Source of the DNA: a bacterium
Lineage (GTDB): Bacteria; Bacteroidota; Bacteroidia; NS11-12g; UBA955
Length of the DNA stretch: 56,662 nucleotides
Direction of reading: 5' to 3'
NCBI GenBank assembly: GCA_029945665.1
Contig: JAQSCZ010000007.1
Span: 1-56,662 of the forward strand
Each line of letters begins with the position of its first letter. Positions within the stretch are counted from its first letter, which is position 1. The notes under the pieces are model-generated. The model did no database searches. It was given only the letters and a program-made list of their open reading frames with translations, and was not told where the DNA came from. Positions 1-56,662 of this stretch are shown here, piece after piece. Made by a program: the position numbers and the translations under genes.

Positions 1-28
1 GAACTTTTCCTTTTTCTAAAAGGGACTG

Positions 29-59
29 CAAAGGTAAGATTAGTTTTCACATTTCCAAA
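29..59 (-). promoter_or_regulatory. Bacteroidota-type promoter, leftward, copy A
   Basis: Read on the minus strand this is TTTG (56-59), 19 bases, TACCTTTG (29-36), an exact match to the TTTG-N19-TAnnTTTG consensus of the Bacteroidota housekeeping sigma factor. It points out of the window, so its gene is not visible. Confidence 0.7.
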
Positions 60-143
60 GATTATTTAAAAAACTTTTAAAGTTTAAAAAATGATGCTTG
101 TTTGTGTCTGCTCTTGGTTTGTAAGTCCTTTTTAAAGGGGGTG

Positions 144-174
144 CAAAAGTAAGTAAAGTTTTTACATTACCAAA
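144..174 (-). promoter_or_regulatory. Bacteroidota-type promoter, leftward, copy B
   Basis: On the minus strand TTTG (171-174), 19 bases, TACTTTTG (144-151): again the exact consensus, in the second copy of the repeat and 115 bp upstream of the first. Together they form a tandem promoter pair for a gene beyond position 1. Confidence 0.7.
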
Positions 175-188
175 TAAACTTTGAAATA

Positions 189-770
189 AATAGAAATTAT
201 CATTCAATAAATCAAAGGAAACCATTGCGCTGCAACAATACTCTTTCTAAAAAAAACTGGATACTAATTTTTAATTTTATAAAAATTACCCTGCAATACA
301 TGTGGTGTAATTAAAGAATTAGAGAAAATTTTAAGAGAATGAACAATTAAACGACTATAAAAACCCCTAATCTAAATTCAGATTCCACCATTCTGTTAAT
401 ATTAAATTCACAATGCTCATATTAACTTAACACCTATCCGCCCAAAATTAATGGATAAGTGATTATATTTATACCATTGTGCGAAATTCAATCTTTTTCT
501 GTGAGCAGGAAAACAAAGAATATAATATGACCATTATTGATCCAATATACCTCCACAATGATTGGGGACAGCCTAGTGAAAATAAATAATGCCGCTTTCT
601 CTATTCAAGGAGTCAATATACCTAACCCACTTCTAAAAGTTTATTTATCTTTTTAACAAATATTAGACAGATTATTTATCTACATACTTTTATTTATGCA
701 GATAATTATATAATTTCGCATGCAACGTTAGTAAACGTATTTAATCACAAAGGGTATACAAGTAGCTTGA
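189..770. other. Gene-free stretch
   Basis: No convincing coding region, RNA gene or terminator is visible on either strand. The sequence is very AT-rich and has stops in all frames. It may be decayed sequence next to the transposase remnant that follows. Confidence 0.5.
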
Positions 771-947
771 ATTGAAAAAGGGACATTGATAATTCGTCTT
801 GCTGTATGGAAAATTGATTCGGATCCTTTTTCAAATCAAGTCATCAAAGTATATTCAGCGTGTAGATGGTTTTATAACAATATTCGGTTAACATACCTCC
901 AATTTTCTCCTAATGAATTCGGTTCTTCGCATAAGAAACTTAACTAG
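771..947 (+). pseudogene. Possible IS3-family transposase C-terminal remnant
   Basis: An open stretch of 58 codons without a start codon ends in a peptide containing WFYNNIRL, TYLQF and SPNEF and then a lysine-rich tail. This resembles the end of IS3-type OrfB transposases, where the usual pattern is YN..R.H..L..LSP.EF; here the histidine appears to be missing. There is no upstream DDE core and no intact ends, although CCTCCAATT (897-905) and AATTGGAGG (954-962) form an inverted pair around the end. The same frame stays open after the stop to about 1060. The identification rests on a short motif and is tentative. Confidence 0.35.
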
Positions 948-1060
948 GGGATTAATTGGAGGAACCGGATAAAGTCTATTACAAGTAATGAAATAACAAA
1001 CCATCAAAGGATTTGTTTGGATGGTATTTATAATGAACACCCAGACCTATTTAAAGTGAA

Positions 1061-1525
1061 TTAGCCTTCGCTATTTAAAAAGTAGGCCGTTTCGTCTTTA
1101 ATAACACATAAAACAATATTGCTGTGGTATTGACCGATATTAGGAATATCTGCCAATTTATTCGTGATAAATTTATTGTACGACTCGATATCATGCGCTG
1201 CAATTTTAACCATATAATCGTATACCCCCGAAAGCCCCATTACTTCCATTACTTCTGGGAATTTGGCAATTGTTTTTTCGAAATTTAGTAGCGCAGTTTT
1301 CGATTGTTCTTTGAGGGTAATATTGCAATAAGCAAATAACTTTATTCCAATTTTTGAAGGATCGAGAATCGTAACGCGACTTTTAATAATGCCTGCCTCC
1401 TCCATAATACGTATTCTTTCGTAGGTAGGACTGTAGGTTAATCCAATTTTTATTGCAATATCCTTGTAAGAAACCGTACAATCTTTTTGCAAAATATTTA
1501 AAATTTTTATGTCTATTTGATCCAT
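1061..1525 (-). CDS. Lrp/AsnC family transcriptional regulator
   Basis: 154 residues, the standard size for this family. The N-terminal third (about 3-55) is a winged helix-turn-helix starting DQIDIKILNILQKD; the rest is the RAM (AsnC ligand-binding) fold, which typically binds amino acids and drives oligomerisation. The gene starts 32 bases after the stop of the SDR dehydrogenase gene on the same strand, so the two are probably co-transcribed. Members of this family often regulate neighbouring amino-acid metabolism and themselves, but the ligand cannot be read from sequence. The family call is firm; the target genes are inference. Confidence 0.9.
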   Translation of the reverse strand: MDQIDIKILNILQKDCTVSYKDIAIKIGLTYSPTYERIRIMEEAGIIKSRVTILDPSKIGIKLFAYCNITLKEQSKTALLNFEKTIAKFPEVMEVMGLSGVYDYMVKIAAHDIESYNKFITNKLADIPNIGQYHSNIVLCVIKDETAYFLNSEG

Positions 1526-1557
1526 AACTTAAGGTTGATTGAGGAAACAAATATCCT

Positions 1558-2313
1558 TTAACTACTCATCACACTGCCGCAATTAATGTCCATTACCTGA
1601 CCAGTAATTGCAGTTTGCTTTAAGAGATAATGCACTAAGTCGGCAATTTCTTCTGGCTCGGCCATACGCCCCAATGGCACACTTTGCATGGCAATTTTAT
1701 GAAATTCTTCGTACTCCAAACCAAGCCCTTTAGCAATACCTTCCATGCCTTCCTTGGCCATGGTAGTGTTTACCCAACCAGGACTTATTGCATTCACTAA
1801 AATATTGTCATCGGCCAATTCCATGGCCCAGCTGCGCATTAGGCCTAATAAACCTGCTTTAGAAGCACAATAGGCTGTATAGTGTTTAACTCCCAAACGG
1901 GCCAAAACACTAGAGGTTAAAAGGATGTGTTTGTTAGGGCTTTTACTCTCTTTTAATTGAGGTAAAAATGAATTCACAAACCAATAGGTACCGCTTAGAT
2001 TGGTATCAATAATTTCGTTCCAGCGATCACCTTCACCATAGTGGTTCTCTCCTCCTACCCCTGCATTCGCTATAATACCATCGATGTGCATACCACTAAG
2101 GATATTTGAAACTTCATCACAATTATCCTTTTTTCTTATATCAGTTGCTACTACCAAATGATTACCCTTGGGTAACAATTTAAGTGTCTCTTCAAGTTTT
2201 ACTTCATTTCTTCCAGCAAGCACAATACCTGCACCTTCATTGGCTAATTTAATTGCAATAGCGCGTCCTATCCCACTGCCTGCACCGCTTAAGATATACC
2301 GTTTGTCTTTCAT
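1558..2313 (-). CDS. SDR family NAD(P)-dependent oxidoreductase
   Basis: 251 residues, a classical short-chain dehydrogenase. The cofactor motif GAGSGIG lies near residue 10, NAGVGG (the NNAG equivalent) in the middle, and the catalytic YxxxK is in YTAYCASKAG with a preceding SS. The C-terminus (ITGQVMDINCG) is typical of FabG-like enzymes. The substrate is not determinable: FabG-type ketoreductases and sugar or amino-acid-derivative dehydrogenases look alike at this level. It is first in a probable two-gene unit with the Lrp regulator, and a 19-bp palindrome lies about 90 bp upstream. Confidence 0.9.
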   Translation of the reverse strand: MKDKRYILSGAGSGIGRAIAIKLANEGAGIVLAGRNEVKLEETLKLLPKGNHLVVATDIRKKDNCDEVSNILSGMHIDGIIANAGVGGENHYGEGDRWNEIIDTNLSGTYWFVNSFLPQLKESKSPNKHILLTSSVLARLGVKHYTAYCASKAGLLGLMRSWAMELADDNILVNAISPGWVNTTMAKEGMEGIAKGLGLEYEEFHKIAMQSVPLGRMAEPEEIADLVHYLLKQTAITGQVMDINCGSVMSS

Positions 2314-2402
2314 ATTATGTATGCAATATAATGGAATATATTAAAGTGTAAATAAAATATTGAAGTTTTTTGACAAACCCGCTCAATGCATCTGCCATAA
2401 TA

Positions 2403-2421
2403 AGTTCAAGGCCCTTGAACT
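2403..2421. promoter_or_regulatory. 19-bp perfect palindrome, possible operator
   Basis: AGTTCAAGGCCCTTGAACT is a perfect inverted repeat (9+1+9). It sits between the kinase gene and the SDR-Lrp unit, 90 bp upstream of the SDR start codon. It lacks a T-run on either side, which argues against a terminator. A dyad of this size would suit a dimeric regulator such as the Lrp-type protein downstream, but that link is inference. Confidence 0.45.
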
Positions 2422-2462
2422 CATTAGAGCTCCTATAAAATAAACTATTACAACTATCGATT

Positions 2463-3314
2463 CTATCTATCCAAAAACGTTAATTGATACTGCATTAAAT
2501 TGTCAATTGGTTTCTTAATAATTGTTTCGATATGCACACCATACTCGGCAGCAACAGACAATAAATATTCTTTAAAAACAAAGGCAACTGAACCCACAAA
2601 ATTGACTGGTAATGTTTGATAATTTTCATACTTTACAATATGTGTTTTAAAAAACACATGAAAACATTCCTTCACCAAATCCTGCATAAAGGGATGTGCA
2701 ATGCGATCCTGAATAAAACGAGAGTAACTTGCCAAATACATATTGGCGCCTGCTTTACCGTATATATTTTCTACAATATTGGTTTTATTAATCCCCATTT
2801 CATCTATATCAGCTCTTATCTCCAAAGGCATTTCATTGTATAAAAACTTCCTCAATAAGGTCTTTCCTAAGTGACTGCCACTTCCATCATCTCCGAGGAT
2901 ATAGCCCATGCCAAAAACTGGAATTTGCGGAACGATTGCTTGACCATCCCAAAGACAAACATTACTTCCTGTACCAAGTATACATGCGATCCCTTCTTTA
3001 TTACCACAGGTGGCAATCGCGCTGCCTTTAATATCGTGGTCGACATGGTTTTCTGAATTTGGGAATACTTGATCTAAGGCACTCTGAACCCTAGCAATTT
3101 CAGCCACGCTCCTGCAACCTGCCCCATAAAAAAATATTTTGGAAACGGTAGATTGTTCATTCTTAACAAAGGTTTTATTTAATTCTTTGATTATAACCTC
3201 TTGTGTACAAAAGGTTGGATTAAGACCGATACTTTCTAGTCTTATATTAACTTCGCTACCATTCGACAAAAACCAATCTGTTTTTGAGCTTCCACTGTCT
3301 GCTACTAAAATCAT
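2463..3314 (-). CDS. BadF/BadG-type sugar kinase, N-acetylglucosamine kinase-like
   Basis: 283 residues with the actin/hexokinase-like ATPase fold. The N-terminal phosphate motif is DSGSSKTDW, a second phosphate-binding loop is GTGSN near residue 115, and GDDGSGSHLGK follows. This pattern is that of the Bacteroidota NagK-like branch of the BadF/BadG/BcrA/BcrD ATPase family, which phosphorylates N-acetylglucosamine or related amino sugars, for example in cell-wall recycling. It stands alone on the minus strand with about 150-200 bp free on both sides. A near-consensus -7 element (TATTATTG) lies just upstream. The exact sugar is inferred from family only. Confidence 0.8.
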   Translation of the reverse strand: MILVADSGSSKTDWFLSNGSEVNIRLESIGLNPTFCTQEVIIKELNKTFVKNEQSTVSKIFFYGAGCRSVAEIARVQSALDQVFPNSENHVDHDIKGSAIATCGNKEGIACILGTGSNVCLWDGQAIVPQIPVFGMGYILGDDGSGSHLGKTLLRKFLYNEMPLEIRADIDEMGINKTNIVENIYGKAGANMYLASYSRFIQDRIAHPFMQDLVKECFHVFFKTHIVKYENYQTLPVNFVGSVAFVFKEYLLSVAAEYGVHIETIIKKPIDNLMQYQLTFLDR

Positions 3315-3512
3315 AATTGCAATAATAAGTTAATTTATTAATGCTTTTAAACGCTATTTTTATGGCACTAATTACACTGCATGGTGGTGATTTGTTGCTA
3401 AGGCAATTATTTTAGTTGAATCAATGAATTTTCGCTTTGATGATTTAAGAATGTTTGATCACTGAATTCATCGAAGGATGATAACAAGACTGTGTATATG
3501 TCAGACACTGAA

Positions 3513-4304
3513 CTAAAAATCTGCTTTATTTACACCCATCCCGAATAATGCGAAATCGTATTTAACAGGATCAATTGCATCGAAAGTTTTTAATTTATTG
3601 GTTAACAAGACAGCAGTTTTCCAGTCACTTTTAGGCTTGCTTAACAAACCTATTTCAGTTGCTACTCTTATAACATGTAAATCTAATGGGCATATAAGTT
3701 GACTAGGCTTGATTTTTTTCCAAAGTCCGAAATCGACACCCTTATTATCAGACCTTACCATCCATCTTAAAAACATATTGATACGTTTGCAAGCACTTCC
3801 TGCTGCTGGATGAGCGATGTGTTTGGTTGTTCTTTTTATAAATGCTTCAGAATTTTCATATAGATTTCTGAAACCATTTAAAGCATTTTCTACAGTTTTA
3901 TCCTTGGCTCCTAAATGATTTGCAAAGGCTGGCTCCATTGTATTGTATTGATTATAAATGATTTTTAGAAATGCAATCATAGAAAGCAAATCCGTGTCAT
4001 TAAAAGTGCGATGTACAAATTTTTCGCATCGTTTCAAATCAGAGTCGCTGTGATTTAGAATAAAATCGTGCGGTTCGCCATCCATTATTTCAATGAGCTT
4101 TTTGCAATTATTTATAATCGTAATTCGCTGTCCCCATGCCAAGACAGCCGCAAAAAAACCCATAATTTCAATGTCCTGTTGTTTCGAAAACAAATGCGGA
4201 ATTTGAACAGGATCATTGTCTATAAATCCTACTTGATTGTATGCTTCATAGAAATGATCGAGTGTGCCTTTAATCGTCTTTTTTGATTTAATCACCAAGC
4301 TCAT
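3513..4304 (-). CDS. TIGR02757 (DUF2400) family protein
   Basis: 263 residues, full length for the family. Recognisable features are IPHLFSKQQDIEIMGFF near residue 40, AWGQR, HRTF in the centre, KRINMFLRWMVR, and PLDLHV in the C-terminal third. The family is common in Bacteroidota and has been compared with helix-hairpin-helix DNA glycosylases, but I know of no established activity. Its start lies two bases after the stop of the small secreted protein gene upstream, so rlmH, that gene and this one probably form one transcript. Confidence 0.85.
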   Translation of the reverse strand: MSLVIKSKKTIKGTLDHFYEAYNQVGFIDNDPVQIPHLFSKQQDIEIMGFFAAVLAWGQRITIINNCKKLIEIMDGEPHDFILNHSDSDLKRCEKFVHRTFNDTDLLSMIAFLKIIYNQYNTMEPAFANHLGAKDKTVENALNGFRNLYENSEAFIKRTTKHIAHPAAGSACKRINMFLRWMVRSDNKGVDFGLWKKIKPSQLICPLDLHVIRVATEIGLLSKPKSDWKTAVLLTNKLKTFDAIDPVKYDFALFGMGVNKADF

Positions 4305-4306
4305 TA

Positions 4307-4795
4307 CTAGGGGGCATAAACGGGTAATTGGGTATTAATACCAACGATGTTAAAATACCTCCTTTGACCGTTTCTATACCGAATAACAACCCCCGATTTG
4401 GATGCTATTGGAACAGCGGCTAACGGACTGCTGCTAAATACAAGTCCCGTATTATTATTGCCATTGTCACTTGCTTGAACAATAGAAAAAGTAAGGTGTA
4501 ACAATTGTCCTCGTTTCAATTTTATATTTTGCATATTGGCCGATGTGTCGCTAATAATTGTTAGTCGATCCATGCGCCCTTCGGCAAATGCTGAATCGCC
4601 AATAAAAGTAAAGCTTCTTTGCACTTTAAGTGTTATTTTATACTGTGTAATTGTGGGACTTCCTGCAGCACCGCCCATCATCACCATTTTTGTAGCACTT
4701 ATTAATTTAAAATCACAAGTCTTTTGCTTGGCGTTAAAAGCGCATAGCACAAAAGAAATAGACAAGAAAAAAATGGTCTTAAATTGTTTCGACAT
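4307..4795 (-). CDS. Small secreted protein of unknown function
   Basis: 162 residues beginning with a signal peptide (KQFKTIFFLSISFVLCAFNA). The mature part is beta-rich, has one cysteine soon after the cleavage region, and contains a glycine-rich stretch MMGGAAGSP. I do not recognise a domain. It lies between rlmH (29 bases upstream) and the TIGR02757 gene (2 bases downstream), all on the minus strand, which suggests co-transcription but does not indicate a function. It should act in the periplasm or envelope. Confidence 0.7.
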   Translation of the reverse strand: MSKQFKTIFFLSISFVLCAFNAKQKTCDFKLISATKMVMMGGAAGSPTITQYKITLKVQRSFTFIGDSAFAEGRMDRLTIISDTSANMQNIKLKRGQLLHLTFSIVQASDNGNNNTGLVFSSSPLAAVPIASKSGVVIRYRNGQRRYFNIVGINTQLPVYAP

Positions 4796-4824
4796 AATAA
4801 AATAAAAGCAAAGGTAATACCAAA

Positions 4825-5292
4825 TTAATGGTGATAGCCTGTATTTTTCACAATAGTAAATGCTCTAAAAATTTGTTCCGCCAATATTACTCTCACCATT
4901 TGGTGATTAAAGGTCATGGCCGACAGGGAGATACTTTCCCCTTTTTGTTTAATAGATGGATGTAACCCATAGGAACCACCAATTATAAATACAAGTTTAG
5001 AGAACTCTGTTGATTTTCTTCCGAGGTAAGTAGCAAACTCCACTGAATTCATTTGTTTACCAACTTCATCCAAAAAAAACAAGGCAGCTTTGGCTGGTAA
5101 GGCCGAACTAATTAATTCAGCTTCGGCTTCTTTTAATTTATCAATTGGTAGTTTATTGCTATTCTTAACATCGGGTAACTCTATCCATTCAATTTTACCA
5201 TGCTTTAATAAAAGTGTAGAATACTTTTCTATCCCTTGTTTCACATAGGCCTCGTTGGTTTTACCAATGCTGATGATGGTTATCGTTAGCAT
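4825..5292 (-). CDS. rlmH: 23S rRNA (pseudouridine(1915)-N(3))-methyltransferase RlmH
   Basis: 155 residues, the usual RlmH length. It shows the SPOUT-fold features of the family: FFLDEVGKQMNSVEFA, the SAM-binding knot loop VFIIGGSYGLHP, SLSAMTFNHQMVRVILAEQIFRA split around the knot, and the conserved C-terminal YHH. RlmH methylates pseudouridine 1915 in helix 69 of 23S rRNA. It appears to be first in a three-gene minus-strand group. Identification is firm. Confidence 0.97.
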   Translation of the reverse strand: MLTITIISIGKTNEAYVKQGIEKYSTLLLKHGKIEWIELPDVKNSNKLPIDKLKEAEAELISSALPAKAALFFLDEVGKQMNSVEFATYLGRKSTEFSKLVFIIGGSYGLHPSIKQKGESISLSAMTFNHQMVRVILAEQIFRAFTIVKNTGYHH

Positions 5293-5343
5293 TTTTCAGA
5301 AATGAGGAATTACAGAAATGAGTTAAGAGAGGTTAAAAGAATC

Positions 5344-6348
5344 CTAATTATTTCCTCCTAGAATAGACAATAACTCATCTAATTTAGGTGTTAAAATAAT
5401 TTCAGTTCTTCTATTTTTTGCTCTGGCTTCAGGCGTATTCGCGGTGTCTATTGGAAAATTCTCGCCTCTACCTGCGGAAGTTATTCTTTTAGGATCTACT
5501 GCACCTTGAGTTGTTAAAATACGCGTAATCGAAGTCGCTCTTAACACACTTAAATCGAGATTATCTTTAATACTTGGATTACCTTTCATTGGCACATTGT
5601 CTGTATGGCCTTCTACCAATATTGTTACATCTGCATTTTGGTTCAATGCTTTGGATAATTCCAACAAGGCACTTACGCCTTTAGGATCAACGGTTGTGCT
5701 ACCGGAATTAAACAATAATTTTTCATCCATGCTTACATATACTTTACCATTGCGAGTTTCAACAGTCAATCCTTGATTTTTAAAACCAAGCAAAGCATTT
5801 TGTATTTTCTCTTTTAACGCTCTTACAGCACTGTCTTTTGCTTTTAGAATAGATTCAAGTTCCGCAACTCTTGCCTCTCTCTTTTTAAGATTTTCGGCTG
5901 TTAATGTTAAATCGGCACTAAGGTCTCTGTTTTTATTTTGCGACTCCATTAATTTAGCTTCCTTATCATTTAGCTCAATTTCTTTTTGTTTTAGAGCCTC
6001 ATTTTTTGCATTTAAATCATTGGATAATTTTTCGTTTTCATAACGGTTGTTATTAATAATTTTTTGAGAAAGCGTTTCTGATTGCGCGTAAAGTGTTTTA
6101 GTTTTTTCAAGTTCCGTAAAACATTCCAATGAGTCAGTTCTGAGTTCAACGATTTTTACTCGGAGTTTACTATTAATATCGTTGCAATTATTTAAATTTG
6201 TTTGAGCAAACACCAAATTATTATCACAATCTGTTTTAGATTTTTGGCAGGCATCGTATTTTAACTGTAAATCATCTAATTTTCTTTGCGGCACGCAAGC
6301 ACAAAGCAAAATACTGAGAGCAACTGATTTGAAGGACATGTTTTTCAT
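5344..6348 (-). CDS. OmpA-family outer-membrane lipoprotein with coiled-coil stalk
   Basis: 334 residues. The signal peptide ends in a lipobox LCAC, so Cys18 should be lipidated. A long Gln/Lys/Glu/Asn-rich segment (about 25-190) is predicted coiled coil. The C-terminal OmpA/MotB peptidoglycan-binding domain (about 205-325) contains LLFNSGSTTVDPKG, VEGHTDNVPM, and GRGENFPI...NRRTEI. It should tether the outer membrane to peptidoglycan. A TACTTTTG -7 element at 6354-6361 lies immediately before the start, leaving a leader of about 2 bases; Met4 is an alternative start giving about 11 bases. Confidence 0.9.
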   Translation of the reverse strand: MKNMSFKSVALSILLCACVPQRKLDDLQLKYDACQKSKTDCDNNLVFAQTNLNNCNDINSKLRVKIVELRTDSLECFTELEKTKTLYAQSETLSQKIINNNRYENEKLSNDLNAKNEALKQKEIELNDKEAKLMESQNKNRDLSADLTLTAENLKKREARVAELESILKAKDSAVRALKEKIQNALLGFKNQGLTVETRNGKVYVSMDEKLLFNSGSTTVDPKGVSALLELSKALNQNADVTILVEGHTDNVPMKGNPSIKDNLDLSVLRATSITRILTTQGAVDPKRITSAGRGENFPIDTANTPEARAKNRRTEIILTPKLDELLSILGGNN

Positions 6349-6440
6349 ACCTTCAAAAGTAAGTCGAATAAAATAAAGAAGTGAATTGAATTTTAAACAG
6401 AAGGCAGAGGTTGTACTATAAATGAAACAACTTGCATGCT

Positions 6441-7379
6441 TTAATTTCTACCAATATAGAATACCCTTGAAATATTAAATCCAAAATGGACTTGACCTTT
6501 GGCCCAGCTATTGGTTGTTTCGGTAATAAAACCCTTTTCATTCATCCCAGTACTATTTGTAAAATGCAATTGAAACACGTGTCCACCAGTTTCAATATCG
6601 AAACCTAAGGACAGTGAATTATGGTATAAATAAGGTGAAATTTGATTCGGCAACACATAAAAATATTCCCCTGTTAGCGCTAGTTTACGTGTTAGTTTAA
6701 ATCGACCAGATACACCCATGCTTAAAACTGTATTCTTATATTTCATTGAATCAATAAAATTGCGATGCACAATGGTTGGCATTAATTGAATAGATAATTT
6801 CTCGTTGAATTTCTTAGCCACCAATAATTGATGGGTATAGTATAAACGATGTGTGAAATAATAAGGATCGTAACTCGGGTTGGTATTCTTCAATGTTTGG
6901 ATCGCCATGTTACCGACATAAACGATACTTAATGGCCGATGCTTATCTCCTTTAGCCTGTCTCATCATTTTATACTTGATTGTACCATCGTATACTTTAT
7001 TTACAGAACTTCTACCCACTTCAATATTTAATAGGTCGGACAATCCGAAAGTAAAACTCATTCTTTGATAGGCTTGATCCATACCGTATAAGTTATATGC
7101 TCCTGTATTAAGCGTGCCAAAACGGTGAGATATTCGGTAATCCATGTTGGCTTTACCTAACATTTCTATACTTTGAGAATTTATAACGCGGGTACCTTTG
7201 AAGGTATTTTGCTCAAAATCTGGTCCTTCGTCGATACTTAACCCATCGAGCAAACTACTCGTATCTGCTTGGTATCCGGGTGTGTCAGAAATTTGGACAG
7301 GAAATAATTTGGTGGTATCTGTTTGGGCATTTAAACTGACCCATAAAAAACTAAGTATAACGGTAGCGCTTATTTTCAT
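6441..7379 (-). CDS. DUF5777 family outer-membrane beta-barrel protein
   Basis: 312 residues with a signal peptide ending at LNAQ and then a beta-strand-rich region with alternating hydrophobic residues. The signature stretch FKGTRVINSQSIEM, ISHRFGTLNTG and YNLYGMDQA is typical of DUF5777. The family is thought to form a small outer-membrane barrel; its transport or binding role is unknown to me. Its ATG overlaps the stop of the YceI gene (ATGA), indicating translational coupling. It is the last gene of the haem protein / OB-fold / YceI / barrel operon. Confidence 0.85.
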   Translation of the reverse strand: MKISATVILSFLWVSLNAQTDTTKLFPVQISDTPGYQADTSSLLDGLSIDEGPDFEQNTFKGTRVINSQSIEMLGKANMDYRISHRFGTLNTGAYNLYGMDQAYQRMSFTFGLSDLLNIEVGRSSVNKVYDGTIKYKMMRQAKGDKHRPLSIVYVGNMAIQTLKNTNPSYDPYYFTHRLYYTHQLLVAKKFNEKLSIQLMPTIVHRNFIDSMKYKNTVLSMGVSGRFKLTRKLALTGEYFYVLPNQISPYLYHNSLSLGFDIETGGHVFQLHFTNSTGMNEKGFITETTNSWAKGQVHFGFNISRVFYIGRN

Positions 7380-7924
7380 TTTTTCTTATAATCCATTATT
7401 ATATCTACATCCATTTCATCTGAAATTTTACCGACTGCAGTGGCTGGAATTTTAAAATTATAATCACTTGGTTTTACTTTGATCTTTGTTGTTGCTGTTG
7501 CATTGTTTCCTTTCACAACGATGCTAGCCGTGCCTGTAATATCTTTGGTCACATTTTTAATGGTCATTTTACCCGTATAATTTACATTATAAGTGCCATC
7601 TTTGGCAAAATTCACTTTGGAAATATCCGTAATTGTTCCTTTAAAACCAGCTTTCGGAAACAGACTACTCTCGGCATAACTTTCATTGAAATGTTGCTCC
7701 ATTAAATCGTTTGGAAAGTCGAAACCTTTCATTAACATCGTGAATTCCATAATACCAGTTTTACTATCAAGTACACTCACAACTTTTCGGTTTTCCGCCT
7801 TAATATCTTCAAGAGTTGTGTGTGAAAAGAATTTTACAATACCGGTTTTGGTGATGTATTGTTGTGCTTTGCTGCTTAAAATGCTACTTACAAAAAGTAG
7901 CGTTATAAATATTTTGTTTTTCAT
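7376..7924 (-). CDS. YceI family periplasmic protein
   Basis: 182 residues from the chosen start; a longer frame begins at 7993, but the ATG at 7922-7924 gives a clean signal peptide (KNKIFITLLFVSSILSSKAQ) and avoids overlapping the gene upstream. The mature protein has the YceI lipocalin-like pattern, including GIVKFFSHTTLEDIKAEN, a central MKGFDFPNDLM, and the GTITDISKV and GTASIVVKG strands. YceI proteins bind long isoprenoid lipids such as quinones in a hydrophobic barrel. Its neighbours, a haem lipoprotein and a barrel, fit a role in lipid or redox-carrier handling at the envelope, which is inference. Confidence 0.9.
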   Translation of the reverse strand: MKNKIFITLLFVSSILSSKAQQYITKTGIVKFFSHTTLEDIKAENRKVVSVLDSKTGIMEFTMLMKGFDFPNDLMEQHFNESYAESSLFPKAGFKGTITDISKVNFAKDGTYNVNYTGKMTIKNVTKDITGTASIVVKGNNATATTKIKVKPSDYNFKIPATAVGKISDEMDVDIIMDYKKK

Positions 7925-7958
7925 TTGATTTGCTATTTTATTAGAGATGATATTACAA

Positions 7959-8384
7959 TTATTCTGCCAATTTGCAACGGTCGAGTTGAACATCTATTAA
8001 AATACCATTACAATATCCAACTAGATTTATCAGACTTCCGTTCTTTAAGCTTTTAATCTTTTCGTTATCCTTGATATCCATTTCGCATATTACAGCTCCA
8101 CTACTATCTTCCGAGCTAAGTGTCACTGTATATCGCCCTTGATTTAATTCGACATTTTGAACACTTCCGCTAACACTTATAACGCTATCTAAATACATTG
8201 TATTGGCACTATCTTCGTATTGATTGTAAAAAGAGAACAATTTTTTAGCTGTTATATTTATTTTATCTTCACTTTTCAAAGGGTCTTTATGACCTTCTGT
8301 AAAGAAGGCAAATTTAACAACTATCAGAGCAGCTATTGCTATGACAATTATCAGTAAAAGGAACAAGGCAATTTTCTTTTTCAT
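7959..8384 (-). CDS. Membrane-anchored OB-fold (tRNA_anti-like) protein
   Basis: 141 residues. A single N-terminal membrane segment (about 4-28) is followed by a domain with an OB-fold pattern: SVISVSGSVQNVELN, YTVTLSSEDSSGAVICEMD and GSLINLVGYCNGILIDVQLDRC. This resembles the tRNA_anti-like domain found in small Bacteroidota envelope proteins, which is not expected to bind tRNA in this location. It begins two bases after the haem lipoprotein gene and is followed by YceI, so it belongs to the same operon. Function unknown. Confidence 0.75.
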   Translation of the reverse strand: MKKKIALFLLLIIVIAIAALIVVKFAFFTEGHKDPLKSEDKINITAKKLFSFYNQYEDSANTMYLDSVISVSGSVQNVELNQGRYTVTLSSEDSSGAVICEMDIKDNEKIKSLKNGSLINLVGYCNGILIDVQLDRCKLAE

Positions 8385-8386
8385 GT

Positions 8387-8767
8387 TTAGTTATTCTTAG
8401 CTCCTCTGTTAATCCAAGCTTGCACTTTATTGATATCACAATCGTTAATTTTACCAGAAGCAGGCATGTTCCTAGAACCACCAGCAGTCCATCGCAAAGC
8501 ATTAATTAATTTGTTATTAGGAACAGTTAAAATTGTATTGGCGTAGTCGTTTAATTGAATAGCACCATTTGGATTGGCTGCGGTGTGGCAACCAGCATCT
8601 AAACAATTTTTTGAAAGAATAGGTGCAATAGTGGAAGCATAAGAAACAGTGGTTGTATCACAAACTCCAATGGTTGGATACAATTTGTCTGATTTGTCTT
8701 TGTAGCAGCCAAATAACATGAATGACATTAAAAACAAGTTGGCGAAGATTATAGATTTAGTATTCAT
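8387..8767 (-). CDS. Small haem c-type lipoprotein with CX4CH site
   Basis: 126 residues. The lipobox LFGC puts the lipidated cysteine at residue 21. The only haem-like motif is CLDAGCH (Cys55, Cys60, His61), with four rather than two residues between the cysteines. Met101 in NMPASGK is placed as a distal ligand, as in PSCyt-like or cytochrome-c domains where a similar NMP motif follows. The arrangement TIAPILSKNC-(4)-CH...L.....MP is that of single-haem domains in Bacteroidota and Planctomycetota lipoproteins. It is first in a four-gene operon. Haem attachment is inferred from the motif. Confidence 0.75.
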   Translation of the reverse strand: MNTKSIIFANLFLMSFMLFGCYKDKSDKLYPTIGVCDTTTVSYASTIAPILSKNCLDAGCHTAANPNGAIQLNDYANTILTVPNNKLINALRWTAGGSRNMPASGKINDCDINKVQAWINRGAKNN

Positions 8768-8870
8768 TTGTAAAAATTACATTTATATATATAGTTGTTA
8801 TTTAATAAAATGCTGAATTTTTAGCATAATATTATAAAGAGCAAATATCGGAATTTAAAAGACAATATAC

Positions 8871-8886
8871 TGCAACATTTGTTGCA
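8871..8886. promoter_or_regulatory. 16-bp palindrome upstream of the haem lipoprotein operon
   Basis: TGCAACATTTGTTGCA is a perfect inverted repeat with 7-bp arms and a 2-bp centre. It lies 104 bp upstream of the operon start and resembles the half-site layout of CRP/FNR-family operators. A second inverted repeat, ATGCT...AGCAT (8810-8827), lies nearer the gene. Operator function is inference. Confidence 0.4.
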
Positions 8887-8945
8887 CCAATTATCATTAA
8901 TTCGTAAAATTATTAAACGAAGGTTGGTAATTGTAGAATCAATAA

Positions 8946-9161
8946 TTATTGATTGATAGGATTCTGATAAGAATCATGTTTACCGATGGCGTTTTTATAA
9001 GCACCAAGATTGAGAACTAGGTAAATAAATAAAGGTGACGAAATTATCCACCACGACCAATTAATCGCAATTACACTTCCAGATATTTTAAAACCAAGTA
9101 AAATTAGAAATACCATCAGTAAAAACCCTAGTATATCCTTGTTTAAATTTGTGTTGCGCAT
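8946..9161 (-). CDS. Small two-helix membrane protein (WSWW type), copy 1
   Basis: 71 residues. Two membrane segments (about 10-32 and 38-55) flank the motif NWSWW at 34-38, followed by SSP. It aligns residue for residue with the neighbour at 9338-9601 at Asp9, Gly12-Phe13, GFK 23-25, GS 28-29, WSWW 35-38 and SP 42-43, so the two are tandem duplicates. The motif resembles small bacterial proteins annotated as transmembrane Fragile-X-F proteins; function unknown. Its upstream region repeats the layout seen before copy 2. Confidence 0.75.
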   Translation of the reverse strand: MRNTNLNKDILGFLLMVFLILLGFKISGSVIAINWSWWIISSPLFIYLVLNLGAYKNAIGKHDSYQNPINQ

Positions 9162-9184
9162 TTTAAAGTGAGATTGTGTTAATG

Positions 9185-9215
9185 CAATAGTATAAAGTTC
9201 TTGTTAGGTTTCAAA
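9185..9215 (-). promoter_or_regulatory. Promoter of small membrane protein copy 1
   Basis: On the minus strand TTTG (9212-9215), 19 bases, TACTATTG (9185-9192), one mismatch from TAnnTTTG. The same TACTATTG element precedes copy 2 at 9647-9654. Confidence 0.6.
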
Positions 9216-9226
9216 ATGCAAAAATA

Positions 9227-9256
9227 CTGAGCCGGATTAATTCCATGCTGAACGGG
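9227..9256 (-). promoter_or_regulatory. Paired 9-bp direct repeat, putative LytTR-type operator 1
   Basis: In gene orientation CCCGTTCAG (9248-9256) is followed exactly 21 bp later by the weaker half-site CCGGCTCAG (9227-9235, 7 of 9 matching). Exactly 34 bp separate the pair from the -7 element. Nine-base direct repeats with 12-bp spacers are the layout bound by LytTR-domain regulators such as AgrA, and the half-site fits the general CnGTT-like core of that family. The regulator is not in the window. Confidence 0.6.
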
Positions 9257-9259
9257 CAT

Positions 9260-9283
9260 AAAAAAACCTCATTTATGAGGTTT
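9260..9283 (-). terminator. Intrinsic terminator after small membrane protein copy 2
   Basis: Stem AAACCTCA / TGAGGTTT with a 4-base loop, followed on the minus strand by a run of seven T. It ends the transcript of the 9338-9601 gene and lies 3 bp from the operator-like repeat of the next gene. Confidence 0.85.
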
Positions 9284-9337
9284 AAATATTTAATAATGTA
9301 GTTATTGCAGGTTAGCCAAAACTTAAAATCAGGATCT

Positions 9338-9601
9338 TTAAAACTGCGATCTTTTACGAAAATCCAGAGCATTTTCCTCAATTCTATTTTGAGGATTTGA
9401 TATTTGTCTATTGAATTTTTGTATTACTGAAATACAATAAAAGATACCACTTAATGCTGCATAAATCCATACTGGTGAAAATACCCACCACCACGACCAA
9501 TCAACTGCGATAATACTTCCAGCGAGTTTAAATCCAACCAAAACTAAGCAAATTAATGCTGAGAATCCTACGATATCGTTGTTTTTTTCTTGTAGTGGCA
9601 T
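9338..9601 (-). CDS. Small two-helix membrane protein (WSWW type), copy 2
   Basis: 87 residues, paralogue of the 71-residue neighbour. Membrane segments lie at about 10-33 and 38-60 around DWSWWW (34-39) and SPVWIY; a basic, polar tail (IQKFNRQISNPQNR onward) extends about 20 residues further than in copy 1. Having its own promoter, paired repeats and terminator, it looks like a monocistronic cassette that was duplicated. Resembles proteins labelled transmembrane Fragile-X-F; no function is known to me. Confidence 0.75.
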   Translation of the reverse strand: MPLQEKNNDIVGFSALICLVLVGFKLAGSIIAVDWSWWWVFSPVWIYAALSGIFYCISVIQKFNRQISNPQNRIEENALDFRKRSQF

Positions 9602-9646
9602 ATTAGAATTAATTTTAAATTAATAAATAAGTTATATAGTTACTTA

Positions 9647-9654
9647 CAATAGTA
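9647..9654 (-). promoter_or_regulatory. -7 element of small membrane protein copy 2
   Basis: On the minus strand TACTATTG, identical to the element of copy 1. The -33 position (9674-9677) reads AATG rather than TTTG, so the promoter may depend on an activator bound to the paired repeats just upstream. Confidence 0.5.
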
Positions 9655-9688
9655 TGTGACTTTGGTGAGAAAACATTGTTCAAAAAAG

Positions 9689-9718
9689 CTGAACGGGAAT
9701 TTTTTATATCTGAACGGG
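9689..9718 (-). promoter_or_regulatory. Paired 9-bp direct repeat, putative LytTR-type operator 2
   Basis: Two identical half-sites CCCGTTCAG (9710-9718 and 9689-9697 in gene orientation) with a period of exactly 21 bp. The proximal one is 34 bp from the -7 element, the same as at operator 1, and the distal one is 3 bp from a terminator, again as at operator 1. The layout is that of LytTR-domain response-regulator sites. Confidence 0.65.
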
Positions 9719-9721
9719 AAC

Positions 9722-9748
9722 AAAAAACCCCGACCTAGGCCGGGGTTC
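9722..9748 (-). terminator. Intrinsic terminator after S46 peptidase gene
   Basis: GC-rich stem AACCCCG / CGGGGTT with a short inner CC/GG pairing, followed on the minus strand by six T. It ends the peptidase transcript, 23 bp after the stop codon. Confidence 0.9.
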
Positions 9749-9770
9749 TTATCAAATAACTGATTTTAAA

Positions 9771-11915
9771 TTAGTTAACCAACTTCAACTCTTCAATAAT
9801 ATTAGTTGCTCCACCAAATTTTTCTATCAACCACAATAAATAACGGACATCTAAGCAGATTGTTCTTTGTTTGGCTTTATCGTAGCTAATATTGCCACTC
9901 ATTGCTTCCCAGTTGCCATCGAAAGCTAATCCAATTAATCTACCTTGACCATCCAAAACACCACTGCCACTATTACCACCAGTGATATCATTGTTAGTTA
10001 AGAAACACACTGGTAACTTCCCTGTTTTATCGGCATACTGACCATAGTCTTTAGCTTTGTTTAACTCAATTAATTTAGCTGGCACATCGAATTCAACATT
10101 GTCCTTATAAAGTGCATTTTTCTGAACCACTTCATCTAAATAAGTAATCAATGGAAATTTCATATACGATTCCACCTGACCATAAGTTAAGCGAATTGAA
10201 GAGTTCGCATCTGGATAATACTTAGTTTTCGGATTCATCAATATTAAACCTTTAATGTATAAGCGACCCAATTCTACTATTTGAGCACTAAATTCATCTA
10301 CTTTCGGTTTGAAGTTCGCATTGTAATGATCTTTAAATGCCTTTAAATGCAAGTACAAAGGGTCGTTTTGCAATATGCTTAATCTTGGATTTTGCAACCA
10401 AGCTTTGGTCATCGCTTTATCAGTAAACATACTCGCATTAAAAACATAATTTGTGTAAAGTTTAATAGCATTTACAGGATTTGACGGATCGTATTTTGCA
10501 ATAATATCTTTCATTAATTGAGGTTGCATATCTAAAGCAACCGATTGGTAGTAGTACACCAAAGAACTATCAAAAATCCTTTTATCGGCCCTGACAATTT
10601 GCACATCATAAGGCATTTCATCAATTGCTTCGGTTACATTTTTTGCCATATTAGCAATGCCCACAGAATCATTTTTTGTTAAACTAGGCTCTAATAACAT
10701 ACACATATTTGCAAATTTTGCTGCAAACGGAGACAAGATACCTTCGTTCAAAAATATTCTTTGAGCAGCGTATGGCTTATAAGCTGCAAATACTTTTTCA
10801 ACATTCGGCAATACATCTTTGAATTCAGCATTGTTTGCAGCCCATTTAGCAAAAGCAGTTTCTTGTGCTTTTTTAATTTCGTATACTTTATTGTTTTTTA
10901 ATTGCTCACTTTCACCTCTAAAAAATTTCCAATAATTAGCAATACTTGCTTTGTCAGAAGATAATTTCAAACGGATATCAACACTTCTATCCATTTCAAC
11001 TATCCATGCATTTAATTTAATATCTCTTAATTTCACAATCGCCGGATCTACTATATCTGTTGCTATCTGTACACCTTGCGAAAATTCGTAACGGTTAGTT
11101 CTACCTGGGAAACCCATGATCATGGCATAGTCGCCTTTTTTAACACCTGCGGTGGTTACTTGTATATGTTTCTTTGGCGTATAAGGCACATTTTCCAAAC
11201 TGTATTTTGAAGGTAAATTTTCTTTGTTACTATAAACTCTGAAAACACTAAAGTCGCCGGTGTGACGAGGCCACATCCAATTGTCAGTTTCACCACCAAA
11301 TTTACCAATGTTTTGTGGAGGTGTTCCAACCAATCTTACATCAGTGAATTTTTCGAATATAAATAAGTAATAAGCATTGCCTTTAAACATTTCGCGGCAC
11401 TGTGCTTCATAATGTGTTCCTTTAGAGGCTCTATCTGCAATATTTTTATAAATACGCGGTAAATTGGCACTTCTTTGTTTTACATCCATGCCTTTAATAG
11501 AATCAAAAACCTCGTTGGTGATATCATCTATTCTGTTTACCAAAGCAAAAGTAACACCAGGAGCGGGTCTTTCTTCTGCCATAGATTTAGCCCAAAAGCC
11601 GTTGTCAAGAATATTGTCCTGAGGAGTGCTTAAGGTTGCTATGGCATCATAACCGCAGTGATGGTTTGTAAATACCAGGCCTTTATCAGAAACCAATTCA
11701 CTTGTGCAACCATTGGAGAACCAACCGATCCCATCTTTCAAGCTAGAGTTATTGACACTGTATAATTGTTCGGGGGTTAATCTTAAACCCTTTGACTGCA
11801 TGTCCTTGTAATTCATCTTTTCTAATAAAGATAGTAACCACATGCCTTCGTCTGCTTTTACTGCATTAGAGAATAATACAGTTGCAGAAAGTAATAAAGC
11901 GTATATTTTTTTCAT
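9771..11915 (-). CDS. S46 family dipeptidyl-peptidase, DPP7-like
   Basis: 714 residues, the normal length for S46. A signal peptide (to VKA) precedes the chymotrypsin-like double barrel. The catalytic His lies in TNHHCGYDAI (His85/His86) and the catalytic Ser is Ser649 in GGNSGSG; GGETDNWMWPRHTGDF is the conserved substrate-N-terminus region. Eighteen residues after the Ser there is Gly667 (FDGNWE). In Porphyromonas DPP11 the equivalent is Arg673, which gives Asp/Glu specificity, whereas DPP7 has Gly. A preference for hydrophobic P1 residues is therefore inferred. It should act in the periplasm on oligopeptides. It has its own terminator. Confidence 0.93.
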   Translation of the reverse strand: MKKIYALLLSATVLFSNAVKADEGMWLLSLLEKMNYKDMQSKGLRLTPEQLYSVNNSSLKDGIGWFSNGCTSELVSDKGLVFTNHHCGYDAIATLSTPQDNILDNGFWAKSMAEERPAPGVTFALVNRIDDITNEVFDSIKGMDVKQRSANLPRIYKNIADRASKGTHYEAQCREMFKGNAYYLFIFEKFTDVRLVGTPPQNIGKFGGETDNWMWPRHTGDFSVFRVYSNKENLPSKYSLENVPYTPKKHIQVTTAGVKKGDYAMIMGFPGRTNRYEFSQGVQIATDIVDPAIVKLRDIKLNAWIVEMDRSVDIRLKLSSDKASIANYWKFFRGESEQLKNNKVYEIKKAQETAFAKWAANNAEFKDVLPNVEKVFAAYKPYAAQRIFLNEGILSPFAAKFANMCMLLEPSLTKNDSVGIANMAKNVTEAIDEMPYDVQIVRADKRIFDSSLVYYYQSVALDMQPQLMKDIIAKYDPSNPVNAIKLYTNYVFNASMFTDKAMTKAWLQNPRLSILQNDPLYLHLKAFKDHYNANFKPKVDEFSAQIVELGRLYIKGLILMNPKTKYYPDANSSIRLTYGQVESYMKFPLITYLDEVVQKNALYKDNVEFDVPAKLIELNKAKDYGQYADKTGKLPVCFLTNNDITGGNSGSGVLDGQGRLIGLAFDGNWEAMSGNISYDKAKQRTICLDVRYLLWLIEKFGGATNIIEELKLVN

Positions 11916-12059
11916 ACAAATTTTTTGTGGTGCGAATTACCTAAAATAGTTTGGGCTTAACAAATTTTATAACTTTAATCTGTTAAAATTTTAGATAAAA
12001 ATGCGATTAAGGGCTAATTAGCCTCAAAAAAAAATGCAATCCAACAGAACCATTCGAAG

Positions 12060-14285
12060 CTATTGCTTCTCTAGTAGTAAATGTTTTTCATAAAACAGCA
12101 CCGCTTGTCGTGCAAAAGTTACAAAATCACTCCATTGTTCTTTTGGTAAATAATTGGTTGTGTAAATTTTTTCGACATGCAACTTTAGCATTTGACCATC
12201 TTGAACAATGGTAGTTTTAAAAACACCTGCAGCGTTTTCGAAATTATTGGCAAAGTCAGATAAATTGAGGGGTTTATATCCTTTAGGCAAATCCACTTCT
12301 ATGTCCCAATAAATGGCCTTTTGATTGCTGTTATAAACATTGGAAAATCTTTCAGTATTATTATAATTGCTAATTTCAAGTTGTTCAGTAATAAGGCTGC
12401 CTAATTTTAGCAAAAGAAAACTTCCCGCCGTGTTATCGATAACATCTGTTGAATTAAATTCGACTTTAAATTTACACACAGCCGATGCATCATCAGGATA
12501 GCCATCTCCTTCAATTATTCTAAAACTATCCAATTCGATATCAGGGAAATGATAATCAGAATACAAAAATGCTTTAAAGTTCTCGTCATTACTATCCTTT
12601 TTTCGCTGCCTATAACTTGCGTTAATTCTTCTCAATTCTGGTAGAATTACCCCTGAGTCTTTGAACATTTCTGACGAATATAAACTATAACTTACCATTC
12701 CGTAACTTTGAGCATAGGTATATAAGGCATCAGGATAAAAATTACCCGATATATTATCGTCTATATTCTCTTTTTGAGAACCCTTGTAAGCATATTCATT
12801 TGTGAAATGATAATTATAAATACCATTCGTTTCTTTCATTAACTCAATTTTACTCTCGTAGGTTATGGTGTTATTTTCGTATGTAACCTCAGGATAAATG
12901 AGGGTTGTGGATGTGTTTTCTTTATCCTTGGGATTGAATAAAATAACGGTTGTTCCTGCCAAAGAGCCAAACCTCTCATAGATATTACTAGCGGTATATG
13001 CACTGGTAATAAAAAGTTCGTTTTTATTATCCTTAATATAAATACCCCAATTAATTTCAGATGGATGCACGATATCCTCCCATTTACCAGTATATTTATG
13101 CATGGTTGCCATCATTTTATACGGTTGTTTAATTTTATCACAAAATCTAGCCAACAACACTGCAAAATCCATTTTACCGAACTGCCACGTATTGATTTCA
13201 TCATTATTACTTAAATAATCATGGAATTTATTCAGCATTTCTAATTTACTGGGTTTATCTTCTCCAAATGTTTTGATAAATGCACTAAAAAATTTATTTA
13301 AGGAAACATAGGCATAACCCTTAGGGTCTTTGTTAGTATTGGTATAATATAAATATTTTTGCAAAAATTTAGGATTCAAATAGAATGCAGTTCCCAGTTT
13401 GGCTACATCATTATTTTTCACATCTCCAGTTTCAAATTGATACGGATATAAGTTTTGAATATTTGCTTTAACAGTATTTACTAAACTGTATTTCAATACA
13501 GGCAAATCAATATATTTATATGAGAAAAGCTCTTCCTTATAGGCCTTGATATATCCAATTCTACATTCAAATAACTTACCTTTTTCTACCTTTGATTCGG
13601 TAAACTTATAATCACAATTAACTGCCTTTTGAATTAAATTAATTTCAGTGGGTGTTTCGAATATAGAATAAGAACTTAAAACAGGATATTTTTCCTGTAA
13701 AAACTTCAAAAAATCAGGTAATTTTCTATAAATAGAAGGATTTTTAATCACCGCTTCAGTGCTATAAACCCTGCCATTTTCCAATTCTTTAGTTATCGTT
13801 GGAGGTGCTGCTGTTGTATAGGAATATTCGTATCTGTAATCTATAATATCTCCAATTTCCAAATCCTCTACCGCCAATTCATCCTCCCCTTCTTTTACGC
13901 TAATATTATCTTTTGTTTGGTCATCTTTAAATTCCTTATCTTCATTGATATAAATTGTCTTGATATTTCCGTTGGGCTTTAACTGTGTTATTTGAATTTT
14001 TTTAACCCCTTTAGACTTATTCATTGTACTGAATGCTTCTACAGCATAAACATCCTTTAATTTATATTGGGTTCTTAGTACGACCGATATTTTGTAATCA
14101 AATTCTTTGAACTTACTTATATAATAGGCTTCAAAATCTTTTACAATAACCACTGACTCTTGCTTTACCGTATCTTGTGTCGTTTCACTAAAGTACTTTT
14201 TTTCGTATTCAGATTGGGCATTCAGTTGAATTCCGGCAACCAAAAACAAGCACGTTAACATTGCTATTTTTTTCATACAATTCAT
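12060..14285 (-). CDS. DUF3857 / transglutaminase-like protein, catalytic Cys lost
   Basis: 741 residues; Met4 (14274-14276) is a better start because it gives the signal peptide KKIAMLTCLFLVAGIQLNAQ directly. The N-terminal DUF3857-like half is beta-rich. At the position where the paralogue downstream-numbered 14297-16489 has GDCKGMANL, this protein reads GKMDFAVLL, so the transglutaminase catalytic cysteine is absent; the His and Asp motifs are not clear either. It begins 11 bases after that paralogue on the same strand, as the last gene of a four-gene unit. Probably a non-catalytic envelope partner. Confidence 0.75.
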   Translation of the reverse strand: MNCMKKIAMLTCLFLVAGIQLNAQSEYEKKYFSETTQDTVKQESVVIVKDFEAYYISKFKEFDYKISVVLRTQYKLKDVYAVEAFSTMNKSKGVKKIQITQLKPNGNIKTIYINEDKEFKDDQTKDNISVKEGEDELAVEDLEIGDIIDYRYEYSYTTAAPPTITKELENGRVYSTEAVIKNPSIYRKLPDFLKFLQEKYPVLSSYSIFETPTEINLIQKAVNCDYKFTESKVEKGKLFECRIGYIKAYKEELFSYKYIDLPVLKYSLVNTVKANIQNLYPYQFETGDVKNNDVAKLGTAFYLNPKFLQKYLYYTNTNKDPKGYAYVSLNKFFSAFIKTFGEDKPSKLEMLNKFHDYLSNNDEINTWQFGKMDFAVLLARFCDKIKQPYKMMATMHKYTGKWEDIVHPSEINWGIYIKDNKNELFITSAYTASNIYERFGSLAGTTVILFNPKDKENTSTTLIYPEVTYENNTITYESKIELMKETNGIYNYHFTNEYAYKGSQKENIDDNISGNFYPDALYTYAQSYGMVSYSLYSSEMFKDSGVILPELRRINASYRQRKKDSNDENFKAFLYSDYHFPDIELDSFRIIEGDGYPDDASAVCKFKVEFNSTDVIDNTAGSFLLLKLGSLITEQLEISNYNNTERFSNVYNSNQKAIYWDIEVDLPKGYKPLNLSDFANNFENAAGVFKTTIVQDGQMLKLHVEKIYTTNYLPKEQWSDFVTFARQAVLFYEKHLLLEKQ

Positions 14286-14296
14286 TTTTTTAGATT

Positions 14297-16489
14297 TTAG
14301 TTTAGTTCAATGTAAGTGTTATAAAAATCGCTCAATTTTTTGGAATCGGCATTAAAGGTTTTAAACATACTCGCTGGTATATAATCTTGTTTTGTTATTA
14401 GTATACAAGTATATTTTAATGTTGTTCCTATTTGTTTTATTTCCAGGTTGAAATTGTAATAATCATTATCAATGTTTACAGGCTGGGGCAAATTACTTGC
14501 AATTTCCTTTCCAAGATTTAGGGTTATTTGTTTCCGAATATTTACTTTGGATCCAAAATCATAATCCACTTTGCGAATTGAATCAAAATGATAACCCGAA
14601 AAATAATTATCCCATTCGAGATTTACATACTTTTTATTACCCTTTGTAAAAGCATGGTTATCGATGGCCAATTGGTATTTAATATCGGTATTAATATCTC
14701 TGTTAGTTAGGTCAGAACTAGTAATATTTTTTGCATTGATGGAGACTTTATCTTTTGTTAAATAATTAAACAAGAATTTTTCTTTTTGTTGTGTTTTTAT
14801 CAAATTATACGATCTCAAAAAGTCAATTTTACTTTCGCCTTTAAACTGCTTTTGTCCTTCTATAATTAGTGAATTTCCATCGATTGAAACCACTTCGTTT
14901 GTGAATTCTTCATTATGTTCAAAACCAAATTCAGGTATTCTTTCTACTGAATAGTTCGGTCCATTTTCGACTATACATCTTCTTCCTTGAATGCGATTCG
15001 CGTAGTCGCCCATTGCACAATAGGTTTCGGTAGCATCGAGAAACAAGAATTTATTGTTAATTTTTACTGCGCAAATAGCGTGATTATCGACCGGCAACCC
15101 GGGTATATCATAGCTAAAATTGAGATGCCTTGTGCCTATCCAAACTAAACGCGCATCGAAACCCAAAACCTTCAACATATTCTTGGTTAAATTAGCCATG
15201 CCTTTACAATCTCCGAATTTTTTCGAAAAAACATTGCTGCACTCATCGGGCCTAAAGCCAGCGATGCCGTCTTCGAAAGCTAAGTAGTGAATATTATCTT
15301 GCATCCAATAGAAAACAATGCGAATTTTTTCTTCATCTGATTTTGCATTTTTAACCAAATTCCTCGTGAATTCAGAAAATTTAGCGGTATCATTTTGTAG
15401 CGTGCCACTCACTAACTTATACCATCTGTACATGTCATCCGTTGAATTGAAAATATTTTTTTTATTCCCTTCTGTTCCTACGGTTTTATAATGAATGTAA
15501 ATTAGTGGTTGATTATAACTTGGTCCACGTCCGCCTTTATAATGCTGATAAGGCTTTAAATTCTTAAATGTATAAACAACAAATTTGGATTTCTTGCTAT
15601 TGCCATTTTTAGAGTCATCGTCATCATCATCTGATTTACCGACTTCTTCTATTTCTTCTTTTTTATAGTCGAGTCCTTCAAAATTCATCTCAATAAGATC
15701 TAAATCTAGCCAGTCTGGTTTACTTATTTTAATTACTTTTTTCTCGGTATAATGGTCTTCTAAAATATAAATTTGGCTATTAAACTTAGCATCTCTGCAA
15801 CTTTCTAAATAGCGTGCATTGACTCTAGTACCTCTGATAGGCAAGCTCATATCATAGACAAGATAACGCGAATCGGTTTTAAAATAATCGCTACTAGAAC
15901 TCTTCTCTTTATTTTTAACTAGATCTACTTTTTGATCATTGATTTTAAACTTAAAGTTTTTTGCATTGGTCATAGAATTATAGTAGACATAAAATGGCTC
16001 GCTTACATAATCTTTGAGGGTGGTGTATTCATATTCAAATTTTGTTGAGGTAAACACTTCGCCATCAGGAATTGGAAACTCTGTTAAATCATCATCATCG
16101 TCAGTGGCTGTTAATTTCAAATTTGAAAAATCACCTTTCAGAATACGCGCTTCATTTTGCTTCATTTCGTTTTCTCTTTGAGCAGCTTCCTTGTCCTTTT
16201 TGCTTTTAGATTTTTTTGCATTTTGAGCTAACTTTTCAAAAGCCGATGAGTCATATTCATCGTTGCGTTCGAAACGCATCGTGATTTTTATTTCATCGTT
16301 AAGGATGGACTCATCTGGATATTCTTCTGATAGTTTTCCAGCTTCTTTAATGGAATAAGCGGTTGCTTTAACATTCTCTTCGCCATAATAAACGAAGCGA
16401 CTTTCGTAAATATATGGGATGTGAATTTTAGGACTTGAACAAGCGGCAATGCTTAGTAGCAAAGCTGCTTGAGAAATTCTTTTTAACAT
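14297..16489 (-). CDS. DUF3857 and transglutaminase-domain lipoprotein
   Basis: 730 residues from the ATG at 16487-16489, chosen because it gives a lipoprotein signal with lipobox IAAC (Cys17); a longer frame starts at 16543 inside the LOG gene. The protein has two acid-rich linkers (runs of Asp near 120-135 and 285-295) and a transglutaminase-like core with a full papain-like triad: Cys428 in GDCKGM, His470 in DNHAI and Asp485 in LDATE. The family is widespread in Bacteroidota; substrates are unknown. The mature protein should sit on a membrane facing the periplasm or surface. It lies 13 bases after the LOG gene. Confidence 0.85.
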   Translation of the reverse strand: MLKRISQAALLLSIAACSSPKIHIPYIYESRFVYYGEENVKATAYSIKEAGKLSEEYPDESILNDEIKITMRFERNDEYDSSAFEKLAQNAKKSKSKKDKEAAQRENEMKQNEARILKGDFSNLKLTATDDDDDLTEFPIPDGEVFTSTKFEYEYTTLKDYVSEPFYVYYNSMTNAKNFKFKINDQKVDLVKNKEKSSSSDYFKTDSRYLVYDMSLPIRGTRVNARYLESCRDAKFNSQIYILEDHYTEKKVIKISKPDWLDLDLIEMNFEGLDYKKEEIEEVGKSDDDDDDSKNGNSKKSKFVVYTFKNLKPYQHYKGGRGPSYNQPLIYIHYKTVGTEGNKKNIFNSTDDMYRWYKLVSGTLQNDTAKFSEFTRNLVKNAKSDEEKIRIVFYWMQDNIHYLAFEDGIAGFRPDECSNVFSKKFGDCKGMANLTKNMLKVLGFDARLVWIGTRHLNFSYDIPGLPVDNHAICAVKINNKFLFLDATETYCAMGDYANRIQGRRCIVENGPNYSVERIPEFGFEHNEEFTNEVVSIDGNSLIIEGQKQFKGESKIDFLRSYNLIKTQQKEKFLFNYLTKDKVSINAKNITSSDLTNRDINTDIKYQLAIDNHAFTKGNKKYVNLEWDNYFSGYHFDSIRKVDYDFGSKVNIRKQITLNLGKEIASNLPQPVNIDNDYYNFNLEIKQIGTTLKYTCILITKQDYIPASMFKTFNADSKKLSDFYNTYIELN

Positions 16490-16502
16490 AAGATAATGGG
16501 TA

Positions 16503-17219
16503 TTAAAAATTTGGAGTAAGGGTATATTTGCTATAAAAATCAAAGATTTCAGAGGCCGCTTCTTCAGCTGTATCTACTATTTTAAATAAGAAAACATCTT
16601 CGGGTGAAATATACTTATCATCTTCTAGCATTACTTTTTTAATCCATTCGACCAAGCCTGTCCAAAAAGAACTTCCTACTAGAATGATTGGAAACTTAGC
16701 TTGTTTATTTGTTTGCACTAAGGTTAAAGCTTCGAACAATTCATCGAGTGTGCCCAATCCACCAGGAAGCACTATAAAACCTTGCGCATATTTCATAAAC
16801 ATTACTTTGCGAACGAAGAAGTAATCAAAATTAACCAATTTATCGTAGTCGATGTATTGATTGGGATGTTGCTCGAAGGGTAGTTTGATATTCAAACCTA
16901 CAGATTTACCATTGGCTTCTTTGGCCCCTTTATTAGCCGCTTCCATAATTCCAGGACCACCGCCAGTTATTACACCATAACCAGCTTCGCCCAATTTAAA
17001 AGCGATATCAGTAGCTAATTGGTAGGCTGGATGTTCTGGTTTCGTGCGGGCACTACCGAATATACTAACACATGGTCCAATGCGGGCCATACTTTCCAAG
17101 CCATTTACAAATTCTGCCATGACTTTGAATACCATCCAAGAATTGGTACTTTGTATTTCAGGCCATTTTTTATTGGCAAATGCCTTTTTTATTTTTTCTT
17201 CGTCAGAGAGTGAGTTCAT
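16503..17219 (-). CDS. LOG/TIGR00730 family Rossmann-fold hydrolase
   Basis: 238 residues. The diagnostic motifs are GGGPGIMEAANKGA and PGGLGTLDEL, which form the nucleotide-binding and catalytic site of the LOG family (cytokinin riboside 5'-monophosphate phosphoribohydrolase), formerly misnamed lysine decarboxylase. In bacteria it probably hydrolyses nucleotide monophosphates to base and ribose phosphate. Its first 17 bases overlap the end of the symporter gene, which supports co-transcription and coupling. The family call is firm; physiological substrate unknown. Confidence 0.9.
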   Translation of the reverse strand: MNSLSDEEKIKKAFANKKWPEIQSTNSWMVFKVMAEFVNGLESMARIGPCVSIFGSARTKPEHPAYQLATDIAFKLGEAGYGVITGGGPGIMEAANKGAKEANGKSVGLNIKLPFEQHPNQYIDYDKLVNFDYFFVRKVMFMKYAQGFIVLPGGLGTLDELFEALTLVQTNKQAKFPIILVGSSFWTGLVEWIKKVMLEDDKYISPEDVFLFKIVDTAEEAASEIFDFYSKYTLTPNF

Positions 17220-18687
17220 TATCTTTATTCTTCAATAATAATAAAAATAAAAAGGTTAACAAACCATTCACCAAAATAATTTCATTTCCAAAATCATAAC
17301 CACCTAACCACTGCTGGTCATAAATATTAAGAAAATAGCAGAATAGCGGTGATATTAAGCAGATTAAGGGTATCCACTTGTCTGAAAATTTAATTTTTGT
17401 AAACAAGCCTGCTGCAAATAATCCGATCAATGGACCGTAGGTGTAGGTGGCCATTGTCAAAATTAATTTAATGGTTGACCGACTTTCAATAGCATATTTA
17501 AGAACAACAATTACCAACAAAAGGATAATTGCAAAACCAATATGAACAGCGTGGCGAATATTCTTTTGTTTTTTTTCTGAAAAGGTATTGCCATCGCCAA
17601 ATCGCAAAAAGTCGATGCAAAATGATGTAGTTAAAGTAGCCAAAACAGAATCGGCGCTACTGAACGTGGCGGCCGTTAATCCAATGATAAAAGCTAAAGC
17701 AGTGAGTGTACCAAAATGACCCAATGCAAGGGTAGGAAACACATTATCTGTAAGAACTTTACCGCCTGCATCTGTTGCCAATACTATAGACTTTGTATCT
17801 GCATATTGATATAACAAGGCCCCTAATGACACAAATAAAGTACTTATAATTAACATTACTACACTAAACCAAAGCATGTTTTTTTGCGCATCCTTTAATG
17901 ATTTTAAACTTAAATTCTTTTGCATCATGTTTTGGTCGAGCCCTGTCATAGCAACGGTAAACAAAGCCCCACTTACAACATCCTTTAACCAATAATTTCC
18001 CTTTAACCAATCTGTTTCAATCATTTTACTGTATTTACTACTCGTCATATTTGTATAAACTTCGACTATGTTAAAATCGAGTTGTGTAGCTATTGCCACA
18101 ACAGATAATACCACACCCAAAATTAAAAACAATGATTGAAAAGCATCTGTATAAACCAAGGTTTTGATTCCGCCTTTATAGGTATATAACAACATCAGTC
18201 CGATAAAAATAAATGCGGTTAACGCAAATGGAATATGGTATTGTTCGAATACGAATAATTGCATAACACCGATGGCCAACATCAATCGTCCGCCTGCACC
18301 TAGTAAACGAGAAATGAGAAAAAAGAAGGCACCGGTTTTTTGAGCATTCTTGCCAAATCTTTGCTGCAAGTAGCTATATATTGATATTAAATTGAGTCGG
18401 TAGTACAGCGGTAATAATAAATAAACAATGATAAAATAACCAAGAAAATAACCAAATACAACTTGTAAATAGGTTAGGGATTGATTGAGCACCGCACCAG
18501 GAACGGATATATAAGTAACACCACTGAGAGAATCGCTTAACATACCAAAAGCCACCAGATACCAAGGAGATTGCTTGTTGCCTATAAAATAAGAACTACT
18601 ATCGGCCTTCTTTGCAGTTATTCTACTTATAATTATGAGGGCGGCAAAATAGAGAACTATAACGGTGAAAAATAAAACTGGTGACAT
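17203..18687 (-). CDS. Sodium:solute symporter (SSS family)
   Basis: 494 residues from the ATG at 18685-18687, which places the first membrane helix (SPVLFFTVIVLYFAALIII) at the N-terminus; an in-frame extension to 18753 adds an implausible polar leader. About 13 membrane helices are visible. SSS signatures include SGVTYISVPGAVL in TM2 and GLTAATFSSADSVLATLTTS in the sodium-binding helix. The solute is not identifiable. It is first in a unit of symporter, LOG hydrolase and two transglutaminase-like proteins. Confidence 0.9.
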   Translation of the reverse strand: MSPVLFFTVIVLYFAALIIISRITAKKADSSSYFIGNKQSPWYLVAFGMLSDSLSGVTYISVPGAVLNQSLTYLQVVFGYFLGYFIIVYLLLPLYYRLNLISIYSYLQQRFGKNAQKTGAFFFLISRLLGAGGRLMLAIGVMQLFVFEQYHIPFALTAFIFIGLMLLYTYKGGIKTLVYTDAFQSLFLILGVVLSVVAIATQLDFNIVEVYTNMTSSKYSKMIETDWLKGNYWLKDVVSGALFTVAMTGLDQNMMQKNLSLKSLKDAQKNMLWFSVVMLIISTLFVSLGALLYQYADTKSIVLATDAGGKVLTDNVFPTLALGHFGTLTALAFIIGLTAATFSSADSVLATLTTSFCIDFLRFGDGNTFSEKKQKNIRHAVHIGFAIILLLVIVVLKYAIESRSTIKLILTMATYTYGPLIGLFAAGLFTKIKFSDKWIPLICLISPLFCYFLNIYDQQWLGGYDFGNEIILVNGLLTFLFLLLLKNKDNELTL

Positions 18688-18789
18688 ACTGCCTTCAAAT
18701 AAAACAATTTTTATGCAAATTAACACCTCACTCAAAATAAGTTTGCATCCCACACACCTAAATAATTTGTTTATATTTGTTGGTACATT

Positions 18790-19383
18790 TTGAGTAATAA
18801 ATTGAAATACATCTGTTTACTTATAGTATTAACATCCGTTAATGTTTCGGCTCACGACACTTTAAAAGTTTTATTTGTTTATGGCTCAAAACCGCTTGTG
18901 AAGGGCGAATCAAGGAGTTTTGGCGGCATCCATGGAGGCCATGTCAGTTTAAAATACAAAACGGCATTTGCTAGTTTTGTTCATGAAGGAAAACTGCATT
19001 TATTCCCTAAAAAAAAGGCCTTACATTCTAAATTCATTGTGGAGAAAGATAGGGATTTTAGAGAGGACACCTCGATAAGTCGCTATGTAATAATTAGCAT
19101 CCCAATCAATGATATGCAATCGAAGATACTTGATTCAATTCTAACCCAACGTTTAAAAAACCCCAGTTATGATTATGCTTTTTTAGGATTTAGATGTGCC
19201 TCATCTGCCTATGAAGTATTATCTTCAGCAGGCATATTTAAACATTATTCCTATTCACGAATAAAGTTTAAATTTTTTTACCCCAAACGCTTGCGCAAAT
19301 ATTTATTAAGAGAGGCCAAGAAAAACCAATGGCCCTTATTTTGGCGTTCTGGTATAAAAAGCAGAAAGTGGGAAAAGGATTAA
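18790..19383 (+). CDS. Secreted protein with His...Cys layout, tandem copy 1
   Basis: 197 residues starting with TTG; a second TTG at 18802 would give MKYICLLIVLTSVNVSA as signal peptide and is equally likely. The mature protein contains GGIHGGHVS (His48, His51), YDYAFLGFRCAS (Cys136) followed by AYEVLSSAGI, and a basic C-terminus ending KSRKWE. The order His before Cys, with a small helix after the Cys, resembles circularly permuted NlpC/P60 or LRAT-like papain folds; this is inference from motif order. It is closely related to the next gene. A TATATTTG -7 element at 18772-18779 lies upstream. Confidence 0.7.
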   Translation: MSNKLKYICLLIVLTSVNVSAHDTLKVLFVYGSKPLVKGESRSFGGIHGGHVSLKYKTAFASFVHEGKLHLFPKKKALHSKFIVEKDRDFREDTSISRYVIISIPINDMQSKILDSILTQRLKNPSYDYAFLGFRCASSAYEVLSSAGIFKHYSYSRIKFKFFYPKRLRKYLLREAKKNQWPLFWRSGIKSRKWEKD

Positions 19384-19450
19384 AGCAATAATTTTAGGAA
19401 CAAACTAATTTCCCAACGTTTACCTTCATACTATATAAGGTATAAAAGGT

Positions 19451-20035
19451 ATGCTAAAAATAAATTTCACATTCCTAATGATGTGGTGTAGCATCATGCA
19501 TGCCCAGGATACGCTACAAATCCTCTTCTCTTATGGTTCGAAACCCAATACCAAAGCTGAATCCAAATGGTTTGGCGGCATACATGGAGGTCATGTTAGC
19601 ATTAGTTATAAGGGCGGATATGCTAGCTTTGTGCCGGCAGGAGGTTTTCATATATTCTCGCACAATAAAAATAAAAAATCTGTATTTGCAAGAGAAGAAG
19701 CTAATAATTTCATTTTCGATACAGCTAATTCGCGCTATTTAATTTTATACATTCCTGTAGATAAAAGGCAGTCAAACAAAGTTGATTCTATTATAAGTCA
19801 ACGCATCGTTGAAGCACCTTACGATTATGCTTTCTTTGGCATGCGTTGTGCTTCTGCTGCCTATGAGGTATTATCAGGTGCTGGTATCTATCCTAAGTAT
19901 AGTTTGAGAAAGATGAGCATAAAATATTTCTATCCTAAATTATTGCGCAAAGAAATATATAAAGAGGTGAGAGCGCATTCATGGAAATATTTTTATAGGG
20001 CTGGGCGAAAAAGCCGAAAATGGGAAAGCGATTAA
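19451..20035 (+). CDS. Secreted protein with His...Cys layout, tandem copy 2
   Basis: 194 residues, paralogue of the gene 67 bp upstream; the conserved blocks are YGSKP, GGIHGGHVSISY (His45, His48), YDYAFFGMRCASAAYEVLS (Cys133) and RKSRKWESD. The signal peptide ends at MHAQ. The divergence between the copies, with the His and Cys motifs kept, suggests both remain functional. A permuted papain-like peptidase or amidase is the best guess, but no assignment is secure. A bidirectional terminator follows directly. Confidence 0.7.
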   Translation: MLKINFTFLMMWCSIMHAQDTLQILFSYGSKPNTKAESKWFGGIHGGHVSISYKGGYASFVPAGGFHIFSHNKNKKSVFAREEANNFIFDTANSRYLILYIPVDKRQSNKVDSIISQRIVEAPYDYAFFGMRCASAAYEVLSGAGIYPKYSLRKMSIKYFYPKLLRKEIYKEVRAHSWKYFYRAGRKSRKWESD

Positions 20036-20036
20036 A

Positions 20037-20071
20037 CAAAAAAGGGAACTGAAAATTCAGTTCCCTTTTTT
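20037..20071. terminator. Bidirectional intrinsic terminator
   Basis: A perfect stem GGGAACTGAA / TTCAGTTCCC flanked by A-run and T-run, so it works in both directions, ending the tandem secreted-protein genes (+) and metK (-). Confidence 0.93.
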
Positions 20072-20087
20072 GATATATTTTAAAAAT

Positions 20088-21341
20088 TTATTTCAACTTG
20101 AAAGCTTTTTTTACTTTATCAGTATAATCCAATTTCTCCCAAGTAAACAATTCTACTTTAACTTTCTTTTCCTTGCCATCTGGCGTAAAAAATGATTTCG
20201 TAACTGTTTCATTTTTTCTACCCATGTGCCCGTATGCTGCTGTTTCGCTATATATAGGATTTCTTAATTTCAAGCGTTGTTCAATAAAATAAGGACGCAT
20301 ATCAAATACCCCTTCAACAATTTTACTAATTTCACCATCACTCATCTTAACATTTGAAGTACCATAAGTATTCACATTGATACTAGTAGGTTGAGCAACA
20401 CCAATGGCATAACTTACTTGAACTAAAACTTCTTTACATAAACCAGCTGCCACCAAATTTTTTGCAATGTGACGCGTCGCATAAGCAGCACTTCTATCCA
20501 CTTTACTAGGGTCTTTACCACTAAAAGCACCACCGCCGTGTGCCCCTTTTCCGCCATATGTATCAACAATAATTTTCCTACCTGTTAATCCAGTATCACC
20601 GTGTGGTCCACCAATTACAAATTTACCGGTAGGGTTAATGTGGTACTTGATTTTTGCATTGAATAAACTTTTATACTGTGGGTATTTTGTTTTAATTCTT
20701 GGAATCAAAATATCGATAATATCCTTTTTTATTTTCGCAAGCATCTTCGCTTCGGTATCAAAATCATCGTGTTGAGTAGAAACAACAATGGCATCAATTC
20801 TTATCGGTTCATTTTTATCACTATATTCGAGTGTTACTTGACTTTTAGCATCTGGTCTCAAATATTTTATAGCTTTATTTTCTCTTCTCAAGGCAGCCAA
20901 CTCAATAAGAATTGTATGTGCAAGGTCTAGTGCCAATGGCATATAATTATCGGTTTCGTTGGTCGCATAACCAAACATCATTCCTTGGTCGCCAGCGCCT
21001 TGCTCTTCTTTTTTCTTTCTATCTACCCCTTGGTTAATATCTGCACTTTGTTCGTGAATGGCGGATAAAACACCACAAGAGTTCGCTTCAAACATATATT
21101 CGCTTTTGGTGTAACCAATTTTTTTAATCACATCTCTAGCGATTGTTTGTACATCAAGGTATGCTTTTGATTTTACTTCACCGGCTAATATTACTTGACC
21201 GGTAGTTACCAATGTTTCGCAAGCTACCTTACTTTGTGGATCGAAGGCTAAAAAATTATCAATGAGTGCATCACTAATTTGGTCGGCAACTTTATCAGGA
21301 TGTCCTTCAGAAACAGATTCAGATGTAAATAAATAAGGCAT
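20088..21341 (-). CDS. metK: S-adenosylmethionine synthase
   Basis: 417 residues. All MetK signatures are present: [18 protein letters not shown] at the N-terminus with the ATP-binding His, [30 protein letters not shown], and [19 protein letters not shown]. The enzyme makes SAM from ATP and methionine in the cytosol. It is transcribed alone from a perfect promoter with a leader of about 15 bases, which leaves no room for a SAM riboswitch. Ends at a bidirectional terminator. Confidence 0.98.
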
Positions 21342-21360
21342 TGTATTTTAAAAATTTGTG

Positions 21361-21391
21361 CAAAAGTAAGTGATAAATATGTGTCTGCAAA
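21361..21391 (-). promoter_or_regulatory. metK promoter
   Basis: On the minus strand TTTG (21388-21391), 19 bases, TACTTTTG (21361-21368), an exact consensus promoter. Transcription should start near 21357, about 15 bases before the metK ATG. Confidence 0.85.
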
Positions 21392-21536
21392 CAGTTTGTA
21401 TTATTTGTTGATATATGGCAATATATAACCTTCATAAAGGCTGAATATCGATATTTTTCTTTAGAACTTAGGATATAACAACAAACTAAATCTGTCCAAT
21501 TTAAACCCCCATTTTTAAATCTTGTTTATAAAATAC

Positions 21537-21567
21537 TTTTAAGTTCCCTAATTATTATTTACTTTTG
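21537..21567 (+). promoter_or_regulatory. Probable promoter of the DUF1800-DUF1501 pair
   Basis: TTTT (21537-21540), 19 bases, TACTTTTG (21560-21567); the -33 box has one mismatch. The leader would be about 52 bases. No riboswitch-like structure is visible. Confidence 0.55.
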
Positions 21568-21622
21568 ATAAGTATACAACCAAATTTTACTAACACCGTC
21601 TAAATTACATTTAAAATCAATT

Positions 21623-23308
21623 ATGCAAAGAAGAGAATTTCTTACAAAAACCTTAGCAGATAAAATACCTGTTAAGGATCCTGTGCTCGGGCTTCAAAAT
21701 CAAAAACTACCAGACCATCTCGATTTAGGCGTTGCATCAATTGCTCCATTTACGGGTAGTTGGGGAAGAGCTGAAGTCATTCATTTATTGAGAAGAACAC
21801 TTTTTGGCTTCAACAAAGCAGACGTTGATTTCTTCGCAGCGATGAACATGAACGATGCTGTGGATTATATAATGAATACGCCTGTCAACCCACCTCTCCC
21901 ACCATTAAATGGGTATAATACAATCCAGCTTTCCGACCCTAATATTAATGCTGGAACAACTTGGGTAAACGGCCCAGATGACAATCAATTTACTTCACAA
22001 AGAAGAAACTCACTTTATAGCTGGTGGATGCAGCAAATTCTTAATCCAGATAGAAACATTCGAGAAAAAATGAACATGTTTTGGCACAATCATTTTTCTA
22101 CCGAGGTTGAAAATGTTGGCAGTCCAATAATTGCATATAATCACCATAAATTATTGCGAGACAATTGTTTAGGAAATTTTAGATCTTTTATAAAAAGTAT
22201 TACCACTGATCCTGCAATGCTAGTTTATCTGAATGGAAATGTGAATACTAAAACTGCTCCAGATGAAAACTACGCCAGAGAACTTATGGAACTCTTCACT
22301 TTGGGTAAAGGAGCTGACAGTCAGTACACTGAAGATGATGTTAAAAATGCTGCAAAAGTATTAACAGGATGGCGCATTAACAACAGCACTTACACGTCCT
22401 TTTTCAATGCAACAAATCATGAAACATCCAATAAAACATTCTCATCCTTTTTCAATAGCACTATAATTACCGGCCAGTCTGGTGCCAATGGCGCTTTAGA
22501 AACAGATGATTTATTGGATATGATATTTAGCAAAAGCGATGTTGTAGCCAGATTCATTGTAAGGAAACTATACCGTTACTTTGTTTATTATGTTGTTGAT
22601 TCCAATATCGAAACCAATATAATCATTCCATTGGCAGATGATTTCAAAACAAATTGGGATATTAAACCAGTGGTAACAGCCTTATTGAAAAGTCAGCATT
22701 TCTTTGATGCGAACAATATGGGCTGCAATATTAAAAACCCTATTGAAGTTATTTCAACTTGTTCAAAGGCTTTTAATATACAGTATCCGAATAGCCCTGT
22801 AGAAGACCAGTACCAAGCTTGGTATGCGATGTTTACATTAGGGGCATACGCTGGCATGACTATTGGCAATCCACCCAATGTTTCCGGATGGCCTGCTTAT
22901 TATCAAACCCCACAGTTTACTGAAACTTGGTTAAACTCAGACACTCTGCCTAAACGGATATTTATTACGGTAGCTTTAATGGCCGTTGGCTATGAATACA
23001 AAACCGGTAAAAAATTGCAAGCTGACGTCATTGCTTTTGCTCAGCAATTTACCAATCCAGAAGATCCAACAAAATTAATACAAGATACGATTGATTTATT
23101 GTTGCCAATTGATTTGTCTGCGACTTCAAAGACAACCTTAAAACAAAGCACTTTACTTTTTGGCCAAACCTCAGACTACTATTGGACCACAGCGTGGAAC
23201 GACTATATTGCGGCACCAACTGATGCAACAAAAAAAGGCACAGTTACGACAGGCCTTCAGCTCATGTTAAAATACCTTTTGGATTTAGCTGAAAACCAAT
23301 TATCATAA
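21623..23308 (+). CDS. DUF1800 family protein
   Basis: 561 residues, full length. Recognisable DUF1800 features are HLLRRTLFGF near residue 55, MNMFWHNHFSTE, NYARELMELFTLG and NPPNVSGWP. The N-terminus MQRREFLTK is Tat-like in form but lacks a clear hydrophobic segment. DUF1800 genes are usually followed by DUF1501 genes, as here (38 bp downstream); the pair is found in Bacteroidota, Planctomycetota and Proteobacteria without an agreed function. The mature protein has no type IX sorting domain, unlike its partner. Confidence 0.9.
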   Translation: MQRREFLTKTLADKIPVKDPVLGLQNQKLPDHLDLGVASIAPFTGSWGRAEVIHLLRRTLFGFNKADVDFFAAMNMNDAVDYIMNTPVNPPLPPLNGYNTIQLSDPNINAGTTWVNGPDDNQFTSQRRNSLYSWWMQQILNPDRNIREKMNMFWHNHFSTEVENVGSPIIAYNHHKLLRDNCLGNFRSFIKSITTDPAMLVYLNGNVNTKTAPDENYARELMELFTLGKGADSQYTEDDVKNAAKVLTGWRINNSTYTSFFNATNHETSNKTFSSFFNSTIITGQSGANGALETDDLLDMIFSKSDVVARFIVRKLYRYFVYYVVDSNIETNIIIPLADDFKTNWDIKPVVTALLKSQHFFDANNMGCNIKNPIEVISTCSKAFNIQYPNSPVEDQYQAWYAMFTLGAYAGMTIGNPPNVSGWPAYYQTPQFTETWLNSDTLPKRIFITVALMAVGYEYKTGKKLQADVIAFAQQFTNPEDPTKLIQDTIDLLLPIDLSATSKTTLKQSTLLFGQTSDYYWTTAWNDYIAAPTDATKKGTVTTGLQLMLKYLLDLAENQLS

Positions 23309-23346
23309 TTTTATTCAAAAAAACAAATTCCAAACCTATACTTAAA

Positions 23347-24921
23347 ATGAAAAGGAAAGATTTTTTAAAGAAAGCGTTACCTGCTGCTGCAGTTCCATTT
23401 TTAATAAATGGTATCAGCATAAAATCAATGGCTTCTACCCCCATGTTGGAAGCTATTAAGCGCGCTTCTCTCAAAAATGGGAGAGTTTTTGTATTAATTC
23501 AACTGAGCGGTGGCAATGATGGACTGAATACTATTATACCTGTGGACCAATACTCGAACCTAAGTGCTGCTCGAAGTAATATATTAATTCAACAAAGTAA
23601 AGTTTTAGCCCTCAATGGGAACAGTGCAACTGGCATGCACCCCTCAATGACAGGCTTACGCGGCATGTATGATAGCGGCAAAGTGAGTATTATTCAAAGC
23701 GTAGGGTATCCCAATCCAAATTTCTCGCATTTTAGAGCCACAGATATATGGCACAGTGCAAGTGATAGCAATCAATATGTTGGCAGTGGATGGGGAGGAA
23801 GATACCTTGAGGATTTATACATTGGTTTCCCAACTGGCTACCCAAATACAAACGACCCTGACCCATTGGCTATATCAATTGGATATTCGGTCTCAACTGC
23901 ATTGATGGGACCCTCCACAAGTACCGGTATAGCCATAAGCAATCCTACTTCATTTTATCAATTGGTAACTGGCACGGTAGACCCTGCGCCAAATACTCCT
24001 GCCGGCCATGAATTAACTTATGTCCGCCTTGTTTTACAACAAACCCAATCCTACAATGATACCGTCAAAGCTGCGGCATTGGCAGCCACTAACAAGGCAA
24101 CTTATCCTACCCGAAACAGCCTAGGCGATCAACTTAAAATTGTGGCTAACCTAATAGCTGGAGGCTTACAAACCCCTATTTACACCGTTAACATTGGTGG
24201 ATTCGACACACATTCATCTCAAGTAAGTTCGGCTGGAAGCACGGAAACGGGCAACCATGCGGACTTATGGAAAAAAGTTTCAGATGCCATTGCGGCTTTC
24301 CAATCGGATTGCGAACAATTGGGCATTGCCGATAGAGTAGCAGGTATGACTTATAGTGAATTTGGGCGACGCATAAAAAGCAATGCGAGTTTAGGCACCG
24401 ACCATGGTGCGGCTGCGCCAGTTATTGTATTCGGAAAAAATGTTAATCCGGGGATCATTGGAGCTAACCCTACAATTCCTTCTTCTGTAACAGTGAATGA
24501 CAATGTACCAATGCAATACGACTTTAGGCAAGTTTACGCTGCTGTATTAGAAGATTGGTTTCAGGCAAGCGTTAGTAAAACAGATTCAGATTTATTGTTT
24601 AAGCATTTCGATACTTTGGCCATTTTTAAATCAACTTTAGCTGTTAAAAAAGCACAAAATAGTAGCAGTATTATTTTGATGCAAAACTATCCGAATCCAT
24701 TTAAAGATTATACCAATATTGAATTTGTAAGTCCTGGTGGACATGTGGAATTGCGCTTGTTCGATAACCAAGGGCGCATGTTAAAAACATTAATTGATGG
24801 CAATGTTTCTAAAGGAAGTTACACCGAAGTATTAGATGGCACCAATTTGCCTGCAGGTAATTACTATTATCAATTGATTACCGCAACAGGACAAGTAGGA
24901 AGACATTTGGTAAAATTATAA
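23347..24921 (+). CDS. DUF1501 family protein with type IX (type A) sorting domain
   Basis: 524 residues. The N-terminus MKRKDFLKKALPAAAVPFL is a Tat-like signal (KRKDFL plus hydrophobic stretch). The body is the sulfatase/alkaline-phosphatase-like DUF1501 fold, with LIQLSGGNDGLNT, NPNFSHFRATDIWHSA, GGFDTHSSQ and GTDHGAAAP supplying likely metal ligands. The last 80 residues (QNYPNPF, LRLFDNQGRML, LPAGNYYYQL, GRHLVKL) are a type A T9SS C-terminal domain, so the protein should be secreted and attached to the cell surface. Exporting a Tat-like precursor through T9SS is unusual but cannot be proved here. Confidence 0.92.
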   Translation: MKRKDFLKKALPAAAVPFLINGISIKSMASTPMLEAIKRASLKNGRVFVLIQLSGGNDGLNTIIPVDQYSNLSAARSNILIQQSKVLALNGNSATGMHPSMTGLRGMYDSGKVSIIQSVGYPNPNFSHFRATDIWHSASDSNQYVGSGWGGRYLEDLYIGFPTGYPNTNDPDPLAISIGYSVSTALMGPSTSTGIAISNPTSFYQLVTGTVDPAPNTPAGHELTYVRLVLQQTQSYNDTVKAAALAATNKATYPTRNSLGDQLKIVANLIAGGLQTPIYTVNIGGFDTHSSQVSSAGSTETGNHADLWKKVSDAIAAFQSDCEQLGIADRVAGMTYSEFGRRIKSNASLGTDHGAAAPVIVFGKNVNPGIIGANPTIPSSVTVNDNVPMQYDFRQVYAAVLEDWFQASVSKTDSDLLFKHFDTLAIFKSTLAVKKAQNSSSIILMQNYPNPFKDYTNIEFVSPGGHVELRLFDNQGRMLKTLIDGNVSKGSYTEVLDGTNLPAGNYYYQLITATGQVGRHLVKL

Positions 24922-24931
24922 TTGCAATTTA

Positions 24932-25918
24932 TTACTCATGAAAGACTTTATTAAAGTTAAGGTCATTCATACATTTAAAATGCCCTTTGGGGCATTTATT
25001 ATATCCAATTTTGCTACAAGGGCGACATTTCAAATTATCTACTTGAAGTATGATTGATTTAGGATTCTCGGGTATTTCATCATACACACTATTCAATCCA
25101 TTTTCGGTGTAATAAGGAGTCATTCCAAAACCCGGAATGGTATTGCCCCAAATAGACCAAATAGATTTATTCAAAGCTGCCGCGATATGCATCATCCCAG
25201 TATCATGCGTTATCACTTGAGCCGCACCACGCATTAACAAAGCGCTTTGCTGAATGCTTAATTGCCCACAAAGATTGATGGCATGCCTACATTCCAAATG
25301 CAATGCCTCGCCTGCATCCACATCCTCCTTCCCTCCTATCAAAAACACCGTTGAATCAATTTTCATTAATAATTCAACTTGTTTAGGTAAGGGTAATTTT
25401 TTAGTATTGTGTTGTCCTCCTATTGCATATACAAAATAATGTTCAGGCATTTTAATACCGTCCAAATTTGTTGCGGCATCAATAAAAAAATCCAAGCCTC
25501 TGCTGTCGTTTAAGACACCTAAAGGCTCTACTGTTTCTAAATAACGATCGACAATGTGCGTATAAGGTAGAATATCAATTTTAAAAAAAGTTTTTAACCA
25601 TTTTTCGAAATTAATTTTATTAAAAGTGTATCGTTGGATGCGCAATTCAAAGGTCAGTAAAAAAGTCCTTAGGTTGTGATGCAGGTCGATAATTAAATCA
25701 AAATTCTCTTCCTTTAATTCATTTACGAAAGCCTTTTTGTCTTCGCCTAAACCATGTATTTTATCAATGTATGGATTGTTATTCAATAATCCAACAAAGG
25801 CATTCTTAGTAGCAAAATGAACCTGAACATTGGGCACCTGTTTCTTCACACATCTTATTACAGGTGTGGTTAGAATAATATCACCAATGCTGCTAAATCT
25901 AAGAATTAAAATTTTCAT
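24932..25918 (-). CDS. Glycosyltransferase family 9 (heptosyltransferase-like)
   Basis: 328 residues. The N-terminus MKILILRFSSIGDIILTTPV and the C-terminal nucleotide-sugar motif (DTGMMHIAAALNKSIWSIWG) are diagnostic of GT9, the ADP-heptose:LPS transferase family. It probably adds a sugar to the lipopolysaccharide core. Its cysteine-rich C-terminus (CRPCSKIGYNKCPKGHFKC) occurs in several GT9 proteins of Bacteroidota. Its ATG overlaps the polX stop (ATGA), so it is coupled to the gene upstream. The donor and acceptor sugars are not determinable. Confidence 0.9.
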   Translation of the reverse strand: MKILILRFSSIGDIILTTPVIRCVKKQVPNVQVHFATKNAFVGLLNNNPYIDKIHGLGEDKKAFVNELKEENFDLIIDLHHNLRTFLLTFELRIQRYTFNKINFEKWLKTFFKIDILPYTHIVDRYLETVEPLGVLNDSRGLDFFIDAATNLDGIKMPEHYFVYAIGGQHNTKKLPLPKQVELLMKIDSTVFLIGGKEDVDAGEALHLECRHAINLCGQLSIQQSALLMRGAAQVITHDTGMMHIAAALNKSIWSIWGNTIPGFGMTPYYTENGLNSVYDEIPENPKSIILQVDNLKCRPCSKIGYNKCPKGHFKCMNDLNFNKVFHE

Positions 25919-27585
25919 GATAGTCTAAATTTTCTTTTTCGTTCAATGTATAGTAATAAATCTTCGAGACCCATGGCATTCAAACATTGTGCAGGTTTTA
26001 AATAACCTTTGCGCGCAACATTAACGCCGTATTGCATATCACTTAATCCTTCTTTTTGGTGAGCATCTGGATTGATACTAATAAATGCGCCTTTATTTAA
26101 TGCATAATCTATCCAACGCCAATCCATATCCAAACGGTAAGGATGGGCATTTAATTCAATGGCCACATGATTTGCCACACAGGCATCTATAATATAGGCA
26201 TGATCGATTGGATACCCTGGGCGCATTAAAAGCAAACGACCGGTTGGATGACCCAAAATTGTAGTATAAGGATTTTCAATTGCGCCATTTAAACGCAGAT
26301 GGGCTTTGTCCATATCCATGGTTAAATTACTATGAATACTTGCCACCACAATATCAAACAACATTAAAATATCGTTGGTATAATCTAAACTACCATCTCC
26401 TAATATATCACTTTCGATACCACTTAATATTTTGAATGGCGCCATTTTTTTATTGAGCGCTTCAATCTCATGCATTTGTTCGAGAACCCGTTCCGGCTTT
26501 AACCCATTGGCATAACTAGCAGTTTGAGAATGGTCGCAGATACCAAAATATTGCAGACCCATGCTTTGTGCTTGTCTTGCCATTACTTCTAAGGTATGCA
26601 AACCATCGCTATAGGTAGAGTGATTGTGTAACACGCCCTTTAAATCTTGATAAGTTATAAGTTGATCTTGTTCCTTCAGATGTTCAAGTTCCTTTAAACC
26701 TTCGCGCAATTCAGGTAATATGAAAGGCAAGTTTAGTGCCTCATACACCTTTTTTTCCTCATCAAAAATACTGGCAAGCGAGTCAAATTTTATTAAGTCG
26801 AGATGGCCTTGTGTGCTTGTTCTTCGCAGCAATTCATTGCCCCATCGATCATCGGTCGTTTCATAAATTCTGACATTAACAGCTTCTGCATATTGAAATA
26901 AATGGTGGTCATCTAATACGTCTATGAGTTCGAATTGATGTTCAGCTAAGTCATCACTTAAGGCTTGCAAATCACTACAAACCACTAAATAATCCAAGTT
27001 TCCAATGACGTCGTTCATCCGTCTATAATCGCCAGTTACTTCATATTGTTCTACAAATTCTGAGGCTTCGAACAAATCATTTATGATTTTTACAACTGGT
27101 TTTAATTTTGCCCAATGAAATTTACCCTCTTGACTGAATTTAAACTCAATATCACTGATTATTTGGGCTTGGGTTTTAAAACCAAAACCTTTGACTTCCA
27201 CCAAGCGATTTTCACGACAAGCATCTAACAAATCTGGAATTGAGGTAATACCAACCTCCTTCCAAAGTATTTCAACTTTTTTAGGACCAAGGCCTTTTAC
27301 CTTTAAAATATCTAGGACCCCTTTTGGAGTTGCCGCTAATAAATCATTTAGGTCTTCAAATGAACCGGTTTGGATTATTTCAAATACTTTCGGCACAAGA
27401 CCTTTGCCTATTTGAGGCACTTTGCCGAGTTGTTCTTCAGTCATCTCAGCCAATGGCTCTCCTATTTTTTTAATATTATAGGCCGCTCCAGCAGTGGCTC
27501 TTACTTTAAAGGCATTGCCACCATGCAACTCATAAAGTTTTGCATAGGTTGAAAGAATATTTGAAATACCTTGGTTATCGAGCAT
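25915..27585 (-). CDS. PolX-type protein: HhH, degenerate Pol beta domain, PHP nuclease
   Basis: 556 residues, near normal PolX length. Helix-hairpin-helix segments occupy about 45-150, the Pol beta-like nucleotidyltransferase about 160-290, and the PHP phosphoesterase 315-556. The PHP metal ligands are intact (HNHSTYSDG at 320-328, CDHS, IHS, GHP, NPDAH). In the polymerase domain the usual GDIDxL, whose two Asp bind metal, reads GNLDYL (195-200), so the first Asp is Asn196, and GSYRR reads GDYRR. Exonuclease or AP-site processing is therefore plausible, but polymerase activity is doubtful. A TATGTTTG -7 element lies about 10 bases before the start. Confidence 0.85.
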   Translation of the reverse strand: MLDNQGISNILSTYAKLYELHGGNAFKVRATAGAAYNIKKIGEPLAEMTEEQLGKVPQIGKGLVPKVFEIIQTGSFEDLNDLLAATPKGVLDILKVKGLGPKKVEILWKEVGITSIPDLLDACRENRLVEVKGFGFKTQAQIISDIEFKFSQEGKFHWAKLKPVVKIINDLFEASEFVEQYEVTGDYRRMNDVIGNLDYLVVCSDLQALSDDLAEHQFELIDVLDDHHLFQYAEAVNVRIYETTDDRWGNELLRRTSTQGHLDLIKFDSLASIFDEEKKVYEALNLPFILPELREGLKELEHLKEQDQLITYQDLKGVLHNHSTYSDGLHTLEVMARQAQSMGLQYFGICDHSQTASYANGLKPERVLEQMHEIEALNKKMAPFKILSGIESDILGDGSLDYTNDILMLFDIVVASIHSNLTMDMDKAHLRLNGAIENPYTTILGHPTGRLLLMRPGYPIDHAYIIDACVANHVAIELNAHPYRLDMDWRWIDYALNKGAFISINPDAHQKEGLSDMQYGVNVARKGYLKPAQCLNAMGLEDLLLYIERKRKFRLS

Positions 27586-27686
27586 ATACGCTTACAAACA
27601 TAAGTCGAATTTAGTAAATTACATTGCAAGAAATTTTGCTAAACAATTTAGCAAAACGATGTAATTATGCACAAATACTTGGGGAT

Positions 27687-27719
27687 ATTGAGGAGAATTT
27701 AATAGAAATAATATATTTG
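27687..27719 (+). promoter_or_regulatory. Probable dprA promoter
   Basis: ATTG (27687-27690), 21 bases, TATATTTG (27712-27719). The -7 box is exact, and the -33 box has one mismatch. The leader to the dprA ATG would be about 80 bases. Confidence 0.5.
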
Positions 27720-27803
27720 CATGGAAGGGCGTTTAAATATTGAAATAAACTTTTTAAAAGCAGTTTCGATTTTAAACAAATATCAAAAAAACAAAACGAA
27801 AAC

Positions 27804-28898
27804 ATGTCTCCTGAATTACCTTATCAGATGGCGCTTACTATGGTGCAGGGTGTTGGAAATACAGTTGCCAAAAACCTCATCAGTTATTGTGGCAGCGCCC
27901 AAGGTGTATTTTCCGAAAAGAAATCATTCTTAAAAAAAATTCCAAATATTGGTGAATTTACTGCGAACAATATTGCAACATTTAATGGTTTTGAAGAAAT
28001 AGACCAAGAGATTAAGCGCATCGAAAAGCACAAAGTAAAAACCCTGTTTTATTTAGATAAATCCTATCCTTATCGCCTAAAAAACTATGAGGATAGTCCT
28101 ATATTAATGTATTATAGAGGCACCGCAGATTTAAACCACGACCGAATTATATCCATCGTAGGCACTAGAAAAGCAACGGTGTATGGCAAGCAATTTACGG
28201 AACAATTGTGCGAAGCATTCAAACAACACAATGTTTTAATTACCAGTGGCCTGGCTTCAGGTACAGATACGAATGCCCATAAATACAGTTTAAAAAACAA
28301 TATACCAACAGTAGGAGTTTTAGGTCATGGGTTACAAACTATTTTCCCAACGGACAATCGAAAACTGGCCATAGAAATGTTGGACAACGGTGGCTTACTT
28401 ACCGAATATCGATTTAATGCGCCTGGTGTAAAAGAAAATTTCCCTCAACGCAACCGCATTGTTGCAGGCATGTGTGACGCCTTAATTGTAATTGAAAGTG
28501 GCAGTAGAGGTGGCAGTTTAATTACAGCCGAAATTGCCAATGGATATAATAAAGATGTTTATGCCCTACCAGGAAAAATAACAGATCCATGGAGCCAAGG
28601 TTGCAACAATTTAATTCATCAAAACAAGGCGGCGATTATAGAAAGCATCGATGAATTAATAAAAGTTTTAGGATACGATCAAAAGATAAAATCGAGGGCG
28701 GCTCAGTTATCTTTATTACAACATTTAAGTGATCCTGAAATGAAAGTCGTTAATTATTTAAGAGAAGGAGAAAAAGGGATAGATGATTTGCATTATGAAA
28801 CCCAAATCAATGTTAGTCAGTTGGCTTTAATCCTTTTGGACCTGGAATTTAATGGCATCATTAATAGTTTGCCTGGCAAAAAATATGCGATGAAATGA
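27804..28898 (+). CDS. dprA: DNA-processing protein DprA
   Basis: 364 residues. An N-terminal helix-hairpin-helix (VQGVGNTVAKNL, IPNIGEFTA) precedes the Rossmann-like domain with SIVGTRKATVYG, TSGLASGTDTNAHKYSL, GVLGHGL, FPQRNRIVAG and GSRGGSLITAEIA, then a short winged-helix tail. DprA protects incoming single-stranded DNA during natural transformation and loads RecA; no other competence gene is in the window. The ATG at 27804 is chosen as it starts the conserved HhH region. Confidence 0.96.
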   Translation: MSPELPYQMALTMVQGVGNTVAKNLISYCGSAQGVFSEKKSFLKKIPNIGEFTANNIATFNGFEEIDQEIKRIEKHKVKTLFYLDKSYPYRLKNYEDSPILMYYRGTADLNHDRIISIVGTRKATVYGKQFTEQLCEAFKQHNVLITSGLASGTDTNAHKYSLKNNIPTVGVLGHGLQTIFPTDNRKLAIEMLDNGGLLTEYRFNAPGVKENFPQRNRIVAGMCDALIVIESGSRGGSLITAEIANGYNKDVYALPGKITDPWSQGCNNLIHQNKAAIIESIDELIKVLGYDQKIKSRAAQLSLLQHLSDPEMKVVNYLREGEKGIDDLHYETQINVSQLALILLDLEFNGIINSLPGKKYAMK

Positions 28899-28944
28899 AT
28901 GAGGTTTGACAAATGATTTAAATAAAATTAATTAGCCTAGCTCC

Positions 28945-29030
28945 ACTTCGACGTACTTCGACACACTTCGACAAGCTCAGTGTGACGGGCTCAGTGTGAC
29001 GGGTTCAGTGCGACTGGTTCAGTGTGACTA
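28945..29030. repeat. Short tandem repeat array between dprA and the AsmA-like gene
   Basis: Three copies of ACTTCGAC with a 10-bp period (28945-28972) run into four copies of a 14-bp unit, consensus GCTCAGTGTGACGG (28975-29030), the last two diverged. The junction CTTCGACAAGCTCAGTG resembles dispersed intergenic repeats known from many bacterial genomes. It lies between two convergent genes and has no coding sense. Confidence 0.85.
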
Positions 29031-29075
29031 GACCTATAGCAATTAAATAAAACATACCAATTGGTATGTAATTTC

Positions 29076-31802
29076 TTACCCCTTCTTCTTCAAAATACCA
29101 TCAATACCACCTTTGATTTTATCCTTGGCTTTTTGCTCCGCATCGGCTTTTGCTTTATCGGCTTCGGCTTTCACTTTTTCCTCTAATTTGCGTTTTTCAT
29201 CGGCTGCCTTTTGCTCCAATTCTAGTTTCTTAGCATTTGCGGCATCTATTCCTTGCTGTTTGATGCGATTTAATGAATCGATTGCCTTTTGCTTGGCAGC
29301 TTCTGCTTGGCGCTTACCTTCGGCAATAACAGCTTGTTTCTTAGCCTCTGCTTGATCTAGCAATTGATTTTTAAGATCATCGACTAAATTCTTTTTCGCA
29401 TCGTGTAAGCTAATTTTCACATCGGGGTTTGTAAAGAAACCGCTCACTATTACATCGACATCAACAATCTCACTCAATGATAAATTAATTCCTTTGGCTT
29501 TGGCTTGGTTGGTTAAGTTATTCAATGCAGTGTTGGCTACACCAAAATCTTTGCGCGGTATTGACAATTTGGCAATGTATTGCATACTTTGATCGAGTGC
29601 AGAATAGCCGCTAATCTTGGCTTTGGCACCTTCCCATAATGGCAACAACATAGAATCCATATTCACTTTCCCATTCAATATATTGAGTTTGAAATTAAGA
29701 TTTTTCAATGTAAGATTTTTCAATTTGTCAATCTTTAATTTATCTGCTAAGATGTTTAGTATCGGTAAATTTTTTACAGCGGCTTCGGCTATTCCCATTT
29801 GTATAACGCCAGAAACTGTTGGATAATTAACGCTTAAATCTTGATTAAAATTATTACTTAAATTAATTTTGGCATTAAATAAACCTTCGGTGTATTTAGC
29901 GATTGGCATTAGTTTTTTTACCATATCAAAAGCATTGAAGGTTTGAAATATATCTAGGGATTTTATTCCAAAGTCGACATTACTAAATGGAAATTTAGGT
30001 GTATGACAATCATAAGCTCCATCTAAAGTCATACTTCCACCAAGCATATTAACACCAACTTGACTGAACAACATTTTTTTATCTTTTAAAATAATTGTGC
30101 CTCCCAAATTTGTCATTACCAAGTTATCGTAAACCAGTTTATTAATTTTTGAATTAAGTGTAAAATCAATGTTACCTGGAATTTCGAAGGCTTGCAATGG
30201 GATACTATCTGCAGCGGTTGGCTCTTTTTTAACAGGTTCTTCTGTTAAAAACTCATTGGCATTAAAATAATCAGACTTAAGATTAAACGAACCTTTCAAT
30301 AATTGATCCTTCAACATGTATCCAAAAAGATTATCAATTTTACCATTCAAATCAAAATCACTCATGCCCACTTGCCCTTTCAAAGTTTTCAATTCAACCG
30401 TTGCAGGATTAAAAGACAACTCGGAATTCAGAGTAGTACCTTGTTTCAAATTTTCAGGATCTTTGTAATGAAAATTCTCGGCGGCAATTGTTCCAGAAGC
30501 ATCAAATTTTTCTAAATCCTGTTTTTCTATACTGCTTACATGTCCTTTAAACTTAACATCACTTTTTATTAATCCACTAATTTCTGTGGTGGATTCAAGC
30601 GGTATAAAACTTCTAAATTCGGTTAAATTAACATTGCCTTTTAGTTGACCATCCACATATGGATCGGTCATTGGTGTTTTCACTAATAGCTTTGCAAACA
30701 CAGGTTCTCCAGCAATATTGGCATCAAAACGGCTAAGATTAATAATCGTATTATTCATAATGCCAGAAGGATTATCTATATCTAAATTCACAAATACATT
30801 TTGCAAAGATTTTGGCAAATCGGGGTATTGAAAATAACCATTGTCAATGTCTAATTTCATTCCAAAACCCGGCATTAAATCATCGGTCATTTTCCCTTTA
30901 AAATAACCACTGAAAGCCAATTTACCTGTTGCTTTGGCCTTATCGAAACTCTTTGAATATACCCCCGGAATCAGAGACATGATGGTTTTAAAATCAGCTG
31001 TTTTACTTTTGAATTTAATATCAAAATCCATGTCGTTATCATTCATATCAACAAACCCTTCACCGCCAATATTTAGTTGATTTAAAAGAATATCATTATC
31101 ACTAAAGGTAAACTTCATATTCTTCATATCCATATCGAGATTTACTTTCAAAGTACTGGTGACTTTGTGTAAATAATCAACTCCGCCATAAGCAAGGGTT
31201 AATTCTTCGGCTGTTGTATTGGTTTGCAATAAAAAATTATCCGATGTAAAATCACCACTTAGTTCGTGGTTAAAATGCTTTAGCAAGGTTTTAAAAGTCA
31301 AACTTCTATCGTCATAACTTAAGTAACCATCTTTTATTTCTAGTTGCTTAAGTGCTAAATTAAATTTCGAAGGGGTGGTATCTTGCAATACTTGGCTGGT
31401 ATCCGCTTTTGTAATATCCCAATTGGCTTTGCCATTTTCGAGCACAATTAAATTAATGTAAGGTTTGGTAAGACTGATGCTATTGATATCAATTTTATCA
31501 CCATTTATTACACTCATTAAATCTAAGTTCGCTTTGAAAATTGGCAAGTAAACCAATGTGTCGCCATTGAAAGAGTCTTTACCAATAATTGACAAATGCT
31601 CGATACCGATGCTTAATTTCGGAAAACTACGAATCAGGCTAATACTGATATCATCATTGAAATTCAAGGTAGCATTTAAACTTTTATTAGCCTCCACTTT
31701 TAATAAAGAAACAATTTTTCCCTTGAATAAAAAGGGTGCAATTAGCAATAAAACAAGGATTACAAGCAATGATATGCTGGTTATTTTTAGGAATTTTTTC
31801 AT
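29076..31802 (-). CDS. AsmA family inner-membrane protein with charged coiled-coil tail
   Basis: 908 residues. One N-terminal membrane helix (5-29) is followed by a long beta-rich AsmA-like domain (KSLNATLNFNDDISISLIRSFPKLSI; GKANWDI; DGAYDCHTPKF; GVANTALNNL). Such proteins are bridge-like lipid carriers or outer-membrane assembly factors. The final 100 residues are a Lys/Ala/Glu/Gln-rich predicted coiled coil. A TAAATTTG -7 element (31821-31828) lies about 15 bases before the transcript start codon. Function within the family is inference. Confidence 0.85.
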   Translation of the reverse strand: MKKFLKITSISLLVILVLLLIAPFLFKGKIVSLLKVEANKSLNATLNFNDDISISLIRSFPKLSIGIEHLSIIGKDSFNGDTLVYLPIFKANLDLMSVINGDKIDINSISLTKPYINLIVLENGKANWDITKADTSQVLQDTTPSKFNLALKQLEIKDGYLSYDDRSLTFKTLLKHFNHELSGDFTSDNFLLQTNTTAEELTLAYGGVDYLHKVTSTLKVNLDMDMKNMKFTFSDNDILLNQLNIGGEGFVDMNDNDMDFDIKFKSKTADFKTIMSLIPGVYSKSFDKAKATGKLAFSGYFKGKMTDDLMPGFGMKLDIDNGYFQYPDLPKSLQNVFVNLDIDNPSGIMNNTIINLSRFDANIAGEPVFAKLLVKTPMTDPYVDGQLKGNVNLTEFRSFIPLESTTEISGLIKSDVKFKGHVSSIEKQDLEKFDASGTIAAENFHYKDPENLKQGTTLNSELSFNPATVELKTLKGQVGMSDFDLNGKIDNLFGYMLKDQLLKGSFNLKSDYFNANEFLTEEPVKKEPTAADSIPLQAFEIPGNIDFTLNSKINKLVYDNLVMTNLGGTIILKDKKMLFSQVGVNMLGGSMTLDGAYDCHTPKFPFSNVDFGIKSLDIFQTFNAFDMVKKLMPIAKYTEGLFNAKINLSNNFNQDLSVNYPTVSGVIQMGIAEAAVKNLPILNILADKLKIDKLKNLTLKNLNFKLNILNGKVNMDSMLLPLWEGAKAKISGYSALDQSMQYIAKLSIPRKDFGVANTALNNLTNQAKAKGINLSLSEIVDVDVIVSGFFTNPDVKISLHDAKKNLVDDLKNQLLDQAEAKKQAVIAEGKRQAEAAKQKAIDSLNRIKQQGIDAANAKKLELEQKAADEKRKLEEKVKAEADKAKADAEQKAKDKIKGGIDGILKKKG

Positions 31803-31977
31803 ACTATAAATAGGTACTTACAAATTTAGTGCAAAATTATCAAAGGCATTTACACAAATGCTTGTTTCAGATAAAAGTAACCTTTAAATAGACAGTTTGC
31901 TTCTTATCACATATTTAACTAATTGCCTAAATCAATCAAAGAGAAAAAAACCGCCTATTGCTTAACAAATATTCATA

Positions 31978-32010
31978 TTTGCGATTACTAAATATTTTCT
32001 AATACCTTTG
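31978..32010 (+). promoter_or_regulatory. panB promoter
   Basis: TTTG (31978-31981), 21 bases, TACCTTTG (32003-32010). Transcription should begin about 2 bases before the ATG at 32016, giving an almost leaderless mRNA. Confidence 0.7.
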
Positions 32011-32015
32011 AGGCC

Positions 32016-32837
32016 ATGTCAGTGACTCCAATCAAACCTGTTAAGCGTGTAACAGTTCATACGCTTGAAGAAATGAAACAAAGAGGTGAAAAAATAAGCA
32101 TGCTTACTGCTTATGATTATTCACTCGCTAAAATTGTGGACGATGCCAATATCGATGTCATCTTGGTAGGCGATAGCGCCAGCAACGTAATGGCCGGCCA
32201 CGAGACCACTTTGCCCATAACACTCGACCAAATGATTTATCATGCATCATCTGTTATTAGAGCTGTAAAACGCGCTTTGGTAGTGGTTGATTTACCTTTC
32301 GGTTCATACCAAGGCAATAGCAAAGAGGCCCTTAATAGCAGTATCCGCATTATGAAAGAAAGCGGTGCCCATGCCATTAAACTAGAAGGTGGCGAGGAAG
32401 TAACAGAATCTGTCAAAAGGATTATTAGTGCCGGTGTACCAGTAATGGGTCACTTGGGCTTAACACCACAAAGTATTTATAAATTTGGTACTTATGCTGT
32501 TCGTGCTGTAGAAAAAGACGAAGCCGACCGCTTACTTAAAGATGCTAAAATGTTGGAAGAAGCAGGCTGTTTCGCATTGGTACTCGAAAAAATCCCTGCC
32601 GAGTTGGCTACACAAGTTGCGGCTATGTTAACCATCCCTGTGATTGGTATTGGCGCCGGTGGTGGTGTAGATGGACAAGTTTTGGTATTGCATGATATGT
32701 TGGGTATTAATAAGGATTTCAGTCCAAGGTTCATGCGCCGCTATCTAAATCTTTACGAAGAGATTAAATCTGGGGTGGAGCAATATATTACTGACGTGAA
32801 GGCGAAGGATTTCCCGAACGAAGGAGAGCAGTATTAA
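32016..32837 (+). CDS. panB: 3-methyl-2-oxobutanoate hydroxymethyltransferase
   Basis: 273 residues, normal PanB length. Characteristic stretches are [57 protein letters not shown] and [15 protein letters not shown]. It transfers a hydroxymethyl group from methylene-tetrahydrofolate to 2-oxoisovalerate, the first step of pantothenate and coenzyme A synthesis. No other pan gene is adjacent. Confidence 0.97.
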
Positions 32838-33023
32838 TTACCATCGTTTTTTACAACACCGCGAAGCAACTATGAAGTAATAAGCAATGAGAGGGAATAT
32901 TGTTTTTTGGCAAACAGGGTCAACCCCATTAACAATTAACCGAATAACTTTTTAACACTTACCCTATATGTTTATTCAAAAATTTAATATGAATATGTTT
33001 TATTTAATGGTTAAAATTGTAGT

Positions 33024-33500
33024 ATGAAAAAATTAAATAAAATAGGTATTAATCAGGAACTGAGTATCCAATTGGCCGACAAGCTCAATGTATTATTGGC
33101 CAACTACCAATTATTTTATATCAATACCCGTGGTTTTCATTGGAACATTAAAGGCGAAAAATTCTTCGAGTTGCATTTAAAATTCGAAGAATTATATAAC
33201 GACTCATTATTAAAAATAGATGAAATTGCCGAGCGTATTTTAACATTAGAAAAAGTACCTTATCACGCATTTGCCGATTATTTAAAACACTCCGCCATTC
33301 AACCAGCCAAGCATATAAGTGATGGCAAAAAAGCTGTTAAAATAGTATTAGATAGCTTCTGCGAATTATTGGTATTAGAACGTGATATATTAAAACTTTC
33401 TGCCAAGGCCGACGATGAAGGCACCAATGCGATGATGAGCGACTATATTCGTGAGCAAGAAAAACTGGTTTGGATGCTTAGTGCTTTCCTTGAAAAATAA
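33024..33500 (+). CDS. Dps family DNA-protecting ferritin-like protein
   Basis: 158 residues. The Dps ferroxidase motif is HWNIKGEKFFELHLKFEELYND...IDEIAERI, supplying His, Asp and Glu ligands at the dimer interface. Dps shells store iron, consume peroxide and bind DNA in starvation. A weak TAAAATTG -7 element (33012-33019) abuts the start, leaving almost no leader. The Lys-rich N-terminus (KKLNKIG) may contact DNA. Confidence 0.93.
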   Translation: MKKLNKIGINQELSIQLADKLNVLLANYQLFYINTRGFHWNIKGEKFFELHLKFEELYNDSLLKIDEIAERILTLEKVPYHAFADYLKHSAIQPAKHISDGKKAVKIVLDSFCELLVLERDILKLSAKADDEGTNAMMSDYIREQEKLVWMLSAFLEK

Positions 33501-33506
33501 TTTTCT

Positions 33507-33537
33507 TTTGTATTAAGCTTTTCTCTTATTAACTTTG
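33507..33537 (+). promoter_or_regulatory. Consensus promoter of the 33546 gene
   Basis: TTTG (33507-33510), 19 bases, TAACTTTG (33530-33537), an exact match. The start codon at 33546 would lie only about 5 bases from the transcription start. Confidence 0.8.
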
Positions 33538-33545
33538 ATTAAAAA

Positions 33546-34217
33546 ATGAGTATAGCAAGGTTAATATTCTTACTACTATTAGTTTCTGTGTTTAAAATTT
33601 CTTTAGCGCAAGATAAAGTGAACAATATTGATATAATTTGCCAAACTTTTTTGAATGAAAATCCAATTCCAAACCACACTTTATTTCAAAAAATAATTGC
33701 GCAAAGAAAACCCAATCATTTATTAACTCGACTAGATACAATTACTGCCGATTATGTCTTTATAATTGAGACAATTAATTCTAAAAGCGAAGCCATATCA
33801 ATAGAAGAATATTATTTCATAAAAGAAGACACCATCCCCAAAAAGTATTACGCTGACAGCCAATTCTATTCCCCGAAAAGAATTTATCGCAACACCGAGT
33901 TTGAATATTATTTTAGTTTAACGAGATATTGGGAAACTTTAAATCCAATGCTGCGCAAATTTGATACTTTACAGCCCTATCAAACGCTTTCATATAATCC
34001 ATTTATTATTATTTCATTTGGTTGTGTGGTTTTTGAAGAAATAGAAGCGATGCAAGCTGCTGAAGAAAAAAACAAGCGCATAAAGGAACTCGAAAAGATT
34101 TACCAAATTTTAACTTTGGTAGATAAGGTTCATCACAGAACCATTGTCTCATTTCAAATTCCTCCACAAACCTTTAATTTCATTGTTCGCAGATATAGCC
34201 CTGAAGGGGATTTTTAA
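33546..34217 (+). CDS. Secreted protein of unknown function
   Basis: 223 residues with a signal peptide (MSIARLIFLLLLVSVFKISLAQ). The mature protein is hydrophilic, with aromatic-rich stretches (EYYFIKEDTIPKKYY, EFEYYFSLTRYWETL) and a Glu/Lys-rich helical segment near 170-195. I recognise no domain. It has its own perfect promoter and ends 4 bases before the convergent ppk1 gene. Confidence 0.75.
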   Translation: MSIARLIFLLLLVSVFKISLAQDKVNNIDIICQTFLNENPIPNHTLFQKIIAQRKPNHLLTRLDTITADYVFIIETINSKSEAISIEEYYFIKEDTIPKKYYADSQFYSPKRIYRNTEFEYYFSLTRYWETLNPMLRKFDTLQPYQTLSYNPFIIISFGCVVFEEIEAMQAAEEKNKRIKELEKIYQILTLVDKVHHRTIVSFQIPPQTFNFIVRRYSPEGDF

Positions 34218-34221
34218 ACCA

Positions 34222-36282
34222 TTATCTTGAATATTTCAACTTCAAATAATTGTAAAATTCTTCCTGTGAACGAATCCTTGGAATGGCCTTTGGCGCATAA
34301 TCATTTGTTAAATACTGATTAATTATTCTTGCTTTTGCATTGTCACTTAATTGAATTTCTAGCAATTTATCCAATTCAGCTTTCACTCGGGGATCCATCA
34401 CTGGGAAACAAATTTCAATGCGGTTTTCTAAATTTCGGGTCATCATATCTGCCGAACCAAGGTACATTTTTTCTTTGCCACCATTTGCAAAGACATAAAT
34501 CCTAGCATGCTCCAAAAAGCGGTCGATGATACTTATAACTGATATATTTTCACTTTGGCCTTTAACACCTGGTACTAAGCAACAAATACCTCGAATGATT
34601 AATTGAATTTTCACCCCTGCATTGCTCGCATCGTATAATTTATTTATGACTTCGGCATCAACCAAGCTATTCATTTTCATTACAATAAATGCTTCCTTCT
34701 TCGCCTTTTTATTTCTTATTTCAATATCTATCAGTTTTAAAATGGAAGCTTTTAAATTCATTGGCGCAACAAGTAAATGGGTAAACTTAATTGATTTTGC
34801 TTTAAAATCTTCAATCAAATTGAACACCTTGCTTACATCTTGTGTGATCTTTTTATTACAAGTAAAAATAGAATGATCACAGTATATTCTGGATGTTTCT
34901 CCATTGTAATTGCCTGTTCCTAAATGCGCATATAAATTTAGACCGTTTGCCTCTTTTCTATATATTAAACACATTTTGGTATGTATTTTATATTTTGGCA
35001 ATCCAAACAAAACAGTTGCACCAGCTTCTCTTAATTTAGTACTCCAAAAGATATTGTGTTCTTCGTCGAACCTAGCTTTTAACTCCATGACCACAAATAC
35101 TTTTTTGCCATTTTTTACGGCATTAATTAAGGCATTCACGATATTTGAATTTTCTGCAACACGGTATAAAGTTATTTTTATAGCAAACACTGTTGGGTCG
35201 ATTGCCGCTTCGCGCAATAAGCGCACCACATAGCCAAAAGGTTGGTATGGATGACTTAGCAAATAATCGCGCTTCTTAATTACATCAAATAAACATTTTG
35301 CATGGTCTAATTCAGGCAAATACAGCGGCTCAATATTTTGATATTTTAAGTCAGTGCGTTTGATATCTGGGAAAGAAATAAAATCTTTGAAATTATGGTA
35401 CCGCTGACCAGGTATTAATTCCTCTGTTTTAATTTTTAATTTGAGATTTATAAACTTCAATAAATCAGGTGCAATTTCGGCATCATGAATAAATCTGACA
35501 GGCACGCCACGCTTTCTTTGCTTTAATATTTCACTTAATTTATCAACCAAGTTTTGAGATAAATCGTTATCTAAGTCTATCTCTGCATCGCGAGTCAGCT
35601 TTATGGTGTAAGCCTCAAAAGAATCAAAGTCAAAACTTGAAAAAATGACATCTAAATTAATGCGAATTACATCATCTACAAACATTATGAAGGTATTCCC
35701 ATCTTGTTTTTTCAATTGAAAAAAGCGCTTCTTTACTTTTGTAGGCAATGGTATAAGTGCATACTTAATATCCCCTGTTAGGCTATTTTTTAATTTACAA
35801 GCAAGGTATACGGTATTATCTCTTAAAAAAGGAAAGGGTCTTTCCTTAGAGAGAATCAATGGAAATATTGCGTTTAGAATTTCCTCTTTAAAATATTTTC
35901 GCACCTCGGCCACTTGTTGAATATTAATCTGTTTTTCGTTTATGAAAAAAATATTCTTGGCCTTTAGTTCATCTAAAATATTATGATAAATTAGATTAAA
36001 CTTGGCTTGTTGTATAATTACTTTGTCATGAATCTCCTTCAATAGTAATTTGAGTTCCTTTTGATTGATTTGCTCAAGACTACCTTTTTTAATCTGCAGC
36101 ATGCGCTTATTAGTAGCTACGCGTACTCTAAAAAACTCATCAAGATTAGAAGAAAATATACCCAAAAATTTCAATCTTTCTAGTAAAGGCACATGCACAT
36201 CGTTAGCTTCTTGCAGCACCCTATCATTAAATGCTAACCAACTTATTTCTCTGTTAATAAAACTTACTTTCTTCTTCGGCAT
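34222..36282 (-). CDS. ppk1: Polyphosphate kinase 1
   Basis: 686 residues, full length. It starts FINREISWLAFNDRVLQEA, the PPK1 N-terminal signature. The phosphorylated histidine should be His453 in YAHLGTGNYN, with the second active-site histidine His592 in EHARIYVF. The C-terminal phospholipase D-like halves are intact (IHTKMCLIYR, MYLGSADMMTRNLENRIE). PPK1 makes polyphosphate from ATP, used in stress and stationary phase. It begins on the base after the stop codon of the endonuclease/phosphatase-fold gene, so the two are one transcript. Confidence 0.97.
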   Translation of the reverse strand: MPKKKVSFINREISWLAFNDRVLQEANDVHVPLLERLKFLGIFSSNLDEFFRVRVATNKRMLQIKKGSLEQINQKELKLLLKEIHDKVIIQQAKFNLIYHNILDELKAKNIFFINEKQINIQQVAEVRKYFKEEILNAIFPLILSKERPFPFLRDNTVYLACKLKNSLTGDIKYALIPLPTKVKKRFFQLKKQDGNTFIMFVDDVIRINLDVIFSSFDFDSFEAYTIKLTRDAEIDLDNDLSQNLVDKLSEILKQRKRGVPVRFIHDAEIAPDLLKFINLKLKIKTEELIPGQRYHNFKDFISFPDIKRTDLKYQNIEPLYLPELDHAKCLFDVIKKRDYLLSHPYQPFGYVVRLLREAAIDPTVFAIKITLYRVAENSNIVNALINAVKNGKKVFVVMELKARFDEEHNIFWSTKLREAGATVLFGLPKYKIHTKMCLIYRKEANGLNLYAHLGTGNYNGETSRIYCDHSIFTCNKKITQDVSKVFNLIEDFKAKSIKFTHLLVAPMNLKASILKLIDIEIRNKKAKKEAFIVMKMNSLVDAEVINKLYDASNAGVKIQLIIRGICCLVPGVKGQSENISVISIIDRFLEHARIYVFANGGKEKMYLGSADMMTRNLENRIEICFPVMDPRVKAELDKLLEIQLSDNAKARIINQYLTNDYAPKAIPRIRSQEEFYNYLKLKYSR

Positions 36283-37326
36283 CTATTTATTCCTATTTGT
36301 TTGTATTTGTATTTGAAGGTAAACCGGATAATGGTCGCTGTATCCATTTAGCCATTTACTACCGCCAAAGGTACGCAAAGGGAAGCCCTCGTATTTACCA
36401 GTTTGGGTAAGCCAATTGGCATCCAATATGTTTACCGATTTTGATTTATATTTTAATTGCTCTCCATCAATAAGGGGTCGGGATATGATAAGCTGATCTA
36501 AGCAATTCATTTGACCTTTATAATTATATGAGCCTCTACCATTTGATTTAAAATCCCACATTAAATTCAACAAAGTGGCATCACTTTTTTGGTTGATATT
36601 GAGAGCTTGCAAACCTTCTAATATACTTTTATCCCATGGTTCGTCATTGAAATCGCCCATAACGATTAGGTTTGCTGTTGCAAGATTTAAGTGCGCGTTA
36701 ATAAACTTTTTAGCGGTTATAGCAGCATCGAATCTATTTATTTCACTTTCATCCTTTCCTTCTCTGCGCGAAGGAAAATGGCAAACATAAAAACAGAGGG
36801 TATCATTTGTTGCCAAAACCAAGGTTTTAACAAACAATTGATCGCGTGTTTTATCTTTTAAATTTTTGGAGAGTACAACCGGTATTTTAGCAGAACTTAT
36901 TAATTTAAATTTGTTGGAATTATAAATCAAAGCAACATCGATACCTCGCTCGTCGGGAGAATCGTAGTGAACCAAACTGTAGCGATTTTTAAGATTGCCT
37001 GTATTGATTAAATCGGTCAGAGCCTTGGCACTTTCCAATTCACAAACACCTAAAACATCAGGTGCTTGACCATCTACTAGTTGAGAAATCACCTTTGCCA
37101 TATTTTCCAATTTTTGTTGATAACGCTCGCTGGTCCATTCGTAATGACCACTAGGCGTGAACTCTTGGTCGTCGTGGTCGACATCATCAATATCGTCGTA
37201 TAAATTATCTAAATTATAAAAGGCTACAGTTAGGGTGTCGCCACTAGTATTACTCGTTTTATTACGACAAGTAGCAGCGCACAAAACAACAAAAAACAAT
37301 AATAGATAAAGGATGTAGCGAATCAT
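36283..37326 (-). CDS. Endonuclease/exonuclease/phosphatase family lipoprotein-like protein
   Basis: 347 residues. The N-terminus has a hydrophobic segment and CAATC, compatible with a lipoprotein or secreted protein. The EEP fold is shown by VAFYNLDNLYDD, the metal-binding Glu in VCELESAK, MGDFNDEPW and the C-terminal SDHYPV. Substrates of secreted Bacteroidota members (nucleic acids, phosphoesters) are not established. It directly precedes ppk1 with no gap. A -7-like TTTCTTTG element lies just before the start. Confidence 0.88.
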   Translation of the reverse strand: MIRYILYLLLFFVVLCAATCRNKTSNTSGDTLTVAFYNLDNLYDDIDDVDHDDQEFTPSGHYEWTSERYQQKLENMAKVISQLVDGQAPDVLGVCELESAKALTDLINTGNLKNRYSLVHYDSPDERGIDVALIYNSNKFKLISSAKIPVVLSKNLKDKTRDQLFVKTLVLATNDTLCFYVCHFPSRREGKDESEINRFDAAITAKKFINAHLNLATANLIVMGDFNDEPWDKSILEGLQALNINQKSDATLLNLMWDFKSNGRGSYNYKGQMNCLDQLIISRPLIDGEQLKYKSKSVNILDANWLTQTGKYEGFPLRTFGGSKWLNGYSDHYPVYLQIQIQTNRNK

Positions 37327-37408
37327 ACTAAATGCAAAGAAAGTGTTTAATATGTTAATACAATATTATGAATATGTTTTTCTCATATAAATTTTTATAC
37401 AAAATGTT

Positions 37409-37439
37409 TTTGCTTTAGAAATAAATAACCCTAAATTTG
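37409..37439 (+). promoter_or_regulatory. tRNA-Leu promoter
   Basis: TTTG (37409-37412), 19 bases, TAAATTTG (37432-37439), an exact consensus promoter. The tRNA starts 22 bases after it. Confidence 0.9.
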
Positions 37440-37460
37440 CACTCCTTTTTAGGAAAGAAT

Positions 37461-37540
37461 GCCCAGGTGGCGGAATTGGTAGACGCGCTGGTCTCAAACA
37501 CCTGTGGGAAACCGTACCGGTTCGACTCCGGTCCTGGGCA
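37461..37540 (+). tRNA. tRNA-Leu (anticodon CAA)
   Basis: 80 bases folding as a class II tRNA: acceptor GCCCAGG / CCTGGGC with discriminator A, D-arm with AATTGGTAGA, anticodon loop CTCAAAC (CAA, reading UUG), a short variable arm GG-GAAA-CC, and T-arm ACCGG-TTCGACT-CCGGT. The anticodon stem carries one T-T mismatch at the second pair. CC but not CCA is encoded after it, so the end must be repaired by the CCA-adding enzyme. Confidence 0.95.
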
Positions 37541-37673
37541 CCGTGAAGTAGAGAAAGTCCTGATAGTTATTATCAGGACTTTTTTTATGGGTGGACTATT
37601 TGGGTTTCTATCGCCATTGGTAGCTAGGACTTTCACACTTCACGGCGCACCTGATGTAGCGAAAGTCCGAATA
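37541..37673. repeat. Nested inverted and direct repeats behind the tRNA
   Basis: CCGTGAAGT (37541-37549) plus GAAAGTCCT (37553-37561) are repeated inverted as AGGACTTTC (37626-37634) plus ACTTCACGG (37637-37645). In addition the tRNA 3' end and its flank (GCACC...GAAAGTCC, ending 37560) recur directly at 37647-37668. The segment looks like a partly duplicated tRNA-terminator region. Confidence 0.75.
37554..37587 (+). terminator. tRNA-Leu terminator
   Basis: Stem AAGTCCTGATA / TATCAGGACTT with a 5-base loop followed by seven T, 14 bases after the tRNA. Confidence 0.92.
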
Positions 37674-37784
37674 TAAAGTAAGAACTTTTCCAAGTCTAAC
37701 TGTTTGAATCGCTCCACAATTACCCAATGACCATAATCAGGCATGGGTTTGAATTTCCATGATTCTAATGATTAATAATTTTGC

Positions 37785-37792
37785 TACATTTG
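37785..37792 (+). promoter_or_regulatory. mdh -7 element
   Basis: TACATTTG matches the -7 consensus and lies 33 bases before the mdh ATG. No TTTG occurs at the -33 position. Confidence 0.5.
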
Positions 37793-37824
37793 CATCAAAG
37801 TTTATTAAAATCAAAAAAAATAAT

Positions 37825-38760
37825 ATGAAAGTAACAGTCGTAGGAGCCGGAGCAGTAGGCGCAACTTGTGCAGACAACATTGCACGCAGAGAACTTTGTT
37901 CAGAATTGGTATTGTTGGATATTAAGGAAGGTATCAGCGAAGGCAAAGCCCTAGATTTATTTCAAACCTCTTCATTATTAGGTTTCGATACAAAAATCAC
38001 GGGCAGCACCAATGATTATAGCAAAACTGCGAATAGCGATGTAGTTGTTATAACAAGCGGTATTCCTCGTAAACCAGGCATGACCCGTGAAGAATTAATT
38101 GGTATCAATGCTGGTATTGTTAAAGGCGTAACCGAAAATATTTTAAAATTTTCTCCAGAGGCTATTTTCATAATTGTAAGTAATCCAATGGATACCATGA
38201 CTTATTTGGCATTAAAATCAAGTGGATTGCCTAAAAACAGAGTTATTGGCATGGGTGGATTATTAGATAGTGCGCGTTTTAAATGTTATTTATCATTAGC
38301 TACTGGCGCTTCTACCAACGATTTACACGCGGTTGTGATTGGAGGCCATGGAGATACCACTATGATTCCATTAACAAGAATGGCTACTGTCAATGGTTTA
38401 CCTATTAGTACCCGTTTAAGTGCAGATGCTTTGAAGAAAGTAGCAGCAGACACCATGGTTGGTGGCGCAACATTAACAGGGTTATTAGGCACAAGTGCTT
38501 GGTATGCACCAGGAGCAGCGGTTGCAAGCTTAGTTGAAGCCATTGTTAGAGACGAGAAAAAATTAATGCCATGTTGCGTATTGTTAGATGGCGAATATGG
38601 TCAAAAAGATATCTGTTTAGGTGTACCAGTTATTATTGGCAAAAACGGTTGGGAAGAAATCGTTGATTACAATTTAAACGAAGAAGAGCAAGCCGCATTT
38701 AGTAAATCGGCTGAAGCTGTTCGCAGTATGAATAGTGTATTGAGCACTATGAGTATGTAA
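37825..38760 (+). CDS. mdh: Malate dehydrogenase
   Basis: 311 residues from the ATG at 37825, which directly begins the Rossmann motif VTVVGAGAVGATCA; an in-frame upstream extension to 37759 overlaps the promoter. The substrate-binding loop is GIPRKPGMTREEL with the discriminating Arg, NPMDTMTYL is the malate-type cofactor loop, and GGHGDTTMIPL holds the catalytic His. It interconverts malate and oxaloacetate in the TCA cycle. pckA, which consumes oxaloacetate, lies 12 kb away and is separately transcribed. Confidence 0.97.
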   Translation: MKVTVVGAGAVGATCADNIARRELCSELVLLDIKEGISEGKALDLFQTSSLLGFDTKITGSTNDYSKTANSDVVVITSGIPRKPGMTREELIGINAGIVKGVTENILKFSPEAIFIIVSNPMDTMTYLALKSSGLPKNRVIGMGGLLDSARFKCYLSLATGASTNDLHAVVIGGHGDTTMIPLTRMATVNGLPISTRLSADALKKVAADTMVGGATLTGLLGTSAWYAPGAAVASLVEAIVRDEKKLMPCCVLLDGEYGQKDICLGVPVIIGKNGWEEIVDYNLNEEEQAAFSKSAEAVRSMNSVLSTMSM

Positions 38761-38790
38761 AATTACTGTCAGAATCTTGTAAAATTTCAC

Positions 38791-38825
38791 AAAAAAGCCA
38801 GCACCCAAAGTGCTGGCTTTTTTTA
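38791..38825. terminator. mdh intrinsic terminator
   Basis: Stem AAAGCCAGCAC / GTGCTGGCTTT with a 5-base loop and T-run, 30 bases after the mdh stop. Confidence 0.93.
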
Positions 38826-38960
38826 TTCACAATATCCAGCCCACTCTATAACCATTGCTAATTCATACTTTGCGTTACCTATACTTAAATCGCTTTAAAA
38901 AGTTCCAATTATATTATAAGCCTAGAAGGATTATAGGTAATTAATGGTGTCCTATTTTGC

Positions 38961-38991
38961 TTTGATTGATACAAATAAATCGTTATATTTG
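38961..38991 (+). promoter_or_regulatory. Promoter of large PKD protein gene
   Basis: TTTG (38961-38964), 19 bases, TATATTTG (38984-38991), an exact consensus. Transcription would start near 38995, so the start codon must be the TTG at 38999, not the in-frame TTG at 38966 inside the promoter. Confidence 0.85.
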
Positions 38992-38998
38992 TTTCAAT

Positions 38999-41900
38999 TT
39001 GAAAAGAATTTTACTCATTCTCATTTTATTAACTCCGATTGTTGTTTTCAGTCAAAAATCTAATACTGGAACGGAGTTTTGGATGGGATTTTTGCGGAAT
39101 TACGATTCTACATTTTCTGGCAAAAAAGATTCCTTGCGTTTATATATTTCAGCAACTAATAATACCAAGGTAGATATTTCAATTCCATTACAATCGTATT
39201 TTGCTTCCATTCAAATACCCAAAGACAGCGTAGTAGTTTTCACAATACCCTTGCATCTTGGCTATTTAGTAGATTATGACGTAATTAAAGACAAGGCCAT
39301 TCATATTACATCAGATTTCCCTATTTCTGTTTCGGCGATGAACCTACTTTATGCAACTACCGACGCCAGTATTGTCCTTCCTTACGCCAACATTCCAAGC
39401 AAAACCACTTATATAACGGGTAATCCAAGTACTGGCAGTACCAGTGAAATCCTTTTGGTAGCAGGCGAAGATTCTACGAAAGTAAAAATAATTCCCGCCA
39501 ATAACACCTTAACCGGTCACCTGCGCAATGTTCCATTTTATTTAACCCTCAACAAAGGGCAATTATATCAAATGGGTAGCAATGCCGATTTATCAGGCAC
39601 AATTGTTAGTGTGCTCTCCCAAAACAAGCTAGTTGTATTTACTGGCGATCGTTGCTCAGCATGGCCTTGTGGCGCTTGCGACCATGAATTTGAGCAAGTG
39701 TTGCCAAACGATGTTTTAGACACCTCCTATTGTATACCTTCTCATTTTGGTCATACCAAAGGATATTTGCTTAAAATGATACCCCTTGACTCAAGCACTG
39801 ACATTAGAGTGAATGGTGTTTTATACAAAAATGTATCGCGACTAAATCCGCTAACCATCGATGTAAAGAGCGACTCGGGTTATTATGCTTCTTCCAATAA
39901 ACTTTTTCACTGCCATCAGTTTTTAAAAGGAGCAGGTTGCAGTGGCTATATCAATTCTAATTACGGCGATCCCGCGCAACTAGAGCTTGTAAGTGTTAAA
40001 TATTTTGGAGAAGCATCGCTTTTCAGCACCGTTAATTCTTTTAATCTCAAAGATCATTTTGTGAATATCGTTATTAAAACCACCGCTAAAGACAAGGTAT
40101 ATTTGGATAAAACGAAAATAGACTCCAGTGAATTTGTAAAATTCGACTATGCGCCAACTTATTCTTTCGCCCGTTTAAAAATCAGTATTGGTCAACATCT
40201 TTTAGAATGTTCAGATGGATTAATTGCTTATTGCTATGGCGTTGGATATTATGAATCTTACTTATACTTATCTGGGTTTAGTTTACCCAATTTTGATTTA
40301 AATTTCAAGGATTCTGTGCTAAAATATGATTGTAAAAACGACCTTATAAAAATGCAATTCAAAGCCAAATCCGATAAAGTTTTAAAGAAATACACTTGGT
40401 ACTTTGGGGATAACACAATGGGATCAGGCAATCCAGTGCAGCATACCTATACTACCCGAGGAGAATTTAATGTCAAACTTGTGGCAGAAGATTTTGCTGG
40501 CAAAAAAGATTCGGTAACGAGAAAAATAATTGTCAATTGGCCAGTTTTCGACCCGCTTAGAAATAAAATTATTTGTGGTATTGATACTATAAAATTCGAA
40601 GAAAACAATTCCTTTTTTGCGAATTTCAAATGGCAAGATAATAGCACCAATAGATACTACAAGGTATGGGATAATAAAACAGTATGGGTAACCGCTACTG
40701 ATACTTCGGGCTATTGTAAATTTAGTGATACAGGCACCGTAAGTAAAATTAATATTTTTTCTAATATTTTTGTTGATTCTATAGAAAAATGCTGGAAGTA
40801 CAACAAATTTAAATTTAGTGATTCAACTAAAATATTTGCTGATCAAATATTACATAAAGCGTGGGTATTTCCTTTTAAAACTGTTTGGGATCAAGATGCA
40901 ACCACCGTAAGGTTTCCGATGCCTGGCAAGTACAAAGTGTATTTTGATATTTATACAACTCAAGCCAATTGCAAAGCACGATACCCTATTGATATAACAG
41001 TGCATCCAATGCCAAAAGTATTTGCAAAAGTGAAAGGTGAATCATTTTGTAGCAATACCCCCATTCAATTTTATGATAGTTCTCAGATAGTAACTGGCTA
41101 TATTAAAAGTGTCCGTTGGTTATTCGATGATTCCACTGTCGTAAATAGCGATTCACTAAAAACTATAAAGACTCTGAAATATTATAAGTCAAAAGCCGAA
41201 GTCGTGCACTTTTATAAGCATATTGCCATTTCAGATAAAGGCTGCATGGATACAGTTCTAAATGCGGCTTTGGTATGGCCAAAACCAAAAGTTGATTTCT
41301 TAATGAATAGCGTTGATACGATTTTGTGTTTACCTGCGGCACGTTGGAGTTATTCCAGTATTTCAACGGTTGATGCAGATACGATGAGTCTCTATTGGGA
41401 TGCGGGAAATGGTCGGACCAGTACTAACTACTCAATGAACAATATTCGCTATTTCAATCCTGGTAAATATAACATTACCCTGAAAGCTGTCTCTACTTTT
41501 GGTTGTGCAGATACCATGACCAAACATATCGAAGTGCTAGATATTCCCAAAGCGCAATTCAACATTAACGACAGCATTCAGTGCTTTGTTGGCCACGCTT
41601 TTAACTTCAAAGATTCTACAATTGGCAATTATTTAAATTACGACTGGTCTTTTGGCAACGGCCTCACTTCAAAAAAACAAAAAATTGATTCTATTCAATA
41701 CAACGCCAGTGGTAAATATAGAGTTACGCTCAAAATAACAACACCTTACAATGGATGCGAGGATTCAACTACGAGGTTCATTAATGTACTAAAAGAACCA
41801 GAAACAGCCTATCAAATAAACAATGACACCCAGTGCCTTAACAACAACTTATTTAAGGTGATTAATCAAACTATTTTTTATCAAGCGTCTGACCAAACAA

Positions 41901-43327
41901 AATGGATTTACAAAAACACGACCGATACTAATTACAACCTTAACAACATTAATTTTATTGATACTGGTAGTCATCAATACAAGCTAATAGTAATGGATAT
42001 TGAAGGATGTTCAGACACCGCATCATTTAATCTACAAGTTTCAACCCAGCCAGTTCCTACACTTTCTATAAACGATAGTATACAATGTTTCAAAGGCAAC
42101 CATTTTGTATTTAAAACCAACACATCTCAAGGTATTATTAATGATTGGAGAATCAATAATAAAACGGCCGCAATTAGCAGTATAGATAGTTTCGTTCGAA
42201 ATGAATTTAATGCTGGCGTCAATACCATCAAACTGATACAGAAAACCAACAGCAATTGCATAGATAGCACGAGCAAAAAATATGATGTCTTAGATCCTGT
42301 TGTTGCTAACTTTACAATTAACAAAGACACCCAGTGTTTAGATAACAATAGCTTTAATTTCAAGGATGCTTCAATAGCCAACAAGGATGTAATTACTGAT
42401 TGGACTTATGCCTTAAATAATCTAACCTTCTTAGGCAATCCTGCATTGAACAATATCCAATTTGGAACACCTGGCCCACATAAAATTCTATTAAACATAA
42501 AAACAAAAGAAGATTGTTCAGACAGTTTGAGCAAGTTTATTTTTATAAATGCCAATCCTAACGCTGAAATTATTGGAGATACCATTTGTCTAAATTCAAT
42601 TGCAACAATCCGAGGAAACCAACTTTCGGGCACACCAATTAATGCTTGGGATTGGGAATTTGGAGATGGTAATACAGGCAGCAAACAACAAGAGCAGCAT
42701 TTATATCAATCAGTGAAACAATACGACCTCCGACTAACCGTCACTGATTTTTATGGCTGCGCTAAAACAATCGATGCGTTGGGTGCAGTAGTAGTTCATG
42801 AATTACCCGATGCCACATTCTTATTTACCGAAATTGGCGATGGTGTTAATTCGAGTCAAATAAAATTCTTACCTATCCTCAACAATGCGAATCGTTACTT
42901 TTGGCAATTCCCAAACAACCAGACAAGTCAATTAGACACACCCGTTTTATTGGTCAATCAATTATTAAAAGGCAATGTATTTTTGAGAGTTACCAATGCC
43001 TATAATTGCGTTGACAGCAGTTATCAATCTATTTATATTTATCCCAATAATTTCAATGTCTACATTCCTAATGCTGTCACATTTAACAATGATGAATTAA
43101 ATGATGTATTTAAAATTGAAGGGATATTAAATACACAAAATTTTGAAATGAAGATATATAACAGATGGGGCGAAGAAATTTTTGTAAGCCACGACCCTAC
43201 AAAAGGCTGGAACGGCTATTACCAAGGTGAAATAGTTCCAGATGGTATATACATGTATACCCTTAATTTTACATACTTCGACAATAAAAGCTATCAATTC
43301 AAAGGGAGCATTACCATATTAAAATAA
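38999..43327 (+). CDS. Large surface protein: IgGFc-binding domain, PKD-like repeats, CHU_C (T9SS type B)
   Basis: 1442 residues from TTG at 38999, which gives the signal peptide KRILLILILLTPIVVFSQ. The N-terminal 350 residues match the IgGFc-binding domain seen in Bacteroidota surface proteins (TGTEFWMGFLRNY; VFTGDRCSAWPCGACDHEFE). The middle holds PKD-like beta domains and four modules with the motif D(S/T)xQC (Cys862, 946, 1030, 1113; 83-84 residue spacing). The last 85 residues (VYIPNAVTFNNDELND, IYNRWGEEIF, KGWNGYYQG, GSITILK) are the gliding-motility-associated C-terminal domain of T9SS type B cargo. It should be a cell-surface adhesin or secreted structural protein. Confidence 0.9.
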   Translation: MKRILLILILLTPIVVFSQKSNTGTEFWMGFLRNYDSTFSGKKDSLRLYISATNNTKVDISIPLQSYFASIQIPKDSVVVFTIPLHLGYLVDYDVIKDKAIHITSDFPISVSAMNLLYATTDASIVLPYANIPSKTTYITGNPSTGSTSEILLVAGEDSTKVKIIPANNTLTGHLRNVPFYLTLNKGQLYQMGSNADLSGTIVSVLSQNKLVVFTGDRCSAWPCGACDHEFEQVLPNDVLDTSYCIPSHFGHTKGYLLKMIPLDSSTDIRVNGVLYKNVSRLNPLTIDVKSDSGYYASSNKLFHCHQFLKGAGCSGYINSNYGDPAQLELVSVKYFGEASLFSTVNSFNLKDHFVNIVIKTTAKDKVYLDKTKIDSSEFVKFDYAPTYSFARLKISIGQHLLECSDGLIAYCYGVGYYESYLYLSGFSLPNFDLNFKDSVLKYDCKNDLIKMQFKAKSDKVLKKYTWYFGDNTMGSGNPVQHTYTTRGEFNVKLVAEDFAGKKDSVTRKIIVNWPVFDPLRNKIICGIDTIKFEENNSFFANFKWQDNSTNRYYKVWDNKTVWVTATDTSGYCKFSDTGTVSKINIFSNIFVDSIEKCWKYNKFKFSDSTKIFADQILHKAWVFPFKTVWDQDATTVRFPMPGKYKVYFDIYTTQANCKARYPIDITVHPMPKVFAKVKGESFCSNTPIQFYDSSQIVTGYIKSVRWLFDDSTVVNSDSLKTIKTLKYYKSKAEVVHFYKHIAISDKGCMDTVLNAALVWPKPKVDFLMNSVDTILCLPAARWSYSSISTVDADTMSLYWDAGNGRTSTNYSMNNIRYFNPGKYNITLKAVSTFGCADTMTKHIEVLDIPKAQFNINDSIQCFVGHAFNFKDSTIGNYLNYDWSFGNGLTSKKQKIDSIQYNASGKYRVTLKITTPYNGCEDSTTRFINVLKEPETAYQINNDTQCLNNNLFKVINQTIFYQASDQTKWIYKNTTDTNYNLNNINFIDTGSHQYKLIVMDIEGCSDTASFNLQVSTQPVPTLSINDSIQCFKGNHFVFKTNTSQGIINDWRINNKTAAISSIDSFVRNEFNAGVNTIKLIQKTNSNCIDSTSKKYDVLDPVVANFTINKDTQCLDNNSFNFKDASIANKDVITDWTYALNNLTFLGNPALNNIQFGTPGPHKILLNIKTKEDCSDSLSKFIFINANPNAEIIGDTICLNSIATIRGNQLSGTPINAWDWEFGDGNTGSKQQEQHLYQSVKQYDLRLTVTDFYGCAKTIDALGAVVVHELPDATFLFTEIGDGVNSSQIKFLPILNNANRYFWQFPNNQTSQLDTPVLLVNQLLKGNVFLRVTNAYNCVDSSYQSIYIYPNNFNVYIPNAVTFNNDELNDVFKIEGILNTQNFEMKIYNRWGEEIFVSHDPTKGWNGYYQGEIVPDGIYMYTLNFTYFDNKSYQFKGSITILK

Positions 43328-43337
43328 AACAACCAGT

Positions 43338-43817
43338 ATGAATTGCATTTCATTTTTCAAAAGATTAATTTTAATTTTATTATTATTTCTTTCTTTTAAT
43401 GCATTTTCACAAGTTAAACTCATCTCCACTGACTCTCTACTGCATTTGATTCGTGCGCCAAAAGATAGTACAACAATTGTGATAAATTTTTGGGCAACCT
43501 GGTGCAAGCCATGTGTTAAAGAACTACCCTATTTCAAGGAAGCTGATTCAATATTAAGACTAAAAAATGTACAATTTATTTTTATATCTTTTGATGGAGA
43601 AGGCGAACTAAAAAAGGTCAAGAAATTCATTAAAATACAAAATTTAATAGGCAAACAATTGTTGTTTGACAGCAATGATTTCAATCAATTGATTACCTCT
43701 GTTGGCGACTGGGAAGGCAATATTCCATATACTATTTTATTAAAAAACGGGCAAAGAAAGAACCACGAGATGAATTTCAGTAGTATAAAACAGCTGTTGA
43801 AATTTATTGAAAAATAG
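43338..43817 (+). CDS. Periplasmic thioredoxin-like (TlpA/ResA type) protein
   Basis: 159 residues with a signal peptide (to NAFS). The redox site is WCKPC (Cys56, Cys59) preceded by VINFWAT; the cis-Pro is in GNIPYT. It likely reduces or isomerises disulfides in the periplasm. It starts 10 bases after the large PKD protein gene, so it could share its transcript. Confidence 0.9.
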   Translation: MNCISFFKRLILILLLFLSFNAFSQVKLISTDSLLHLIRAPKDSTTIVINFWATWCKPCVKELPYFKEADSILRLKNVQFIFISFDGEGELKKVKKFIKIQNLIGKQLLFDSNDFNQLITSVGDWEGNIPYTILLKNGQRKNHEMNFSSIKQLLKFIEK

Positions 43818-44044
43818 GCTTTCAAATTCACAATTTACAGACGGGCAATTGGAAAATTCATTGCACTTTTTTTTAACAATAGAGTCAATCTGTAACCCCT
43901 AGCTTTATAAAAAACCAACTATTTTAGGTTCTTTCATTCAATCATTCCAAATGTTTTTTATGTTTTTATTCTTAAAACGAAAAAGCAATTTATAATTTTT
44001 ATTATATTTGTTACAACATACATTTTAACTAAATTTTCTCTACT

Positions 44045-44656
44045 ATGAAACACAAACAAATTGGGCTAGCTGCAATCGTCACTTTTTTCTCTCTGGCATT
44101 TTCATTTTCAAACAATGGATATGAACCCGGAATGGAAGCAGTCGATTTTAATTTAAAAAACACAAATGGCCAAATGGTCTCAATGGCAAGCCAAACCGAA
44201 GCAAAAGGATTTATTATTGTTTTCACGTGCAATGAATGTCCGTTTGCTCGCAAGTATGAAAATAGGATTGTTGCATTAGACAAAAAATACAAACCACTCG
44301 GTTATCCCGTGATAGCAATAAACGCCAATGATACGGTTAACTATCCAGAAGAGGTTCATAAAGAAAAAGTAAAACGCGCTAAAGACAAAGGCTTTACATT
44401 TCCCTATTTAACCGATGAGACACAGAATATAGCAAAAGCTTTTGGCGCTATGAAAACACCTCATATTTTCTTAATCAACAAAGAGAATGATAAATTTATT
44501 GTTAAATATACAGGAGGCATTGATAATAATTTTGAAAATGTAGACAAGGTAACCAAAAAATATCTTGAAAATGCTTTGGACGAGCTCATTGCAGGCAAAG
44601 AAATTACTGTTAAAACAAGTAAAGCAGTGGGCTGCATGATCAAGTGGGTTCAGTAG
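44045..44656 (+). CDS. Peroxiredoxin-like thioredoxin-family protein (CxxCPFA)
   Basis: 203 residues with a signal peptide. The motif TCNECPFARKYE (Cys62, Cys65) is the active site of the AhpC/TSA-related group seen in Bacteroidota. The C-terminus ends GCMIKW, a conserved cysteine that may act as a resolving residue. A TATATTTG -7 element (44003-44010) lies 31 bases upstream of the predicted transcript start codon. It ends two bases before the convergent histidine kinase gene. Confidence 0.88.
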   Translation: MKHKQIGLAAIVTFFSLAFSFSNNGYEPGMEAVDFNLKNTNGQMVSMASQTEAKGFIIVFTCNECPFARKYENRIVALDKKYKPLGYPVIAINANDTVNYPEEVHKEKVKRAKDKGFTFPYLTDETQNIAKAFGAMKTPHIFLINKENDKFIVKYTGGIDNNFENVDKVTKKYLENALDELIAGKEITVKTSKAVGCMIKWVQ

Positions 44657-44657
44657 C

Positions 44658-45695
44658 CTAAGAACCTTTTTTTAATGTAAAGCCAAAGGTTGTACCTTCT
44701 CCAATTGTGCTTCTAACATTGATGGTTTGATGATGGGCTTCGATAATATGTTTAACAATTGACAAGCCAAGTCCGGTTCCACCACTATTGCGTGCACGGC
44801 TTTTGTCTGTCCTGTAAAACCGTTCAAAGAGACGCGGTAAATGCTCAGTTTCAATGCCTCCACCATTATCAGCAACTTCTATTAATATGTTTTTATCCAT
44901 ATCATAAAATCCCAGCATTGTAACGCCGTTTTCATTGCCATAATTTATGGCATTGGCTATTAAATTATTTAGCACTTGGCGGATTCTATTTTTATCAGCC
45001 AAGACCATAAATGGTCGATCACACCCCTCCTTTAATTTTAATTGTATGCTACGTTTCTCGGCATGTGGTAAATAAACTTCAAATACTTCTTTAGTTAGTT
45101 CACAAATATCAAAAGTTGCAAAATTCATTTCTAAATTTCCACTTTCCAATTTACTGATTTCTAACAAATCGTTAACCAAGGTATTAAGACGTTCGGCACT
45201 ATTGGCGGCCTTGCGTAAAAACAAAAGATTTACTTCTGGATCGTTGATGGCGCCATCTAATAAAGTCTCAATATACCCTTGAATGTTAAATATGGGCGTT
45301 TTTAATTCATGCGAAACATTACCAAGAAAATCTTTGCGGTAACTTTCCATCGCTTTTAACTGAATGATTTCTTGCTTTTGATCCTGGGCCCATTGTATAA
45401 CCTCTTCATTTACTCTTTTAATGGGGTCGATATTAATATCGGCCATATAGTTTTTGGGAGTAAATTTAGTCGTTTTGAAATGGTGAATGGTCTTATAAAT
45501 AAGTTTAATCTTACGGTAAATAAAGACCTCTAAACCGTAAAGGATAACAATAAAGGTTAATGAACCAAAAGAGAAAACAGAAATTAAAAAGTTAAGGAAT
45601 GAAATTTTGAAGAAGAATAAAAAAACAGAAAAAATAAACGTCAATAACAGCGTTGTAAGAAGCGATATTCTTTCGGGTGTTGGATTCCTAATCAC
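44658..45695 (-). CDS. PhoR-like sensor histidine kinase
   Basis: 345 residues. Two N-terminal membrane helices (about 12-30 and 33-60) have almost no periplasmic loop between them. The dimerisation domain has His129 in FLGNVSHELKTP, and the ATPase domain has NLIANAINYG, DNGGGI, LFERFYR and GGTGLGLSIVK. With no extracytoplasmic sensor domain, it probably senses the membrane or a partner protein, as in PhoR-type kinases. Its ATG overlaps the response-regulator stop (4-base overlap), so the pair is translationally coupled. Confidence 0.93.
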   Translation of the reverse strand: MIRNPTPERISLLTTLLLTFIFSVFLFFFKISFLNFLISVFSFGSLTFIVILYGLEVFIYRKIKLIYKTIHHFKTTKFTPKNYMADINIDPIKRVNEEVIQWAQDQKQEIIQLKAMESYRKDFLGNVSHELKTPIFNIQGYIETLLDGAINDPEVNLLFLRKAANSAERLNTLVNDLLEISKLESGNLEMNFATFDICELTKEVFEVYLPHAEKRSIQLKLKEGCDRPFMVLADKNRIRQVLNNLIANAINYGNENGVTMLGFYDMDKNILIEVADNGGGIETEHLPRLFERFYRTDKSRARNSGGTGLGLSIVKHIIEAHHQTINVRSTIGEGTTFGFTLKKGS

Positions 45696-46378
45696 ACTTC
45701 AAATTTATAGCCTACGCCTTTAATTGTTTGAATAAAGTTATCATCTAATTTTTCACGTATTTTACGAATGTGAACATCAATGGTTCTATCTACTACCAGT
45801 ACATCATCGCCCCATATTGATTCTAGAATTTGTTCTCTTGTAAACACTTTACCTGGTTTACTAGCAAGCAGTGACAACAATTCAAATTCCTTTTTAGGGA
45901 ATTGTAACGCTTTTCCAAGGTAAGTAACGGTGAATGTTTCACGATCAATTTTCAAATCTGGAAATTCCATCCTACCGATTGTGGCTGAGTCTGATTGATT
46001 TCTTCTTAGTATTGCCTTTAACCTTGAGATTAGAACCCTAGGTTTAATTGGCTTAATGATGTAATCATCGGCACCTGCCTCGAAACCAGCCAATTCACTG
46101 AACTCTTCGCCTCTGGCCGTTAAGAAAATTAATGGCGTATTCTTTAATTGAGGTAAGGCTTTAATTTGTCTGCAGGCTTCGATACCATCCATTTCTGGCA
46201 TCATTACATCCATTAAGATAATATCTGGCTTCATCTTGGAAGCGATTTGAATAGCTTCTTTGCCATTCATAGCTGCTACAACTGTAAAATTTTCCTTTTT
46301 TAGGTTGTAGCTTAATAGTTCGATTATATCAATTTCATCGTCTACTATTAATATTTTGTAAGATGTTTGTAATGCCAT
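45692..46378 (-). CDS. OmpR/PhoB-family response regulator
   Basis: 228 residues. Receiver domain with acidic pocket DDE (13-15), phosphoacceptor Asp57 in ILMDVMMPEMDG and Lys in YIIKPIKP; then a C-terminal winged helix with LLASKPGKVFTREQILESIWG and DVHIRKIREKL. The domain layout and pairing with a PhoR-like kinase suggest phosphate or envelope-stress control, but no target operon is identifiable here. ppk1 lies 9 kb away, and a link is speculative. Confidence 0.95.
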   Translation of the reverse strand: MALQTSYKILIVDDEIDIIELLSYNLKKENFTVVAAMNGKEAIQIASKMKPDIILMDVMMPEMDGIEACRQIKALPQLKNTPLIFLTARGEEFSELAGFEAGADDYIIKPIKPRVLISRLKAILRRNQSDSATIGRMEFPDLKIDRETFTVTYLGKALQFPKKEFELLSLLASKPGKVFTREQILESIWGDDVLVVDRTIDVHIRKIREKLDDNFIQTIKGVGYKFEV

Positions 46379-46444
46379 TTGTTAATTAGGTTCAAAATAA
46401 CTGCTTTAAACTCATTAAATAATTAAACTAATGTTAAATTATCA

Positions 46445-47623
46445 TTACTGAAACAATTCTTCTAATTTTCGCTCAAGCTCTTCGCCTCTTAAATTCTTTG
46501 CAATGATGTATCCGTTTCTATCGATCAGTACTGTAGAAGGAATTGAAGAAACCTTGTATAATTTGGCAGGTGCACAACTCCAATATTTCAAATCACTTAC
46601 ATGCAACCAGCTCAAGCCTAATGAAATAATAGAGTTTTTCCAAGCCGTTTCCTCTTTATCTAACGAAACGCCCAGAATTTCAAAGCCTTGTTCACCAAAT
46701 CGACTATAAACACGCTTTACATTGGGAAACTCGGCTTTACATGGACCACACCAGCTAGCCCAAAAATCGATTAAAACATATTTTCCTCTTAAATCAGATA
46801 GTCTCATGGTATCGCCATTGGGTGTTGGCAGCGCAAAATCTGGAGCAAGGGCCCCTATTTCTAAAAGTTTATTATCATCATAAAACTTCTTCAAATCTTT
46901 ATAGTAGATAGATTGCGTTTCCAAAGGCGTCATTTTATCAAGAATTTTCTTGGCATCAGTTGCTGTTTGATCTTCCTTAAAATTGTATAGGACAAAATAA
47001 CCTTCTAAGCCGGAACTTACTAATTCATCCGCTGTATTTTTAGTTACTTCTGCTTGCTTACTTGAATACTGCAATTGCATTTCTTGCAGTTTAATGGGAT
47101 CAAGTTCTTTGTAAATAAATTGCTCCAAATTGCTTAATTCATTGTATAACTTGCTTTGATTTCTTACAAATTCATATAATCTGATTGATTTTTCAGCCTT
47201 AATACCAGAAATCGTATAATCAAGCATTTCACCTGTGGATTTAATTTCAATATTAAATACAGAACCATTCTCAATAATCAACGGAACTGCAGCTGTTTTG
47301 GAATGCATTAAATAAGCGATGCATGGTTCTGCAATTGTTTTCTCCATAGTAAAATTGCCATTCACGTCGGTAGTAATTGAATCTAATAACAAATATTCGG
47401 TAGAACGAAATCGATTAAGCACCATTAGATGGTATGGATGGTTTGCAATTTTGCCGATTATTTTAAAACTAACTTTTCCTTTAACAACTGGCTTTACTTT
47501 AGCCTTTGCTTTAGTATTAGAGGATGTTACAGTCGTTTTTTTAGGAGTTGGTTTCCCCGTTTTTTGAGCCATAACGGCTGTTGTAAATAGGAATAGAAAA
47601 GTGGTTAGGAATGCCTTAAACAT
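46445..47623 (-). CDS. DUF4369-TlpA thiol-disulfide oxidoreductase
   Basis: 392 residues. A signal peptide (to VMAQ) and a Lys/Thr-rich linker precede a DUF4369-like beta domain (about 50-150), a helical region and the thioredoxin-like domain with WASWCGPCKAEFPNVKRVY. This architecture is typical of Bacteroidota. A TAAATTTG -7 element (47628-47635) is directly against the start codon, so the mRNA would be essentially leaderless. It precedes the two-component pair but is separated by 66 bp. Confidence 0.9.
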   Translation of the reverse strand: MFKAFLTTFLFLFTTAVMAQKTGKPTPKKTTVTSSNTKAKAKVKPVVKGKVSFKIIGKIANHPYHLMVLNRFRSTEYLLLDSITTDVNGNFTMEKTIAEPCIAYLMHSKTAAVPLIIENGSVFNIEIKSTGEMLDYTISGIKAEKSIRLYEFVRNQSKLYNELSNLEQFIYKELDPIKLQEMQLQYSSKQAEVTKNTADELVSSGLEGYFVLYNFKEDQTATDAKKILDKMTPLETQSIYYKDLKKFYDDNKLLEIGALAPDFALPTPNGDTMRLSDLRGKYVLIDFWASWCGPCKAEFPNVKRVYSRFGEQGFEILGVSLDKEETAWKNSIISLGLSWLHVSDLKYWSCAPAKLYKVSSIPSTVLIDRNGYIIAKNLRGEELERKLEELFQ

Positions 47624-47636
47624 GTTACAAATTTAA

Positions 47637-48137
47637 TTAAATGTTATTGATACGTTGTATTTCTTTTTTCAATAGACTTATTTTATCGCTATTAGGTTGT
47701 ATGCGTATACCTAAAACATTACAAGCCTCTGCCGCTTCCATATCTCTATCGGTATCTCCAAACATGATTGATTTTTGAGAATCAATTTGATATTTTGCGA
47801 TGGCTTTTTCAATCATTAATGATCCTGGCTTACGACATAAACAATTACCTACTATAGGATGATGAGGACAATAATAAATTTCATCGATCGATATGCCTTT
47901 TTGAGCGCAGGCATCTGTAATGATATTATGAAAAGACTTCAAGTCTTGATGGGAATACAATTTTTTATCTATCCCCCCTTGGTTGGTTATAATAAATACC
48001 TTAAATCCATTCTCTTTGGCCATTACAATGCATTCAACGGCATCAGGAAGCAATTGAAAATCCTCAATTTTACATACATAATCACCTATTTCTTTATTTA
48101 GTACCCCATCTCTATCGAAAAAAACTGCCTTATTCAT
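47637..48137 (-). CDS. HAD-IIIA phosphatase, GmhB-like
   Basis: 166 residues. HAD motifs are FFDRDGVLN (motif I), ITNQGG (II), RKPG Lys (III) and FGDTDRDMEAA (IV). The loop CPHHPIVGNCLCRKP supplies the Cys/His zinc site of D-glycero-D-manno-heptose 1,7-bisphosphate 7-phosphatase, so a heptose-phosphate role in LPS precursor synthesis is likely. The heptosyltransferase-like GT9 gene is elsewhere in the window. It is divergent from the glycosyltransferase gene upstream. Confidence 0.85.
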   Translation of the reverse strand: MNKAVFFDRDGVLNKEIGDYVCKIEDFQLLPDAVECIVMAKENGFKVFIITNQGGIDKKLYSHQDLKSFHNIITDACAQKGISIDEIYYCPHHPIVGNCLCRKPGSLMIEKAIAKYQIDSQKSIMFGDTDRDMEAAEACNVLGIRIQPNSDKISLLKKEIQRINNI

Positions 48138-48201
48138 CTAACCATGTTTTATTATACTGCAAATAAATGCTATTTTGCACCGTTTTTTCAATTAAAATAT
48201 T

Positions 48202-48930
48202 TTGTCACCCTACATCGTCATAATTCCCACCTACAACGAAAAAGAAAATGCAGAGGCCATTGTAAGAAAGACCCTTTCTTTACAACCTATGCTTGATGTT
48301 TTAGTTGTAGACGACAACTCTCCAGATGGAACCGCACAAATCATCAAAACTCTTCAAACAGAATTTCCAAACCGCCTACATTTACTTGAAAGACAAGAAA
48401 AAAACGGCTTAGGCACTGCCTATATCGCTGGATTTAAATGGTGTTTAGATAAATCTTATGCGTATATATTTGAAATGGATGCCGATTTTTCCCATAATCC
48501 AGATGACCTTATTAAACTATTGGAGGCTTGCGAAAAAGACGGCAATGGCCTGTCAGTAGGGTCTCGATATATCACTGGCGTTAATGTTGTAAACTGGCCC
48601 ATTAGTCGTGTCATAATGAGTTATTACGCGAGTGCTTACGTGCGTTTGGTTACAGGTATGACTATTCGCGATGCAACCGCAGGATTTGTTTGCTATACTA
48701 GAAAAACATTGGAGACCATACAACTAGATAAAATAAAATTCAAAGGTTACGCCTTTCAAATAGAAATGAAATTCAAGGCATCGTTGGCAGGTATTAAAAT
48801 CAAAGAGGTGCCTATTATTTTTACAGATAGAACCAAAGGTACTTCTAAAATGAGCAAAAAAATATTTAGAGAGGCTTTTTTCGGTGTAATCGAATTAAAA
48901 CTAAATAGTTTATTTAATAAAAATGGCTGA
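48202..48930 (+). CDS. Dolichol-phosphate mannosyltransferase-like glycosyltransferase
   Basis: 242 residues with a TTG start just before SPYIVIIPTYNEKENA, the conserved N-terminal start of the DPM1-type GT2 family. Catalytic motifs VVDDNSPDGTAQII and EMDADFSHNPDDL are present, then RDATAGFVCY and GYAFQIEMKFKA. No C-terminal membrane helices, so it is the DPM1/polyprenol-phosphate mannosyltransferase type, which links mannose to a polyprenol carrier. Its last 8 bases overlap pdxH. Confidence 0.9.
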   Translation: MSPYIVIIPTYNEKENAEAIVRKTLSLQPMLDVLVVDDNSPDGTAQIIKTLQTEFPNRLHLLERQEKNGLGTAYIAGFKWCLDKSYAYIFEMDADFSHNPDDLIKLLEACEKDGNGLSVGSRYITGVNVVNWPISRVIMSYYASAYVRLVTGMTIRDATAGFVCYTRKTLETIQLDKIKFKGYAFQIEMKFKASLAGIKIKEVPIIFTDRTKGTSKMSKKIFREAFFGVIELKLNSLFNKNG

Positions 48931-49567
48931 CCCAATTAAAATCTCCGAGTTAAGAAAAGACTATAAATTCAAGGCCTTGCTTGAGTCAGATGTTTTAACA
49001 GACCCTATTGAGCAATTTAAAGTTTGGTTTGATGAGGCTATGCAGGCTCAATTACCGGAACCCAATGCCATGTGCCTTAGTACGATTCAACATAACCAAC
49101 CTAGCAGTCGTTATGTTTTATTAAAAGGAATCGAACACCAAGGATTTGTATTTTTCTCAAACTACAACAGTAATAAAGGCAGTGAAATGGAAGCTATTCC
49201 AAATGTTGCGCTCAATTTTATTTGGCTAGAATTAGAAAGGCAAGTTCGCGTTGAAGGCACTGTTTCAAAATTAACTGACGCTGAGAATGACGATTATTTT
49301 TATAGCCGTCCTATAGGTAGTCAAATTGGCGCTATAGTTAGTGCCCAAAGCAGTGTTTTAAAAGACCGCAAGGAACTCGACGATGCTTGGACAGCTATTG
49401 AGGGAAAATACCATACTGAAAAACCAATTCGCCCTGAACATTGGGGTGGCTATTTAGTAAAGCCGAATAAAATCGAATTTTGGCAAGGGCGAAGTAGCCG
49501 TTTACACGATCGTTTGCTATTCACTTTAAATGAAGGCAAATGGGAATTGTGTCGATTAAGTCCCTAA
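48923..49567 (+). CDS. pdxH: Pyridoxamine 5'-phosphate oxidase
   Basis: 214 residues. Typical PdxH stretches are EPNAMCLSTIQHNQPSSRYVLLKG, FFSNYNSNKGSEMEAIPNVALNF and the C-terminal FWQGRSSRLHDRLLF, with FMN-binding Arg and Lys residues. It oxidises pyridoxine or pyridoxamine 5'-phosphate to PLP. The 8-base overlap with the preceding glycosyltransferase gene indicates co-transcription; no metabolic link is obvious. Identification is firm. Confidence 0.97.
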   Translation: MADPIKISELRKDYKFKALLESDVLTDPIEQFKVWFDEAMQAQLPEPNAMCLSTIQHNQPSSRYVLLKGIEHQGFVFFSNYNSNKGSEMEAIPNVALNFIWLELERQVRVEGTVSKLTDAENDDYFYSRPIGSQIGAIVSAQSSVLKDRKELDDAWTAIEGKYHTEKPIRPEHWGGYLVKPNKIEFWQGRSSRLHDRLLFTLNEGKWELCRLSP

Positions 49568-49731
49568 GCATTGTTTTATATTAATTCGCTTATTTTTAGT
49601 CAATTTTATTGCTGAATAAACAACAATAACCTTATTAATAAAACAAATAATACAAATCGAATTCTAATCTTTATTTTTGCACTAAGATTCCATTAAAAAT
49701 TCAACAATAACAATTAAACATCTAAAAAAAT

Positions 49732-50148
49732 ATGCCATATCCAGAAATGTTAGTGTCGCCAATGCGCGCAGAACTTACCAACGTAGGATTTACAGAATTA
49801 AAATCTGCTGATGAAGTAGACAATACATTACCAACTGCCAAAGGAACCACTTTATTAGTTGTTAATTCAGTATGTGGTTGTGCTGCTGGTTCGGCCCGTC
49901 CAGGAGTTATCCGTTCCTTAACCAACGATAAAACCCCATCCAATTTATTAACTGTATTTGCAGGCCAAGATTTAGATGCAGTTGCTAAAGCAAGAGATTT
50001 CATGTTGCCTTATCCTCCTTCTTCGCCTTCAATTGCCCTATTTAAGGATGGTCAATTGGTGCACTTTGTTCAAAGATTAGATATTGAAGGTCATACAGCA
50101 GATCAAATTTCCGAAAACCTTAAATCTGCATTCGATCAACACTGTTAA
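49732..50148 (+). CDS. BrxA/BrxB-family bacilliredoxin
   Basis: 138 residues. The N-terminus MPYPEMLVSPMRAELT and the redox motif CGCAAGSARPG (Cys48, Cys50) are diagnostic of the YphP/YqiW family. In Firmicutes these remove bacillithiol from proteins; some Bacteroidota also make bacillithiol, so de-bacillithiolation is plausible. A TATTTTTG -7 element (49672-49679) lies upstream. It is followed by a bidirectional terminator. Confidence 0.95.
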   Translation: MPYPEMLVSPMRAELTNVGFTELKSADEVDNTLPTAKGTTLLVVNSVCGCAAGSARPGVIRSLTNDKTPSNLLTVFAGQDLDAVAKARDFMLPYPPSSPSIALFKDGQLVHFVQRLDIEGHTADQISENLKSAFDQHC

Positions 50149-50182
50149 TAATTAAATAGACAATTTAAACCCATTTAAAAAC

Positions 50183-50213
50183 AAAAAAACCCTTGCAATG
50201 CAAGGGTTTTTTT
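50183..50213. terminator. Bidirectional terminator between bacilliredoxin and pckA
   Basis: Perfect stem AAACCCTTGCA / TGCAAGGGTTT flanked by an A-run and T-run, serving both convergent genes. Confidence 0.93.
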
Positions 50214-50230
50214 ATGGAATAATTGTTATA

Positions 50231-51829
50231 TTAATGTTGAGATTCTACCGCTCCCGCTTTTGGCGCGGCATTTTTAATATCCTCATCCGCACCCTCTTCA
50301 AACTTAACAAAGTTGTGATTGAAACGCATGGCCAAGTCATTCGCTTGTGCATCGTATGCTGCTTTATCACTCCAAGTATTTTTTGGATGTAATATTTCAA
50401 CTGGTACATTTGGACATGTATTTGGCATTAACACACCAAAAACAGGGTGTTGTGTGAATTCAACTTTTTCAAGTTCACCATTTAAAGCAGCCGTTAACAT
50501 GGCTCTGGTGTAAGATAATTTCATTCTACTACCAACACCATAAGCGCCACCACTCCAACCAGTATTCACCAACCACACATTGATATCTTTGTTGGCCTTT
50601 AATTTTTCGCCTAAAAGTTTTGCGTATTTTGCAGGATGTAATGGCAAGAAAGCTTGACCAAAACAAGCAGAGAATGTGCTTTGCGGCTCAGTAATACCCG
50701 CTTCAGTACCAGCTACCTTACTTGTGTAACCGGAAATAAAGTGATACATGGCTTGTTCAGCTGTTAACTTCGAAATTGGAGGCAAAACTCCAAAAGCATC
50801 GCAAGTTAAGAAGAAAATATTTTTAGGCGCACTGCCAATAGACGGCACCGCAATATTGTCAATAAATTCAATGGGATAGGCAACACGCGTATTTTCCGTC
50901 ACTGAAATATCTTCATAATTTACTTTTGAAGAATTCGGGTAAAAACGAACATTCTCAACTAAGGCTCCATGTTTAATGGCATTCCAAATTTGAGGCTCTT
51001 TTTCCTCGGTAAGGTCTATACATTTGGCATAACAACCACCTTCAAAATTGAAGACATTGTTATCAGACCAACCGTGCTCATCATCACCAATTAATTTCCT
51101 ATTTGGATCGGCAGATAAAGTTGTTTTACCAGTACCTGACAATCCAAAGAAAATGGCAGTATCGCCTTTTTCTCCAATATTAGCAGAGCAGTGCATTGAT
51201 AAGACTTGTTTCTCTTGCGGCAGTATGTAGTTGAGAACAGTGAATATTCCTTTTTTAATTTCACCAGTGTAACCTGAACCACCAATTAAAATAATTTTTT
51301 TAGTGAAGTTAATGATAGAGAAATTATGCTGACGCGTACCATCTTCTGCTGCTATTGCATGGAAAGATGGAGCAGCTAATATTAGCCATTCGGCCGGTGT
51401 TTGCTCAGCAGCCTCCGGACGCAAAAATAAATTTTTAGCGAACAAGTTTTGGTAAGCTGTTTCAGTTACAACTTTAATATTTAAACGGTATGCTGGATCG
51501 GCACAAGCATAGGCATCTCTTACAAATAGCTCTTTGCCTTTGTAATGGTTCAATACTTTATTTAACAAAGCATCGAATTTTGAAGGTTCAAATTTAAAAT
51601 TAACATTGCCCCACCATACGGTGTTTTCTGTTTTTTCGTCACAAACTGTAAATTTATCTTTGGGAGAACGCCCTGTAAACTCGCCAGTGTCAGCAGCAAG
51701 AGCGCCATTGTCAGTAATTACACCTTCTTTTCTCTCAATTGCCTTCTGAACCAATTCATCGGTACTTAGGTTAATAAAAGCCTGTGAAGCATTTTCAATA
51801 ACCCCTAAAAGAATTTCTTGATTATTCAT
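50231..51829 (-). CDS. pckA: Phosphoenolpyruvate carboxykinase (ATP)
   Basis: 532 residues from the ATG at 51827-51829; the in-frame ATG at 51859 lies inside the promoter and is unlikely. The signature FGLSGTGKTTLSADPNR is the kinase-1a P-loop, followed by the kinase-2 region IGDDEHGWSDNNVFNFEGGCYAKCI. GRSPKDKFTV and the ATP-dependent family's overall length agree. It converts oxaloacetate and ATP to PEP and CO2 in gluconeogenesis. Confidence 0.97.
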   Translation of the reverse strand: MNNQEILLGVIENASQAFINLSTDELVQKAIERKEGVITDNGALAADTGEFTGRSPKDKFTVCDEKTENTVWWGNVNFKFEPSKFDALLNKVLNHYKGKELFVRDAYACADPAYRLNIKVVTETAYQNLFAKNLFLRPEAAEQTPAEWLILAAPSFHAIAAEDGTRQHNFSIINFTKKIILIGGSGYTGEIKKGIFTVLNYILPQEKQVLSMHCSANIGEKGDTAIFFGLSGTGKTTLSADPNRKLIGDDEHGWSDNNVFNFEGGCYAKCIDLTEEKEPQIWNAIKHGALVENVRFYPNSSKVNYEDISVTENTRVAYPIEFIDNIAVPSIGSAPKNIFFLTCDAFGVLPPISKLTAEQAMYHFISGYTSKVAGTEAGITEPQSTFSACFGQAFLPLHPAKYAKLLGEKLKANKDINVWLVNTGWSGGAYGVGSRMKLSYTRAMLTAALNGELEKVEFTQHPVFGVLMPNTCPNVPVEILHPKNTWSDKAAYDAQANDLAMRFNHNFVKFEEGADEDIKNAAPKAGAVESQH

Positions 51830-51856
51830 TGTTATAATTTTTACTTTAAAAGGGTG

Positions 51857-51888
51857 CAAATTTACAAAAAAGACCCAACAAACAGAAA
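51857..51888 (-). promoter_or_regulatory. pckA promoter
   Basis: On the minus strand TTTC (51885-51888), 20 bases, TAAATTTG (51857-51864). The -7 box is exact and the -33 box has one mismatch. Leader about 20 bases to the ATG at 51829. Confidence 0.65.
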
Positions 51889-52083
51889 TTTTTGTCTGTT
51901 TTTTAATCCTTTAGACCCTGAAAAGAGTCATTTTTCTCATATTATCAACTTCATTTTTAGCAAATTAATACACATAATACACATAAATTAAATCAATCAA
52001 AAAAAAATGCTTTATTTGAAATTCTTATCCCAAAAAATATTTAAAAATCCTTACTTTTGCATTTCTTTTTAGTTTAATATTCA

Positions 52084-53193
52084 GTGGAAAATTTTATTGT
52101 ATCTGCCCGAAAATATCGCCCATCCATCTTTGATGATGTGGTAGGACAGAAGCATATAACAGACACCTTGCTGAATGAAATCAATAGCAACCACCTTGCC
52201 CAAGCCTTTTTATTTACTGGTCCAAGAGGCGTAGGCAAGACAACTTGTGCGAGAATTTTGGCGAAGGTAATTAATCAAAAAGACAACGATGGTCCCGACC
52301 AAGATTACGCCTTCAACATCTTTGAACTCGATGCCGCCAGCAACAACTCCGTTGATGATATCAGGCAATTGAATGAACAAGTTAGAATTCCACCGCAAGT
52401 TGGCACTTATAAAATCTATATTATAGATGAGGTGCACATGCTAAGTTCACAGGCTTTCAATGCTTTTCTAAAAACCCTTGAAGAACCTCCAAAATACGCC
52501 ATTTTTATACTTGCAACAACCGAGAAACACAAGGTTTTACCAACGATTTTATCGCGTTGTCAGATCTTTAATTTCAAGCGAATTCAAGTAAAAGACATGG
52601 TGAGCCATTTAAAAACCATTGCGGTTAAAGAAAATATTAAAGCAGAAGAAGAAGCCCTACACCTAATCGCAGAAAAGGCTGATGGGGGATTACGCGACGC
52701 CTTATCAATGTTTGACCAAATGGTTAGTTTTTGTAATGGAGATATTACCTATGCAAAAGTTGTAGACAATCTCAATTTACTGGACAAAGATTATTATTTC
52801 AAAGTAACCGACGCCATTCTAAATCAAAATGTAGGTGAAGTTTTAAACTATTTTGATTTGATTTTGGAAAAAGGATTTGATGGACAACTCTTTCTGAATG
52901 GATTGAATGAACATTTTAGAAATTTAATGGTATGCAAAGATTCCTCAACTGCTCATTTACTGGATGTTGGAGAATTGCATAAAACCAAATACAATGAACA
53001 AAGTAAAAATACCAATTTAACTTTCTTATTGAATGCACTGAACATCAATAATCAATTTGATTTGGAATATAAAAACAGCAGAAACCAACGCTTACACATA
53101 GAAATAGCGCTTCTAAAGCTATGTCACATCAAAAATATGTTGAATTCGGCTACTACTTTAGATGAATTAAAAAAAAAAGTGATGAGTATATAA
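52084..53193 (+). CDS. dnaX: DNA polymerase III gamma-like product (dnaX zero frame)
   Basis: 369 residues, starting with GTG at the family-conserved MENFIVSARKYRP. The AAA+ clamp-loader domain has P-loop TGPRGVGKTT (45-54), DAASNNSVDDIR, Walker B IIDEVHML (113-120) and ILATTEKHKVLP with SRC arginine-finger motif near 158. Domain III follows. The usual cysteine-rich zinc module is missing: between ILAKVIN and NIFELDAAS only about 14 residues without cysteines occur (64-77). The frame stops 15 bases beyond a ten-A run, leaving a gamma-sized protein; the tau-specific part follows in the -1 frame. A TACTTTTG -7 element lies at 52052-52059. Confidence 0.9.
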   Translation: MENFIVSARKYRPSIFDDVVGQKHITDTLLNEINSNHLAQAFLFTGPRGVGKTTCARILAKVINQKDNDGPDQDYAFNIFELDAASNNSVDDIRQLNEQVRIPPQVGTYKIYIIDEVHMLSSQAFNAFLKTLEEPPKYAIFILATTEKHKVLPTILSRCQIFNFKRIQVKDMVSHLKTIAVKENIKAEEEALHLIAEKADGGLRDALSMFDQMVSFCNGDITYAKVVDNLNLLDKDYYFKVTDAILNQNVGEVLNYFDLILEKGFDGQLFLNGLNEHFRNLMVCKDSSTAHLLDVGELHKTKYNEQSKNTNLTFLLNALNINNQFDLEYKNSRNQRLHIEIALLKLCHIKNMLNSATTLDELKKKVMSI

Positions 53194-53198
53194 CTCGT
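53167..53198 (+). other. Putative dnaX frameshift or slippage site
   Basis: Ten consecutive A (53169-53178) read as TTA-AAA-AAA-AAA in the zero frame. A 6-bp stem ATGAGT / ACTCGT (53182-53187, 53193-53198) with loop ATATA follows; the zero-frame TAA (53191-53193) lies in it. The first A-AAA-AAA heptamer leaves a 6-base spacer to the stem. Reading -1 joins gamma (365 codons) to a 209-residue tail. Confidence 0.7.
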
Positions 53199-53807
53199 AA
53201 AACTGAACTTAACCAACAAAATGCAGCGAACACCGCAACACCAGCGCCATTGGTTAAACCAATACCTTTAGCAGATTCTAACTTTAGTTTACCGAAGTTA
53301 CCTTTAAAACATAATCTGGGCAAACAGGCACCGCCGATTCAAATAGAAATAGCCGAAATCATAGAGGCTTCTGATGAAGCGGTTAAAATAAAATTGGAAT
53401 TTATAAAAGAGGAAGAATCTCTTTATTCTGATAGAACCAACGAACCTAAAGCTACAATTGAGTTAAACGATTTAAATTTAAAGGCAGCAATGTCTGCATT
53501 TGCTGCATCTTTATCACCCTCGACTGCAGCATTGGTAAAAATGTTTCAACCCAGGATTGATGTTTATGATATAAAAATTTCAATGCAAAAGGGCAATATC
53601 AATCTAATTGAACCGATTAAAATTGAATGGCAGCGTTTTTTAAGGGATCATTTTTCAAATCGACAATTAACTTTAGTGATAAGTGAGGATAATACCGTGA
53701 TTCAACAAACCAGGGCTTATACGCAGCGTGAGCAATTAGATGAGATTATCAAAGAAAACCCAATCGTTCTTGATCTGTTAAAAACGCTAAATCTCAAATT
53801 GAAATAA
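53178..53807 (+). CDS. dnaX: DnaX tau-specific C-terminal region (-1 frame)
   Basis: 209 codons of continuous reading follow the A-run in the -1 frame, without a stop, beginning SDEYITRKTELNQQN. After a Pro/Ala/Lys-rich linker comes a folded domain with AMSAFAASLSPS, LIEPIKIEWQRFL and the C-terminal ENPIVLDLLKTLNLKL, which resembles the C-terminal domain of Bacteroidota DnaX proteins. Joined to the upstream frame it gives a 574-residue tau, about the normal family length. An independent start at the TTG 53250 would leave out the linker and is less likely. Whether it is made by frameshifting, transcriptional slippage, or a sequencing error in the A-run cannot be decided here. Confidence 0.8.
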   Translation, partial: SDEYITRKTELNQQNAANTATPAPLVKPIPLADSNFSLPKLPLKHNLGKQAPPIQIEIAEIIEASDEAVKIKLEFIKEEESLYSDRTNEPKATIELNDLNLKAAMSAFAASLSPSTAALVKMFQPRIDVYDIKISMQKGNINLIEPIKIEWQRFLRDHFSNRQLTLVISEDNTVIQQTRAYTQREQLDEIIKENPIVLDLLKTLNLKLK

Positions 53808-53965
53808 TCCATTTTTTTAGGTTAATGTCATTGTGTTAGGTTTAGTTCCTTACAAGGATTAAATATTCATTTAAAGATTTATATATCAAAAACTTAAAAA
53901 CAAAAACGGCTGATGCTTTTTTTTAATTTAAAGTTTATTTATATTCGTAAATTAAATTGTGAATA

Positions 53966-56551
53966 GTGCTTAATAAAAGCTTACTTTTTCTCTTCTCCTT
54001 CTTGTTGATATTTCAGATATCTAAAGCCCAAAAGGAGGCCAATATCTGGTATTTTGGTGCAAACGCAGGCATAAATTTCAACACCAGTCAACCAACAGCA
54101 ATTACCAATAGTAAAATGTTTGCTTCTGAAGGTTGCGCAAGCATCAGCAATGCAGCGGGCCGATTATTGTTTTACACAGATGGGGTTAGTGTCTGGGATA
54201 GCACACATCAAGTTATGCCAAATGGCAGCGACCTCAAGGGCAATGCATCGAGTACACAATCTGTTGTTATTGTTCCAAAACCATTTACTTTTAATTCGTA
54301 TTTTATATTCACCTCAGATAAAGTTGCTGGATCTGAAGGAATAACCTATTCTGAAGTTAACATGGGTTTGAATGGAGGAAAAGGCGATGTACTCAATTGG
54401 AATAAAAATAAAAAACTGGTTACACCAGCTTGTGAAAAATTAAGTGCTGTTAAACACAGCAATGGATTCGACTATTGGATTATGGCACATAAGTTTAACT
54501 CTGATACGCTTTATGCCTATCGGGTGACAATGTATGGTATTATTCCAAGAGCTGTAAAAAGCAAAACTGGATTTAAAATTAGCAACGGCTATTCAAATTC
54601 TTTGGGGAGCATGAAATTCTCACCTGATGGTCGCAAATTAGCTTATGTAAATTACTCCAAGGACACGTCAGTTATAGCAGACTTTAACAACCAAACTGGA
54701 ATTATTTCAAATCCATATTTTTTCAATAATACAAATGCCTACGGCTTAGAATTCTCATCAAAAAGCAGATATATTTACATCAGTGAATTTAAATCAAGAA
54801 AAATATATCAATATGATGCAAAAGCGATTAGCTCTGACGCTTTCATTAGTTCTAAAAAAACAATTGACAGTAATTATGCGAATGAATTGGGGGCATTGCA
54901 ACTGGCACCCAATGGGAAAATATACGTTGCAGTTACTGGAAGCAATTATCTTCATTCAATTGAAGCTCCAGATTCTTTTGGTAGCCTTTCTCGACCGGCT
55001 AAAAACAGCATTTTCCTTGGCGGTAAAACCTGTCTCCTTGGCTTACCTAACTTTAACACATCGCTTTTCAATTTAAAAACAATCCTTGCAAAATCATATT
55101 GTTTAAACGATACAGCCGAATTTAGCATTTCGAATACTGAGGATATCGACTCTGTGAAATGGTTTTTTGGAGAACCTATATTCAACGCAAATAATTACTC
55201 AACCAAAGCCATTGGAGCCCGTCACATCTATACAAAAACGGGCAAGTATTTTGTTCGACTTAATTATTATTCGAAAAAATCCGTTCAATTTGCTTTTGCT
55301 CAAATTAATGTCAAAGATATCAAACCTAATATCGGCCGCGATACTAGTTTTTGTAATGCCTTTTCTTTAAAACTATCGACTGCTAAATCTTATCAAAAAT
55401 ACCTTTGGAATACTTCAGAAATTACGCCTTCCTTATCAATTTCCAAAAAAGGAACCTACATACTCCACGTAAACGATAGCATTGGATGCAGCAGCGCAGA
55501 TACCATTGTGGTTCATAACCCATTTGTAGTTGCTAAAATTACAACTTCGGACACGATACAGTGCTCAAAAAATAATTTATTTAAAATTATAAATGAAAGT
55601 TTTATAGATGACGATCAAATAAAATACTCCCTTTGGACTTTGGGCGATGGCACTTCAATTGATGATTCTGTTATACTAAAGGAATATGATGCAGTTGGCC
55701 AATATAAAATCAAACTAAATGTTGTTACGAAAACTGATTGTAAGGATAGTGCCACAAAAAACTTACATGTTAAACTAAGTCCAATGGCTGCTTTTCAGGC
55801 AACTTCGCCTTGCTTTCCTGACAGTGTGGTATTCACAAATCAATCGACATTTGGTGCTGGAAAACTAATTAATTTCTGGTGGGAATTTGGAGACAACACA
55901 TTTTCAACTCAAAAGAGTCCATACAAGTTCTACAAAGAACCCTCCAAATACAATGTTAAGCTAGTAATTCGTGCAGAAAACGGCTGTATTGACTCCATTG
56001 TTAAACACCGTGGTATTTTAGTCAAAGAAAGTCCGCATGCCAGTTTCACATTTAATGAAATAAGCTCTTTAAATGGTGGACAAAAGCAAGTACAGTTTAA
56101 TAATTTCTCGACAGATAATGCCGTATTATTCAGTTGGAATTTTGGCAATGGTAAAACTAGCTCAGACAAAAATCCTACTCTAAATTATTTAGATTCTGGT
56201 AAAAATACTTTTACACTTATTGCTTCAACATTAGAAGGCTGTTCAGATTCTTATAGTTTGAATACTTATCACAAATTTTTCTTCTTTTTACCCAATGTGT
56301 TTTCACCTGATGGCAATAACATTAATGATAATTATGTGCCATTTTCAAGTTTATTCATTTCTTATTATAAAATGGAGATTTTCAATAAATGGGGAGAGAA
56401 GCTATTTGAATCTAATGATATTTTAAATGGATGGGATGGCAAATACCATGGAGAATACTGTACCAATGATTTATACATTTGTAAAATTGCATTAACACCT
56501 TATGGTGCTGGTCTAGAGAAACATGAAACAAGTTTTCTTTTAATGCATTAG
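53966..56551 (+). CDS. Surface protein with propeller-like N-terminus, PKD repeats and CHU_C domain
   Basis: 861 residues from GTG at 53966; the next in-frame start would remove the signal peptide (LNKSLLFLFSFLLIFQISKAQ). The first 350 residues have repeated motifs typical of beta-propellers (EANIWYFGANAGINFN, GSMKFSPDGRKLAYV, GLEFSSKSRYIYISEF, GALQLAPNGKIYVA). PKD-like domains follow, then a DTIQC module (Cys533) that also occurs in the 38999 gene. The C-terminus (LPNVFSPDGNNINDNYV, IFNKWGEKLFESND, GWDGKYHG) is the CHU_C type B T9SS sorting domain. Likely a surface-exposed protein. Confidence 0.88.
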   Translation: MLNKSLLFLFSFLLIFQISKAQKEANIWYFGANAGINFNTSQPTAITNSKMFASEGCASISNAAGRLLFYTDGVSVWDSTHQVMPNGSDLKGNASSTQSVVIVPKPFTFNSYFIFTSDKVAGSEGITYSEVNMGLNGGKGDVLNWNKNKKLVTPACEKLSAVKHSNGFDYWIMAHKFNSDTLYAYRVTMYGIIPRAVKSKTGFKISNGYSNSLGSMKFSPDGRKLAYVNYSKDTSVIADFNNQTGIISNPYFFNNTNAYGLEFSSKSRYIYISEFKSRKIYQYDAKAISSDAFISSKKTIDSNYANELGALQLAPNGKIYVAVTGSNYLHSIEAPDSFGSLSRPAKNSIFLGGKTCLLGLPNFNTSLFNLKTILAKSYCLNDTAEFSISNTEDIDSVKWFFGEPIFNANNYSTKAIGARHIYTKTGKYFVRLNYYSKKSVQFAFAQINVKDIKPNIGRDTSFCNAFSLKLSTAKSYQKYLWNTSEITPSLSISKKGTYILHVNDSIGCSSADTIVVHNPFVVAKITTSDTIQCSKNNLFKIINESFIDDDQIKYSLWTLGDGTSIDDSVILKEYDAVGQYKIKLNVVTKTDCKDSATKNLHVKLSPMAAFQATSPCFPDSVVFTNQSTFGAGKLINFWWEFGDNTFSTQKSPYKFYKEPSKYNVKLVIRAENGCIDSIVKHRGILVKESPHASFTFNEISSLNGGQKQVQFNNFSTDNAVLFSWNFGNGKTSSDKNPTLNYLDSGKNTFTLIASTLEGCSDSYSLNTYHKFFFFLPNVFSPDGNNINDNYVPFSSLFISYYKMEIFNKWGEKLFESNDILNGWDGKYHGEYCTNDLYICKIALTPYGAGLEKHETSFLLMH

Positions 56552-56662
56552 AATTTAGTAACTCAGATTTTAAATTCAAAAGTAGTAACATTATTTATTA
56601 TATTTTGATTCACACTGATCCGAACTTTTCCAAGATTTGGCAATAAATCATTCGTGAGCCCT

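Follow-up and report, generated by a model that had tools for sequence, protein, structure and literature searches.

The window, i.e. the whole stretch of 56,662 nucleotides that was analysed, carries a dnaX gene whose coding sequence is split between two frames at a run of ten A's. The split is a real, conserved arrangement, and comparison of sequences suggests that the run is most probably a programmed recoding site at which slippage of RNA polymerase would give both gamma and tau. The features of the gene are the following.

52084..53193, + strand: dnaX zero frame, coding for gamma of 369 aa (GTG start from the mechanical listing)
53169..53178, + strand: slippery run of ten A's (A10), in codons ..A AAA AAA AAA G.., identical in 15/15 strong dnaX matches from the genus
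53179..53185, + strand: GTGATGA adjoining the run, the same in 15/15 genus loci and containing the +1-frame TGA (53180-53182)
53191..53193, + strand: zero-frame stop TAA, end of gamma
53178..53807, + strand: tau-specific tail in the -1 frame, 209 codons and a stop (open 53178-53804, stop 53805-53807)
53182..53198, + strand: weak hairpin around the gamma stop, without counterpart across the genus and probably incidental

The original prediction described a zero frame ending just after the ten A's as a 369-aa product made of the clamp-loader ATPase and domain III, and the coordinates as well as Pfam and NCBIfam agreed with it. The product matched Pfam families DNA_pol3_delta2, DNAX_ATPase_lid and DNA_pol3_gamma3 (the last at residues 222-360) and NCBIfam TIGR02397 (E 2.1e-119). 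It carries the AAA+ clamp-loader ATPase and its lid, followed by domain III to residue 360, and its top PDB matches were the E. coli gamma and tau chains. Past the run, the zero frame stops at +12 nt, the +1 frame stops at +1 nt and the -1 frame is open for 626 nt. The predicted opening of 209 codons from the run was confirmed (53178-53804), and arithmetic bore out that one A added to the run gives a tau of 574 aa (365 + 209). The gene has a run of nine A's or more at the gamma/tau boundary, namely A10, and its frames are laid out as in the Thermus type, with one short and one long product from unslipped and slipped messages. The window's genome contains 46 runs of exactly ten A's. Thirty of these loci were inspected, representing 29 distinct runs (one was read twice), and dnaX alone was flanked on each side by over 150 open codons in frames that differ (363 ahead of the run, 212 past it). 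For the next-best A10 (L174, C37:22897-22908) the corresponding figures were 102 and 70, again with a change of frame.

The tau tail was likewise said to be typical of Bacteroidota DnaX, which is supported by a C-terminal match to NCBIfam PRK14971 (tail residues 60-208 against positions 459-613 of 614, E 3.7e-6); this match lies far below the whole-protein cut-off, as expected of half a protein. No significant Pfam match was found for the tail, and a PDB sequence search with the tail profile returned four matches, none of them convincing (best E 0.076). AlphaFold2 applied to 18 aligned tails predicted a confident domain at about residues 95-172 (mean pLDDT 77, pTM 0.46). Comparison with the E. 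coli tau C-terminal domain (2aya) gave a weak Foldseek match (E 0.13), and this domain was absent from the best 50 VIA-align matches of the predicted fold. VIA-align placed first a chain of 82 residues from the SirA-DnaA domain I complex (Z 9.8 over 76 residues, rmsd 2.4); from its length, this chain is probably the DnaA domain. The DnaA N-terminal domain 2e0g (Z 6.7), DciA entries (Z 7.4 and 7.0) and many ribosomal proteins (about 7) were also retrieved; as so many ribosomal proteins reach this score, the predicted fold is a common arrangement.

Conservation was examined at the level of the genus, where dnaX matched strongly in 15 of 17 genomes; the two others (G004 and G005) matched weakly (best E 1e-11 and 6e-10) and had no dnaX row. 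All 15 loci displayed exactly A10 followed by GTGATGA, the gamma stop 12 nt past the run and the +1-frame TGA one base past it. The -1 frame, i.e. that of tau, was open for 605-629 nt in 14 of them, so that tau is reachable solely through a -1 transition at the conserved poly-A (split in 15/15, open tau frame in 14/15). In the remaining genus member, L008, the tau frame is interrupted by a stop after 26 nt, either real or an assembly error. Among the 14 tau tails without L008, pN was below pS in 91/91 pairs, and synonymous differences in the tau frame amounted to 0.56-0.97 per site in the 11 pairs listed. The tau frame is under purifying selection and, since silent sites change freely in the genus while the run stays constant, the run is held fixed. 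A search of related genomes for a conserved A-run with the same split, which the original prediction had proposed, thus succeeded in all 15 strong genus matches. The opposite outcome, intact relatives with an unconserved run, did not emerge: intact-frame (tau) genera of the window's family keep the run at the same place, as do most intact-frame relatives, L112 being a family member with an intact frame and no run. Programmed recoding at the dnaX run, as originally proposed for gamma and tau, is supported at the sequence level by the genus-wide split and by the run in these relatives.

These observations bear on three other explanations. The original prediction named as its main rival a one-base sequencing or assembly error in the homopolymer, dnaX being in truth one intact ORF. 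Homopolymers are generally error-prone and the window's assembly consists of 126 contigs, yet the identical A10 and split recurred in 15/15 strong genus matches, and gamma-default A10 runs also occurred on contigs of 3.5-5.6 Mb from other genera (L209, L226, L231 and L239). Conservation of the split in the genus rules such an error out, and we accord it practically no probability. It is also very improbable that the run is a phase-variable switch working by DNA slippage, or that the gene is decaying. Homopolymers do mutate fast, and two loci (L196 and L068) carry an A9, one A short of similar sequences with A10; against this, the genus shows no length other than 10, the phylum shows it more often than any other, and purifying selection acts on the tau frame. 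Independent translation of the tau tail by reinitiation past the gamma stop would fit the overlap of the two ORFs and the length of the tail frame. Yet 64 of 91 gamma-default loci had no ATG or GTG within the first 40 codons of the tau frame past the run (TTG was left out of this count, and the window has one at 53250), the positions of ATG or GTG were scattered in the remaining 27, and a lone tail would not join the clamp loader. In view of the lack of a conserved ATG or GTG, reinitiation was rejected as highly unlikely.

The survey was extended to 261 dnaX loci, composed of 62 from the window's family, 79 from named Bacteroidota, 104 from the same class and 16 from other classes. In the family, 64 of 70 genomes matched at E<=1e-60, and 62 were used since the matches of G017 and G020 end before the site; 79 of 80 named loci were retained, L031 being the same contig as L010. 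From 392 phylum genomes, dnaX was taken from all 104 of the same class besides the window's and from 16 of 287 others, these 16 coming from the best-scoring rows and therefore not being representative. The run chosen in each locus was the longest within about 200 nt of the domain III anchor, a procedure with a mild selection effect for which runs elsewhere served as control. A run of A9 to A13 was found near the domain III end in 237 of the 261 loci, against 10 runs of at least A9 in the rest of the same genes (466,532 nt). Length 10 was the most frequent in every codon phase (20/33 in phase 0, 84/96 in phase 1 and 85/108 in phase 2). By a rough estimate, with Lys retained and codons drawn by gene usage, three consecutive AAA would be expected in 98 of the 237 loci.

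The 24 loci counted without a run include L145, whose contig ends before the site, and L105, L279 and L290, which have A7. Two more of them, L078 and L303, display A10 and A9, respectively, about 290 nt past the domain III anchor, i.e. beyond the 200-nt search; these runs sit in the tau part and may represent a shifted slippage site. Four genomes of family f12 (L262, L264, L267 and L280) and several named loci, L091 and L109 among them, have no A-run near the domain III end and a long zero frame, and the device was apparently lost or never present in these lineages.

The 141 loci with tau in frame displayed an excess of stops just past the run in both off-frames. A -1-frame stop within 6 nt occurred in 112 of them, against 30.8 expected from the same genes, and a +1-frame stop within 15 nt in 104, against 47.3; the excess was weaker for the +1 frame within 6 nt (46, against 26.0 expected). 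The counts were repeated on 93 representatives sharing less than 80% identity, 54 of them with tau in frame, and compared with 20,000 simulations. Both the -1 stops within 6 nt (39/54, 11.3 expected) and the +1 stops within 15 nt (40/54, 18.1 expected) exceeded every simulation, whereas the +1 stops within 6 nt (19/54, 9.9 expected) did not exceed the highest of them. Both off-frames thus terminate soon, as is described for Thermus (PMC5009743).

The original prediction admitted either slippage or frameshifting; the recoding site itself stood, and the choice between the two leans to transcriptional slippage on comparative evidence. A -1 programmed ribosomal frameshift on A_AAA_AAA would make tau from the A10 message much as in E. 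coli, with default and shifted products exchanged. It is possible for the window and would explain the window itself; as an account of the site we hold it to be unlikely. The heptamer A_AAA_AAA is in frame within the run, the direction is -1 in 91 of the 95 gamma-default loci, one tRNA-Lys(UUU) was seen and downstream folding is slightly stronger. On the other hand, length 10 predominates in all codon phases although, by arithmetic, 9, 8 or 7 A's would do, and none of the picked runs was an A8 (the three A7 were counted as having no run). Moreover, some genes shift in the +1 direction, +1-frame stops are also in excess within 15 nt, no hairpin is common to the genus and RF00382 gave no match. 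The direction is telling since a -1 shift cannot yield tau in L207, L208 and L039, all outside the window's family, which points to slippage; mixed shift direction is used as a criterion of slippage in PMC3711429. L207 and L208 belong to two species of one genus of the same class (1746/2311 nt identical in an ungapped comparison). In both, a zero-frame TAG adjoins the A10 and the +1 frame codes for tau, a direction opposite to the window's. These +1 cases are to be read with the caveats that L039 is a single MAG and that L068 (A9) may be a sequencing error.

Signals that would accompany ribosomal frameshifting were searched for in the window. Its run reads A_AAA_AAA_AAA_G, and an in-frame A_AAA_AAG slippery site was absent; in E. 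coli, A_AAA_AAA was reported to be less shift-prone than A_AAA_AAG (PMC5009743). RF00382, which covers sequence and stem-loop, had no match at E<=1 in 52000-53900, while E. coli dnaX as positive control reached 96.8 bits at the gathering threshold. A hairpin had been predicted to hold the zero-frame stop. It was present in the window's own fold (stem 53182-53187/53193-53198; the 60 nt past the run fold at -8.0 kcal/mol) but absent, as judged by eye, as a common feature of the 15 genus folds. Minimum-energy folds of 34 loci, those 15 included, likewise displayed no common hairpin by eye, and a hairpin stimulator was rejected; strong hairpins past the run were seen in L002 and L003. The 60 nt past the run folded with a mean z of -0.55 against -0.22 in controls (237 vs 474 windows, p 0.003 uncorrected for relatedness). 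The E. coli dnaX site gave a z of -0.05 to -0.81 in the same test, which has, as a consequence, little power. The loci of 30 of the 32 tRNA matches included one tRNA-Lys, with anticodon TTT, as in E. coli, compared with two tRNA-Lys in Thermus, the slippage case (PMC5009743). The number of tRNA-Lys hence lends no support to slippage and was dropped as a discriminator.

Transcriptional slippage is favoured, then, by the prevalence of length 10 in every phase, by the occurrence of both directions and by the early stops in both off-frames. RNA polymerase, to which we attribute the slip by inference, would slip on the ten A's and produce transcripts of mixed run length. Unslipped A10 transcripts would be translated into gamma, the 369-aa clamp-loader ATPase, and transcripts one A shorter, meeting the TGA at once, would also give gamma. 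Those one A longer (generally +1 modulo 3) would give the 574-aa tau; if DnaX of other bacteria is a guide, its tail should connect polymerase with helicase. As in the analogous dnaX of Thermus thermophilus, gamma and tau would be made in comparable amounts.

The default product varied among the 237 loci with a run: tau was in frame in 141, in the -1 frame in 91 and in the +1 frame in four, with one other case. Among the 62 loci of the window's family, gamma is the default in 28 and tau is in frame in 31; L008 is the other case, and L112 and L145 count as lacking a run. Judging from the five named Flavobacterium loci (L064, L065, L066, L068 and L072), Flavobacterium johnsoniae dnaX would also have gamma as its default. 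One of the tau-in-frame members of this family, L118, has a stop 216 nt past the run, either real or an assembly error. On one quick FastTree tree of 259 loci, with branch supports not considered, the parsimony minimum was at least 21 changes between gamma and tau default, at least two of them in the window's family; the tree does not include L157, which was too short, or L208, which did not differ from L207 in the stretch compared, and loci without a run and L008 were left out of the count. Run plus spacer modulo 3 matched the class in 51/51 flavobacterial loci (31 gamma, 17 tau and 3 tau in +1), an agreement that follows by arithmetic, since the landmark past the run that the 51 loci have in common lies in the tau frame. 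It places the one- or two-base differences in the run, in the next 9-13 nt or just before the run. L196 and L068, the A9 loci mentioned above, also differ in default frame from similar sequences and are run-length variants or sequencing errors.

These changes may reflect a conserved slippery A-run in Bacteroidota beside a tail frame that is nearly free, a proposal for which we see about equal chances of being right or wrong. Slippage would supply gamma and tau at comparable levels from either default, so that indels of one base, in the run or in the short spacer past it, would repeatedly flip the default (at least 21 times on the tree) and leave the gamma/tau supply unchanged. If so, dnaX would be a rare natural example of near-neutral reading-frame drift in an essential gene. 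Read as a recoding site, the seemingly broken replication gene becomes a conserved device, and dnaX genes annotated as truncated or intact in much of Bacteroidota may hide the production of both products. The many natural pairs with the same run and opposite default frame offer material on the gamma:tau ratio and on the role of gamma in fitness. The importance of gamma for fitness has long been disputed in E. coli (PMC5009743).

The two-ORF A10 dnaX and the reversal of roles are already known from PMC3711429 and PMC5009743. Antonov et al. (2013) listed 17 dnaX genes of the two-ORF kind in 12 genera, among them nine with ten A's, and proposed transcriptional realignment (PMC3711429). Atkins et al. 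(2016) pointed out that the arrangement also exists in reverse and that a single nucleotide can exchange the roles (PMC5009743). Our literature search found no Bacteroidota account besides these two and PMC1088944, the PMC3711429 supplement, with its genera, lying outside its coverage. As far as this search reaches, what is new is the breadth of the arrangement in Bacteroidota and its repeated toggling. The GeneTack dnaX cluster resembles the window in its two adjacent ORFs, -1 transition and poly-A; its 17 genes come, in the part of PMC3711429 seen, with no expression test of dnaX, and compared with them the present survey is phylum-wide and includes genes that have tau in frame or in +1 at the same run.

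E. coli dnaX (RF00382) is similar in that one gene with slippery Lys codons gives gamma and tau, both products being predictions in the window. It differs by its ribosomal -1 shift on A_AAA_AAG with a stem-loop, an element of which no counterpart was found in the window's dnaX. A further parallel is Thermus thermophilus dnaX, for which slippage was reportedly described by Larsen et al. in 2000. According to Baranov et al. 2005 (PMC1088944) and PMC5009743, this gene is subject to A-run slippage, with stops close in both off-frames. The likeness extends to the genes surveyed here, where slippage is inferred; the Thermus run has nine A's with tau in frame, whereas that of the window has ten with gamma in frame.
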